64,000 nt of DNA from Dacryopinax spathularia (Eukaryota > Basidiomycota > Dacrymycetes > Dacrymycetales > Dacrymycetaceae), in contig JBBPFI010000015.1 in NCBI GenBank assembly GCA_037974965.1, positions 779,001 through 843,000 of the forward strand, written 5' to 3'. The translations under genes and the position numbers were made by a program. The first letter of the stretch is position 1, and each line of letters opens with the position of its first letter. Below the pieces are notes generated by a model. It saw only the letters and a program-made list of their open reading frames with translations, was not told where the DNA came from and searched no databases. Shown in pieces: positions 1 through 64,000 of this stretch.

Positions 1-37
1 GTTACGCAAAGTGAGCTTTTATCAAGTTGTTCGCGAG

Positions 38-3000
38 ATGTCGACTGATCTCCAAAAGGATATGCTCTTACAGGAGGAGACAGGGAGCATGAATACGTCG
101 ATTGTCCTCAGAGACCAAGTACGAACCATTCCCTGGTTCCGGCCCAAAGTACGCGTTTATCGAGTAACCCGGGCATGCGCATTGAACTTTATGAAAGGAC
201 ATGACCTCGCTCGTCAAAGAAGAAATATGTCGTCCGGTTTCCTCTTGGCAAAGAAGACGGAACCGGTGGTGACACTCTCTCCGCTCGAAGAGTGGAAGGT
301 CCTCCACAGCTCTCGACAATGTGAGTTTCTCATCCCAGATCGTATCTCGTCTGTGACCTGAAGTCTGCCTCCAGCCTCCTCTCAACATCACTCTCCTCCA
401 CCTGGGCACCATGGACAGCCCCCTCCTTGCTCTTCCAGCCTATGGACCGATCGTTCGTCCAGTATACTACTTATTGTCTCTTCTGCTGATGCTTCAGGTA
501 GACCCATGCGGTACGGATGGCTCCACGGCCACAACCACTCAATTCGCTTTTAATCGCACTGCGGCTCATGATCGTGCCATCTTGCCTGATGCGAGTCGAG
601 CTTCAACTTCCCGTAGTGTGGCTTGTACTGCCGCAAGGCCCCCTTCAGTCCCTTCGAGCGAGAATGCCCACCCTGCCAGCATTGAAATATCCCGCAGTCT
701 TCTGAGCTCTACATCCGCTCTGCAATGGTCTTATGCTCCTGCGACAAGCTCTGATATGCATGAGGGTGTGTGTCTCCGCTGTCCTCAACCGACACGCCAC
801 CCATCCGTTCGCTCGAAGCAAGCAATCCTGGCGGACTTTCGGACATCTTTCTTGTCCCTGCTGCACGAATCCAGTCAATCACTCACTGCAGATGAATGCG
901 GTAAGCTTGCTCTTTAGCCTTCTGTCGCTGCTGTCTCACTACAGTCGGATAGGGGAGTTGTTGGGGCAGGCCCTCCGCACCGTCTTGCAAGGCTGTATCC
1001 TTGCCGATCCAACAATGGAGCAGACTGGCGACCGCTCATCATCCAACATACCAGGACCACGGCAAGGTATCTCTATCGACGAGTCAAGCCACGACACTTC
1101 TACGCATGCGACTCTCGAAAGAGCAATGAAGGATGTTCTGCGCCGACTTTGTGCTGATCACGATCATGCAATGCCTCCGTCGACGCCCTCCTCCTCGGCG
1201 GTATCCGACTCTGCGATCGACGCGGTTTTGTCTGAGCGCGAATCCGTTCGAGAAACGGGTCCTCCTCGAAATGCGTCGTCTCCGCACGCTCAGGAGTCAA
1301 CACCCTCCCCAGAGCTCTTGCACCATGCGTGTCAACCGGACCTGACCCCAAATCCTGCTGATTCGTTTGATATCGATGGATCTATGGATGACGGATTGCC
1401 TGAGATGGATGTGTCTAGTTCACTGGATGTGCCCAGTCCTCATGACAGCCCGCAGCAGTCGAGAAGCATCGATGCTCCTTTGCAAACCGATAGTCCTCTG
1501 CCGACTGTCCCTCTCGTGGGAAGCAAGTGCGCCAACACTGATGAAACTGGTCTACAGCGAGAGTGTGCGATTCTGAAGGATGCGATACAAGGAGGTAAGT
1601 GCTTTAGTTGTACTCTTCCTACGGCGTAATCGAGCCTGATTGTATCTTCTGCTTGGTACAGATGCGGTGCTGGCTTCGCCTTCTCTTCAGCATAGCATCT
1701 GCAGCGAGGCCTCCCCGCTGAGTGACGCCGATGGTGCTATGATCAATGAAGCTTCATCGTTGGCCCCGATCGTGGGGGATGTCGCAGACACTCCCACAAC
1801 CAAACTTCTTCAGCCCATGCCGGAACCTCCACATAATCCTCAGAACGAAATGGCCTGGCCTACCGATCAGCTTGCGGCAGATCGACTACAAGCACTCGTC
1901 TCCAGACTGTCTGGTCCTGCCCAATATGGGGAAGTTACATCGTTGCTGTTCAAGACCAAAATAGCTATCTGGGGCACAGGAACGTACCCTTCGGAGCTTT
2001 TCAAGCGATTTCGCCTGGATTCCACTATCCGGGATCGCTGGCCCAATCGACCATCAAGCTACATAAACAGGGATACGCACAACTTCCTCTTACGGCATGA
2101 TCTTAAGAAGTGGATGGGTGCGAGTGTTTCGATTATCTTTTCCGACTGACCCAACTGACGTGGGCCGTAGCTCATTCGCCCCTGGGAGGGCACGTTCTTT
2201 GGAAGAACCTTGCCGCTGCTCTTCGAATGAAGGGCTGCAAGATTGTCGGATTCAGCCGCTTGCTGCCGTTGCCAGGCACTCATATCCATCCATATGGAGG
2301 ACAAAGCACTCAACTCTGGATCTTCCTCCGTGGTATTTGGGAAAGACGGATGCGGATCGTGCGTCTGAGCGAAGGTTCGCCCACTCTTTAGTCGCGGCTT
2401 CGTACTGTCTGATATTAAATTACATCTATCTTTGAACAGAGGAGGCGAAAGACGCAGATCCACCGCTTGTCGAGTACGAAGATAATGGACCGATCCTGCA
2501 TGCATCCCACTTGCCCATGTTGGTTGGCGATTGTTATTCGGATGCTGACGCTGAACCGGAAGAATGGGATGAGAGCACGCCGGAACCTGATTGGCGAGCT
2601 TGTCACGCGAAAACACTGCTCCCAAAGAAGCAAACCCGCCAATGGGGGAAGATTGCGGACGAAGCGGGCAAGAGTCCTGAAGCGGCTCCCAGTCTTGGTG
2701 CGAGCAATGAAAATGTTTCGCAATCTGGTCGACCCCGAAAGCATCGGAAGAGTGCACAGGCCCGTCAACCTGCAATTCGAACCAATGGAAGAAGGGCAGC
2801 AAAGAACGCTGCTCATCTGGACGGTCATCTCGAATCGCCGTCATCAAAGCACAGTGCCTCAACCACTTCCGCCCAAGTGGACACCTTGACCGACTCCCGG
2901 GTGGGATGCAATAGCGATAGCAATGACGCACCTAATCCAGCCGGAAGCCCAGTGGGCTGTCATGTTGGAACGGAGATGGGTCCTGAGCCGGTCTCGGCTA

Positions 3001-3890
3001 CAGTTGCCCTTGCATCTCCACATTCCTCCTCGCAAGACAATTCACCTGCCAGTGCGCCTGTACGACACAACTCGGACAACCCACCTAGACAACCGCAGAG
3101 CGTCGGCTTGGGGACGATTTCTCAAACTCAAGATCGTAGCGCAGTCGACTGCGAGGAACCTCTTCGTGAGCCTGGGGACCACAGATCTGCCCTTCAGGAT
3201 CGCCGAATGGCGGGCGTTGGCTCTGAGGGGACAGGGCCACCTTTCATTCCTGAAAGTGAAGGCCAGCCGAGACCATCACCGCCCAAAGAAACACCGAACA
3301 TCACATATGCTCGTGAGCAAGCACTCATGGAAGATCAGAATCAATCGACACCGGCGGTCCACGACCAGCCTTCCCTAGGATGGCACAAACCAGCCAGTTC
3401 ATCATTGGACTCCATTGCATCTTTACTTCACGCTCTGACGGCTACCACAGACGTACTTGCTTCTACGACCATCTGCAGCCCCGCTCCACTACCAGCTCAA
3501 CAGCCTGTTCCCGCGACGAGTGGCCCAAAGGGTTTGAAGAGACCTACTGAAGACCTCTACTTGCCTCTCCAGTTAGAGGAGCCATCAAGGAAACGAATGA
3601 AGCCGGCGCGAAGGGTTGGGCGGAGCCCATCGTTCGAATTCTCAGCCGACCTTGATGAGAAGGACGAATCTTTCCAGTTCGGTTTTGCCGATCAATGGAT
3701 GCAAGCCTGGGAACACGCCGAGGGAGAGGTACCAGATTTTGCGCAGGATCGCAAACAGTTCGTCCAGTGGGTTCAAGACATCGCTGGTGAAGATGTGGAG
3801 CTGGATTTCATCGAGGATGGCCGAGCCACATTCCAAGACGCGTACAAGGAGTACCAGCGATCGAGCTATTTTCCCTCCACCGACTCTTGA
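38..3890 (+). CDS. hypothetical nuclear-looking protein, multi-exon, 5' end uncertain
   Basis: I do not recognise this protein. Reading is well supported from about 620 to the stop at 3890, with phase-compatible introns at 901-954, 1595-1661, 2118-2170 and 2375-2439. The first exon may begin at the ATG at 38 or before the window, and exon joins between 300 and 620 are unresolved. The part encoded at about 1970-2370 looks folded (motifs KIAIWGTGTYPSELF, GGHVLWKNLAAALR, GFSRLLPLPGTHIHPYGG, LWIFLRG). The rest is long, Ser/Pro/Asp-rich and probably disordered. A basic patch (RKHRKSAQARQ, about 2735-2770) resembles a nuclear localisation signal. The last 70 residues are acidic with regularly spaced aromatics. 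The gene lies upstream of an F-box cluster in the accessory half. Function unknown. Confidence 0.55.
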
Positions 3891-4270
3891 ATCGAATTAG
3901 GGGTTGATTCCGATTCCACGTCTCCTCTACTCATGGTCTCTCTTCAATGCTTGTGTATCATCGCCGTGTACTGCTACTTGCACAACATGATAGTGCAAAT
4001 CTGGTCGACTCTGCTAACCCCCCTAGGACCTGGACTTATGGTGGTCAAACCTACGTACTCACTTGGTGTACTATACGTTCAGAGAATGATGACCTATGGT
4101 TTACGGATGAATTCGAACATGAGATTCGCCTTAGAAGCTCTGCCTGGCAATCTGACAGTTTCCAGTGACTTTGCGATGGCAGATCATTCTCCAAGCCCAG
4201 TTAAGTTGATATAGAGTCGCCGCGACGCGCGCGTCGCGTCACGCTCCTCAGGAGGTAACCACCATCCACA
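3891..4270. other. intergenic region upstream of F-box gene 1
   Basis: 380 bases with no supported gene. The short open frames here are not continuous with either neighbour. The right end carries an 18-bp GC palindrome just before the next start codon. Confidence 0.5.
4221..4238. promoter_or_regulatory. 18-bp perfect GC palindrome in the 5' region of F-box gene 1
   Basis: CGCGACGCGCGCGTCGCG equals its own reverse complement. It ends 32 bases before the ATG at 4271. It contains ACGCG on both strands, the core of MluI-cell-cycle-box-like sites. A role as a dimer-binding operator or as a 5' UTR hairpin is inference. Confidence 0.5.
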
Positions 4271-5880
4271 ATGGCGTGTCATCGTGCCCTGGCCATTAAC
4301 GAGCTCCTCCACTCCATCTGCAGTGAGCTACCCTCTGATCGAGAGCAGTATACTGATCTCGCTCTCGTCTGCAAGGACTTCGCCCCATTGGCTCTTTCAT
4401 TTAACTGGAAAGTTCTTTCAAGATGCAACATACGGCATCTCGAACAGTGCGTACGCCAGGCGAGGACGAGAACGAGTGCCTCCTCAAGCGAAAGCACGCA
4501 TACACGAACCTGGCCGATCGAGGTTCTGTACAGGTTCATTGCTGTGACCGTTCCTGATATTGACTGTCTAAGTAGCCGGTTGATATACTCCGTTTCTATG
4601 GCGCTCTGGTCCGCGAGATACAAGCAAACTTGTGGCACCCTGACGAAGGACAAATCTTTCGAAGAGCGCTGAAGTTTTTCGCGAAGGAGAATCAGAAGCA
4701 GACCCCATTCCCCAACGTGAGCAAGCTGTCGGTCACTGTCTCTAGCCGTTGCGACCTAGACGTCGTTCGCGACCTTCTGCACTCCCACATGACCCGAGTG
4801 AGCATACACTTCAAGCATTACCGACACCTCCGTCCAGATAAGAAAGAAACTCTGCTTGTCGCGCGTCTCACTGAACTTGCGCCTAATCTCAGCTATCTGG
4901 AGCTATCTGAGTCTTGGAGGATTCGACCGGAGCTGCCTTCTCTGGCTCCCGAGTCGCTCGAGCCTGCTATGAACGTTCTCTCCAACCCAAACACCCTCGC
5001 TTTCTCATCTCGTCTGTTGACTTCATCGGCCCTGTCGAGGCTCTCGAGTTTGCACTCGCTACGAGGTCTATCCCTGCAGAACCTGGACGAGCTCATCGAC
5101 ATAGCAGACTTGCCGGCCATCACTCGCACAGCTTTCCTCACGAAGCTTGGTAACCTCGATCGGCTGCACCTTGAAGGCAGCGTGGATGCTATCATCGAGC
5201 TGATCAACTGCATGCCGTATGTACCCGGCTGTATGGAACTTGACGTGACGCTCTCCGAAAGATGCCGCACCCTCAAGGACTTAGCTGCATGTATCTCCCA
5301 ACGAGCACAGGAGTTGGAGAAGCTCAAACTGTTTCTCTCCGCCAAGACGGGTATGCCAGATCTGCTGGTCTGCTGGTCTGATCTCCGATCTCTTTACGAT
5401 TGTAAATCGATCCGCATATTCGAACTGTCGGTGGTCTCTTGCCCATTCTCTTTCAACGACACAGAGCTGGCTTCCATTGCTATGGGATTTCCTCTTCTTC
5501 AACATCTCTTCATTCGCTGGAAGCGCTCCGGGACACGGCCGGGGGAGTCTGGGCTCTCTACTGGCGATGACCTGACGTACCAGGGTGTCCTGACTCTGTC
5601 CTCCAAGGCCGCACATCTCAAGTCCCTCCAAATCACATATCTGAACTTCACTTCTGTCACCCCGCTACCTACCGTAGGAGCTACGTTAGCAAGCCTCTGC
5701 GTCGACACGGCGAATGCAGGATGTGAGGCTCGACTAGCGGCACTGCTGGAAATCTCCGCCCCTCATCTGCAGCTCGAGGCTACCAGTAGCGCGTCACTCG
5801 TTATAAATTTCAAGACGCTCAACTCGATGAGAAAGCAGATCAAAGATATTCCGCGACAGGCACCGTTGTACGGGCGTTGA
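4271..5880 (+). CDS. F-box protein with leucine-rich C-terminal region
   Basis: The N-terminus (INELLHSICSELPSDREQ, then LALVCKDFAPLALSFNWKVL) is an F-box: a Leu-rich helix, then the Leu-Val-Cys-Lys core and a Trp/Leu pair. F-box proteins are substrate receptors of SCF (Skp1-Cullin-F-box) ubiquitin ligases. One short intron at about 4520-4575 joins exon 1 to an exon reading LRFYGALVREIQANLW. The remaining roughly 430 residues contain irregular leucine-rich segments spaced 25-30 residues, consistent with a degenerate LRR solenoid that binds substrate, as usual in large agaricomycete F-box families. The substrate is unknown. It is the first of three F-box genes in 6 kb. Confidence 0.8.
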
Positions 5881-6496
5881 GACAACTCTGCAGCCGGAGA
5901 CGTGCGGGAATGCTACGGCGATTAGGGATGAGGCGCTCAGAGGTTCAGATGGCGCTAGACGAGTATGAGAACTCGGAATTCATGCACCTCTCGTGCTCCT
6001 GCAATATTGTACACACCATGCCAGGGTATAGCTACGTTTGATAGAACGAGATATGCATTATTTATGCTATTGCAAGGACTTGATCAGAAGTTGATCCGCC
6101 ACTCCGACCTCCACCATCCTCAGATAAATAAAAGCAAGGAATAAGGGCCAATGGAGCCAAGCCGCCTTTAAGTATGCGGGCAGATGTTCACATAGAGCAT
6201 ATATACATAGCGTTACATTTGCTCGTATGTACTACCTGATTGGAATACTTCCTCGACGGAGGTCCGCAGGTAAGAAACACGTTCTTTCGACACTGTTACA
6301 CATCCGCCTGCCCATGCCCTCATCCGATGACTTTATTTGCGTTGTCATTGTCCGGTTTACCTATTCGATGTGATCGTCAGACTCGGACCTTGAGTTGAGA
6401 TACACGATGATACGCGACAGAAAACCACCAATTAACGACGAAGCTGAATCCTCTCCCTCCCTGTCCGCTGTTTGTGTTGCACTTCCGGCTTGCTGT
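5881..6496. other. intergenic region between convergent F-box genes
   Basis: About 615 bases, AT-richer than the flanking coding sequence. An AATAAA-containing stretch near 6125 could serve 3' end formation of the upstream gene. I see no gene here. Confidence 0.45.
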
Positions 6497-8204
6497 TCAA
6501 GTGGACAAAGCAGGCCTTCTCACCGTGGAGAATGCTTCATCCACATGCTTCTGCTGATTTGGATCCTTGACACTCAGCTTGATGTAGTACGGGGTCAGAG
6601 ATAAGACCAGTGCGGTGTCGAGGGCGGATTTCGTCAAGACGTTCGTTACATGGACCTGAAGTTGGCGTCTAGTCTTGCATATGGTCGGTACCTCGGTGAT
6701 CGTGCGCAAGTCCACTTTGGTTAAGCGCAGATAGCGCAGCATGGAATTTTCTGCTGCCAGCGACAACACCCCACTCCACTGGCAGGTAGACGGGGCATGC
6801 CCGCTTTGCTGCACGTCGACCGACCCTTCCTCCCAGAGATAGGTGAACTCTTCAAGATTGGTGTAGAAGCGTCCCGCGAGAAGGAGTTGCCGATCGTCCA
6901 TATCGAGGGAATATCCGGTCTTGCCGATGACACAAAGTTTGCGCAACCTGAAAGTCTGCAGGCTCCAGTTGCTTCCCGGTATATTGATATCCTCCCAACG
7001 AAGGGGTAAGCAAGTGGGAGTCAGCCCTGGCGCGGTAGAAAAGGCGAGTTTGATGCTTTCTATATTGCCACACCTGAGGTCAACTTCCGTCATGAGTTGA
7101 CCAACATAGTATTCCTCCATCGGCTGTAGGCAGCAGTTCATCTCAAGGTGCTTGGGGCTGCTTGGCACGCCGCGGGTAAGACTGAGTAGCATGAGAATGG
7201 AGCCTTCGAGCCTGAGCGTCAAAGGGCTCATAATTCCGAGACTTCCCTTGTCGCGCGGCCTTCCAGGTATAACGTAAGGTGATCCGCGTTGCTTGATTGT
7301 CAGCTCTGACATTTGCTCCATCTCGAGCAGTGCATCGACAGTTTCTTGAGCTAGACTTGGTGTTTCGAGAAGCAACTTGGTTAGTTGCCGGCGCCTTCCT
7401 CTCAGGAGTCTCCTAAGCTCAGTTGGCCAAAGACCGTTGAGAAGGGGCATCCCCTGAACACTGAGCGTCTTAAGTCGAAACGACCGTGCGAGCAATGCAT
7501 GGGTGAAAGTGGATATCGACGTTGACCAGTTGCCCAGAGTGGCTGAATTCCAGCCTGGCTCTTCATCGTAGGCGTTTAGAACAGTGATGTCGATCGCAAT
7601 GAGGTTCCACGAGAGCCATGTCGTCACTAAATCAATCTCCCTAGGCCTCTCCAGGGTGACACGGATTTCTTCGAGCTGCATGTATGGGGGAATGAGAGGA
7701 TCGGAGTCTAAGGTCCCTAGAAGTGACCAGTCGACCGATTCAGACAACGACAGCTCAATACGCTTCACTTTGCGCGCATATATAAGGGATCTTGGCAGGA
7801 TCTAGTGTAGAATCATCAGCTCCGGTTAGAGATGCGTCCGAATGAAGAGTCCGTACGGTTCTGGGCGACCCTTGTGTCTCGGACGTACGCGTTGCCTGAT
7901 CGCTCAGCTGGAGTTCCCTCAGCTGGAGGAACTCCGGAGCTCTGAGAGTCCTCCAGCGAATAGAGATCGCCCAAACGAATAGTTCCTTCGACAATACGGC
8001 GACCGACGCAATCAGATTTCGGTCAGGCGTATCGAGCCAGTGAGTCATGCACAATCTAAGGGCGTCAAGAGCACTCTCATGTGTTGTTTGGAGACTGTGT
8101 TTTGAAAGAGCTTTGCTGCTTCGTGCCCTCGTTACAGAAGAAGTGTTCATTGTAGACAGAACAGCAATGTATTGTCGTGGAGAGATGCAGGAGAGGTTAC
8201 ACAA
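6497..8204 (-). CDS. F-box-like protein with leucine-rich C-terminal region
   Basis: Minus-strand gene with two exons. The intron (about 55 nt, near 7795-7850) has a GTACGG donor and a CACTAG acceptor and joins SPRT to ILPRSLIYARKVKR. The N-terminus has an F-box-like helical segment (IASVAVLSKELFVWAIS, then IRWRTLRAPEFLQL), weaker than in the neighbouring genes. The long second exon has repeated LxxL/LxxLxL patterns, such as LKTLSVQGMPLL and LTKLLLETPSL, typical of degenerate LRR tails. An alternative start is the ATG at 8150. The presumed role is an SCF substrate receptor. It is divergent from the next F-box gene, with about 230 bases between them. Confidence 0.7.
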
Positions 8205-8433
8205 AGGACCATTCGAGCGGGTCTCGCCTTAGTTCGCTTCCGTGCACGCGTCTCGAACTGAATGATCTAGAAGCGAATAGTAGCTCACCGTAAACGCGAC
8301 CCCGCAGGCCACGTACCGTCGCATTGACACGCCACACACGTAGCGGATTTGCACACGGAAGATGCACGGGAGATTTTTCCATCGGCTGTGGCAGGCGGGC
8401 AAGCCTTTCCCTTCTCCCTCTCGAACCACGACA
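8205..8433. promoter_or_regulatory. shared divergent promoter of F-box genes 2 and 3
   Basis: Two F-box genes start outward from this roughly 230-bp interval, so they probably share a promoter. No specific binding motif stands out. Confidence 0.4.
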
Positions 8434-10153
8434 ATGACTTCCATTACCAGGACGACAGAGCCGTTACATCGACTGTGGAAGACGTACGATGTGTTTGCTC
8501 AAATACTTCAAGAACTTACCGATGCGGATATCAAGAACTTCGCGCTTGTATGCACGGTATTCGAAGAGTCAACGAGGAGTCGGCGCTGGAGCCGACCCTC
8601 GTCCTCTCTCCTGGCGCAGTTGCTGAGGGAAGCCGGACACTCCGCTTTACTTCCTGACGAGGCGGTAAGTACATCGCTCGGCCCAAACGCGTTCTTTCGT
8701 AGATGGGCCTGACCATGTCCTGCGAAAGAGCCGCCTGACTCTATATGCTCCCTACATGCGCGAGCTCTCGGTTGATCTCAAGCTTGCGGACGGGGGCGAG
8801 GATGACCCTGCATACACGGCTCTTACAACGCTGCTCACCCACGGAGTCGAGTCATCTCTCGTGTCTCTTTTCTCCCTCGATATATCGGTTACTTCCCTGC
8901 ATCATGTTCAGCTAGTCTCTGAGCTTATGGTCGACAATCTGGAGCATTTCAGTCTTCGTACGTCTCGCGCCTTGTGGAGGTGCAGGCGAGACGCGGTCGC
9001 CTGGAAGAACGAGTTTCAAGCAATTGTCGATCGACTAGCGATCAAGTACAAGCATCTTCGATCGGTCAAGCTCTGCTGTGACCCGCACCTTGAATTTGAA
9101 GGGTTGTCATCTATCAACATACTCCCACTCTGCCTCGCATCCTCAAATCTCGTGGAGCTATCTCTCGCACCGCTTGACGAGATCTCGGGGCTCCTCTCCT
9201 TGCAACATCTTCAGCGTCTCCGTACTCTACACATCTCCGCCTACCCCGATATCAATGTATTCTCCTCCTTATCTTCAACGCCAAATCCCGAGTCGTTTCA
9301 ACTTCGCTTCCTCCGCAAGCTCACCCTCCGCTGCGACTTCAGCAGTGCAGTATTGATCATTTCGGCCTGCTCAAACTCGCTTCTTCATCTTTCGTGCAAG
9401 ATCCTTTCCAAGCAAGCCAGCAGGTCAACCTGGCCGCGCCAGCATCAGAAGCTTATCTCCCTTATCGTCTGCATCACCTCCCGGCACCATATGCTCCACT
9501 CCCTTCGCCTTGACTTGCTGTCGTCGACGGAGTGCATTCCATCCTCGGTTTTGCGTTCGCTAGGCGTGTGCACATTTCTTCGAGAGCTTCGAATCATCGG
9601 ACGAGCCGATCTTGGGAATCCGCTCTGTGATTTGAGCTTGAGCCGCCTTGAGGGGTTATGGCCTTCCCTGGAGACGCTGAGCGTCAAGTTCAAAATGCCT
9701 GCTGGCACCGCCCCTCACCAGAATAGGGCTAATCGCGCAGGTTACGATCCAGCGAAAGTCTTGTCACTGAACGGTCTCGAGGTCTTCGGCAAATTCTCGT
9801 CTCTGCGAAGCCTGTCCATCGCTCCCATGTGGCCTAGGATGCGGGCGCCAACTTACGCGGAGCTTCTGCACGAGTTCCTTCAGGAAGAAAGCCCTGTCCA
9901 AGTGCCCAACGTCTCCGCCCGGTTGTTCCGCCCGACGATCACTGTGTTCTTCGAGCCACTTTGCATGCAGGAGGTTCAAACTGGGGAGAGTTCTGTTTTC
10001 TCTTCCGAAGGCAGGTTGGGAGTTGTGCTCATGGCATCGTATCTATTGAAAGTATGGAAGGACAGGATCGTTCTACTCGAGGAGGAGAAAGGTCTCAGGA
10101 ACGTATGGGCAGAGGTTAACACCGTCCTGAAGGTTGCACAGGCGGTGAGCTGA
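8434..10153 (+). CDS. F-box protein with leucine-rich C-terminal region
   Basis: The start at 8434 gives MTSITRTTEPLHRLWKTYD followed by an F-box (FAQILQELTDADIKNFALVC, then TVFEESTRSRRWSRPSS). An upstream in-frame ATG at 8362 is possible. A very short intron of 34-38 nt near 8665-8701 must be removed to enter the second exon (GPDHVLRKSRLTLYAPYMREL), which runs open to 10153. That exon encodes about 480 residues rich in LxxLxL segments, such as LVELSLAPLDEI and LQRLRTLHIS, consistent with an LRR-like substrate-binding solenoid. The domain layout matches the gene at 4271-5880, suggesting ancient tandem duplication, though the sequences are strongly diverged. The target protein is unknown. Confidence 0.8.
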
Positions 10154-10728
10154 GCCAGAGAGACTGAAGATCGCGATGGGGTCGCGTACGTAATCGGACA
10201 CTGTTGAGGAGACCAGTCCGCGGTTCGATATACATAGCTTGCACCTACTGATTAAGCATCCTGAACAATACAAGCCTGACTTCTCATTTACGAGCGCATT
10301 ACGAAGGGCCGGACGATATATGTACATACTTGGAAGCGATCACTGGTCGTACAGCGATGTGACAGGAAAGCGCACTCGTTGGTAGACAACGGTAGACGGA
10401 GCGATTCCTCCGTAGTTTAGGGCAGGCGCACCGAGGAGACCCGTCATCAGCAAATTCTGGTTCCTTGGGCCCCACGCAGGACTTGAAGTTCGCAACCCGC
10501 CTTTGCTTTCGCTCTGTCGAGAAAAAAGTACAAGGAGCTAAGAGGAGCCTCGGTACGCAATGCCCACAAATAGATTTCACACAACTGATGCTACGCATTA
10601 ATTTGCCAGCTATTCGAAGACATTGGTACTTCTCCCCGATCGAGCGTACCGCGTGTGTACTGTTGGAATACCAGGGTGAGCGGACAGCAAGTCGCTTTAA
10701 CGAACCTGTGCTAACTGATCGAGCGCAG
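10154..10728. other. intergenic region and unresolved 5' exon(s) of the DUF6532 gene
   Basis: About 575 bases. The first part has no gene I can see. The part after about 10600 probably contains the first exon of the next gene (a frame reading LVLLPDRAYRVCTVGIPG fits a phase-2 donor near 10674), but no start codon can be fixed from sequence alone. Confidence 0.35.
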
Positions 10729-13700
10729 GAGGCTTGGTTTGCCCAACGCGGATGAGCGGGAGAAGCATGACCCATTCAAAAGGCACATACGCAAGGGGGA
10801 GACTCAGTCCTCCCCGGCACCAGAAGCGCAAGACAAAAAGTGGGCCGGTTGAGTAGATTCAAGGCATTTTCGCTGATTCTCCTTCATTGCTAGCTGGACA
10901 GCGGCCGTACGATGATGAGAGTAGCGACGCAGACGTTCAATACAAATCCGTCCCGCGAGGTCACGCCGCACGGAACAGTTCCAGACAGCACATGTCTCAA
11001 GATGGTAAGCGGACCCTTGCCTTCGCATGGATCAGTTCGCGTACTTACGTCTCCTTCGCAAAGAACGCATCATCGCAAACTACTCGGACGAAGAAGAGGC
11101 GGATGAAGACTACGGGGCTGTCGATAGCTCCTCCGAGCAGTCCGTCGTACAGCAATCTCCCCAATACTCAGCCGGAAAACGTTCGCAACGACCCGCATCA
11201 CATGCGCGCGACGGTCCTCGATTGAAGAAGCATCATCGTCACCGCCGTGACTCGGCCAACGAGACTACCGATGAGGCCATCCAGCCAGAAGATACGTTCT
11301 TTGATGGCCAGAAGAGAAGTGGGACAGGGAAGAAGGGTCTTTCCGAAACCAAGAGAGCTAGCAAGAAAGGTGCGCTGTGTCCCATGACGTCCCAAGCGCA
11401 CAAGTTGACTCCTCATTAGGAGCATGGGCATCTCCAGCAAGGTCCAAACTGCGCTCGCAGCGCTCGCGGAGCACGCATGTAGCCGGGGTAGATTGTATTG
11501 ACTGCGTACTTTCATGGGACTGACTCAAACGCAGTACGAAACTGTTTCGTCCCGAGTCTTTGCACCGCCAAACCGTAAAGTACGACCTGCAAGCCGGGCC
11601 AAACCGTGTAGAGCCGGCAGACGTACTTCGGGCGGACACTCGGAAGGCCGCGAAGGGAATCTTCGATCACAGGATGGATTCTCGCATAGCAGCTCTATCG
11701 AATCGGACGAGTCAGGTACCCACCGCAGCAGAACATCATCCATCGCCCAAACGCCCCCTAGAAAGCGGGGCTCGGGAAAACACTCCAGGATCAGCGACCT
11801 CACTCCGTTATCACGATCCATGATGGCGAAGTCCGTTCGGGAATACCGCGATAGGATTGCGCACACGCATGGCTTTCCAAACCCCGTAATGAGCTCGTCT
11901 TGGGTTCGGCAGATTTTCAAAGCCAGCTGCATGGATGTTGGTCGCCTACACAGTCACTATACCAATCGTTTCAAGACGAGTACCAGCTATGCGGAGGATA
12001 TCCGTGATATCGTGGGTGGACTTTCGGGCCTCGTGCAAATTTGTTCTGACGCATTTCAGCTGGAACAACGGCAATCCCAGCTTCGCGGGGAAGTCAAGAG
12101 CGTGGCAGAGGATGCTGTTCTCCAGTGCTACGAGCTTCCGCTGTGGGGCCGTAACGCCGCAAACGCAGTCGCCAGGGAGGTGGAGCGCCTGTTGGAGGAT
12201 GGTATCTTCACATGTGGAGATTACAAAGTGCGTCCATCAGCAGAGGGCAGGGTTGCCTCGTCATTGATAGTTCATCAGGAGAGCGACCCACACCGCGCCT
12301 ATGAGCATCCCGCTATTGACTACGTGTATATTACAGCCTTCTTCAAGAACAAGAAAAGCGATGGGGTGCGCGCTAAAGAGAAATTTGCCCGCGGGGCGCC
12401 GCAGCTTCTCGCCCTCATTGTTACCGCGGTATGTGCACAGTTCTTCCATCCATGTCCCCGTCTAATCGAATCCAGATTCATTGTGCTCTGGCCCAATGGG
12501 GGACGGGTACGAAAAGACCGAGCAGCGAACACCAATTCTCCGCTGTGGCTTGGATGGAGATCTACGAGGATCACCTAGCCGATATCGAGGCTTATCGAAG
12601 CCACTATCCAAATAAATATACGAGAAGAATGAAACAACTCTTTCTGGATGGCTTGTGAGTCTACCGCCTGCTCGCACTAGAAGTAATTACTCATCAGAAT
12701 CCCTTAGGATATCAAGCGGAGAAGGGCTGTCTGAGACAGTCCAGCGGCTTGCTCCTCGCGGTAAACTGCTGGAGCGCTTGAAGGTGAAGAACATTCAGGA
12801 TGATAGCGATGATGACGGGGCTTCCGCCACTCGATTGAAGCGCTGCTTTGTGAAAGAGACGGAGAATCGCTCTGTCGACGAAACATCCGGTCGGATACGA
12901 AAAGAGGCTGGTCGATCGAGGAGTATCTCTCCTATCAGTTTGGGCCACGATCGTCGATCGAAGGCTTGGTCGACAGCTGTCGAGGAGGCATGGGACGTGG
13001 AGTTTGCTCGCGCACAAGACGGCTCGTCCGGCATCAGCATGGATCTCAATGGCGGCGGTAGCATCAAGTTAACTGAGGAACGACCTGGTTCCAGGTCACA
13101 GAGCGAGGTCTGCGGCCCAACACGCACACAAGCCTCAGCCACCGTTCGAGCCAATTTCTTGGACGTCACCTCTGAGACCGATGAGGACGCATCTGATGCG
13201 GAGCTACCCGCTGCAGCAAGGGATACGAATGAGCCCTTGTTGAGCACCGTGGCACAGTCTATTCTCCCTCGCCTGCGACCAGAAACACTCGGGGCCACGG
13301 AGAGCAACCCTTGGCGTAGTTTTGTGAAAGTTCGCCCTGACCTCAAAATCGATGCACCTGCACCTGGCCTACCTCATGCGCCGGTTGTGCAAGAGCAGCT
13401 CCACCTTGGTATGTGTGCATAAGCGAGTCCTCGACTGCCTTCATTCTCTGACACGGCATAGGCACCTCCCCAATTGTGACTTCGCTTGCATCAACGGTGC
13501 CGCAGCCGAAGAGTCCTGTTGAAGGGCCGATCACACATCACAGCGATCCGGCAGGAGGTTCTCTGGAGAAGATCAACTTCGGGCGCATGACGTCGGACGA
13601 CTCCGTTGACCTTTATGAAGGATTCATGACTCCCACTTCATCACCTACCAAAACGGCGTCACGCGCACCCAAAACTCGGCCGGAAAGCGTGCAAGGAAAA

Positions 13701-14225
13701 CCAGCTTCACCCATATCTGTTCATAACGTAGCAGCCCCTTCATTGCGCTACGAAGGCTCAGCCCTACCCCTCTCGTCCACAGCCACCCTAGAGCGGCCAG
13801 AAGATGTTCGAGAACAAGACTGCTGCGAAATCAACATCGACGCTAGCGACATGCAGGAAGCAGAATTTCCCGATCCGAAAACCCCATCAGCCCATGTTTG
13901 TCCGGAAGGGACTTCTTTCAAGGTAAATCTCTTTGGTATCGATGTCTTCAGTGCGTCCACCCCTGCCGCTGTGGTGTGCCATGCTTCGCCTGCTGCCTCT
14001 CTCGCTTGCAACTCGCTTGCTGAAGTTGAGATCGATGCGCCACAGCTTTCTGCTACACCCATACCATCACAGAGACCTCCGCCGGCGACGTCGAGGACTC
14101 ACAGGAGCCGCAGGCCGGTCCCCGAGTCAGTGATGACCCGATCTCCCCGAGCCCGCCGAGTTGTGAAGGCGCCAGTCCGACTTGACCCTTCCCCTCCTCG
14201 GTCTACGAAGAAAGGGGGTCGTTGA
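10729..14225 (+). CDS. DUF6532-domain protein with long disordered C-terminal tail
   Basis: The start lies upstream and is unresolved; reading is solid from 10729. Phase-compatible introns lie at 10848-10893, 11005-11063, 11370-11419, 11479-11534, about 12430-12476, 12655-12707 and about 13412-13461. The N-terminus is acidic and Ser-rich (DDESSDAD, YSDEEEADEDYG) with a basic stretch (KKHHRHRRD). The folded core at about 11826-12640 matches the agaricomycete family DUF6532: an Arg-rich entry helix, a YEHPAIDYVYITAFF strand-helix unit, PQLLALIVTAIHCALAQWGTG and an end helix with YEDHLADIEAYR. The tail of over 500 residues is Ser/Pro/Asp-rich, with little predicted structure. DUF6532 has no known biochemical role. 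This is one of three family members in the window and sits beside a DNA transposon. Confidence 0.75.
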
Positions 14226-14656
14226 GAAGAATGCTTCCACGGTCTGATCTGTGCCTGTCTTTGGCCGTATGTACCCGCAAATAGAAACATACAGTATGCC
14301 GTATGTCCCCATGATGAACAAGCCGGAGGTGGTAGCTATTCCTGTATACGCATCTTGCACCCTCCCTTGCACTGGGGCGAACACGGCGTGATCTGTGCCT
14401 GTCTTTGAGCGTATACACCTGCAAATAGCGGTATGCCGTCGCAACCAGGAGCTCTGGTCCTCGGCGCTTCGGCATATTCCCGAGGAGGTCAACGGAAGCT
14501 AAGTGAGACCAACCCAACGAACACGTCCGTTCACCACCGCATAGCCTCCTCTTGCCCTTCCCATCTACGGTCATATACTGCGTTATACTGCGGCATCGTC
14601 CGAATACTATTGACAGGCTATCCATCTCACACATCGCACATTACCTACTCCTCTCC
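14226..14656. other. intergenic region before the Plavaka transposase
   Basis: 430 bases between the DUF6532 stop and the transposase ATG. It contains two copies of a roughly 40-bp direct repeat. It presumably includes the left end of the transposon, but I could not find a matching inverted repeat on the right side. Confidence 0.45.
14245..14431. repeat. two imperfect 40-bp direct repeats, 144 bp apart
   Basis: Copy 1 is at 14245-14284 and copy 2 at 14389-14428. Both begin TGATCTGTGCCTGTCTTTG and end CAAATAG, with about six mismatches in 40. They lie just upstream of the transposase gene, where subterminal transposase-binding repeats are expected in CACTA-like elements. That reading is inference. 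Confidence 0.55.
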
Positions 14657-17600
14657 ATGCCGCTCCAGGTGGACAGTCACTATCAATGCGCAGGCTGCTA
14701 TAAGATGTTCCGCGGTTGGCCTGACCTGAAACGACATGCGTTCCGCACGGGCAAATCAGCTTGCTACAGCCTCTTTCAGGAGTTTTTATGTTCGGAAGAT
14801 TATAGTCTGGCCGCGATACCCGATCAAATCCATGGCCTCCCATCGGACTTGGTCGCAGAGGAAGAAGATGACGAGACCGTTATATATGAAGCCATCACCG
14901 GCAACGCCCCCGTCAAAACCGACTCCTGCGTTCCCGAAGGCGCCGCGCTCATTGATTTCTTCGGCCCACCGACAGAGCAGAATCTGGGAGCGGCGGAGAA
15001 GGCAGGCATGATCCTCGGTCCGCTTAGGGAACTACTGGAGCTTCCTCATGCTTTCATCGAGCCCTACTCTCCCGCCGCCGGGCAACCCCTCGCTTCTCAG
15101 CCCCGCATTGACAGAAACTCAATACTAAAGCCATCGAATCCCTATGCCCCATTCAAGTCTCGGATAGACTGGCATTTCGCTCGATGGATTAAGATGGAGG
15201 CGCCGAGCCAGGCGGCAGCTAATCGCCTTCTGGATTCTGAGGTGGGCTTCCGCATTACAGCTTGCACTCGGTTTCGCTGAGCAAGGGCACTTCACCTAGT
15301 TCGTGCGAGCTGCGGGCCTCTCTTTCAAGAATTGCTACGAGCTGAACCATCTCATTGATAACGAGCTACCGTTTTCTGGTCTGTCTTGGCACAAGACTGA
15401 GTTCCGTATGGAAGGCACAGAGGAGCTGGTTGTCCTGTGGCACCGAAGTATCGTGGACGCAGTGAAGCAGCTTGTCGGCGATGTCCGCTTCGCCTCCGTT
15501 ATACATTTTGCACCAGAAAAGCACTATACCGATGCTTCACGAGAGTTCAGATGTCTTTCGGAGATGTGGACGGGAAATTGGTGGTTGAGAACCCAGGTCA
15601 GTGACTCTCATATCCTTCGCAATCAACCTGCGCATCTGAAACCCCGCTTTACAGAGCAAACTTCCGCCAGGCGCAACCATCATTCCTCTTATCCTTGGAA
15701 CCGACAAGACACTTCTCACACAGCATACTGGAGACCGCTACGGCTATCCGGTCTACCTGTCCATCGGCAACTTACCACTGGCGATTAGGAAAACCCCCTC
15801 TCAGAGGGGAATGCTCCTTGTGGGCTATCTTCCGACGAACAAACTCAACCACTTGGATATGAGCGAAGAATCATCTAAGCTTGCCCGTCATCAACTACTA
15901 CATCACTGCTTGAAGCACATGTTCAGTGAGACGATTTTTGGGGCGGCAAACGGCATTGATATCCTTTGCGGAGATGGTTGGACCCGAACATGCTACCCTA
16001 TCCTTGCGGCGTGTATGGCCGATTATCCGGAGCAGTGTGCTTTGACCTGCACACGATACCAGCGATGCCCCATCGGCAATATTGCCTATCAGTGCATGGG
16101 AATGGAGCTGACAGGAGAGGAGCCCTTGCTAAAAGACGTCTATCAATATCCTTGCCTTCCGCGAAATCAAAACACGACCGCTCGGCTATTACACAGCCTA
16201 CTCAACAGTGAGATGACGAACGGCTCGGCCGACAAGGAACTTCCCCTTGAAGATATAGAAGCTATTGAACGAGAGTTCTCCAACTTGTCGGTCGAAGAAA
16301 TTCAGGGGAAACTCAAGGTTCACCCAATGACACATACAAGAGCGGGCAAGCTACGGGCTGGACCCGTGGTGCTCAGAGCGTTGTCGCTAACACCAATCCC
16401 CAACCCGTTTTTTGCCTCGTTACCCCATTGTCAAATACACTGCTGCATGGTTCCAGATCCTTTACATCAAATACAGCAAGGCGTTCTCAAGCACGCTCTT
16501 TCTTGGTTCAAAGAAATCCTCGGCTCTCGGGAGCTGGATTTGTGCTTCCAGCGTCTCCCGCCCACCCATGGTGCTCGGAGCTTTCACCGAGGCGTATGCG
16601 GACTTACCCAAATGACCGGTCAAGAATACAAGGACATAGCTCGGGTATTTCTGGGCGCAGTCTGCGGCTCTGCTGTGATGCAGCAAAAAGGAGAAGATGG
16701 TCTTGCTGCAATCAAGGCGTTAAGATCCCTCATCGATATCTTTTATCTCTCCTCTTTGGAGGTTCTCAGCGAAAGGGTACTCGTGCTGCTTCGAGAGGCC
16801 TTGATACTCTTTCATAAACATAAGCTTGGTCTCTGTGCTTTGGGAGCCAGAGGGAAGCTGAAAACACATCCAGCTGAGCCGTCCGGCGGACGTGAGCTGT
16901 TTTCTACAACGAAAAAGCAATATATTGACTCTCTCATAGACAATCTCTTCCGAATTCCAAAACTGCATTCGCTTGTACATTATACAAGGAGTGCGATGGA
17001 AGTAGGATGCCTTGTCAACTTTTCAACACAGTATACTGAGCGCCTGCATATCAACTTGGCCAAGCTACCCTTTCGTGAAAGCAGCGGACGGGAAGAGACG
17101 TCGACCCAGGAGATGGCTTTATGGGTGCTTCGGCATGAGAAGGTTCAGGCCTTCGACGACCTCATCGATATTCGACTAGGTGCGCAATAGTACCCGTCTG
17201 GGAGTGACATTGTGTAGTGACCATCCTGAAGCAGATAGCCTAGAACCCGAAAACGACCCGGCCGCGGAACTTACAGTGCGACCTGGCAAGACTAGGCAGT
17301 TGCACGCAACGCGCTACATATTGGCGAAGAAACCGACCTTTCCTGCCCTCGCCATTACAGAGATCATGGATCCGGACCTTTGGGGTTGTTTGGATTTCGT
17401 CGGCGCGCTACGTAACTATGCAGAGCGAGCTTCAGGAAAAACCTCTTTTCACAACCCCGTCCCAGCACCACGCCCTCTGAGGTTCTCGCAAGTGATGGCA
17501 TGGGGTCGCTGCACGTTTCAGAATGACTTGTGTCATCCAGTGGGGACGTCTACCCCCCTTAGGGCAAAGCTATCTAGTGCCTATGCCTCCCGTGCTAGGG

Positions 17601-18101
17601 GACGTGGCGAAGGACGGCTTCTCCAAGATCATGCCGCGAGATTCGATACTGTTCTTGTCAAAGACCCGGAAGCTTCCGACCCATCCTTCCGTTAGAGCCT
17701 CCCCTTACTTCTTCATTTGCACCGTTGACTGATCTACCTCCTCAGCCTACAGAGTTGCGCGGCTGAAGTTGATCTTTCAGCTCGCGGAGGACGCTGCGTT
17801 CGGCTTGTTCAAAAAAAGAATTAAGCTGCCTTTGGCATACGTCGAGTGGTATTCCCCTCTCTCTGACGAAACAAGACATGTCTCGGGTTTGCACATCGTG
17901 CGTCGACTGCGTGGGGGACACGGGAGGCCTCTTGCCAGTGTGGTTGAGCTGGAAATGATCCGGAGGAACTGCATGCTTCAGCCTTTGACCTCAGAAGGAG
18001 AATGCACGGCGATTGGTGATCCGCATACGATTTTGGACACTTGTGACACATTTCTTCTCAATCCATATCTCGATATGGAAAGTTTCTTGCTATTGAAGTA
18101 G
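14657..18101 (+). CDS. Plavaka-family DNA transposase, apparently intact
   Basis: The ATG at 14657 opens MPLQVDSHYQCAGCYKMF. An N-terminal C2H2-like finger (CAGC then 12 residues to H) is followed by the family's PYAPFKSRIDWHFARW block, a VRAAGLSFKNCYELNHLID block, VIHFAPEKHYTDA, a GATIIPLILGTDKT/GYPVYLSIGNLP core, LLVGYLPTNKLNH and a Cys-rich DYPEQCALTCTRYQRCPIG block. The C-terminus (LPLAYVEWYSPLS, CDTFLLNPYLD) also matches Plavaka proteins, a CACTA-related superfamily common in Agaricomycetes. Four introns (15242-15299, 15597-15654, 17180-17231, 17691-17745) all join in phase, giving 3222 coding bases, a 1073-residue protein. An apparent in-frame stop near 15296 falls inside an intron. No inactivating change is evident, so this copy may be autonomous. 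Confidence 0.85.
14657..18101 (+). mobile_element. Plavaka (CACTA-like) DNA transposon, minimal extent
   Basis: The element is defined here only by its transposase gene. The true ends must lie within 14226-14656 on the left and 18102-18666 on the right. I could not identify terminal inverted repeats or a target-site duplication by eye. No cargo gene is evident. An intact multi-exon reading frame suggests recent insertion. Confidence 0.7.
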
Positions 18102-18666
18102 CGCTGCTTTCTGATACGAAGATTGGAGGCAGTGTGCATTGTGAAAGGGTTTCTGTTCTGTTTTACTTAGCCTTTTGAGCGGAATATCGTGGGACAACGG
18201 TATTCCTCCGTGAAGAGACCTCCGTTGAGTTCGTCTGACTATCTATTGCGACCACCATATTGTGTGACACCTCACTGCGCTAGCGTACTGCGCCACAAAC
18301 AAGATTGGAACACAAAGAGCCTTACGTAAAGCCAACGTAGTAAGCCGGAAAGCGGAGCCTCCGGAAGACACCGGAAGCAATGCGAGGCAACGCTGCGCCC
18401 ATCAGGTGTTCTGGGGATAGGCGGGGCCTGAAGGCCGGGACGGGACCAACAACAGAGCGTATGGCGCGCGCGATGGCGAGACGGTGTTGCTGTCAGTAAT
18501 CTGCCTTCTGCTGGCCTCCTCCTATCCTTTGCTGACGACGGTCATATAGCCTTGAACCTCATTACCTGCCTCACTCATTCCTTGCTTCAGACGACCAGCG
18601 CCTCCCTCAACTTTCTTCTCGTAATCCGCAGGTCTCTATTGTTTCGTCTACACGGTGCAGTCCGAA
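18102..18666. other. intergenic region after the transposase
   Basis: 565 bases. It should contain the right end of the Plavaka element and the promoter of the next gene. A local imperfect inverted pair (TATTCCTCC and GACCTCCGTTG area, about 18200-18230) is visible but does not match the left flank. No gene seen. Confidence 0.4.
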
Positions 18667-21319
18667 ATGGACGCCACAATGGCGACGACATCTCCTCGAG
18701 GCTCGCTCTCGCCCACCAACCCCGTACTCCGCTGGGCCATCCAAGCCAAAAGTGCACTGAGGACGGCGCTTCGTAGTGCCAGAGTGGATGGCAAATTATC
18801 TCGTCTAGCTGCCAAATTTCGATCGCAAAGGACGGCAGGGTCGACCACGTCACCAGTCGGCTTGCGCTTCACAGCCGCGGGGAGGGGAGGGCACTCATCC
18901 CAATCCCCTTCCGCCCACGATAAGGGTACCGTGCCCTCGAATCAAAAGACTAGCCCCAATCCCTCGGTCCCATCTGGTAGTCGGAATCCCTTGGATCCGG
19001 CTTCTCCGAACACCGGAACAATCGAGAAGATTGCGGCATCGCATCAGTTCGCTCTACGCACCCATCGCCCCCTCTATAACGGCCTCCTGCTATGGGTACG
19101 ATGCTCCGGGCCTTGGATGATTACGGCCTTCACGGACGGCTCCATTCAAGTTATGCGCCTCTTGGGGGACGGAGGCGGCAGGCGAGCTTCATGGAAGCCG
19201 CAGCTTGCTACCTCGACAGCTTTTGTCGCATGCAGCGGCGCTGTTTGCGAGCACTCGGACGGATCTTTGTCAGCCATCGTCACCTACGAAAGGCGGCTCC
19301 CATGTCCGATGCAGTGGGAATCTGGTAGAAGCGATGCTGATGGCACGGTTCAGCCTCAGATAACCTCCTTCCATTTGGTTATGAAGGAAGACAACATCGA
19401 GCTCGTCCACTCAAGGTGCCGGTCGTCTGAGACAATGGCCTTCAACGGGGAGTGGTCGCTGCATGGCGTGTACGACGGGTCCGTTGACATTCACGCGGTG
19501 CACTGGCCGTCGATGAGGGTAACAAATCTTGCTTTCTTACCCCTGTCGGTGCGTTGTCTATCTTGTGATGTGATTAGAGGCATAAGTAACACCTTACCCA
19601 GGTACAACGGTTCCTCTGCGTCAAATTCATCGGCGACGATCTCCTGATAGTCACAGCGTCCGCTGTGTTAGTCTACCATATCACGTCCCTTGACCGAGCT
19701 GCGGTCGCTTTCGGTATGGAGGGTGCTTCCATCGAACCGGACGCCAAGCTATGGTTTAATCGCAATGAGAACGGAACCCAACTCAACCCAGCCGCGTGCG
19801 CGGACGTTCAAGCAGTTTCCACGAACAATCTCTCCGCAATCGCCGTAATCGTGGCGCGCTCGAGCCGATCCATATCCGCCTATCGCCTTATACAGACGGA
19901 CGATCGTATTCCTTCACTAGAGCTTATATGGGAGCTACCCTTATCTAAAGGAATCTACATCGGCGCCCTCACGTTACATGGTGGAGGCGATGAAGTCTTG
20001 TGGTTGGAACATGACAGGGCTGGGCTTCGACATAGCTGCGATCTGATTGGCTCCACGCTGAAGAAGAAATCTATTCAGTGGGCCTCAGAATTGCAAGCAC
20101 CAGATGGCGAAGCTGAAATCGTTCACGTGGCTGAGCCTGGGAGCCAGCTGCTTCATGTCGATCTTGGATGCACCCCGCGCTGGACGGCCATATCTATCTC
20201 GGCCAGAGTTACTCAAGACTTTTCCTCACCCTCGACCCCGCTCCTCAACAGGACGCACGGCCAATTACCTTCCCGAAAGATTTATCAGGAGAGCTCAACG
20301 CGGATGCTGGTCTTGACACGACTTCTCTGCCATGTCCGAACGGCGGAGAACATCCCCTTTCCCACCCATACCCTTCAACCAGCAATACCATTCTCCTCCC
20401 ACCTAACGCCACCGATGCGGTCCACGTAGAGGAATCCAAAGATGCGGTCCACGTCGAGGAATCTGAAGATTGCGCAGAGGAGCGAGGCGGTCAAGGACGT
20501 GAGTCGCATCATGAGTCTAAAGCTAGCGGAGAGGGTGTGACCAAATCGACGGGAGGAATGGATGGACGGCACTTCGTTTCGTTCGAGACAAACGGAAGTG
20601 AGACTTCCGCAGAAACCGATACTTCAGGTGATCGCAGCAGTGACTACGGTACAAGCAGTGCGGCCACCACTTCACCGGAGAAGGACTTACTGGAGTTCGG
20701 ATCAGGATCCTGGACTCAAGACGACCTACCGGCCATAGTTGTAAGTCCTCTGATCCATGCACCACGTGTCTGATTTGACTTTGTGTAGGAATGGGGCTTG
20801 CGCATGCGACAGTTCCCTTCTCCCTGTCTTTCCCGCGCAGAGTCACAAGGCAGCGCCTCCCTTCCAGCTTGTATCCGCTCACAATTCACAACCGCCGCCG
20901 ATGACGTTCGACTCTACTTCCGCACTATCAACGGCGGTCTTGATATCATCACGAGGGGATTCGGCGTATGGGGACCGATCGAGGTCGTTGGAACGGACCC
21001 CACGAATGATGTGACGCTCCTCCGCCTTTGCGGCGATGCATACTCCGTCTACATTCGGTTTCAAGATGCAACGAATGTATCCACCACAGAAGAAGACCGG
21101 TGGCGTGTGGCCTTTTACACCGTTTTCAAGGAGGACGACGACGACGACGACGTGCTCGATACTGCCGATCACGATGACGAGTATCAGTGTTCCTACTTGC
21201 GCGTAGATCAGGTGCTGGCCGACCGTGCTCTCTGGTATGATAGAGACGCGCTTCAAAGCACGGACGCGAAAGCGAGACAAAGAGCATTACGGCGGCTGGG
21301 ATTCCTAGCAACGCTCTGA
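18667..21319 (+). CDS. hypothetical protein, possibly beta-propeller-like
   Basis: I do not recognise this protein. The ATG at 18667 opens MDATMATTSPRG. Introns lie at about 19519-19601 (joining WPSMR to VQRFLCVKFIG) and about 20741-20788 (joining PAIV to EWGLRMRQF). Residues after about 110 have short beta-strand-like repeats with Gly/Asp turns (WMITAFTDGSIQVMRLL, SLHGVYDGSVDIHAVHW, DDLLIVTASAVLVYHITSLD), reminiscent of a WD-like propeller, but canonical WD pairs are not evident. Near 20160 the best frame changes with no convincing intron, so a small indel, assembly error or minor intron is possible. A duplicated 9-residue unit, DAVHVEESK/DAVHVEESE, and a run of six Asp follow. A partial inverted copy of its 3' part lies at 23.6-24.0 kb. 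Confidence 0.6.
20414..20467 (+). repeat. tandem duplication of a 27-bp coding unit
   Basis: Two adjacent 27-bp units (20414-20440 and 20441-20467) differ at four bases and encode DAVHVEESK and DAVHVEESE. This is an in-frame microduplication inside the hypothetical gene. Confidence 0.8.
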
Positions 21320-21371
21320 TGCGACGCAAGGACTACGTGTATATACGCGACTACGATTATGGAACACGGAC

Positions 21372-23116
21372 TCAGTCCTTCTTCCTCGGCCTTTTCGCCT
21401 CTTCCGCCTTCTTCCTTTTCAACGCCAACCCCCGTTGCTCCTTCAACTCCCTATTTCTAAGGCTCTCGAGCGCCTTTTGCGCATTCTTTTCTGCTCGCCG
21501 CCGTTCGACCTCCTCCCTCTCCTTCTCCTGAGCCTCCCGCTTATCTTCTGGTACCCAGCGCCTGAGCCGGTCCCTCCAATCGTGCGGCTTGGGAATCTCT
21601 CGCATCCGGCACAGGTACGCGTGAAGGGACTGGTAGTTGAATGGGGTGAATCGCACCCACTTCCCCAACTTCCCGTCAAAGTACCAGATGCGGAGGTGTT
21701 TCATCCGCTCTGGCCACCTCCAATACATCACCGAGAGGACGAGCCGGCACATCAAGCAAAGTCCCATCATACGACTCTGAAACACCTTGAAGATAGCGTC
21801 GTACGCGTCCTCGTCTTTCTTCCCGCCTTCCTGCCTTGTCTCGTCCACTAGCTTTGCGATGCCGTTCAAACCGTTCCGCGCATCAATCGTGATGAAGTAA
21901 AAGTCAACCTCATGGAGTGTCGCGGTGTCGTGCTGACTGTCGCACAATTCGGCGATTCTGCTCGACAGAGTGAGCGCTGCTCAAGCCAACAAGAGACGCA
22001 GCACTCACAAGGCTAATGCGTCCTTTTCCGAGCAGTGAGCAGCAGGAGTTGTGATCGACTGCCATCCGTAGTCGATGCCCTCGTACTTTTCAACTTGGTA
22101 AGAATACCAGGCCAGGTCCGGGACCGCGGCCTCAATATAAGTCAGCCACTCTTCGCCAAGAAGCGGCGCCAAGTCGGCCCGGCGGCCAGCGACCGCCCGC
22201 GCTTGCCATGGTGGTATTCTGCCTTGTTCATCCCTCGGAGTGCTCGCCCCGCAAGGCCAGCACCATGGCCGTCCTTGCTGGTTGGGTGGTCGTAAGAGAT
22301 TCGCCACGTCCATCGCCGTCCCGCCTTGCTTTTCGGCGAATAAAGTACAGAACGTCGCAGGCGTTCTGTATGAACCTGGTCCGAGACGGGCCGACATGGC
22401 AAAGGCGTTTGACATGCCGACGATCAATCCTTCCATCGCTTGGTGCAACGTAGACGGCGCGACTTCTTCCATGCAGAAGCGAGCTGCGAGGCGTGAGTCG
22501 ATTGTGCTACCCCATCAACACGACTCACCCATCGCTGAGTAGAAGTCCCCGACTCCAATCATCCTCGACAATGCTTGAATGCGAAGGACGAAGATCTCCT
22601 GCTCGTCGAGATCCGGTTGGGTGTGCTGCGAACTCTCAGCAGGCACTCCGGGCGATGTGCGCGAAGTTTGCTCGCTGGGAGAAGGAGTAGTTGCGTGAGG
22701 ACTGGGCGTGTTCGCTCCCTGCGACGGCGTTGTGAAGCGATAGGGAATATTTGGGAGAATTCGGTCTTCCGTTTGGTCTCGCAGGAGGTATTCGTCGAAT
22801 GGTGGACTGCGATGTGTAATTAGTTATCGTAGTATATATCTGTTGCAAACGCACGCACCTTTCAAGCGCTTCGGCGGGTAACTTGAGAATTTCCTCCCAC
22901 AAATCTAAACCATTGAGCTCCGCTGACGCCTTCTGAACGATCAAGCGCAAGTCCGCCAACCGCTGCGTGCAAAGCGTGAGTAAGGTATTTAAGCGGCGCA
23001 ATGGTGCTCACCTTCTTCCCATTAGCGCGCATCTTGCTCATTAGTATCTTCTTGCGATCAGGAGGGATTGAGGGAAGGTCGAAAAGGTCGATGCTTTTTG
23101 CTGATGCGGCGGGCAT
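21372..23116 (-). CDS. hypothetical protein with charged coiled-coil C-terminus
   Basis: I do not recognise this minus-strand gene. The start at 23116 gives MPAASAKSIDLFDLPSIPPD. At least four introns are implied: after MRANGKK (near 23010), after EALER (near 22860-22800), near 22550-22490, and near 22010-21955. The middle exon encodes an Ala/Gly/Pro-rich block (GPGSYRTPATFCTLFAEKQ, then APLLGEEWLTYIEAAVPDL). The last exon encodes VDFYFITIDARNGLNGIAKL and a Trp-rich helix pair (SVMYWRWPERMKHLRIWYFD), ending in about 60 residues of Glu/Lys/Arg-rich coiled coil (REAQEKEREEVERRRAEKNA). It is convergent with the gene at 18667-21319, about 50 bases apart. No function can be assigned. Confidence 0.6.
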
Positions 23117-23624
23117 GTTCCTGGCTCAGGGAGTTTCGTCGTAAACAGCTGAAGACAAGCGTGGCATATACGGCGATATACGGTGAAGCACTGCCACAAT
23201 CGTTCCGCGTGAGCGATGCTCGGCGGATTCAAATCGAGCCACATACGCACCGTTACGCTCTGCAAGACTACGTCTTACTGAGCTGTTCAAATAGAATACT
23301 GAGGAAAAAGATTCGTGGCAACCGAGTGGCGTCGAGCTTGAAGATTATCGAGCGGCGGAAAAGAGGTGATGATGGAGGGAGAAGTTGACCGTGACGCCAC
23401 AAACTTTGAATTAATGCCTTCGAGCGTCGCGCCCCGGACCCTTACCGATCTAGTCTGCCGTGCTTCTTTCGCGCATGCAGCATCATGTGACTGCCACAAT
23501 CCACATTGAAACGGAGTAGGGTTAGCACCTCAATGCAGTTAGAGTCGCCATCAGGGTCTGCGCGCAAGATGAAGATGGTACCTACAAGTCATCTCACATA
23601 CGTGACGACCTCGCTTCTCAGTGT
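23117..23624. other. intergenic region 5' of the minus-strand hypothetical gene
   Basis: About 500 bases. It should hold the promoter of the gene starting at 23116. I see no coding region or repeat. Confidence 0.4.
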
Positions 23625-23995
23625 TGTGTTCGCTGGTACGCTGTAGCTACGCCGCATCCCCTCGTGAGGGTATCAAGACCGCCGTTGACAGTGCGAAAGA
23701 AGAGTCGAATGCCATCCGCGTGGGTCAGATATTGCGAGCGAAATCGGGTCCAAGCAGGAAAGGATGCGCTGCCTTGTGACTCCGTGCGGGAAAGGCAGGG
23801 AAAAGGGAACTGTCCCATGCGCAAAGCCCCATTGCTTCACAAAGCCGAATCAGACATGTATGTAGTGGACTTACGACTATGGCCAGTAGGTCGTCGTCCT
23901 GATTCTAGGATCCTGATTCTGATTCAGCTTGTCCTTCTGCGGAAAAGGGGTGGGCGCACTGCTTGTACGGTATGGGACGTTCAGTGATGTCGCCC
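23625..23995 (-). pseudogene. inverted partial copy of the 3' part of the hypothetical gene at 18667-21319
   Basis: Read on the minus strand, this interval parallels about 20625-20970, including the exon end, the intron between PAIV and EWGLRMRQF with its flanking splice sites, and the following exon (LRMGQFPFPCLSRTESQGSA against LRMRQFPSPCLSRAESQGSA; FRTVNGGLDTLTRG against FRTINGGLDIITRG). Presence of the intron shows a DNA-level duplication rather than retroposition. Homology ends abruptly on both sides, and there is no start or complete gene, so it is a truncated copy. Divergence of roughly 15-20 percent by eye suggests it is not recent. Confidence 0.8.
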
Positions 23996-24711
23996 GAATT
24001 CCATTACGCAATTCTGGCCTTGAGAATGCTAACTCATATGCCCACCCGCATAATTGACCATGGCGCGCAAGGCAGGTGTATTGTCGCAGCTACTTCGGGC
24101 CTGGTAGACTGCTGCGCCCGCCCCTTTGGGTGTGATGCAAGTGCCACGGCAAGCGTCAGCAAGTGCAGCACCAGGGATGGTTTGAGGTACGAACCTAAGT
24201 AGGTCACAACGCATCACCAACCCGAAGCTGTTCCATGGAGGAGCAGATCGTCGCGTGTAGAAGACGCCTCGCGTGGTGAGAAGTGGTGGGCAGATGGACG
24301 AGATGCCTCCCGCTGTGTCAACTCGCTCACTCGTGCAACAGCACAGGTTGTCATCACTGCCATTCGACATCTCTCCGGCGGCCAGTGGGGTCTCCCTCGT
24401 GCCATCTGCCATGCTTTGGTCTGAGCCATGTTGACTTTGTGAGGTAGATCGCGCCCGAGGACAAGGAAACGTATGCATTGATGTCGTACATATATGAAAT
24501 ACAGAAATGCGAAATTCATGGTCTACGAGGACATTAGCGACGGGCGAAAGCGACATTGATGACGGAGGTCGCAGACACGCACAAGTATTCGGATGCATCC
24601 ATCGCGCCCATAGCTTTGTACAAATCCCTCGCACGCCAGTCATTCCATCAGCTGACTGATTCTTGCGAGTTGAACAACATAAGATCTTCTCCTGGTGATC
24701 CACGACCTTTG
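23996..24711. other. intergenic region 3' of DUF6532 gene B
   Basis: About 715 bases with only frame-shadow ORFs. It probably includes the 3' UTR of the gene ending at 24712. No repeat or RNA gene recognised. Confidence 0.4.
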
Positions 24712-27377
24712 CTATGAGCGAGGGCATTCTGCCGGGTGCGTGCGGTTCTGTAATGCCAATGAACTGGAAAACTGTACAGAAGCACAGGGTACGCACTTGC
24801 ATGTAGCTCTTAACTCCTCCTGAAGCTGATAGAAGTGGGAAGGCTTGCGTAACCGGTAACGTTTCAGCTCCTTCACATAAGTATGATAGTTGGATTCCTC
24901 GATAGATGTCGCCGTGAAAGGAACATTGACCCCTGTCCGATAATGCTCTAACGCATGGCGGATCTGACAGCAATCAACTTCAGTTGATTAGGAAGTATCG
25001 GGACGCACAAAGGTCGCCGCAAGGGCTACGGTCGGTATTGCTGCCGGATCGAAGAGATCCGGGTAGACGATTTCTTTGCGTTTCCCTTCCGGCGAGACGG
25101 AAAAGACAGCGGAGATTAACATTGAGATAATCGGGTTTCGGAATGCATGCACAGGACGGGAGTTCGGCTAACCGCAAGACAGCGTTCAGCGGGAAACCCT
25201 AACTAGACTAGGATAAAAGGGAGCTCACATCCGTGGGATCGAAGTCCTTCTGCAAGAAGTTGCCCTGTAGAAGAAGACGTTCGACACATGCTTGGACCAT
25301 TTGCGGTTCGCCGGAGAGACACTTCCAATAGTTGGCGGTAAGGTCCATTGCCTTCTTACGCATCGTAGACTTCATTCCTTGACTAGCTTCATCGACCTTA
25401 TAAGCAATGTCAGCGTCTTATTAGCTGCACAGAATCGAAACCTCAACTGACCACGTAGAAGATATAGGGATATCGATGCAATTCAATCAGTGGCTCGCTT
25501 GACGTTTTCTCCTTATTTGCAGCCACTATGGCTTTCTTGACACTCTCGATCCGCTGTGCTGGTGTTGGAAATGGGCAGAGTTGAGCGCGAAATAGACGAA
25601 GGTAGTTCTTAGCGACACCGATTTGCTTCTGCATTAGCGGAGAATACGCCTGCAGGTGGTACAGAGCATGCACGATCGGACGCTCAAGATGCGGGGTCTC
25701 ATGCGCAGCTCGAACCGCTGCAGCGTGATCACCAACGGAACTGCGGCGTCCTCCGATCCTACTCTACACCTCGAGAGTCAGCTCGATGTTGCACGAAGGA
25801 AGTCCAATTACCTCATCACTATCGCTCGTCTCCACTACTTCCCGCGCGGCCCTTCCCGTTTGCCTTTCACTATTCTGTGGGGAATTAGGCAATCGAACTG
25901 AAAGACTGCTCAGCCACTTACCGCTGCCCGCGCCGACCTGGAGCTCCGGCCAACTTTCGTTTTCTTCCGACCCCTTGAGGAGTTACTTTTTTGTCTTTTC
26001 TTCAGCGGCGCCTGCCCGGGGTCAGGCACATGTCTGGAGTGCGGGTGTGCGCTCACAGCCCCCGTGTTCCGCGGCGGAATAATCGTAGAAAGCATGCTGG
26101 AGATATCGAGCGTTTCGTAAGTCTGTGTACTGGAGTCAGAGCGAGCTTGGTGAACGAGACGAACTTACCTGTTCTAGCGATGATGCTTCGTCAACCAGCT
26201 CTATGCATGGTGGCGCTTATCAGCAGTGCACGGACAGAGAGGAAGATGCATACCGTCATACGCTTCGATATCCGGCTCCTCCCGCCTCTCAGACCTCTCC
26301 CGCCTCTCAGAGCAGCGTGTTTCTAGCCTTTCCCGCAAAGCACGATTCTCATCCTCTAAGAGGGTCATCTTCTGCATCGCTGAGCGATACTTGACTTTGA
26401 GTATCTCTGCAGAAATATCGTCTTCCCAAACGACGACGTCCTCGTACAGGTCCAGTGGAGCAAAACTATAGTCGCTTCCATTTGGATCAGTCGGCGAATG
26501 ACCGCTCTTGTCTGTCTGCATGTCTTCTGGTCAGAGCATGATTCGCGGCTAAATAGGAGCGGTTGTCTTGCCTCTTTCCCTGTGATAGCGCCACTTGTTG
26601 AGCTGGGTTGGACGCGCGGTGACCGACGCTCTTGTTGTGGCCGAGGATCGTGTAAATAACCACCGCTCATGTCGAGTGGATCATCCAGGTCGTCTATATC
26701 ATAGGTCGGACTCCTCAGCATTGGGCGGTCGCCTGCAGAATCCGGTCGCGAAACTCGAGACTGATGATCATTTGCCGGACCGGCACCGTTAGCGACGAGA
26801 TCATCCAGGTCGTCTATATCATAGGTCGGACTCCTCAGCATTGGGCCGTCGTCCGCAGAGTTCGGTCGCGAAAATCGAGACTGATGATCGTTTGCCTGAC
26901 CAGCACGATTGTCGAGACAATCTTCCAGGTCGTCTATCGGAGGGTACGCCAGGTTCCAATGCTCTCCCTTATTCAGACCCATGCGATCTTTGCCTGTGGT
27001 TTCCCTGCGTCCTTTCGTAACTGCGGGACCAATCCCCTCCGAGTCGGTGGAAGAACTGTTCGAGTCTTGACCAACACGATAGCAAACCCCCTTCCGGGCA
27101 GGTTGTCGTGTCAAAGAGGAACCTGAGCATTCATCTTACATATATGCGCATATATCGAAAAGAAACGCGTACCGGCCGCGTAAGGATCTCGACCTGTCAA
27201 CAAGGGCGAGGACTGCCAATCTGCAGAAGGCGTGCAGGCCCGAGTTAGCCTGTTATTAGCAACAGGTCCGTCGGGGGGCGAAGAGGGGCCGATGCTGGGC
27301 GGGAGATTCTGCAATATGCTGTCAAATTTCTGTATCAAGATTGTCAACCCGCGCATCCAAGGCGTGCTAAAAGGCAT
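24712..27377 (-). CDS. DUF6532-domain protein with N-terminal 40-residue tandem repeats
   Basis: Minus-strand, many exons, start at 27377 (MPFSTPWMRGLTILIQKF). The N-terminus holds two full and one partial copies of a 40-residue Asp/Ser/Pro-rich repeat (SPTYDIDDLDDL core). It is followed by a coiled coil (ILKVKYRSAMQKMTLLEDEN) and a Lys/Arg-rich stretch (KKRQKSNSSRGRKKTK) likely to act as a nuclear signal. The DUF6532 core is encoded at about 25670-24770: VAKNYLRLFRAQLCPFPTPA, then MDLTANYWKCL, HAFRNPIISMLISAVF, VYPDLFDPAAIPTVALAATF and IRHALEHYRTG. Final exons join in phase at introns near 25225-25165 and 25010-24965, and the stop at 24712 follows a last intron after SYMQ. One intron may use a GC donor near 26573. 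Function unknown. Confidence 0.75.
26681..26940 (-). repeat. 120-bp tandem repeat, about 2.2 copies, coding
   Basis: Units start at 26681, 26801 and 26921 with an exact 120-base period. The first two copies are about 90 percent identical; the third is cut short or diverged after about 20 bases. The period equals 40 codons, so length changes keep the DUF6532 gene in frame. Confidence 0.9.
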
Positions 27378-28366
27378 ACTCTTTTTATTTCGTGCACAGT
27401 TAAATGTCGCTCTTGTGAAAGATTGCGCTTGGAGGTAAGATTAGCCATGACAGCAGGACAGGGGACGTAACGATGTGGACGCTCGAGAGATGCACGGTCC
27501 CATCATACTACTCAGGGTCCAGTCTAAATCTGGTCAGTCGCAGCTGTTACGCATGGCTTGCCTTGCAGCGTAACTTCGGTCCATAACGCCATAGTGATCT
27601 ACTGAGCGCATACAGCCGAATTTGGTGCCAGCAGAGCATAGAGCAACGCATACCAAATAACCGCGACCCCCAAAAGCGGTTGTTACACTCCCTTTGTGGC
27701 ACGAGTACTTCCAGGGAGCCTACTCGGTCAGCGCTTCCAGCCTATTCCGACTCGTCGAACTCCTCTGGCAAAGACACCGTGCATGAAGTAGCACCGTATG
27801 GCCCGTCGAACCAACATGACAGACGGTCTGCACGCTGAAGGGTAGTCCAGTGGAGAGCAATCTGACCTGGCAGATTGTTACCGAGCAATCGGTTGCCTTT
27901 CAGTTTACCTGCCCGTTGAGCTGGCCGTAGATTGTCGGTAGATTACCGTGGATCGCCGTAGATCGCCGTAGATTGCCGTAGATTGCCGTAGATTGCCGTA
28001 GATTGCCATAGAGTGCCATAGAGTGCCTCAGAACGACACAGCGCGCGATAGACAGTTGTTGGTAGGATAGACTGCCCGAGCAACATCTTCTCCGATTGAG
28101 CGGGAACCTTCGTCCAAGCAGTCGGCTCGGCCACGACTAGAGCTTAACAATTCCAGTTGTGACATGTCTTGCCCATAAACAGTCAGTGCAACAGTAACGA
28201 GATTGGCGGATGGAAGTCATGTGGACAAGTGATACCTACACACATTCCTCTCGCAACGAGTACAGAGATGTTTTCCAAGTTGTCATGACTAACGGCAAGA
28301 GTCCGCGCGAATACTGGAATGGGCGCTACTGCTCGCGTAAGCTAGGGACTCTGGCAATAATTCGCA
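27378..28366. other. intergenic region between two DUF6532 genes
   Basis: About 990 bases with no supported gene. It contains the 10-bp minisatellite at 27931-28030 and the likely promoter of the gene starting at 27377. Confidence 0.45.
27931..28030. repeat. 10-bp minisatellite, about ten units
   Basis: Units based on GATTGCCGTA repeat without gaps from 27941 to 28030, plus a degenerate unit before. Variants GATCGCCGTA, GATTGCCATA and GAGTGCCATA form an ordered gradient along the array, as expected for local slippage. Units directly abut, with no unique spacers, so this is not CRISPR. Confidence 0.9.
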
Positions 28367-29948
28367 TCAGACGTACATGCAGAAATGCCCCAGCTCTTCC
28401 ATAAATGACTTGTATGAGCTTCCCTCCGTACACTCCCACTCCTCCAACTGCTTACACGCTCTCACATATTCGCTCGTATTCGTAGCATCTTCCTCGCTGA
28501 ACCTCTTCTCCACGAACCTGCCAGTTCGATAACACGATAGAATGTGCCGTATCTGCAAATACAGTGAGAGGACAGAATGGGGGTTTGGGGGGCGTAGCAT
28601 GGCATACCAGCACGACAGCAAACGCGAGCAGGGGCCGAGGGACGGGTAAGAACCGATCGGGAAGACGGCGACCATCGCCGAAAGTCCCTGAGTTCTTGTA
28701 GCTGAGTGCGGCCACCACCTCTCGCACAGCCGGATGTCCGAACGCTTTCGAAGAGACCGCTCGTCCCTTCCAACAAATCAGTTCGTTATTCTGGTTACAA
28801 ATGAGGGGCGAACCTTTCCGCGTACACCGTCGGCTAGCCGGAAGCGATCTTCTTGGAGAAGTTCAGTGAAGGCCGTGCTCACTGATTCTCGTGCTCTAAA
28901 CAGCCGTTCTTCCAATCGATCTTTCCTTATCAGCCTCGTTTCTTCCTCCCACTCAATTTGCAGCGCTTCTGCAGTGTCATAGGCGTTAAATGCCTTCCAA
29001 TACTGTTCTTTCACTATGGTGATCGCCTTCGACTTGCATTTACTGCGGAACCCATGCGCCGAGTGCTTGATCTGAAGGGCAGATGAGCGGGCGCAAGACG
29101 AGACACAAAAAACGTTAGTTACCACCGATATTTGTCCCGGGTGCGCCATCAGGTCGATTTGAGGATACGGGGGAACCAGCTTTGATGCCCTTGCATTCGC
29201 AGCCGCCACCGCATCGAACAGAAATTCCTCGAGTTGTGCGGGCGCCGGATAGAGATTAATGGTCTCGTGGAAGACACGATACCACCCGAATGCGTCCCGC
29301 AAGGTCTTCTGCAGCCGGTCGTCGTAGTCCGAGAAATTCTCCCCGGAACAAGACCCCTTGTTTAGCTGAGCCTCCTCAGGTATGACGGCGGAAGACGGTA
29401 AGCCCTGTTGGAATGAGGTCGGAACCGCAATGTTGCGGGCTTGGATCTCCTCGCTAGGCCGTCGACGGCTTTGACGATCGGAGTGCGCCAGATGAACCTA
29501 CATGATTGTTCAGAAGGATACAATTCAGATGTTGCCTTAACGAAATACCTTTGCCCTCCTCGACAATCTACGTTCTGGGCGATGTCCAAGGTCGCTCGCG
29601 TAAGCGATATAAGGGATAAGGAATGTTGTACCTGGCAGAGTCAATCAACCAGTCAATCAGACACATGCTGGAAACCTGGACGCACCATGCTCGTAGTGCC
29701 CTTCCAGCAGAACAGCTTTCTTTGCGGCACCCCGACGGGTATTGGAGACCTTCGGCATTTTCTATGCCAAACGAGCGAGGCAGTCTATCGATGGCAGATA
29801 AGTCGACCGGCTCAGTGTAGTTTCTCTGCTGCCTCGCGGTGAGGCGAGACGCACTAGGCGGGCCCATGGGCGAGAGGGGCGGGGGCAAAATCCGCGCGCA
29901 ACCTGCCTCCTCGGCATTTCGGCGCCAGCTACCCTTGCTTGCCAACAC
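28367..29948 (-). CDS. DUF6532-domain protein
   Basis: Minus-strand gene. The start at 29948 (MLASKGSWRRNAEEAGC) is tentative. Phase-compatible introns join RAWCVQ to VQHSLSLISLTR, then EQS to the exon reading EEIQARNIAVPTSFQQGLP, then AHPGQ to IKHSAHGFRSKCKSKA, then VRGK to AFGHPAVREVVAALSYKN, and FAVVLV to IRHILSCYRTG. The DUF6532 core covers about 29300-28367: an AFGWYRVFHETINLYPAPAQ entry, AITIVKEQYWKAFN, FGHPAVREVVAALSY, a FLPVPRPLLAFAVVLV strand-helix and a terminal TSEYVRACKQLEEWE helix. This is the expected family order. It is tandem with DUF6532 gene B and on the same strand, but the two share little identity. Function unknown. Confidence 0.7.
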
Positions 29949-31750
29949 GGATTATTGTACTTCCGAGAGCCTTCGGGCTATGGCACCACATAGCACCGAT
30001 AGCAGGGTCCTTGCTATCGGGGTCTGTATAGCCACCGTTGCTCCTACCGCGTCCATATCGGGGTCTTAGCCTCAGGTAGCACGGCGTTTTTTACAGATGT
30101 AGTCTCTCCAATTTCATTACACAGCGCGGCGCGTCTTACATTATTTCAGGGTCGAAACGTTTTACATCCAACAGGTATGTATATATCCATCAACCGACTT
30201 CGACTGCGCAACGGTCCGAACTGAGTACACTTTCCGTATGAGCGGTTCATGCACAGAAGCGGTTCGACCTTACCGCTTTGATGTGTCTCCTTCTTCGGCG
30301 CTTCTGCCTCAGCCAGTTCAATGACTCCCTTCTGCTGACTTGGTCCTGCCTATGGGCCTTTCGATGGTTGCTGGCGGCTGCTGACTCGAATCTGATGATC
30401 ACCATTGCCCGCGCCGGGAAACCGTATGGTACGTTGTTCTTCGCCCGCCGGGCCCCGCGCCAACCGACGCCCCTCAACCTGTCAACAACGCCTCTTTGCC
30501 AACCAGGCACACCGTTTGGTCAAAATAGCAGCACGGCGTCCGATGTCAGAAAGGACGAACTCGGGTTCAAGAAGCCAAAGAATGGCTGGTTGACCCATCA
30601 GGGTATTCCGGTCTACAGGCGAAACGCGATGGAATGTAAAGACATCCCTTGCCCCGCTCGAACCAAATGGACCACGAAGCCACACTGGAAGACGATGCCG
30701 GATCCCGGCGGCATTGGCATTGATGCCGGTTTTCAGTTGCGGGGACCCTGGATCACGCCTCAGCATTGAAGCGGCCGCAATACAGCCTTTCCGATGGGAT
30801 CGTGCAGCGATTTTAGGTCGGAGCCGAATGGTCGGGTCAACCGCGGGTGCAACCCAAAGTGACAGGGCTTGTCTCACTTGCCGTCGGACCATAACTGAAT
30901 TGTTTTGCCTTCTTGGGAAGGGCTTCGGGGCGGACTGCCCATCAGGCGCTCTCAGGTGAGCTTTCGCCCGCCGCTATCACGGGCTTTTTCCTGACTCAAA
31001 CCGCAAGCCCGCAGTGACACGAACCTGATGGATCCTAAAGGCCATAATGCCTCGTTTGCCCCGCCCACTTTGCAGGACTGTTACCGATAACGAGACATCG
31101 CATGCTGGGGCTTCCCGGCAAGCGAAATACAAACCCTGCACATGTCCCACACTGCGTCATGCAAAGTGGGTTAGCAACCGAGCTCATGGTGTCACCTTAC
31201 TAGGATCACCGTGCAAGTGGACAAGCGCCCATGAGCCCACCGCCTCTCCCGTCCTCTGCCCCTTCGCTGCCCCTTCCCCCGCTCTTGTCCCTCGTCCCTT
31301 CGCTTGCCAAAAGCTTCTTTGCACCGTTCCTCCTGTCCTCGTGCGAAACCTCAGACCACGGCATCAGATAGTGGCCGCCGTGCTGGTTCCTGGAGTTGTG
31401 GAGCATTGGACCATGAGGCTCACCGGGAGGTCAACACCGAGACGGGCCCCATCCTTGATATGACAAAGGGGAGGTGCAGCGAGCTTCCTATCTTATGATA
31501 GACAGAACAGGAATATCCTGGATTGCGAGCAGGTGACCATCAACCGTGATACAGCTGAGTTGCCACGTCCTCCGCGATGTGAGCCAACTCTGTCCCAAAT
31601 TTTCTGATCGCGCAATGAAGCGAAGTTTCTTGGGCAACAGTAGTCGGGAACTTACGGGGACTTAAGACCAACGGGAACTGAGGCGAGGATTCCCCCACGT
31701 TTTGTCCTGCCACCACGCGTCCAGTTCTCTCGCATGACGGCCAGCTCACC
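29949..31750. other. 1.8-kb region without a supported gene
   Basis: It contains several open frames, including overlapping ones on both strands at 30278-30892, but no recognisable domain, splice chain or start context. A 9-bp-stem hairpin lies at 29996-30020. The right end is the promoter of F-box gene 4. Confidence 0.4.
29996..30020. repeat. 25-nt perfect-stem hairpin
   Basis: CCGATAGCA and TGCTATCGG are exact reverse complements separated by 7 bases. It is isolated, about 50 bases 5' of the DUF6532 gene C start on the minus strand. Function unknown; it may be chance. Confidence 0.5.
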
Positions 31751-33345
31751 ATGAAGTAAGTGTTCCAGTTGCTTGAACTACTCGCTCGTTCTTAATATAT
31801 TGGCATTCAGTGCAACCGTCCACTTCACTGCTGTGGGAGCCAGGGTGCCGGATGACATCTGGAACATGGTCTTCCGACTTATGCACGCTTCCGGCAAGTC
31901 CGTGGCCAACGTTTCTCTTGTTTGTAAACGCTTCCATGCACTTGTCCTTCCTCTCCTCTTCCAAAGGCTGAACTTCCGTCGAAACCGCCTCGATCACGCC
32001 CGGGCAACCTGTCGACTCATGCGATCCAGAGAAGAAATTCGAGATTATGTACAACATGTAGACATCGACTGGATATCTTGGATTGACTACCGGATGGTGG
32101 CCGGCGCGGCTCCGCCCTGCATCCGTCAACTGCTTTATCATCTACCGAATCTTGAAGCCCTCAGCCTTTCCGGCACCATCATCACCAGCGAAGGCGCCAT
32201 GGTACTGGCAACAAGACCGAACATTCGACACCTCTCGATCAGTTCCAGCTGCCGCCTGGAGCGTAACCTCCGTCACTCCCTGCCAGGAACCAAGAACCGA
32301 GGACTGCGAAAGGTTACGATGGGAGACCTCGAGCATGACGATCCAGAAGATCTAATCGCTTGGTTGCATCTGATCCTCGGTCCAGACCTCCGAGATCTTC
32401 ACATCCTGGGCGGCCTTGGCACCCGCCGGTTTTTCATCGAGGCCTTGCTGCAAGAGCTTGTCCCCGGATCCTTGGAGAAACTGCATATCGAACACGAGGA
32501 CGGAGCTCTCATCTACGAGATAGTGGCCGCCCAGCAAAAACTGCAGCATCTCCATTTCTACTGTTCCCAACCTCCACCAGTCGTCGACTCGCGTCTGCCA
32601 CCCGCGCTGCAGTCGTGGTCCGGCCCATCGTCTCTGGCAACTTGCTTCATACCTGGTTCGCACATTGACTCCGTCAAGTTCTGGATGCAGCACGACGACG
32701 GAGGTGGCAGCCAAACCAAATATGACGAGTTGATGCCCATGTATCATGACGGTCTAAAGCTCGCCAAGCGTCCTATTCGCAGCCTCGAAATGCTCCACAT
32801 ACAATGGGACCAATGTATCGTCGAATGCATTCCGCAGTTTTTTCCTTCCCTTGAGCGGCTATCCGTCTTTTTGATGGATCGCCCAGACATGGTACGAGTG
32901 AACTGGGCTGTATCTGATTCTGTCACTTACCCGGTGCCAGGACTACCTTGAAGAAGTGTTCCCAACCAAGCTTGCCACGATGCAGCGGTTACACTATCTG
33001 GCCCTGCATACAGAGGCCACAACGCCAACGTTGCGCCCCGTAGAGGACATAACTTGGCTCTACGGGTGCTTGCAGCGGTGGAGCGCACATTGTCCGAGTC
33101 TACGACAGGTGGAGTGCCGGGCTGTGAGTCTGTGGATCGACTGGGTGTGGCTGGGCCCAGGGGATTGGAAAGGCTTCATGAAAGGCGACCCCATGCTCGA
33201 CGAGGCAGAGCTAGTCAAGCTTCACATTTATCCCTGGTGTGCGTCGTTCTGCATCCCCGTATCGAGCAAACTGACCCTTTGGACACAGAATGTCATATTC
33301 TTCGTCGGCAGCCTAACGGCGAGAAGGGGCCAGCTTGAAGCATGA
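31751..33345 (+). CDS. F-box protein with leucine-rich C-terminal region
   Basis: The coding start is a five-base mini-exon, ATGAA at 31751-31755, followed by an intron at 31756-31810 that restores the frame into NATVHFTAVGARVPDD. The F-box is clear: VPDDIWNMVFRLM, then VANVSLVCKRFHALVLPLLF. A second intron, 32892-32940, joins DRPDM to DYLEEVFPTK. The body has regular LRR-like segments (LPNLEALSLSGTII, NIRHLSISSSC, LRDLHILGGLG, LEKLHIEHEDG, LEMLHIQWD, LERLSVFLMD). The end is uncertain: the unspliced frame stops at 33345, while a late intron near 33240-33290 would alter the last residues. It is presumably an SCF ubiquitin-ligase receptor of unknown substrate. Confidence 0.8.
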
Positions 33346-34627
33346 AGAGTGTACCGACCACCTATCTCGCAAATCAGTAACGCAACCCCAAGGTCTTTGT
33401 TGGCTAACCGCGCACCGTATACCTCAACATGCACATTCTCCTCGCCTCACTTCCTCGTTTCTTTACCCGGTATACCCAACGGACCCCTCTGTCCTGTTTG
33501 TACAACTCCATGTTCTGCCTCCTGTATGTGGCTGCAAGCGACCCACTTATACCACCTCATACCCTTCATGTACAGCGCCTCCGTCTAGCAGAATCATTCC
33601 CCATATGTTGACCCCCGGTAGGCCCTTGAATCCAAAGACTATGCCAAAACAGCCAGCATTGTGCAGTAGCGCGTCTCTTCGCGTCTTGCAGACAGCGCAA
33701 AATGGCCATGCTCCTCTGAGAAAACAACCAAACTCGAAAATAGTTGGGTTAGCACAGTCGGTTTAGACTAGTGACGAAAGACTTGGTTCGCTTGTCGTCC
33801 CCAACTGATCGATGGTAGACGGTCCGCAAACGCCCGCAGTCTGCTGAGCGAGCCGTCTCGTTCTGCTCGCTTATCTAGATAGACCGTGTGAACCGCACCC
33901 AACCAGTTCAGATCATAGAGATGCGGCGAAAAGGGAGCACACTGTCCGAGTCTGAATGACGCCTGTCGTCGCGCTTTCCCGGCAGTGTATGCATGTACGA
34001 TGCGGTATTCTAGCGAAAATTATGTGGGGATACAATTGGCGCGGTTGGCGGTTTTTCAACACCGCGGAGCTATACAATTCGCGCCAAACTCCGTGGTTCT
34101 GTGCAGGGCTGGCTGAAGCGGGTTGGCCCTCCGTCCGATCAGGGCAGGCCTGTCTTTCCGGCTTGCATTGTCCGTGAAGCACAAAAACGAGCTGTCTTCG
34201 ATCGTAGCGGATCGCCAAAAACAGAGTGGACGATGTGCAGAAAGGTTTGCTACTGACGCAGCGTCAGGCCAGAGGCGTGAGACAGGCACGCATGGTACAC
34301 TGCACCCTTTGTCTGACAGCCCTGATCCAACATGCATGCGGGCGGTGCTTGCAATAAAAACGCTTTTGAACGGGACTGGTGAATATAGCTACACTGTATA
34401 TGCCCCATCCTTCTACTGAGTGCTAGTTTTTGTCTTCTGAACCCGCCGTTTGTCGCTCGGATCGCGTCCAGACCCGCATGCATGTGGGGCGGTGCTGAAT
34501 ATGATAGCTCAGCGCATTCCAACGAAAAGAGACAGGATGGTGACTATAGCTACACTGAGATACGCATCTCCTCCCTGTACGCAGACATGTCTAATAAAAT
34601 GATCTCCGGAGCTCCCTGGGTCTGGGT
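33346..34627. other. 1.3-kb region between the accessory block and AP-3 mu
   Basis: No supported gene. Two degenerate copies of a roughly 80-bp sequence lie at about 34328-34410 and 34472-34565, sharing CATGCATG, GGCGGTGCT and ATAGCTACACTG. This interval marks the switch from accessory to conserved genes. Confidence 0.45.
34328..34565. repeat. degenerate two-copy direct repeat
   Basis: Copy 1 (about 34328-34410) and copy 2 (about 34472-34565) share ordered blocks (GCATG, GGCGGTGCT, AACG, GGTGA, TATAGCTACACTG) with indels between them. It is possibly a relic of a small non-autonomous element; the family was not identified. Confidence 0.45.
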
Positions 34628-36739
34628 TCACCACCTCCACTCAACCCTCCCCCTCCCGCTCCCCCTAACCCCCTTAAAAGGCTTATAACTCTCGCTACCC
34701 ACAAGCTTCAGACTATCCACTTTCAGGCCCGAGAGCGTAGCGGACGGAATAGAGTAAGTGATCTGGATTGCGGGCGAGGTCCGGGGACGTCGTTCGCTGC
34801 TCAGCAGGTCAGTCAATCAGTTATTTGGGTACGCAAGGGGTTGGAATGGAATGGAGTGGGATGGAAGGGATGGGGGAGGGGGGACGCACGTGCTTGTGAA
34901 TGTGCCTTTTAGCGTCAGAGAACCGGAGGGCGGGAGGTTGGGGATGGTCCATTCGAGTGACTGCACACATACACCAACCAGGATGAGAACCAGTTGTCAA
35001 CTGGTGGGAGGCGTCGGCGTACCTTGGTTAATGGGTCGAACCCGCATGATCCCCTCTCCTTCTCGTTCATGTTCATCGCCCCGTTCCCCCCCGCAAGCGA
35101 AGCCTGCAAGCCCGTCGCTCCCTCTCCCAAATGCCAGACGACCCTCACCTCCTCCAATGGCTTACTAGACCGAGACACTAATGTAAGCTCGAATGATCCT
35201 ACCATCCTCCCATTAGCGAGCGTTATGGGTAGGGTGAGGGGTACGGACCTGTGTTTGTGCCTATGACGATGTTTGGCCGGAGTTGGAAGGGCACTTGGTG
35301 TGGTGCGAGAGGGGGAGGGGGGACCATATATGTTAGGAGGGTGAAGTTGCCGTCGGGGGGGACGAAGGACAGGCTGCGGTCGCGTTGCCATTTCACGTAT
35401 CTACGTCAGATACATCCATAATCAATTTCGGCACTTCTCACTTGGGGAGGGAAAGGCATACCGTATACATGGGTGGAAGGAGGGGTCGGTTATTAGTCGT
35501 GGGTTGGAGAATGTTAATAATAAGTCCGGCGTGCCTGTCCCCGTCTCATCAGTATACGCCTACATGGTCGAGCTGAGGACGGGACAATCACGCACCCGAT
35601 AGCCTGCACTGACACTTCACCTCCCCCCAAATATCTCCACTCAGCACGACCCCATTCCTACACGCACGTTCAGCATTCCCATCCCTCCAGCACAGAACAC
35701 CCCGCGGAGGGAAGGTAGTGGAAGAGAGGACGTACCGACCAACAACAGCCTCCAACTCCTCACTCAGATCGAAATACACCTCATTATTATTATACCTCGC
35801 CCCCGCCCTCCTCCACGGTATCGGGGAAGCGAACGGCGTGGCAGAATTCGCGCCTGGCAGCCTACTCACGCGATCAGCACCAGTCCGGCTCCAGCGTCAC
35901 CAGAGAGCGGGAGTGGAGCGGAGCGGGGAGGGGGGTGTAGAGGGAGGGAGAGGGAGGAGGCGTACCCGGATGCGCCGGCGACGGAGAGGAGCTTGTTGAG
36001 CAGCGAGGGTGGCAAGACGATGTCCCTCAGAGCGTTCGGTTCGGTAGTGAGCGGGTAGCCAGAGTCGAGCATCTCTTCCAGTAACTGCCATCAAGTAAGC
36101 TACCAGGCTTCTCTAAAGCAGCAACGGCCAGGCGCTGGCCAGCAAATGTGGGGAAAGAGAGCAACGCACCTGATAAACGACATCAAAGTTCTCCCGCACC
36201 CTCGTCCCCGAAATATCGCCAATATACTCCCCCAGCACCGCCAGAAAGGTATTAAGGAATCCAAACACGAATAGGGGGTCCACTGCATCGCATCATGCAT
36301 AACATCAGCATCTCCCTGCAGCAGTGCGAAAGGCAGGCGAAGGGGGGAAGGAGAGGAGTGGGGGCGTGGGCGTACCATCCTCGTCTACCGGACATAAGAA
36401 CCTCAAGTCTCCTCTCTGAAGCCAGCAAAGCGCACTCCCTCCCCCCGTTCCCCCAGCTCCTGCTCCTCCTACAGCAACTGTAGAACCAAAACCCGGCACA
36501 TACAAAACATTCTCCACCCCCTCCCCCTCCCCATCCGCAGCAGCCTTCTCGAACGCCTCGTTCAGCGCTCCGATATGAAGTAACGGAAAGGCAGGTGCGG
36601 AGGTCCGGAAGGTGGTTTGGATTATCGGTTTCCTGGATCTTTGGGTTAGGGACGCTGGAAGGAGACTGGGGACAGGGGAGGGAGGGACGTACCCGGTGGT
36701 GTCGAGGATGATTAGGCCTGGTATACTCGGGAGCGGCAT
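34628..36739 (-). CDS. APM3: AP-3 adaptor complex subunit mu
   Basis: The medium chain of the AP-3 adaptor, which sorts cargo from Golgi/endosomes to the vacuole. The start at 36739 gives MPLPSIPGLIILDTTG, then an intron into SRKPIIQTTF. The longin-like N-domain contains VDPLFVFGFLNTFLAVLGEY and VRENFDVVYQ. The hinge has the highly conserved LLEEMLDSGYPLTTEPNALR and DIVLPPSLLNKLLSVAGASG. The mu-homology domain follows: NNNEVYFDLSEELEAVV, GEVKCQCRLSG, FELTLVSRSSKPLEEVRVVW, SLEWTIPNLPPSGSLTLKG. The end LSGLKVDSLKLVG...YKPFKGVR is diagnostic of mu3. At least seven short introns have GTRCGY donors. Length fits the family, with extra Gly/Ala-rich insertions in the N-domain. Confidence 0.93.
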
Positions 36740-37519
36740 GGTCGATCCAGACTCTATCCAGACTCTACGCAATTAGAAGCAGTGATTGATACCAGTCGGA
36801 CGTGCGGGGAGGGGAGGGCGGGCTCGGCCGAGCGCTGGGAGCTGGAGTGCTGGCTGCGGTGTTGGCTAGACTGGACTGGACTGGACTGGATTGGAATGCG
36901 ATAGGACCGACGAGGGAAGGGGGCGCCTACCCCGCATGTGCCAACTCACGGCGGACGCCACTCCACGCCCTTCACGTTTCTCTCGTCTTGTCCGCACGAA
37001 CGTCGACGGATCGCTGGAATGCGAACGGCCGCCGATTTCGGTTGGATTACGAACGGACGGGGTAACGTAATTTGTGCCTGTTTTGTTGTCTGAACGTATG
37101 ATACGATGGATTATGGTACGACAGAAGTTGGCGTGGATGGAACGGGAGGCCGGAGGCCGGTACCTGGATCAGGGGAGTCATCCGAACCCCTCCCCTCCTC
37201 CTCCAAGCACGCATCGTGGATCCCACCTGGAATTCACAGACGACGAGTATGATCCGGGTCGGAGTGGACGCCGTCCTACATTCAGGTACGAGAGCAGCCG
37301 TGCGTTTTCCGATCAAGCAAGCTGCCGGATCCTGCATGCGAAGAGGAACTGAGCAAGGGGAGAAAAGAGAGGAGAGGAGTGATATTCGACAGGACAGAAA
37401 GTTTTGAACGAAGAGGTATTACAGTCCTAAGTATACCCATTAACGACCCCTTCCCTATCACCAGCTATATTCCACCTATTCCGCTGATTGTCGAGTTGCG
37501 CGAGAGGGTGCTTGGTCTC
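36740..37519. other. promoter region of AP-3 mu and 3' flank of mtSSB
   Basis: About 780 bases. It contains a short CTGGA run (about 36868-36892: four units). The small open frames here lack any recognisable feature. Confidence 0.4.
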
Positions 37520-38364
37520 TTACTCGGTGGCCTCGGTGTGCCTGGGACGGCTGAGGACGCGGAGCTGCTCTGTTCCCAGCGTCAGCAGACCACATCCAAG
37601 AGCGAAAAAAAGGAAGGTAAGGCGCTCACCATGCCTCAAAAAGATCTGCCTCTGCGCCCCCGGCGTGCCCGGCTCGGCGTCGGGCTGCGGCTCGCGCGTC
37701 TCAAAGTTTGCTTCTACGTAGACTTGGGAGCCCTTCTGGAGGGACTTGAGGTACTCGTTTTGGTTTGGGTTGAAGGAGAGGACGCGGTGCCAGGTTGTGG
37801 TGGGTTCGGGGCGGTCTTAGGGGGGGCGAGGTTAGCACTCAGTATTTAACACTCATCCAGGCCAGCAAGGGAAGAAGGGAAGAGGTCAGGGAGACGAGGA
37901 GGACGAAGAGAAGGACGAGGATGAGCAGGATGGAAAAAAGCAGGATGGATGATGGCATAATAGACGGATGGAAGATGTAGAGAGATAAGACAAGAAGAGA
38001 AAAAGCACGCACTCCCATCCTCCCCCACAGGCGGAGCATAATTCGTCGTCGCGACCACATACGACACATACTCCTTCTCGTTCCTAGTCAGCTTGACCTG
38101 CGGCTCGCCCCCCAAGCGGCCAACAAGGATAAGCTTGGCAACGTCTGTCTTGCGCGCGGTCGAGGTGGAGAACAACTGCATTTGTTCGTGGTGGCATCGT
38201 ATCATAGCATGAGGTGAGGAGAGGAGCATGGGCAGAGGGAGGAGAGGGTCGCGAAAGAGAAGGGGCGGGTTTAACGCGTCAGCCAGGCATCCTACTAATC
38301 AAACAGAGAGAAGAGACGTACGCGGCGCTGCGCCTGAGGCCTCATCGCAGTCCTAAGAACGTTC
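37520..38364 (-). CDS. RIM1: mitochondrial single-stranded DNA-binding protein (Rim1-type)
   Basis: Bacterial-type SSB imported into mitochondria, where it coats single-stranded mtDNA in replication. The start at 38364 gives MNVLRTAMRPQAQRR, continued after an intron by LFSTSTARKTDV: a basic, Ser/Thr-rich presequence. The OB fold begins KLILVGRLGGEPQVKLTRNE and continues YVVATTNYAPP, TTWHRVLSFNPNQNEYL, LQKGSQVYVEANFETRE and QRQIFLRHEQLRVL, the standard SSB strand order with the Trp-His-Arg motif. Three introns (donors GTACGT, a second GT donor after EDG, and GTGAGC) are in phase. The stop is at 37520. It lies head-to-head with HBS1, sharing a 315-bp promoter interval. Confidence 0.92.
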
Positions 38365-38679
38365 ATGCTTCCTATATCTCCAAGTTTATCGAATATAGCC
38401 AACGAAGTCGAGGTAACGAGCGAGCGATGTCGAGGTGAAGAGAGGGAGAGACGCGGAAGGTGGCGGGAAACGCGACGGTTGATGAGGGTTTGAGGGTGCA
38501 CAAGCCGAAAAGGGAAAGAGCGGGTGCGGAGAATGAATGTACGGGATGCCTCCGCCAAGCGTAGGGGTTATTTGGGAGGGCGTCATAGGCGCTTGAAGTG
38601 CAGAGTGCAGAGTACCGATCGTGCAGAGCTGTTAGATTTGTTTTTGTATACCACTCCTGCTCAAAGAATATAGAACAAG
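38365..38679. promoter_or_regulatory. divergent promoter between RIM1 and HBS1
   Basis: 315 bases between two outward-facing start codons. No TATA box or named site is obvious. The arrangement suggests a bidirectional promoter. Confidence 0.45.
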
Positions 38680-40183
38680 ATGTCTAGACATAGGCTTATA
38701 AGGAACTTAGACCTCGATGGTAAGCCCTTCCCCCCTCTTCTCCTCTACCTCTTGCTCATGCACAACTCAGAGGAAATGGCCGAGGACGACCCCTACGACC
38801 CCGAACCAGAACCAGAACCCGAACTCTCAGAATCCGACAACGCGCAACTCCAATCCGCCTGCCAAGCCGTGCGTGATATTCTTGGCCCTGAAGAGGATAG
38901 CGGGATAGGGGATGGGGAGATCGCCGATGCGGTATGGGAGTTCTGGTTCGATGTGGAGAAGAGCGTGGGTTGGCTGTTGGGTGCGTCTCTCCCCCCTTCC
39001 CCTGGCCTTCTGCTTCTCCCCTCCTAATATATGTTGATGTTGATGACGAGTAGAGCAGAGGGATAAGAGACTAGAAAAGCAGAAGAAGGGTAAGCTCTTT
39101 TCCCTACCTTAATATTTCGTTTCGTTATTTTCTCTCTTCCTCTTCGGTCCGTTTTCTGCTTCTGCTTCTCTTCAAACCGATGGACATCACCCGCCCACGC
39201 GATGTCCAGACACCCTATCAAAGCTGGACACCGCAACCCCTACCTCGGCCGTCCAACGCCTATCTCTGGCCTCTCCGATGCGTGGTGCTGGTAGAAGGCG
39301 CGGTCGGCCACGACCACCAGGCGCGACGTTCACTTCCCGTCCTGCTGCCCCGCTGCCCACGGCACGGACAAAACCGTCGTTGGCGAGCCTCGCTGCTTTG
39401 CGAGCGGGGAAGCCGAATGGAGGTCTAGCTGCTCTAGCAGCACGCTCACCAGCCGCTACTACCTTCGGAGCTGCGCCTGGGAGCACGAAGCCAAGTCTTG
39501 CTTCCCTCGCCGCTACACGTTCTTCCGGCGCCTCTGTTGGGACAAAACCGACCCTCTCCTCCCTCGCCACCAAACCCACCCCCAACGCCGGTGCCTCATC
39601 CCTAGCCTCACTCCCCTCGCGCCCCCCCAACCCACCCCCAACGTCTCCCAACCCCCCCACCCCAGCTCCGGGCTCAGCAAGCAGCGGAAAGCCCACCCTG
39701 GCCTCCCTCGCAGCTTCCAGAGTTGCAGCGCAGGCCAAGCCCTCCCTCGCCTCGCTCGCTTCCCGCGCTTCGACACCCCGCACGCCTATTTCACCCGTAC
39801 CTTCGCCCTCCCCTACGCCAGGACCAGCAAGCCCGGGCGGGAGTAAGTTGTCGAAGCTTGCCCAACTGGCACAACGCTCCCAATCTGCCGCTTCCGTGGA
39901 AGCCGCATCCCCGGAGACTTGCGAGCAGGAGGACATCGACATGTCCAACCCCCCTCCCTCTGCCGAGCTGGACACGACGAGCGCGCTCTTCCTCCCCCCG
40001 TCCGCTTCGCTAGCCGCAGAAGCGTCCCCATCCGCCTTCGGCTCGATACTCGTACATCCCCCTTCACTACCAGAGCCAAAGATGGACCTGCAGTTTGGGG
40101 TCGACGTGCTTCCTGGGGCGTTTGAGGGTCCGAGTCCGGATGATATCGTCCGGTCTAGGCAGGCGGGGAGGGTGGGGCGGTAG
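38680..40183 (+). CDS. predicted SKI7-like isoform made by retaining intron 39843-40387
   Basis: If the donor at 39843 is not used, the frame stays open for 113 more codons and stops at 40183, giving a protein with the HBS1 N-domain and linker but no GTPase. The extra segment has [12 protein letters not shown] and ends [20 protein letters not shown], close to the PFxFDxPSPDD-like motif known from Ski7-like isoforms of HBS1 genes in fungi, plants and animals, which bind the cytoplasmic exosome. Ski7-like proteins bridge exosome and Ski complex in 3'-5' mRNA decay. That the open frame and motif exist is seen directly. That the retained form is produced and binds the exosome is inference. Confidence 0.7.
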
Positions 40184-42412
40184 TTGGAGTTGGTTTGGGG
40201 TCACTAGCCCGCCGGGGCTGACCGGGGCTGGGTGGATGAAGGTTGGGAGGGGTGAGCGGGGTGGGTAAGGGGTAGGGTGGGTGTGCGTTGTCTTCCTCCT
40301 TTCCCTCCTTTCCTCTTTTTTGTTCTTTCTTTTTGCTGTTTATTGTTCACGTCCGAAGGGGTAGCATCCTAACCTTCGCCTGAGCAGCTGCGCAACCCAA
40401 ACCAACACCCAAAAAGCCCACCCCCACCTCCCAGCCCACTCACAAGCCTCCAGCAAGTACGACCAAAAAGAAACCACCTACCACGACAAAGCCCACCTCC
40501 GCTACCACCGCCTCCTCCGATGCCCCTGCCTTGCGACCAACACAAGCCGGGCATACGCAGCTGGACGACGACCTCGCCGGCCTGAACATCTCCCAAGATC
40601 CCGAAGACGCTCAGAAGGCCGAGGATGCTGTGGCTGAAGTCGAGGTGCCGAAGCCGAGTCTGGCGAAAGAGAAGCTTTTGGAAGAGGTTGGGAGGAGGTT
40701 GGAGAGCGCGGTTAGGGGGTTGAATTTGGTTATTATTGGTACGTCTGTACTTCCTTGCTGTCCTCCATTCCTTCCTCTCCTCTTCCCCTCCTCCTTCGTT
40801 CCTTCTGGAAGGGAACACCGGGCTGATGGAACGGAAAACTGGGCTGATGCTGATGATCGTACAGGACACGTCGATGCGGGCAAATCCACTCTTATGGGAA
40901 GATTGTTGTATGAGCTAGGCGAGCTGGACGAGAAGGCTAGAAGGGGGAATGAGAGGGAGAGTGAGCGAGCGGGGAAGGCGAGTTTTAGGTGGGCTTGGGC
41001 GCTGGACGAGAGTGCCGAGGAGCGCGAGCGGTACGCTCTTTCCCCCCTTCCTCTCCTAACGTACTGATTTCTGACGCGATTGCTTTTCCGCGTGTTTGAT
41101 GATAGAGGAGTGACGATGGACATCGCCACCACGCACATCCGTACCCCTTCCCTCCTCATCACCCTCCTTGACGCACCAGGGCACGCAGATTTCGTACCAA
41201 ACATGATCTCCGGCGCTGCTCAAGCCGACGCGGCCCTACTGGTGGTCGACGCGTCGCCCAATTCGTTCGAAGCGGGGTTCGAGAGGGCGGGGCAGACGAG
41301 GGAGCATTTGGTGCTTGTTAGGGCTTTGGGGGTGAGCCAGGTTGTCGTGGCTGTTAATAAGATTGATCTGGTCTGTCCTCCTCCTATCTTGGCTTAGGGC
41401 GCTGGGAAATTGATGTGCTTGCGCAGGCGATCGACGCGGAAGCGAGGTACAACGAGATCCTCACCCAGCTAACACCCTTCCTCCTCCAAACGGGATTCCA
41501 ATCTTCCCGCATAACATTCGTCCCCCTCTCAGGAATAGAGGGGATCAACCTCACCTCGCCCTCTCCCGCCCAGCTCCCCTGGTACTCAGGCCCAACGCTC
41601 CTTTCCGCCCTGGACAGCCTGCAGCCGCCCGCTCGACCCTACACCCTCCCGCTTCGGATCCCGCTCTCGAACGTCTTCAGAGGCCAGACAGCCCTGGCAA
41701 GTGGCATTGGCGTGACCGGCCGCGTAGTGAGCGGCGTAGTCCAGGTCGGGGAGAAGTTGCGGATCTTACCCGGGGATGAGAGCGCCGTTGTCCGACGTGA
41801 GCTTTGCCGTTCTCTTCTTTTAAAATTTGAAAGCGACAAGCTCACGCTTTTGTAAGTGATCGAGCAGGATGACGAGAGCGTTCCTTGGGCCGCGGCGGGG
41901 TCGACTGTCACTCTCTACTTAGCGGGGGTGGACCAGGTGCATCTAGAGTGCGTTTCCCCTCCTTAGAAGATACAGATACAGATAGAACCGAGCACTGACA
42001 CCCGCGACGCAGGATCGGCTCCGTCCTCTGTCCCCCTGACGCCCTCGTCCCACTCACAACAACCTTCACAGCGCAAATAATAACGTTCGACCTCTCTCTC
42101 CCCCTAACGCCCGGCATGCCCGTCGAGCTCTTCCACCACTCTAGGAACGTCCCGTGCACGCTGTCCAAACTTCTCGCCACGCTAGACCGGACAACGGGCA
42201 CCGTCTTGAAGTCAAACCCGCGCGTGCTGACGAAGGGTCAGTCGGCGAGGGTGCAGGTGAGTTTGAGGACGGGCACTATCTCGGGTCCGGGGGAGAGGGT
42301 CGCGCCCGTGCCTATGGAGACGTTTGGCGTGAATAAGGATATGGGAAGGGTGCTTTTGAGGAGAGGGGGGGAGACTGTTGCGGCGGGGATCGTGTTGGAG
42401 CTGTTGGGCTGA
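38680..42412 (+). CDS. HBS1: Hbs1, ribosome-rescue translational GTPase (spliced isoform)
   Basis: Partner of Dom34/Pelota in no-go and non-stop mRNA decay. The start is [20 protein letters not shown]. The N-domain helix region ([29 protein letters not shown]) matches HBS1_N. A long linker has five KPSLASLA-type motifs. The GTPase has GHVDAGKST (G1), ERGVTMDIA (switch I/G2), DAPGHADF (G3), and NKID (G4), with [15 protein letters not shown] and [11 protein letters not shown], all typical of eRF3/EF1A-like Hbs1. Beta-barrel domains II and III follow ([39 protein letters not shown]). The Hbs1 form needs removal of a 545-nt intron (39843-40387) that joins in phase; other introns are 50-110 nt. 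Confidence 0.92.
39332..39766 (+). repeat. five-copy KPSLASLA-type linear motif in the HBS1/SKI7 linker
   Basis: The translated linker contains [51 protein letters not shown] and [12 protein letters not shown] at irregular spacing (about 15-45 residues). A related [11 protein letters not shown] motif lies in the retained segment. Such Ser/Leu/Ala-rich short motifs are probably repeated docking peptides. Confidence 0.75.
39843..40387 (+). other. alternatively retained intron of HBS1/SKI7
   Basis: The donor is A|GTAAGTTG at 39843. The acceptor is TGAGCAG|CTG ending at 40387, with CTAAC about 18 bases upstream. Both sides are phase 1/2 compatible (A + CT = Thr). At 545 nt it is about ten times the usual intron here, and its first 341 nt are coding-like. 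Confidence 0.7.
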
Positions 42413-42689
42413 TCATCCGGCCATATAAATTCGTATGAGCCACGAGGACAACCTCAGACATGCACTGTATCGTTTAGAAAGAATGAGAAATGTAACGAAA
42501 TGAACATTTGCGTGTGTTGTCCGCCATTATCACTTCCAGTTTGCGAGCCATGCTGAACGTGACACAGAGCCCAGAAGAGCGCCGATGGACCCTGGACAGA
42601 AGATTGAAGCGCCCATAACAAAATTCGACCATCCTCTCCCCTTCACCTCCCACCATCCCTCACGAAGCTACCGCTACGAGCCGGACAAT

Positions 42690-43710
42690 ATGAGGCAGAA
42701 GCGAGCAAAGTCATACCGCAAGCTAATGGCGCAGTACGAGCGCCATTTTGGCTTTCGTCAGCCATACCAAGTCCTCGGTACCGCCTTCCCCACTTAGCTC
42801 TTGCGCACCTACTCACGCCAGTGTGATGTAGTCAATGCCGACTTTTGCGAGCTAGCGATACAGTTGAAGATGGACTTTATGAAGGAGATCGAGACTGTTT
42901 TCCAGGCGAAGGTCAAGCCCAGTCAGTACACTCTCACTCTCACATGAACTTCCCGCAGCAGGCTAACGCGAGAACAGTGATAACCCAATGCTGCATCACC
43001 TCTCTCTACAAACTGGGCCCCCCGGGTCAACGCATCGTCGACCTCGCAAAGACGTTCGAGCGGCGCCGGTGTGGGCATCTCGAGACCCCTCTCGCACCGG
43101 ACGAATGTATAGTCGCCGTTGTTGGGGAGACGAATAAGCATCGGTATGCGGTTGCCACGCAGTCGGAGAGCTTGAGAAGGAAGATGAGGGATGTGGAGGG
43201 TGTGCCGGTCGTGGCGCTTAATAGGGCCGTTATGGTATTGGAGACGATGAGCGAGAAGTCAAAGGGGAAGATCCGGGCTGTGCGTTCCGTCCACAACATT
43301 CTCTTTGAGTACAGGCTGATGCAAGGTAGATGGAGGAGGAGATGCTTGCGGCGTCGAAGGAGGAAGTGGCCGCTCTTAAGCCGGCGCTGAAGGCTGCGGA
43401 GAAGGCTTTGGAGGGGGAGAGACCGCCTGCTGCGCCGGTGGTGAAGAAGAAGAAACCGAAGGCACCGAATCCTCTCAGTGTTCGGAAGAAGAAGACGAAG
43501 GCAGCGTCGGCTGCAAAGCCTACGGTGGGGGAGAAGGAGTCGCCCGTTCGACTGGGAAAGCGGGGGAGGGAGGATGAGCAGCCTGCTGGGGGCCAACATG
43601 ATGCTGAGGATGCTGCGGGGAGGAAGAGGCGAAAGAGGAGGAGGAAGCATAAGAGTGGGGAGGATAACGGGACCGTGGCCGGAGGAGATACTGAGGGCGA
43701 TTCGGAGTGA
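42690..43710 (+). CDS. UTP23: UTP23, U3 snoRNA-associated 90S pre-ribosome factor
   Basis: Start chosen at 42690, because UTP23 proteins begin MRQKRAKSYRKLM; an in-frame ATG at 42585 would add 35 atypical residues. The PIN-like domain reads QYERHFGFRQPYQVL, NADFCELAIQ, FMKEIETVFQAKVKP, MITQCCITSLYKLG, FERRRCGH, CIVAVVGETNKHRYAVATQS, VPVVALNRAVMVLE. The Cys/His set (CC...C.H..C) matches the zinc-binding motif of the family. Introns at about 42779-42830, 42920-42976 and 43281-43329 join in phase. The tail is Lys-rich (KKKKPKAPNPLSVRKKK), as usual. It acts in the nucleolus in early 18S rRNA processing and snR30 release. It follows HBS1 on the same strand and is convergent with the next gene. Confidence 0.93.
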
Positions 43711-43947
43711 TGCGTGGCGGGAGAGGCGACATCTACGATTTTTCATGACTCCTGCATGTATGTATAATGGTCCACAACATAATTCAAGCCCGCTTCTGCA
43801 CATCATTCCGAGATTTGCTCGCAGGACATGGGACTCCGCGCTTAGTAGACGACACGCTCGGTTCTGATTTTGCTTCTTCACCATCCAATACTGTACAAAG
43901 CGTACCAATGCACCCAAGTCCCTCCCGTCCACCCACACACAAAAGCC

Positions 43948-44760
43948 CTACCACTCCAACTCCCTCAGCTCCCTGCCCAACCTCCCCACTTCCCTCCACA
44001 CCTCCTCCGCACTCCTCACCTCCCCCAGCCCGAGCCCAAGCCCCTCTGCCGCACAGCCCCGAGCCCCGCCCAACGGGGTGCCCAACCCCGCCCGCCCGCT
44101 CCCATTGGGCGTATCGACCTCCACGATATTACCCAGTCTCGGACTTCTCCGCAGTACGTTCTTTTTCTTCGGCTGAGGAGGGGTAGAGGAGGTAGAGGCG
44201 GTTAGGGCGGCGAGTTCTAGGGTGAGCTGCTCGAGCTGGGCGAGGGTTGAGGGATCGAGGGTGTCCAGGTCGCTGGGGAGGGAGGCGGAAGTGGGCAGGA
44301 GGGGGGAGGGGGAGAGGTCGGCGGGAGTGACAGGTTCTGGGGATTGGGAGCTGCCGGAGGAGGAGGCAGCGGAAGGGGTGCGTGTACGTGCGGTGACGCT
44401 GGTGCTTGTGCTGGTTGGGGCGCTGGGTGCCGTACTCGGCCGACGGATGCGAGAGGGGTAGGGCGTTTTAGTCCGGAGAGAGAGCTTCGTCGGCGACCTG
44501 CTCTCCGCCCTACAAACCTCATCAGCCGTGACACTCCGTCTCTGCAAGAGAGCTACGTACCTGCTCATAGCTGGAGTTATGGACTCGCTCCGCACAGGAA
44601 TACGAGACGGCGTAGACGGCACCCCCCTCCCCGCGCTCGCACTCGTCTGAGCAGTCCCAGGCCGTTTTGGAGAACTACTCCGTTTTCGCATTCTGTGAGG
44701 GGTTGTCGTCCCTGCCGAGAAAGTGAATGGCGACATTTTGGTGATTCTAGAGCTCCTCAA
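43948..44760 (-). CDS. hypothetical Ser/Thr/Pro-rich protein
   Basis: Minus-strand gene starting at 44760 (MRSSRITKMSPFTFSAG), possibly at the ATG of MSPFTF. An intron near 44571-44517 (donor GTACGT, acceptor TTTGTAG) joins PAMSR to AESRSPTKLSL. The protein is low-complexity, with many SP/TP sites that could be phosphorylated by proline-directed kinases, then a conserved-looking end: LEQLTLELAAL, KKKNVLRRSPRLGNIVEV and EVWREVGRLGRELRELEW (amphipathic helix). I do not recognise a family. The RRSPRLG element resembles short docking motifs in basidiomycete nuclear or cell-cycle proteins, but this is only a suggestion. It is convergent with UTP23, 237 bases apart. Confidence 0.6.
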   Translation of the reverse strand: MRSSRITKMSPFTFSAGTTTPHRMRKRSSSPKRPGTAQTSASAGRGVPSTPSRIPVRSESITPAMSRYVALLQRRSVTADEVCRAESRSPTKLSLRTKTPYPSRIRRPSTAPSAPTSTSTSVTARTRTPSAASSSGSSQSPEPVTPADLSPSPLLPTSASLPSDLDTLDPSTLAQLEQLTLELAALTASTSSTPPQPKKKNVLRRSPRLGNIVEVDTPNGSGRAGLGTPLGGARGCAAEGLGLGLGEVRSAEEVWREVGRLGRELRELEW

Positions 44761-47397
44761 GCAGAGCAGGCCGTAGGAAGCAGCGACAGCGAGAGAGAGA
44801 GGTAGACGGTCGTCGACGAGAACAAGTTGTGCGTTGGTCAGGCACGCCCGTCAGCCCCTTAAGGCCTCAGGAGTTCCGCAGCCCGCCATCTGGCTAACGA
44901 CGGCCAACATTAACCCTTTCAGCCGTGCATTCCCGGTTGCCCACCCGCGCCCGCCTCGTCGCTGGCTCTGAACGGGATGGGGGAGCGGACAACCGAGATC
45001 AACCAGCGCGAGAGAGGGACGAGAGGCGGGATCAACCGAGGGAGGGAGTAAGATGTCTCGGGGGATTGTGAGCTGTCCGGATGGGTGGTCGGGGGCAGGG
45101 CAAGGTGGAACGAAAAGAGGCGAAGGGTTGGGGGATATCAGGTTTCGCGTAGGGGCGGGCTGGATATGGCTGTGGGAGGCGATGATGGAGGCGATGAGGG
45201 TGGTGAGCAACATCGGCCGAGAAAACCTCACATGTACAGTAATAAGGGCTGTAGTGACCAGCTCGCAGGACTAGGTCTCCGAAGTTGGCAGGATACGCGG
45301 GTTTGGCAGGAGTCCAGCTAGCCAGCTACTAGCGAGTTAGGCTTGCTGCCAAATCATCAGATGTTACATGCCTAGCGTGATACGAGCCAGCCAGATCTAC
45401 CAGAAAGCGAGAGCTCGGAGCAAGCGAAATGAAAAGGTACGAATGAAGGACGACGGGGTCGAAGAAGGACGCCGCTCCGAAGCTGAAGGTCGCCTCTTTT
45501 AGAAGTGGAAGGCAAGGACGGATCATTTGTCCGCGTGTTCTGCACAGGGGGCGAGTTTGCTTGTCAATGCTTGCCAGTGAACGCAGGGCTATGAACGGGA
45601 CGGTGCATGAAGTTGTCTTGTGCATGACACAGAGAGGGATGTCATCTCTCCCTCATTCACGTCCAACTACTTCTTCCGGGCAACACGATCCCCACACCTG
45701 TCCCAAAAAGGAACCTCACCACAAAACACAGCACATTCCCATTCCCATCCGGGGCGGCACGCAAGATCTTATCGATCGCTCGTCGGCTCGGCGAGCCACA
45801 AGTTCGCCCATATATAACAGTGCACGTGCTTCCCCACGAAGGGAAGGAAGCGGACCAACCGCTCGGTAGAACAGGCGGCGCCTCATCTCCGAGCGCCACA
45901 CCTTCTCATCACATGTCTCAGCGCATGTCCATTTCCGGACAAAGGACGTGGAAGAGGAAGAGGATGGAAGAAGAAGGAAGCGAGAAGCGAGAAGCGGAGT
46001 TTACGTGCCATTACGGCCTGCACGAGGAGGGGCGAACGATCATGTCCCGACAGGGGGGATCCGGTTATGTTCGGGTTACGTGATCTCCTTTGACGGGCGC
46101 TGGCAGCTGTCAGAGGGCTTGGCGTGACAATAATTGGATGTCAGATGTCTCGCAATGCTAGCGCGGCCCGAGCTCGGTGTGCGACGAGAGACAAACCGGC
46201 GGACGTCCGAGCTTGCACGGGCTTGGGAGGGCGATTGGGACGATTAATTAGGAGGGGAACGCCAAGCAGAGGGAGCGCATGCCTCACCTTCGCCCCTGTC
46301 CCGCGTGCCAGTGCGTGAGGCAGATCGCGATAAGCTCCGACCCACGCAGCATCACAAAAACAGAGATAACGCGTCTCTCTGCCTTTTGCTCATACAAGCC
46401 GCCCCGGCGGCATCGTTGGGCTTCATCCTGATGACGCCGTCTTACGACTCTCTTTGTGGGGAAGCCTGTGTTATGTGCTTTTGGACGGGTTTGGACTGTT
46501 ATTAGGTGAGAAGAGTGGGATAGTGGGGAGACGTCAGCGGACTGCCCGATGCGGAGAGCGTAATTAGCCCCTGTCTGGGTTGATGCTGTAATGCATTCCA
46601 GTCCGGGCTGGGATCAACATGCGATGCGGGGATGAGCGCCCGAGTGCGTGCACACCGCTTCCGGGGAGGATTGCCCGCGATGGTAAGGCGTGCAGATAGG
46701 AGGAAGTACTCACGCGATGAGGAGTGGATGAGGGTATGGGTATGGGCACGCTAATCAGCCGGGATCGATGGTGCGTTGATGGCGGCACGCACGTGCCGAG
46801 GGGACGGATCCGCGTTGAGCGAGGAAGGTGCCCGGAGCGAAAGCCGGAGGTTCTTTGCCCAAGGTGGGAGGGGGGAAGCATACGGACAAGAAGCAGGGAA
46901 GCGAGATAAGTTACTATTACTTGCTGGGTTTGGAAGGTGCAGATCTGAAGGTGAAGAAACCTGCTAGTTTAGCTGCCAAGGCGAATAGAAAGAGAGGAAT
47001 GAAGGATCGAATTTGGGCCGGAGGGTTGATCACGTTTCCCGGTAAGGGGACGCGCGCCATTTTGCCCCGAGTGAGCTGAGCGGTGAGCAGGGGACCGAAC
47101 CCGCAACGCAACGGCAGAAGACGCGTGGGCGCGCAGTGCAAAACCCCTCTCTCCCAACCCTTTCAACCAACCAACCCTTCCCCGTCGCCGTCTTTCTATC
47201 GCCCCCTTAAGGCCCCCCCCCCGCCACGTCGGGCCTGGTCATCACCCACCCACCCTCTTCTCCGTCTACAGCGCACTCAATCGCGCTTAGGGGTTATCAT
47301 AACCCCCCTCTCTCTCTTTCTCCCCTCCTCTCCCCATTCGCCCTCTCTTCCTATCTCTTTCTCTTTCCTTTCCTTTCAAGCGCCGTTGTTACCAACA
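44761..47397. other. 2.6-kb gene-poor region upstream of the Rab gene
   Basis: No gene can be supported. Open frames are short, unspliced and without domain matches. The last 200 bases (about 47200-47385) are strongly pyrimidine-rich on the plus strand. Confidence 0.45.
47200..47397 (+). promoter_or_regulatory. CT-rich promoter/5' leader of the Rab gene
   Basis: Almost uninterrupted pyrimidine tracts (for example about 47300-47380) end 20 bases before the ATG, with ACAATG as start context. CT-rich blocks just upstream of transcription starts are typical of well-expressed basidiomycete genes. Confidence 0.6.
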
Positions 47398-49031
47398 ATG
47401 GACGGCGACTACCGACCACATCACTCCCGAAAGCGTTCCTCCTCGGCACGTCCGAGGATGCAGCGCGGCCCAACAGCAGGCGCAGACTACAGCGCCAACA
47501 CGCTTGACGCAAAGGTCGTCATCCTCGGTCGGCAGGGTGCGTCCCCCCATCCAACATATGCTTGACAACCACTGACTCAGCCTGGCGCTGCGCTACGCAG
47601 GAGTGGGGAAAACGTCCCTCGTCCGCAGATACACGAGCAACACCTTCCACCCGCCCTCAACACAGTCCACAACAGGCGCGTTCTTCGTCACGAAAAAGTG
47701 CACGCTCGACGGCGTGGGCGTCCGGCTGCAGATATGGGACACGGCGGGGCAAGAACGGTTCAGGAGCATGGCACCCATGTACATCCGGGGCGCGCACGCC
47801 GCGGTGGTCGTGTATGACTTGACGAGCGCACAGAGTTTCGAGGATGTGAGAGGGTGGATCGATGGTGCGTCCTTTGTGCTTCTCTGCTTCGGGGCTTCTA
47901 TCGCCGCATCGGGACGGAACATGCTGATACGGGGTTATAGAACTGAAGAAGTCCACTCCGCCAGAAACACTGCTCTATGTCGTCGGGTCCAAGTCCGACC
48001 TCTGTCCGCAGCATCGTGCCGTCACGCCTTCCGCCGCCCGTTCCTCGCTGCTGCGGTGGTATCCACCACCGCCGCCGCCGCTGGCCGCAACGCCCGCCAA
48101 TCGCCCCTCGCCGCCGCGTCGACCAAGGCTCATCTCTCTGCCCACGACGCTGCCCATGTCTCGCTCGACACCTGCACTACAACAGTTCCCCACGACGACC
48201 CGACACGCCCTGAGCGGCAGCATAAGCGGCCCCCCTACTCCAGGCGATAGGGCCCCACTTACCGCCCCTCCGCTCGAAGGAGGTTCGAACCACGGGTACG
48301 GATTCCCTTCCAGCCGGCCCAGGCTTGTGAGCAGCCCAAGCAGCCCAGCGCAGGGAATGCGTCTCACGCAGTCGCATGGTCCTTCGCATGGGAAACACCA
48401 TTCATACTCTCACACGCACTCAAACGGCCACGCAAGGGGGAACGGCCACGCTCACTCGACCTCATACGCCCCTCCAGCACGCTCAGCGCGTGCGTGGAGT
48501 TGGGGCAGCTCGCCAGACGAGAAAGAAGAGTCTCCGACTTTCCAGCGCACACGCGCTACTCGCTCTGCCGGGCTTACACCCCGCCCAGGACCGATACACG
48601 CCCAAAGCTCGTCCTCCGACCCCTCGCCCGACAGAGGGTTCCTGTTCGCCTCCTCCTCCGGCCCCGACACGGAAGAAGACACCACCTCGCTCCCCACCAC
48701 GGCGGAAGAAGAAGAGCTGGACCATACCCACCTGACCTTCGCCCTCGACCACGAAGAGGACAGCGACTCGAGCTCGCTGCTCGAAGAAGACCGGATAGGC
48801 AACTGGGAGCTGTTTGAGGTCTCCGCCAAGGACGACGTGGGGATCCAAGGCCTGTTCGAGAGTCTTATCAGGCGGCTGTTGGAGAGGAGGGAGGAGATCG
48901 AGCTCCAGCGGGAGCTGCGGACGAAGGGGAGCGTTATGCTTCGCCCTAGTGGGGATGGAGGGGTGGGAGGCGGAGGGGTGAGGAGGGTCGAGGATGAGGG
49001 CAAGGGGTGGGCGGGGTGTTGTGGTGTGTGA
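47398..49031 (+). CDS. Rab-family small GTPase with ~250-residue insertion before the G5 motif
   Basis: Vesicle-traffic GTPase. The start at 47398 gives MDGDYRPHHSRKRSSSARPR. Introns at about 47539-47601 and 47864-47940 are in phase. P-loop GRQGVGKT, switch I with TTGAFFVTKK, WDTAGQERF (G3), RSMAPMYIRGAHAAVVVYDL, FEDVRGWIDELKK and GSKSDL (G4) place it near the Rab5/Rab22 branch. Instead of continuing to G5, a Pro/Ser/His-rich insertion of about 250 residues follows (PPPPPP, HSYSHTHSNGHARGNGHAHS, then an acidic stretch), before NWELFEVSAKDDVGIQGLFE (G5, SAK). The C-terminus ends GWAGCCGV, a CCxx-like prenylation signal. Total length is about 497 residues, against 200-220 usual. Reading is open throughout, so the insertion is coding. 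Confidence 0.88.
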
Positions 49032-51864
49032 GAAAGGCTTCCTGGAGGGGAAGGATGAACGTGTGGGGATGTATGCGCGCTTTTGACGCGTGTATGCGCG
49101 TATTTGGAGCATATATGCGCTCTACCAACGAGCAAGAACGAGAAGACACCGCGATTCAACTTATCGCGCGGCCGCTTGCCTGCGGCGACTACGAATTACC
49201 AAACCCACCAGCACCACCAAGGACGAGAAAGACGAAGACGAAGACGAAGCAGAACGGTGGTCGACCGGGTCGACCACTACCCACCAAATCGTCCGCGAGC
49301 GCGAGTCTGCCTATACCTGGGGCCCCAGCGAGCGGACGGACGAACACCTGGACGGCTACCCCTGAAAAACAGAAACAAATACCCAAAAAATACCAACTCT
49401 GTCCCGACCCTGCACCCGAACGCGGGGTGCGAACGGGCGACACAACAACCTATTCACAACGACACCCACTACCAACACACCCAACACACCCAACACGTGT
49501 ACTATCCTACCACACGCACCACTACTCCCTCTTCTGACGGTATCGGAATACCGCACCATCTTGCAGCTCTGTTTTTTTCCCTTGTCAACTTCTCCTGTTT
49601 TCTTCTGGTTCCTGTCTCACTCTGTTCTTCTTCTCCAGCTTGTTCGTTCGTCCCCCTTTATTTTCACGTCTTTTCGTCAATGTTCATTACCCGCAATCAA
49701 CCCTCAATTCCCTCAGTCAACAGTCTATAGTCCAACAATTTCCATCCAGCTGTTATATCATCCTAACGACCCACTCTTCCCACTCTTCCCACTTCCCTTG
49801 TTCACCCAAGCTCACAGTTCCAGTTTCTACTTTAGTTATTTATTCTCAAATCCGCACGCTCTGTCGTCTTGTGTCTGCTGGAACCGGCGGGGTGGGGAGG
49901 TGGGTTATGATACCGCAATGATACCGTTTTCTTTCTTTCTATTTGCCTCAAGAATTTGGATCGTAATACAGACACGCAGACAGCAAGGAGAAGCCGTGCC
50001 TGTCGGCAAGGGCGGTCCTTGCGCACCCCTGGCAACCGCTCTCTGCCCTTGACAACCAAAGTTCGGGCGATCTTTCCATCCGAGAGTGCGCACAGACCAT
50101 CAACAAACCCCTTTTATCCCCCCGCGCGGCACAGGATCGGTCTCCATCCCTCTCTCCGCTCTTACCCCTCGTCTTGTCCTCCGCGCTCCCTTCCATGTCT
50201 CTTTTGTGTTCCTCTCTACAGTCTGATCGGGCCATGAGCAAAGTCTCCCTGTCAGTCGAGCAGGATTCCGCCTCGCCTGCTGTAGGGCTCTCATTACAAT
50301 TTGCATATTGGAATATGAAAAGCCGGAAGCAGGCGTATGCCAGAATCCCGACGATTGCTGGGACTCTTTTGCTCCTTGCTCTGTCTGGCTCGGGTTGAGG
50401 GTCGCTACACTCTGCACGGTCAGGCTTCGCGCGCTGCGAGGATGGGAAGCCATGCAGCCTCTACCCCGCGCCGTCCGGCTCCATGCTCGGCCTCGGCCCT
50501 CGTCTTGCTTGCTCTGCCCTTCTATCGTATATCGGACTTGCCATCGGACTCGGCAACGGACTGTGTCCCCTTGCTCACCCAAGACAGACCATTCTTCCCT
50601 TGCACTCCTCACGGACATCTCTTAATACAGGATGTAGCGGGTTGCAAGCGATGTCGAGATCTGGTCTGCGGGTTGCGTGGGTTCTGCTCTGCCGTCCATT
50701 GGATCTTCTTGAGCTGTGAGACGGTGAGCAGTTGGCTGCTCTTGTACCGGATCTGCCTGTATCTCATGCATGGAGACGCGGAGGGCAACGACCGACGTTG
50801 CTGCCCTTCACATGTCCTCGAAGACGCTGCCCAGAACAGGTGCTGTACCACCCCTCGCTTCGTCTCATCCTCGTCATGCCAATATATCTCGAGCCCCCAT
50901 CGACTCACTTGTGACTTTGGCCCGCTCGTTTCACAGGCTCAAACCTATTAATGCTCACCTGTGTACAGCCTGAGGCAGACTCTCTCGACAGCCTCGGGAT
51001 GAACCGTACCCACCTGCATGATCCGTACGTACTTGTGCATCTCCAATACGTATTGGATGAGCAGGTGTTATACGCGGTTCTGACCGGCTGTCTGGAGCTC
51101 TGCCTTACCGGTGATGCTTTCATGCTGTGGTTCCCTTCTTGCTTGCTGGTTATATATGTCGGTTTGTTGCCATACCCAACATAGCATAATACGAAACACT
51201 CCGTAGACCGCCACAGCATGATGATCATTGATGTTGTCAAATCTGCCAAATGACAGCGCAAAAGCGCTCCAGTCACTTGGACGGTAATTCTCCGACGCTT
51301 TGCCCGATTGATGGCGTAAGGCAGGAGGGTTCGGGCCGAGGGCCGCCCTCCGAGACTTCCACTCCTTCGGCAGTCCAGCGCCGATCTGGTTCCACTCCCA
51401 AAATAGCCAGTTCCCGCTGGACGCGCACCGACTCTGAGGGCGGTCGTGACCATAACATTCTCGGCCATCTCCAGCTCGTTAGTTCTATCAGCGACTCATA
51501 TCTCCAGCAGCCAGGACATGGCGTGCAAACCCAAGTCCGGCTCCAAGAAACTCGGGAAGCCTACTTTGCATCCTGTCTCGCCCGTAACGCCGGACTGAAT
51601 CCAAAGCACGTTTTCGGCAACTCCGGAACGGTACCCGCCGTTGTTGGCCCGTTCGGCATTAAGTTAGAGATGTAACAACTCCGGGTCCGACCCACGGCCC
51701 TCCACTCCCAGCACATGCAGGCGTATTGCCTAATGGAGAAGTCCTGCGGGAAGGCCGTATTCTATATGAATGCCGTGCCCTGTCCCCTGCCAGACCGAAT
51801 ACCGAGTACTGCAACCTGAACCCGAGCCCGACTTTGACGACCACCACTTCACATTTCGCACACC
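49032..51864. other. 2.8-kb gene-poor region
   Basis: No supported gene. The left 500 bases are the Rab 3' flank. A pyrimidine-rich block at about 49560-49830 looks like a promoter leader, yet no convincing coding frame follows. Open frames at 50100-50950 and 51250-51675 have no recognisable features. Confidence 0.4.
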
Positions 51865-52590
51865 ATGTCCCTCACCCCTACGAAGACGGTCTACGAGGCC
51901 ATCACCTACCACCCGAACACCGAGGATCGGGAGGCGACGATCAAGAAGTTCGTCGCGGGGATCGAGATCCAGAAGAAGGCGCCTGGGTTCATCGGGATCG
52001 TGATGGAGGGAAACAAGCGCGAGCAGCCGGGCGAGTCTGTCCGTCTGATCGAGTGGGAGAGCGTCGAGGTGCGTCCCCCCTCTTTCCTGCTATGTATGTC
52101 TGGGGCAGGGGGATTGACGAGAGGGTGTGAATAGGCACATCTCAAGTTCCGCGAGTCGCCGGCGTTTGAGGAGTTCAAGAAGGTTCGCGAGGGGTCGACG
52201 GTCGGCGAGACCCAGATGGCGCACTACCGGTTTTTCCGCCCGCTGCCCAAGATTCCCGCTGTCGTCGAGTGGGTCACGATCCAGCTCAAGCAGGACACCA
52301 AGTTTGAGGACTACTTCCACGAGTGGAACAAGGCGCTCGACGGCGTGCGGAAGGCTATTGGCTGCACGGGGATCGAGGTTGGGCAGCAGGTCGAGGACCC
52401 GACCAAGGCGCTCCAGATCCAGGGATGGGAGACGCTCGAGAACCACACGGTTGATTTCAAGCAGAAGCAGGCGGATATCAATGAGGTCATGGCGGAGCTT
52501 ACGGAGGTCGTGAACAAGTATGTTGAGGGCGGGTGGAAGGGCTGCAAGGGCGTGCATGTCTTGACTACCGAGCCTGGCCACGGTGCATGA
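51865..52590 (+). CDS. dimeric alpha-beta barrel (ABM-like) domain protein
   Basis: The start at 51865 (MSLTPTKTVYEAITYHP) has a good ACCATG context. One intron, at about 52069-52134 (GTGCGT...ATAG), joins WESVE to AHLKFRESPAFEEFKK. The protein, about 219 residues, has two ferredoxin-like halves: YHPNTEDREATIKKF / GFIGIVMEG / RLIEWESVEAHLKFRESPAF, then WVTIQLKQDTKFEDYFHEWN / GIEVGQQVED / LQIQGWETLENH. This is the stress-responsive A/B barrel or antibiotic-biosynthesis-monooxygenase-like fold, arranged as an internal duplication. Codon use is strongly biased toward G/C-ending codons, suggesting high expression. No catalytic role can be assigned; there is no signal peptide. Confidence 0.75.
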
Positions 52591-53784
52591 GCGACTTCTG
52601 GTATGTTCGGAAGCGCGACAGGGAAATTAAAATGGTCAATGCAGAATGATAATCACTTGAGTCCGAGTCTGCGTGCAATGCCTGGATACCTCTCCCCATC
52701 AGAACTGATGAGACCGCGCTGTATTCTTACCAGGATGATTCAAGATGATGAAGAGGAGCACTGCACGTAAGAACCCGACCAAGCAGAAGCTGCACTGCGT
52801 GGGCAGGGTGCAGCATGTCCCTTATTAGCTGCTCCCCTTAAGAACAATCGTAGTAGAGGTGATCCGTGATAGTCCACCGGTGATACGGCGGTCAGCCCAG
52901 CGACCGTTATCGATGGCAACGACAAGCCATTGACGTTGTCGGCCTGGAGATGCAATGGAATGGGTCTGATAGCGTGGTTGTATGGCTGGCCCTATTCATT
53001 TCGAAGCCGGCATGATGGCATTTATCCCGCTTGCGTACGACCTCTTCAGGCCGATTGCCAAATAGGGGAATGCTGATCCAAGCAAGGTGACCAAGCTAGC
53101 GGGGATTAAGTTGCCGAAAGAGTGGGCACTATTCCTTAGTGTAGAGTAAGTAGCATCATCGGGGAACGCCGAAGACCCTATGGACGCGACATCGAGACAA
53201 TAGGCAAAGTCTATGACGGGCGCGTCATTCCTGAGAGATAAACTCGTCGGTTCATTATGGAATAGGAGCCTCAGGCGCCTAAAATCGCGAGAGTGGCCAA
53301 CCTTAACGCGCAAAGCGCGTACACGCGACCTGAGACCACTCGAACCCGTACACGGGCCAGTGCGGTGAATCACCATGGCCCCGCGCAGCTAGCACGGTTG
53401 GCCAAAGGATATTTCAAAGATCAAAGAAGGGAATGTCTTGAGGAAGATCAAGTCCAGGCCTGTGTTGCAATAACCCCTGAAAATGACGGTGAGGGCGGAG
53501 AAGAAGACGGGGAGGAAGCTGTGGAATTGCAGTGCCATCGAAGGGATGTATCGAACGCGCCTCGGAATCAATTGGGCTGGCACAAGTTTGACATGCTGCA
53601 CACACAATCATATACCCTCACTCCCCGCGTTGGCCCCTCAGCGCTGCCTGGCAACGTCGACACCACCCCCCGTTCCATTTCATTACAGCTTCTCTCCTTT
53701 CAATCCGACGACCATCATTATTCCAATTACTTGCTTCTCTGAACAGCCCTGTTTAGCCTCATCCCCGCGCTTTGATAGCAGAAT
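52591..53784. other. intergenic region upstream of BEM1
   Basis: About 1.2 kb. The open frame at 53293-53742 lacks coding character. The last 150 bases, CT-rich with short introns possible, are probably the BEM1 promoter and 5' UTR. Confidence 0.4.
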
Positions 53785-55833
53785 ATGAAGGCACTCAGAA
53801 GATCACTCAACAAGGACTCTTCACATCATTCATCAAGGGAACGCGCCCCTCCGCCCATATCCCGGCCCGCTCAGTCCGCCGCCCCTCCGCAAAAGGTCAT
53901 TCGCGCGCTTGCAAACTACCGATCAGCCGCACCGCAGGAGCTCTCCTTCTCGAAGGGAGACTTCTTCTATGTGAAGGATGAGATGGAGGGATCGGGGTGG
54001 TATGAGGCGCACAACCCGTTAACAGGAGCTCGCGGGCTGGTGCCGGTGGAGTACTTCGAGACGTTCGGGAAGGGAGGGTGAGTGAGCGCGAGATGCTGCA
54101 GGAGCGGAGCGAAGAAGGCGGAGCACTGCTCGCCTCCGCTCACGCGACTGCAGCTCTCGTCATATCAGGGATTTTGAACGGTATTGATGTGTTTCAGGGT
54201 AAGAACGTCCATCGCCGCAGGACCGCATAACGCTGGCACTCCTACCTCAACCACAAGCTCACCCATCTCTTCGCCACTGTCCAGCATGTCCTCCCATCCC
54301 GGAAAACCTGGCAAGGGCGCATTCTACGCGGTTGTGCAATACGACTTCGAAGCTGAGCGAGCTGACGAGCTGGAATGCAAGGCTGGCGAATCTATTCTCG
54401 TCATCGCGCAGTCGAACCGGGAGTGGTTTGTCGCCAAACCGATTGGGAGGCTAGGAGGAGCGGGGTTGATCCCCGTTAGCTTTGTGGAGATCCGTGATCC
54501 CACAACAGGCCAGCCGATACCGAACGTCGAGCAGTTAATCGATCGGGGCGAGATACCGAAGGTAGAGGAGTGGAAGGCCAAGGCGGCCGAGTACAAGGCG
54601 GCGACGATCCCACTGGGCAAGCTGGACCTGCCGGGAGATTCGGCTGGCGTGGTGAACAGTCCGTTCGCACCGACCAATCCCGGTCAATATCCATTCCCGA
54701 CAACATCCAGCGAACCATCCACCAGCAATCCTTCTCTATCCTACAGTGGTCGCCAGGATCTTCCCCCACTTCCAGAAGACCTCGCCACGGCTATCGTGTC
54801 CCGCCTACCTCCAGGAATGCCCGTCTCTGCGGAAGTACCCGCTTTCCACCAGGAGCCCGATGGAGAATGGTACTACAAGATCCTGGCGCAATGGCAACCC
54901 GATGCGGACAGCACGATGAATCCGCCAACACCGATCCAATTGACACTGTACAGGACATACGAGGACTTCTACAAGCTCCAGATTCAGCTTCTGGATCACT
55001 TTCCGGTCGAAGCGGGTCGAGCAGCCCCTCCCGGCTCGACTGTCGTTCCGGAACGAGTACTACCGTTCATGCCTGGCCCGGTGTCGGAGGTTACCGATAT
55101 GGTACTAGCGCAACGGCAGAACGAGCTCGACATTTACCTTCGACAGCTGTGCGAGCTGGGACGGCTTTACCCACACGTCCCGCGGAGTGAGGAGGTGTTG
55201 ACGTTCCTCAGCTTGCGGTCTGGAGACCTGCAGAATTATGATGGGCTAAAGGACGGAGACGCGGACTTTGACGGTGCTTTAATGGCTCTACCCCAGAAGC
55301 TCGCCGGGGTCTCCCTGCACGAGTCTAGTTCGACAAGCAATAGCACGAGGGCGCGAACATCGAGCGGACGGAGCGGCCAGAGCACAGCACCCACGTCAGC
55401 TTCACCCCCTAATACTGAAGCGGATGACGGACGCTCACGAGCATCTAGTGGCGCGGGTCATGGCCGACTGAAGAATTCCGTCAGTGGTCCGGGAGGGTAC
55501 ACACCGGACTATCCACCCGCACCGCTCTGGTCTGCATCACGTTTGGCGGCGTCGCCACCCATATCTGCGCAGGTCCCACAACCTGCATACCTCAAGATCA
55601 AGGTCTTCAACGCTCAAACGGACGATATCGTCGCCATTCGAGTACATCCTCGAGTCACTTTCGCCGAACTGATGCAGAAGATCCGAGATCGAGTTGGCGA
55701 CGTCTCACGTGTACGTTATCGGGGGAGCAAATACAAGCCTGGGACGGGAGATCTGGGCACCATTTTAGACAACGACGAGCAGATGGTCGAGTGGTTCGTT
55801 TCGGGCGAGAGGTTGATACTGTACGCTGAATAA
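53785..55833 (+). CDS. BEM1: BEM1/Scd2 cell-polarity scaffold (SH3-SH3-PX-PB1)
   Basis: Scaffold that binds Cdc42, its GEF Cdc24 and PAK kinase at polarity sites. Residues about 37-95 form SH3-1 (VIRALANYRSAAPQELSFSK...GSGWYEA...GLVPVEYFE). SH3-2, at about 137-195, reads FYAVVQYDFEAERADELECK...EWFVAKP...GLIPVSFVEI. PX, at about 310-440, reads WYYKILAQW, LYRTYEDFYKLQIQLLDHFP, ERVLPFMPGP, LDIYLRQLCEL. PB1, at about 560-642, reads LKIKVFNAQTDDIVAIRVHP...FAELMQKI...VRYRGSKYKPG and would bind the Cdc24 PB1. One intron, 54078-54197 (120 nt), is in phase. The linker between PX and PB1 is Ser/Thr-rich. Length (about 642) fits the family (550-650). The start at 53785 gives MKALRRSLNKDS, the usual N-terminus of basidiomycete Bem1. 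Confidence 0.95.
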
Positions 55834-56234
55834 TTGGGTTCTTTTCTCCTCCCTTCCCTTGTCTTCTTGCGGCCGTCACCACTACGGCTTTTCAGGACCT
55901 CTCTGATCATGATGACGATGATGATGATATCTGCTAATGTTCTGTTGTTGTCGCCTGTTTTTCCTGTTCGTTAATATTCTCTGTAATATTTTAGTAGCTG
56001 CATCTCTGTCTTTGGGAACTGAACTGCGAAATACACTGGAGGATTAGAACACCATGGTTTGCCGGCTCGGACGTAAGAAGCGGGGAAAACAGAGGCAGCA
56101 TGTGCTCCGAGTTGCACGTTGGTGGAGGACCCTTACAAGTCGACCCGCAAGACATTTTCTCCGCCCTTGCTTGATCGACTGTTCCTACATACGCTGCCCC
56201 TATAGACCAACACGGCGAGCGGGGTAGACGCTTC
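55834..56234. other. intergenic region between BEM1 and the forkhead gene
   Basis: 400 bases holding the BEM1 3' flank, a GATGAT microsatellite at about 55907-55931 and the forkhead gene promoter. No gene seen. Confidence 0.45.
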
Positions 56235-58026
56235 ATGCACATGTCGCAGTCCCCGCCTCCAGAACACCCACAGCAGATTCGGGCGTACTACAAGCTCGAA
56301 TTCCCCGGCGCTGGCAATGGACAGGGACGCGACTACTACTTCCAAACACTGTCTATAACCATCGGGCGGCGACCACTACCTCCTGCCCCGCGTTCGCCGT
56401 CGACCTCAGCTGAACCTGCACAAGCGCAGCAAGCTTCAGTCGATGTACATCTGGGCGCGCTGAAGAGCGTGTCGCGGTTACATGCGAAGATCGAGTATGA
56501 CGAGACTATCGGCAGCTTCGTGTTCGCCGTGCATGGGAGGAACGGCGCGTGGGTGGATGATGTATGGATCGCAAAAGGTGGAAGGGTACCCTTGCATCAA
56601 AAGTACGCGCATATACCCTGTGATTTCCGAGCTATAGCTAATGCAAGGGCTAGGACGAAGATACAGATCGCGAACCGTACATTCTACTTCCATCTCCCTC
56701 CTGGAGCAGGTGCAGATGGACAACAGAACGACTTCCCGCAGGGAGGGATGAGCCCGGTGGACGTTACGTCCGTCACACCGCCTGCAGACTCCCCTTCACC
56801 ATCTCCACCTCGATCCTCAGCTTCACCCATGCGTGAAGTCAAGGAGGAAGATGAGAGCGGAGCGGCGTCTCTGTTGACTCCCGCCACTGGTACTGGCCCA
56901 CCGGCTCAGAAACCGCCATATACGTATGCGCAACTGTGTTACAGAGCGCTACGTGAGATGGGAGGGAGGGCGACACTTCAGGAGATAATAGACTGGATGA
57001 TGCGTACGTTCGACTGGTACAGGCAGCATCCGAATAGCGGTTGGCAGGTAGCCCACATATATGCGCGCCGACATCTAGCATCCTCTGACCCCTGTCCAGA
57101 CATCAATACGACATACACTCTCCATGAACAATGCCTTCGTCAAATCCCCGAAATCGCAAGGCGAGCGTGGGAAGGGCTGCAACTGGACGTTACATCCAAA
57201 TGCGTACCAGTTGTACGAAGCGCCACTAGCGAAGACACAGCGACATCATCCCTACGCGCCTCCCGATGGTTACCCTCGAACCGCTCAACCGATGTACAAC
57301 CCCTATCCTCCAAACCCTGCACCAATGGGTTATGTCCTACCGCAACCACCCCCGCCGAACCCGCAAGTCCCACCACAACCTCCCGCATCTACTTCATATA
57401 CCGCAACAACTGCTTCCACCCCAGCAAATGCCAGTGCACCCGGCGGACTCAACCTGCCGAGCAACGTGTCCCTCCCTATAGTCATCGCCCCCATGCCCGC
57501 AACAGCCGACCAATCCTCCGCAAACCCCCATTTAGACGCACCGCCAATCGTACTGGACGCCGGCCGATTAGTCTTGAACCCAACAATCTTCGCTCACCTG
57601 ACACAAGAGCAACTGAACGAGCTCCAGCAGCTCGGTGCACAGCAAGCGCTCAAGATCCTCCAGGCATATATCGTCGAGTACTTGAAGGAGCGAATGCGGA
57701 CGGAGAAGGGCGGCTCCGGCAAGCCAAAAGGAAAGAAGAAGAAGGCAAAGAAGGAAGCGAAGGTCGAGTCTGTCGGATCTACACCGGCACCCGCAGACGG
57801 TGAATCGAGCAAGCCGGCTTCGCAAGTCAAGACCGAGCCGGAGAAAGCAGTGCAGACTATGGCTAGCCTGCTCGCTGCACCACCTTCCTCCTCTCCCGCT
57901 CCTGCTGGTCCTCCCATACCACTGTCAAATTCCGCCGTGCCGCCGCCAAGAGACAGTAGCGTGCAAGAAGGACTAGCAGCACTAGCAGATGCGGCAGCAG
58001 TGGTGCAGCCCGGTAGCAGTTCATAG
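56235..58026 (+). CDS. FHA-forkhead transcription factor (Fkh/Fhl1 type)
   Basis: Residues about 15-155 form an FHA domain (phosphothreonine-binding): ITIGRRP, then a Pro-rich insertion, DVHLGALKSVSRLHAKIEYD, GSFVFAVHGRNGAWVDDVW. Residues about 228-315 are a forkhead DNA-binding domain: KPPYTYAQLCYRALREMGGR, EIIDWMMRTFDWYR, and the recognition helix NSGWQTSIRHTLSMNNAFVK. The last is split by intron 57048-57099, which joins in phase 0. The domain ends GCNWTLHPNAYQLYE. The Pro-rich C-terminal half has a helical module (LNPTIFAHLTQEQLNELQQ, ALKILQAYIVEYLKERM) followed by a Lys-rich tract. The protein is 579 residues. Orthologues regulate cell-cycle or ribosomal protein genes; which one this is cannot be settled by eye. 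The start at 56235 could also be 56241 (MSQSPPP). Confidence 0.9.
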
Positions 58027-59437
58027 AGGACTATGCAGTCCAGACCTACCTTGGATACTTTTATTGGGAGACACAGCCGTCTGTTGTATTCTTACACACT
58101 TGTAGCATTGTAACCCATTCATATTCTGGCGTTTCCTCACGGGCATTCTATCAAATATTGCCCAAAGCAAACCACCGTGGGTTTGCTACCATTTTTTACG
58201 GGTGATTGGAACGTTTGGGTAATCTGGGGAAGAAAAGCAAGGGAGTACGTCACTGTAAGGAGAAACACATGTGGCAAATCAATCAATCCCAATCCAAGAT
58301 AGGCATCCAAATCCCGACAACACCAGAAAGGCAAAATCAATCAAAGCTCCAGAACACCCTAACAAACCAGAACAAACCAGAACAAACCACCACCACCCAG
58401 CTGACCCCACGCTCTCAGAGCCAAGACCAAAAAGCAGCCAGCACCAGACCATCCTCTCAGCCTAAATAAAGATCAACCCTGTGGCGCCTCTACTGTACCT
58501 TCAGCCGGAATAGCCCTCGGCCTTCCTGCTTCCTCTGCGGACCACCAGCGTCTAGCCTACAATGACGCCACGGTGAGATATCGATCCAGACCGGCGCGAG
58601 TTGGGTATTTCCATATCGGACGGGGGCATCATCATGGGCTGGGCCACGTCGAGGTGAGCCACATCCAGCGAGCGAGTGAGATACCGATCTTTCATCTTCG
58701 ATCCTCGACGCGTCACTTCAATCTCCGCCTCGCGTGGTTTTCATTTTTGGGGCGCGCAAATCCGCTACCTGCGGACGTTCGCCGTTCGCCGTTCGCCTTT
58801 CGCCGGTCAGCGATCGACAGCCCGGCGGCATTATTGTGAGATGGCAAGGCACGACAGAGCGCCACAGATGTCATCCGCTTTCCTATTCCTGTCCAGGCCC
58901 ATTCCCATTCCACTTCATTTGATTTGAATTACGACCAACTACGGAAACAACCTCCGACCTCCTACCTCCCACTACTACTACTACTACTAACCACCAAGAG
59001 GGAGAGGGAATTACACCGATTAGGCAGGGTACAGGACATGAGCTACACTCTTCTTCTACCCGCTGGGTCTGCGGGTGAGGGGAAGGAAGCGGAGGGCGAG
59101 TACGGAGACAGGGTAGGTGCTGCGACAAAATGTGAAAAGGGGGGAGGGGAGGAATTAACGTTACACGTCTAAGTCGGGACGCGGACAACAGGGGTGAAAT
59201 GGGGGAAGGAACCATACAGTAGAGTATGCACGGACGTCCAAGCCTGGACGACGTTGAAGAAAATGCAGGCATCATATGAGACCGGAAGCCGATGCGTTGC
59301 TTGAGAAGTCGTTGAATGAGAATGAGGGATGTACAATGTACAATGAAAAAAGGCCGTCACGGAATCGCAGTTGCAGTCGGATCGTTACTGTGTTCAAATT
59401 TGCAGTTCGCACGTTGTTGGAGTGTGTTCAATCGAGT
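58027..59437. other. 1.4-kb region between the convergent forkhead and YTP1 genes
   Basis: No confident gene. It contains an AACAAACCAG tandem run (about 58360-58390), TTCGCCG units (58780-58805) and a CTA/ACT microsatellite (58969-58990). A short minus-strand frame ending at about 58484 (RRWWSAEEAGRPRA) looks protein-like but has no upstream continuation I can follow. Confidence 0.45.
58969..58990. repeat. trinucleotide (ACT)n microsatellite
   Basis: Seven consecutive ACT units, in non-coding sequence between the two convergent genes. Confidence 0.8.
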
Positions 59438-61551
59438 TCAGGCGGTGTTCAGGATGACCTTGCTGGCTGTCTGCAGCCTGGAGCGCGCCATCCGCCCCAC
59501 GGCCCAGCCCCGGATGGCGAGCACGACGAGGATCCAGGTGAAGTTGAGGCACATGATCGCTACGACCAAATTGAGGAACATCATCATGTCATCTACGCAA
59601 ACACACACAAATCAGTATGCGCTGGAGGTGGAAGCATAGGGGAATGGGTGCGCACCTTTGCCCGTGCGCATGGCGATATAGGTGATCTGTTCCGTGCTGA
59701 GGATGAACGTCAGCCCTCCACAGGCAAGCGTAAAGCTCGCCAGGGCTTCCGTTGGCGGGCGGGACGGGAGAGGGGATGTGGGCGGCCGGAGCCAGAGGAA
59801 GAAGTAGGTCATGAACCTAAACAGGGCGAACGCGCCGAGCATGTACCCCCACAGAGCGTGGATCTCGACTTGGAAGAGATAGGTCTGGTGGTGCGCGGAC
59901 ATGGCCATCCCGGTAATACCGATACAGAGCGCCGGGAAGGGGTTGAATGAGCCTCTGTAGCTAGGAGGCTGTGGGACCTCGGACTCTGGCCGACCGGTCT
60001 GGACTAGCGCGGGCTTGGAGAGCATCCGCCGGACAAAGTCCGACTCAAGCGCCATACCCGTTAGCCCCGCGAACCAGAACATGACCGCGATGGAGATATG
60101 CTGGATCTGCTTGGTCGTGTATGGGCTGCCGGGCGCGGCGCCGAACCGCTCCATCCAGGTGTTCATGATTCCGTAGAGGAAGATAACGGTGGACTCGATC
60201 ATTTCTGCCGAGGGGGGTGGGCGCTTGCCGGGAGGGGTGTAGACGCGGTTCCAGGCCCAGCCGAGCTGGGAGAAGGCGCCGCAGTACCGGGCAAAGGTGA
60301 GGATGCCGTAGAACCAGAAGATACCACCCTCTGCAGGATTATGGTCAGAATGCTGTACTCCCGAAAAAGGAAGTTGGGAACTCACTGATAATATGCGCAA
60401 GACAGCCCGGCAGGTAGTTGTCCCGGCAGATACCGACATAGTTCGTCATTCCAGCAAGCGTCACAATCGCAGCGAAAACGACCAGCACATGCTCAGCAGT
60501 AAGGAAGGCAATCCACAGAACTCGCTTCCCAAGACTCTGCCGCGGCTCGGAGTGTTCCTGGGCGTAAGGCGGGTGAACGGGCGAATGCGTCCCGTCGTGC
60601 AGCGTCGTCTCGGAATGATCGTCGGAGGCCATCGACTCCCGCGCGGGAGAATGGAGATGCGGAGCCGAGTCGGGCCAGTCTTCCGAGACGTGCTCGCGCG
60701 GGATGAACGATTCCTGCTCGTCGATGTGCTCCTGAAGAGAGTACGCTTCGGCCTCTTTCACGAGGTCGTACCCGTGCGTGCTGCTGCCTGCCTGTTTGCC
60801 AAGGATCACATAGTTCCAGAGGCGTGAAATGGACTTGTCCGAGGAGCGGAGGAAGGACCATGCGCGCTTCAGGATGTCTGCCACGTCGACCAGAGAGAGC
60901 AGGGTCGAAGCGGTAAGAAGGATCGTGCCCATCTTGCCGTGAGCCGAATTCGCGTACCTGCATATACGTCAGTCTGCGCGACAGGAAAGAGGTCTAATGG
61001 AACGCACAGATCAGGCGTGAGCTTCTTGTACGCCGTCCCGGACAGGAAGCCGACTGCGGTCAGGACGAGGTAGGTCGTGTTAACTGGGGCGTGCCATGGG
61101 TGCTTAGCGCCACGCAGAGCGATGGCTGACACCCAGTCAGCCCAGCTCTCTTCTACGCACAAGGAGAAGGCTCACCAAGCGGTAAGAATACAAAGTAAGC
61201 AAATATCAAGGATACAACGTGGATCACCATCAGGCCCACATAGCTCGGCCCGCCACCCTGCTCAGGCTCCAGATGACCAAAGTCATGGTCCCAGTATGAA
61301 GGCGGGTCAGGCTTGTGCCACATGAGCACCTCGGTCTCGTTCAGCTCTAAGAGTGGGGGTTGGTCGTGGGACGCGTGCGAGTGCTCGTGTTCGTCCATGT
61401 TCATTGCGGGTGCAGGGGCGGGGTGGTCGTCATGTCTAAGCGTGAGCGCTGAGCGCCGTTGGGGTTGTTGTTGTTCGAGCGGGCTTGAGCCGATGGCGAC
61501 GCCTACGAGGGCGGCCAGGGCGAGGAAGAGGGTTGTTGATGTTACGCGCAT
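59438..61551 (-). CDS. YTP1: YTP1-like multi-pass membrane protein
   Basis: The start at 61551 gives a signal peptide (MRVTSTTLFLALAALVGVAI) followed by a His-rich luminal stretch (MNMDEHEHSHASHD). A DUF2427-like membrane region contains YVGLMVIHVVSLIFAYFVFL and TTYLVLTAVGFLSGTAYKK. A cytosolic loop of about 130 residues (acidic, Ser/His-rich) separates it from the Ytp1 domain: IAFLTAEHVLVVFAAIVTLA, GGIFWFYGILTFARYCGAF, IESTVIFLYGIMNTWMERFG, HISIAVMFWFAGLTGMALES, FPALCIGITGMAMSAHHQ and ALWGYMLGAFALFRFMTYFF. It ends with one more transmembrane helix (LVVAIMCLNFTWILVVLAI). Introns at about 61195-61120, 60955-61010, 60328-60386 and 59600-59655. YTP1 proteins resemble mitochondrial electron-transport components; their function is unknown. 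The His-rich segment suggests metal binding (inference). Confidence 0.88.
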
Positions 61552-63011
61552 TATTGTGGGTGTGGTCGTGTGCTGGCTGTGGGAGGGTGCTGCCCTATGG
61601 GGGAGGGGGAGATGTCCTATCCAGGTGACGGGGATAGGGGCAGCAGCGGGAGGGGGAGGAGGGAGGGAAAAGGGGGGCGGGGGGAGGGATGCTTAGTAGA
61701 CAAGCTTATTAACGGGTTGAGGTGATGGGAGGATGAAGAGGAGGGAGAGGGCGGGCATCGTAGGGATGAAGCGGGTCTTAAGTTACAGACCAGGGGGGGT
61801 GCGGATGGGTTCTGGCAAGGTCGATGAGTGAGCGAGCTGACGAGCAGCTGCTTGGTCCTGCCCTCCCCTTCCCTGCACACCTACCCTTTCCCACTCGTCC
61901 CGTCCTTGTCCTTGTTCACGATAGTGGGCGAACGCGTGGATCACCCGGCCTGCCTTCCCGCGGCACACCTCCGGCCGGCCGAGGAGAATTAGAGCGTGTG
62001 GGCAGGGCAGCCGCACCCATCAGCCATCAGCCTCAGCTGCCCTTCTTCGAAAACACAGCGAAGTCGACGCGGGCGGCGAGGGCGAAGCGTAAGCAAGCCT
62101 TTCTCTCGCTCTCAACAATTTGGTTCCGGGTGACGAGCAGCTGAATATGCCTGGATGACTAGTAACGTTCTGCATCCGAGCGAGCATGGCAGAGCAGCGA
62201 GCGGCGGGCACAGAGCGCACCAACGAGGTGCACGAGCGCTTCGCCCGCCCGCCGAGAGAAACGTGAGATGACGCGTGCGAAACCGGACGGGCAGGCTTCA
62301 GGCATCGCAGCACATCGGGCTGGCTGGCTGAAAAAGTCTGGGCCGAACCCGCTGGAAGCCTAATCCGCCATCTCACTCAAACTGTGTCGCGCGTCATAAC
62401 ACAGCGTTAGTCAGCCGGCACAGCATAACGCACAAAGCCAAAACCTCTGCGGGAGCAAACGCACTGCTGAGGACGACTCATCCCGGCCAGAGGAATGGAA
62501 TGCTTCGTTGGCCGGCTCTCGGCCCTCCGCACTGCCCCCCTTTTCACGGTCGGTCTTGGTCAAGGCTCGCCCATAACGTTGGCTCAGCGCTGCCGTTGTG
62601 CTGGATCGGGTAATACGCTCCGGCCACGTTACTCCGCTGACATAACGGCCTCGCGCTCTTCTCTCTTCTTCGTCCTTCGGACAAAACCGTGCCGGCCCGA
62701 TCTGATCTCGGAGGACGGTCCTTCTGAGAAGAAAAGGGAAAATAGGAGATGACACACGTCATTTGTAATGCTTGCTCACGCGCTCAATAAAGTCGAGTGG
62801 GTGCGTTGCCTGATATGGGAACGATGTGTCATTGTGATATCGACCGCTCATATACAATAATGTGACTAGCTATCCAAATCTATCTACAGTAGTCGATCAC
62901 CCGCTCAATGGACAAATACAACCTTCTTCCCGCCGGTTGCGGAATGCTTGGATGCTCACACAAAGGCGACAGATGTCGCGAGACTCGCACTCGCTCCTAA
63001 GTACCCTGAGT
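61552..63011. other. 1.5-kb region between YTP1 and CDT1
   Basis: The first 150 bases are purine-rich on the plus strand, that is, CT-rich leader for the minus-strand YTP1 gene. The rest has no gene or repeat that I can support. It includes the CDT1 3' flank. Confidence 0.4.
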
Positions 63012-64000
63012 TCACAAGGGTGAGAAAGCGGGCGGTGGACCGTCCAGCTCACGTCGGATCCGCTCCCGAACCCTGCGCAGGCCGCCGTCCTCCTGCCGTC
63101 CTACACCGACCCGTTTCGGACTCCCCGCTCCAGGTGACCGCTTGCTCATCTCGGCAACTGCGACTGACCCGGGGCTCGGCGGCGTCGCGAGTGCAGACGA
63201 GCTCGGCGCTTCGAGCCATTCGGCCCGGTCGATCGTGAGCACGCGCACGAAAAATGGACAGAGCTCTGCAAGCAGTTTTATCGACGATTGCGCTTCCGCT
63301 GGATAATTAAAACAATGCAGAGTCAGCATGGTTGACTCGGTCCCACAGTAGTGCACATGGCAATGAAACCCACCTTCGGAGATGGCCACTTTTGAACTCT
63401 TCACAAGGATCTGGACCGCTTCATCCATCGGAATTGCGCGCCGCCGCCGAGTAGCAGGTGTGGCTAGGCCGCCTCCGGTGGACGAGAACATCCTATTCAA
63501 ATTTGGATCACGTAAGCACAACCAGAACTTTCCTTATTTGTATAGAGGGGAAAACGTACATGTATATCCCTTCCGCAACGCCGCCAAGCCGGCTCAACGC
63601 GCTGCGGCGTTTCAGTTCCTCCGGAGTTACAATGCGCTCTTCCTCGGTTTGTTCGTCTCGCAATACGATGCTGCCCTTGGGGGTACCGGCCTTGGCCGCG
63701 AGCTACGCACAGCTATCAGGCCAGGTTCGACTGGAATGCGGGGATTGACGTACTCGCTCAAACAAGGCGCTCTTGCGGTCCTTGACGCTCGACGCGCTCG
63801 TCGGAGTGGTCCTCCCATCGCTTTTCTCAGGTGTGATAAAGTCCGACGCGAGCAACCCGCGGCTCTTGGTTGGAGTCTCCGGGGGTGTGGCAAACCCACC
63901 GCTCGAGGCAGGCTGCGTCTTCGACCTCGCAGACGTAGGCGTAAGAGAAGCGAGTCTCCGATCCTTGACAGGAGTAGACGCCAAAGACCGCGTTCGTGTC
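63012..64000 (-). CDS. CDT1: DNA replication licensing factor CDT1, C-terminal part (truncated by window edge)
   Basis: CDT1 loads MCM2-7 onto origins with ORC and Cdc6. The frame is open through position 64000, so the N-terminal part lies outside the window. Visible are a Ser/Thr/Pro-rich linker (PVKDRRLASLTPTSARSK, SRGLLASDFITPEK) followed by the C-terminal winged-helix region: ALFER, PEELKRRSALSRLGGVAEGI, IPMDEAVQILVKSSKVAISE, AEAQSSIKLLAELCPFFVRV, LTIDRAEWLEA. This order (SRL..VAEGIY...A...I..SS...S..EA...I.LL.EL.P.W/FV) matches the CDT1_C domain that contacts MCM. Three introns, near 63750-63700, 63560-63490 and 63375-63300, have to be removed. The stop is at 63012. Confidence 0.75.

Follow-up and report, generated by a model that had tools for sequence, protein, structure and literature searches.

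Alternatively spliced SKI7/HBS1 genes have been described in ascomycetes and in two basidiomycetes (Marshall et al. 2013; PMC3597508). ESTs from Cryptococcus neoformans and Ustilago maydis, reported in that paper, show alternative splicing of a single SKI7/HBS1 gene whose HBS1 mRNA leaves out the Ski7-specific exons, and a truncated, GTPase-less Ski7 is proposed; the basidiomycete mechanism is left open there and more basidiomycete data are requested. The same paper has Lachancea kluyveri and Aspergillus nidulans making both proteins from one gene through splicing in the linker between the N-terminal domain and the GTPase, the choice being between 3′ splice sites that both lie upstream of the GTPase. 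It also reports that each of the two L. kluyveri proteins rescues only one of the S. cerevisiae deletions, ski7 or hbs1. Human SKI7 (HBS1L isoform 3) has the shared N-terminal domain and a C-terminus of its own without the GTPase, in which residues 602 to 616 bind CSL4 and residues 617 to 632 form the helix to SKI2 (PMC11540850). Arabidopsis HBS1/SKI7 uses a cassette exon, and its Ski7 form keeps the GTPase and has an acidic N-terminus and a zinc finger (PMC6143672). Dual HBS1/SKI7 genes are not new: they are known in fungi, animals, and plants, and the concept, basidiomycetes included, was published in 2013.

We analyzed a 64,000-nt stretch of the Dacryopinax spathularia genome (contig JBBPFI010000015.1; here, the window) that holds a candidate for this family. 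We put at roughly 87% the probability that it is a single fungal SKI7/HBS1 gene, which would give Hbs1 if intron 4 is spliced and a GTPase-less Ski7 if the proximal donor of that intron is bypassed. The parts of the gene are as follows.

38680-38719, + strand: exon 1, with the start codon and 13 residues, common to both forms (splice model; aligns with the N-terminus of solved Hbs1 3mca_A)
38771-38980, + strand: exon 2, HBS1_N/UBAh domain, common to both forms (PF08938, E = 8.6e-14)
39054-39089, + strand: exon 3, common to both forms (phase-consistent splice model)
39210-39842, + strand: exon 4, low-complexity linker with a repeated LAxLA motif, common to both forms (splice model; acceptor at 39209 picked on phase only)
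39843-40387, + strand: HBS1-form intron 4 (545 nt), GTAAGT...CTAAC...CAG (direct reading and script)
39842-40183, + strand: predicted SKI7-specific C-terminal coding extension, 113 codons (split codon counted) and a stop, translated when the proximal donor goes unused (codon score)
40369-40387, + strand: branch-like CTAAC (40369-40373) and acceptor AG (40386-40387), with a pyrimidine-rich stretch upstream (direct reading and script)
40388-40738, + strand: exon 5, linker and start of the GTPase domain, HBS1 form (splice model, Pfam)
40865-41030, 41106-41370, 41427-41796, 41857-41947, and 42013-42412, + strand: exons 6 to 10, GTPase and following domains, HBS1 form (Pfam; Hbs1L is the best solved relative)

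With the 545-nt intron removed, a splice model built by script joins ten exons into an 853-aa open reading frame without internal stops, ending in a stop codon at 42410-42412 (+). Pfam places HBS1_N at the N-terminus of this product (52.1 bits; cut-off, 26.4) and finds the translational GTPase domains PF00009 and PF22594/PF03143, with PF03144 below its own cut-off; the P-loop, DAPGH, and NKID motifs are all present. Among the best 60 of 112 matches to solved structures, mammalian-type Hbs1L (E = 2e-123) and Hbs1 3mca_A (2.7e-94) outrank the top EF1-alpha entry (3.5e-91) and eRF3 (6.5e-74), while 611-aa entries named Protein HBS1 (3.3e-82) fall below some EF1-alpha entries. The HBS1 identity given in the original prediction, made from the letters of this DNA, is borne out by the domain match and by this ranking.

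The same prediction had read a GTAAGT donor at 39843, a CTAAC site, and an AG acceptor reaching 40387, and all three were recovered both by eye and by script. The intron length is 3n+2; a split codon, A|CT (Thr), spans the junction, and phase is kept into the exon where the GTPase starts, just as had been proposed. At 545 nt, intron 4 is an outlier among the nine introns of the gene, the other eight measuring 51, 73, 120, 126, 75, 56, 60, and 65 nt, and it may be removed inefficiently. If it is kept, the product is a 419-aa protein made of the Hbs1 N-terminal domain, the linker, and 113 further codons, closed by TAG at 40181-40183, so the predicted run-on and its stop hold as well. Across 39833-40397, predicted RNA structure is no more stable than that of shuffled sequence (z = +1.58; folding is as good or better in 96 of 100 shuffles), and in 38000-44000 nothing in Rfam matched at its gathering score. 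A bacterial promoter and terminator scan of the locus is uninformative for a fungus.

Open length by itself is weak evidence that the retained segment is coding, because 4.6% of 5,000 dinucleotide shuffles of the intron are open for at least 112 codons in the continuing frame and a 337-aa antisense open reading frame covers the region too. Codon usage is more discriminating. From 39843 to 40180 the continuing frame scores +0.128 bits per codon versus −0.202 and −0.181 in the other forward frames, a value that none of 5,000 shuffles reaches, under a codon model whose training set includes in part this gene's own GTPase exons. Each half of the segment carries the signal (reached by 1 and by 10 of 2,000 shuffles, respectively), and the first quarter, 39845-39928, is weak alone (139 of 2,000). 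All eight other introns score below zero in frame, as does the part of intron 4 beyond the SKI7 stop (−0.487), under a model that also misses some exons, three of the nine from exon 2 to exon 10 (3, 4, and 6) falling below zero in frame and exon 1 being unscored. We conclude that the 113-codon segment is very probably coding, as first suggested, since its codon usage fits the continuing frame only.

Within this predicted tail lie two motifs that resemble published Ski7 elements.

40022-40051, + strand: SKI7-like motif, 10 residues, RRP43 side by published consensus (7 of 10 positions match, a score attained by 389 of 20,000 shuffles)
40106-40153, + strand: Patch 4-like motif, 16 residues, CSL4 and SKI2 contact by analogy (11 of 16 positions match, a score attained by 2 of 20,000 residue shuffles)

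For Patch 4 the published consensus is IaPF[D/R]F[K/D][S/T]aSPDDIV+A or IaPFKFDaPSPDDhV, and for the metazoan SKI7-like motif it is A+PShFAahL (PMC6143672); the human form of the latter is RxxxFxxxL. A PSPDD segment had been singled out at the start as the Ski7 hallmark, and the Patch 4 score supports that choice: across the 64-kb window, read in six frames, the runners-up reach 9 of 16. Agreement with the first half of the consensus is partial, V, G, A, E, and G standing at the positions of I, F, D/R/K, K/D, and the next residue. The SKI7-like motif, upstream of Patch 4, was missed originally and strengthens the case; it has no basic residue here and is weak when taken alone. The order in the tail is SKI7-like, then Patch 4-like, with the stop soon after, the S of SPDD being the 16th residue from the end of the 419-aa form. 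Together, the two motifs and the codon signal favor a dual locus over an accidental frame.

Sequence searches against solved structures returned no Ski7 for the retained segment alone (one irrelevant match, MurE, E = 2.7), no match at all for the last ∼32 residues of the tail, and Hbs1 N-termini only for the 419-aa form and a shortened form (three of three matches each). Relatives of the retained segment were also sought among prokaryotic, viral, phage, or plasmid sequences. In viral contigs, 29 stretches matched the GTPase exon and 21 the retained segment, none of them confirmed. From 136 pattern-matched stretches a single locus emerged, in a Chloroflexi MAG, whose E of 2e-6 is relative to the candidates only, and we judged it a chance match: it runs antisense to a 906-aa open reading frame that reads like an ABC-transporter permease, and in its + frame PPPSAELD is followed immediately by a stop.

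Compared with the described systems, the predicted arrangement resembles that of C. neoformans and U. maydis, in which one alternatively spliced gene gives an Hbs1 without the Ski7-specific part and a proposed Ski7 truncated before the GTPase (PMC3597508). It differs from these in that Ski7 coding continues directly from the preceding exon rather than occupying exons of its own. With L. kluyveri and A. nidulans it shares the single gene and, as predicted, splicing in the linker; in contrast to the ascomycete arrangement, the predicted Ski7 form here ends before the GTPase (PMC3597508). With human SKI7 it shares the N-terminal domain, a separate GTPase-less C-terminus, and a tail predicted to bind the exosome; the human tail ends in a conserved helix right after the CSL4 patch, and here too the stop comes soon after the Patch 4-like motif. 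The human protein is longer, however (modeled to residue 632, with an exosome-binding part of 555 to 632), and the span from first motif to end is shorter here (PMC11540850). The motif order is that of Arabidopsis HBS1/SKI7, which otherwise differs in the respects given above (PMC6143672). The dual-locus reading first offered for this DNA, which agrees with the published basidiomycete and animal genes, is well supported at the level of sequence. Because predicted Ski7 coding is continuous from the linker exon and stops before the GTPase, the locus favors a shortened Ski7 that lacks the GTPase, like the one in animals. It is a clean basidiomycete case, with run-on coding, both motifs, and a stop before the GTPase, and it leaves unchanged the general picture in which both ribosome rescue and recruitment of the exosome depend on one gene. 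A survey by the group of Marshall et al. (PNAS, 2018) may reportedly already cover this architecture.

We infer the existence of both mRNAs, the splice choice behind SKI7, and the binding partners as follows. Splicing of intron 4 would yield the mRNA for Hbs1, the translational GTPase that splits stalled ribosomes together with Dom34/Pelota. Where the donor at 39843 is left unused, translation would continue through the tail, giving a Ski7 made of the shared N-terminal UBA-like domain, the linker, and an exosome-binding tail. By analogy with human SKI7, that tail would act as a tether for the exosome core and as a contact to SKI2, leading to degradation of the mRNA on the stalled ribosome; one switch would then balance ribosome rescue against exosome recruitment. 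Since Ski7 coding is contiguous with the preceding exon, bypass of the proximal donor requires either retention of the whole intron or a more distal donor, near 40252 or 40265, paired with the same acceptor. Intron retention, the switch originally put forward, is plausible. The coding segment and the dual locus in that proposal are supported; its polyadenylation 3′ of the SKI7 stop finds no support, as the 204 nt from that stop to the acceptor hold none of 10 tested poly(A)-type signals (AATAAA, variants, and TGTA types). A makes up 10.8% of these 204 nt, with no AAA run, and 30.4% of the 204 nt that follow the HBS1 stop, where 5 of the 10 signals occur.

The other route of bypass would start from one of two candidate donors.

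40252-40257, + strand: possible distal donor GTGAGC, 136 nt to 40387 (hexamer shared with the donor of intron 8)
40265-40270, + strand: possible distal donor GTAAGG, 123 nt to 40387 (donor-like hexamer)

That one of these donors, spliced to 40387, makes the SKI7 mRNA in place of full retention is a tentative idea with a real chance of being right, though the odds run somewhat against it. The donors lie 68 and 81 nt past the SKI7 stop and would define introns similar in length to introns 3 and 5 (120 and 126 nt), an ordinary size, unlike that of the outlying 545-nt intron; both are followed downstream by the pyrimidine-rich stretch and CTAAC, which could serve either; and the lack of tested poly(A)-type signals after the SKI7 stop disfavors an unspliced terminal exon. 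However, with nine GT dinucleotides in 40240-40290, chance alone should produce donor-like hexamers, and a junction well past the SKI7 stop could bring nonsense-mediated decay on such an mRNA. The protein would be identical, with the GTPase exons becoming a spliced 3′ UTR, which makes this route a sub-mechanism of the dual SKI7/HBS1 reading. An exon junction well downstream of a stop can expose an mRNA to nonsense-mediated decay, and the SKI7 junctions beyond the stop would here lie at least 68 nt after it, so that decay could set the SKI7 level. The further proposal, that the switch consists of two 5′ splice sites (39843 for HBS1; 40252 or 40265 for SKI7) competing for one acceptor with the SKI7 level set in this way, is unlikely in our estimation; it would mirror the ascomycete competition of two 3′ splice sites, and, if true, could make Ski7 supply depend on the state of mRNA surveillance.

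A cassette exon, in which the donor at 39843 joins an acceptor inside the intron (last nucleotide 40013 or 40019), just before the SKI7-like motif, is more doubtful still. In-frame acceptors (...CGCTAG|CC and ...GCCGCAG|AA) do follow a pyrimidine-rich stretch, both Ski7 motifs would be kept, and EST-backed exon skipping is reported for Cryptococcus and Ustilago (PMC3597508). Yet this route would drop 39845-40012 from both mRNAs, and these 168 nt carry an in-frame coding signal (+0.098 versus −0.285 and −0.220; reached by 1 of 2,000 shuffles, with its first half the weak quarter noted above). They also hold, in frame and close behind the donor, an LAQLA copy resembling the LAxLA repeats of the linker, a pattern that 1,411 of 20,000 shuffles hold too.

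Hbs1 as the sole product, with the retained frame an accident or the remains of a decayed one and with unspliced transcripts destroyed, would suit both the fact that an open frame alone is not unusual here and the statement that most described fungal intron-retained mRNAs are non-functional (PMC3597508), but it is very improbable given the codon signal through the 113 codons and the pair of Ski7 motifs, which follow the published order and lie where an HBS1 gene should have them.

We put the probability that HBS1 (38680-42412, + strand) is a dual HBS1/SKI7 locus at about 0.87. Use of the proximal donor at 39843 would give Hbs1, and its bypass would give a Ski7 without the GTPase. Dual SKI7/HBS1 genes are a known kind, published in groups including basidiomycetes, and this locus would add a member. 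In its available text, Marshall et al. 2013 (PMC3597508) demonstrates SKI7/HBS1 alternative splicing in ascomycetes, reports exon skipping from ESTs of C. neoformans and U. maydis, and suggests for basidiomycetes a truncated Ski7 that ends ahead of the GTPase, leaving the exact mechanism for determination. Beyond that paper, among the papers listed by a search of mostly non-subscription literature, Ski7 and basidiomycetes stand together only in PMC2613156 (2008), which regards Ski7 as confined to some Saccharomyces species and whose available text contains no word beginning "splic."

Features of the locus (exon borders placed by phase, GT/AG, and homology, not transcripts).
38680-38719, 38771-38980, 39054-39089, 39210-39842, + strand: HBS1 exons 1 to 4
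40388-40738, 40865-41030, 41106-41370, + strand: HBS1 exons 5 to 7
41427-41796, 41857-41947, 42013-42412, + strand: HBS1 exons 8 to 10
40022-40051, + strand: SKI7-like motif, 7 of 10 positions, equalled in 389 of 20,000 shuffles
40106-40153, + strand: Patch 4-like motif, 11 of 16 positions, equalled in 2 of 20,000 shuffles

The ten joined exons encode 853 aa with no internal stop; the least secure border is the intron 3 acceptor (39209). Pfam places HBS1_N in exon 2 and the elongation-factor-type GTPase and C-terminal domains in later exons, with domain 2 scoring under its cut-off. Among the best 60 of 112 matches of the GTPase part to solved structures, Hbs1L (2e-123) and the Hbs1 3mca_A (2.7e-94; presumably from S. 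pombe) lead EF1-alpha (3.5e-91 at best) and eRF3 (6.5e-74); 611-aa entries named Protein HBS1, presumably from baker's yeast, stand at 3.3e-82, beneath some EF1-alpha entries. Judged by these sequence comparisons, the 853-aa product is an Hbs1.

The splice signals named in the original prediction (GTAAGT donor at 39843, CTAAC at 40369-40373, AG at 40386-40387) are all present and bound an intron 4 of 545 nt, compared with 51 to 126 nt for the other eight introns. The predicted frame through the kept intron also held: it runs on for another 113 codons, stops at 40181-40183, and would yield a product of 419 aa. The open length of this retained segment (39843-40183) is not decisive, because 4.6% of dinucleotide shuffles of intron 4 (n = 5000) stay open for 112 codons or more. 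A 337-codon antisense frame (39187-40200, - strand) is likewise open across the linker and the segment, and probably just mirrors the G+C-rich coding strand. RNA structure of intron 4 showed nothing unusual.

The coding case is carried by codon content, not open length. Our codon table comprised 1,798 codons from the HBS1 GTPase exons and from stretches that we chose in three other open reading frames of the window, two of which carry Pfam domains. In its continuing frame the retained segment scores +0.128 bits/codon, a value reached by 0 of 5000 shuffles, against about -0.2 in each of the remaining forward frames; the sequence past the SKI7 stop scores -0.487. In all eight other introns the upstream frame scores below zero, and in three of them it outscores the two alternative forward frames. 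Two points weigh against the method: of the nine exons scored (2 to 10), exons 3, 4, and 6 fall below zero as well, and the table was built in part on the GTPase exons. The true frame is nevertheless the best forward frame in 9/9 of these exons. Both halves of the segment contribute: the signal of 39845-40012 was reached by 1 of 2000 shuffles and that of 40013-40180 by 10 of 2000, and the first half, split once more, gave 139 and 3 of 2000. Intron 5 (40739-40864; 126 nt, a multiple of three) is open in frame too, for 42 codons; it contains a 21-nt repeat in roughly two copies, and its in-frame codon score is below zero.

The retained segment also carries candidates for two published Ski7 hallmarks, a SKI7-like motif followed by a Patch 4-like motif. 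Both were scored by turning consensus strings into position sets, the Patch 4-like set being the union of both strings, of which the plant one is IaPFKFDaPSPDDhV (PMC6143672, available text). Across the whole window, scanned in six frames, the runners-up to the Patch 4-like motif score 9. In the human exosome-ribosome structure, as described in the available part of PMC11540850, SKI7 residues 555 to 572 bind RRP43/MTR3, 602 to 616 bind CSL4, and 617 to 632 form a helix to SKI2. As in human SKI7, the stop comes soon after the SPDD motif; unlike in human SKI7, the span from first motif to end is shorter, at ~50 residues.

Two routes of bypass may apply. Full retention of intron 4, the switch originally predicted, may operate, in agreement with the unusual length of the intron and with the fungal leaning to retention described in the available text of PMC2397502. 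Alternatively, splicing may start from a distal donor (40252 or 40265); the resulting introns would be of ordinary size, and this route agrees with the absence of a poly(A)-type signal past the SKI7 stop. Of 10 motifs tested, 0 occur in the 204 nt past that stop, which also lack any run of three A, and 5 occur in the 204 nt past the HBS1 stop. Because fungal poly(A) signals are loose, this contrast is no more than a hint. A cassette exon starting at 40014 or 40020 is possible, though the codon signal upstream of it (39845-40012) disfavours it.

Under the dual-locus reading, the UBAh domain (38771-38980) would be common to Hbs1 and Ski7. HBS1_N is such a domain and binds ubiquitin in mouse (PMC13232801, available text). 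In a weak alignment (E 0.078) with the solved HBS1-like domain 1ufz_A, the first loop of the UBAh domain at this locus has a four-residue insertion, as does that of the basidiomycete Mycena sanguinolenta in the same source. Such an insertion is in keeping with a basidiomycete origin, and so is the Plavaka-type transposase match in the window. At 39371-39890 the linker contains a recurring motif; nine places in the 419-aa form match L[AS].L[AP], the final two directly past the donor.

In searches for relatives of the retained segment, a lone match among prokaryotic genome contigs was judged to be chance, and viral contigs gave no confirmed matches. Divergent from HBS1, 37849-38298 (- strand) has a weak SSB match (E 4.6e-5; 23.9 bits, cut-off 26) and is perhaps a mitochondrial SSB gene with a promoter region in common with HBS1. 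The next gene downstream, 42827-43387 (+ strand), encodes an Fcf1 domain (E 8.7e-31) and is probably UTP23- or FCF1-like. Elsewhere in the window, 15640-17187 matches a Plavaka-type transposase (E 3.3e-61).
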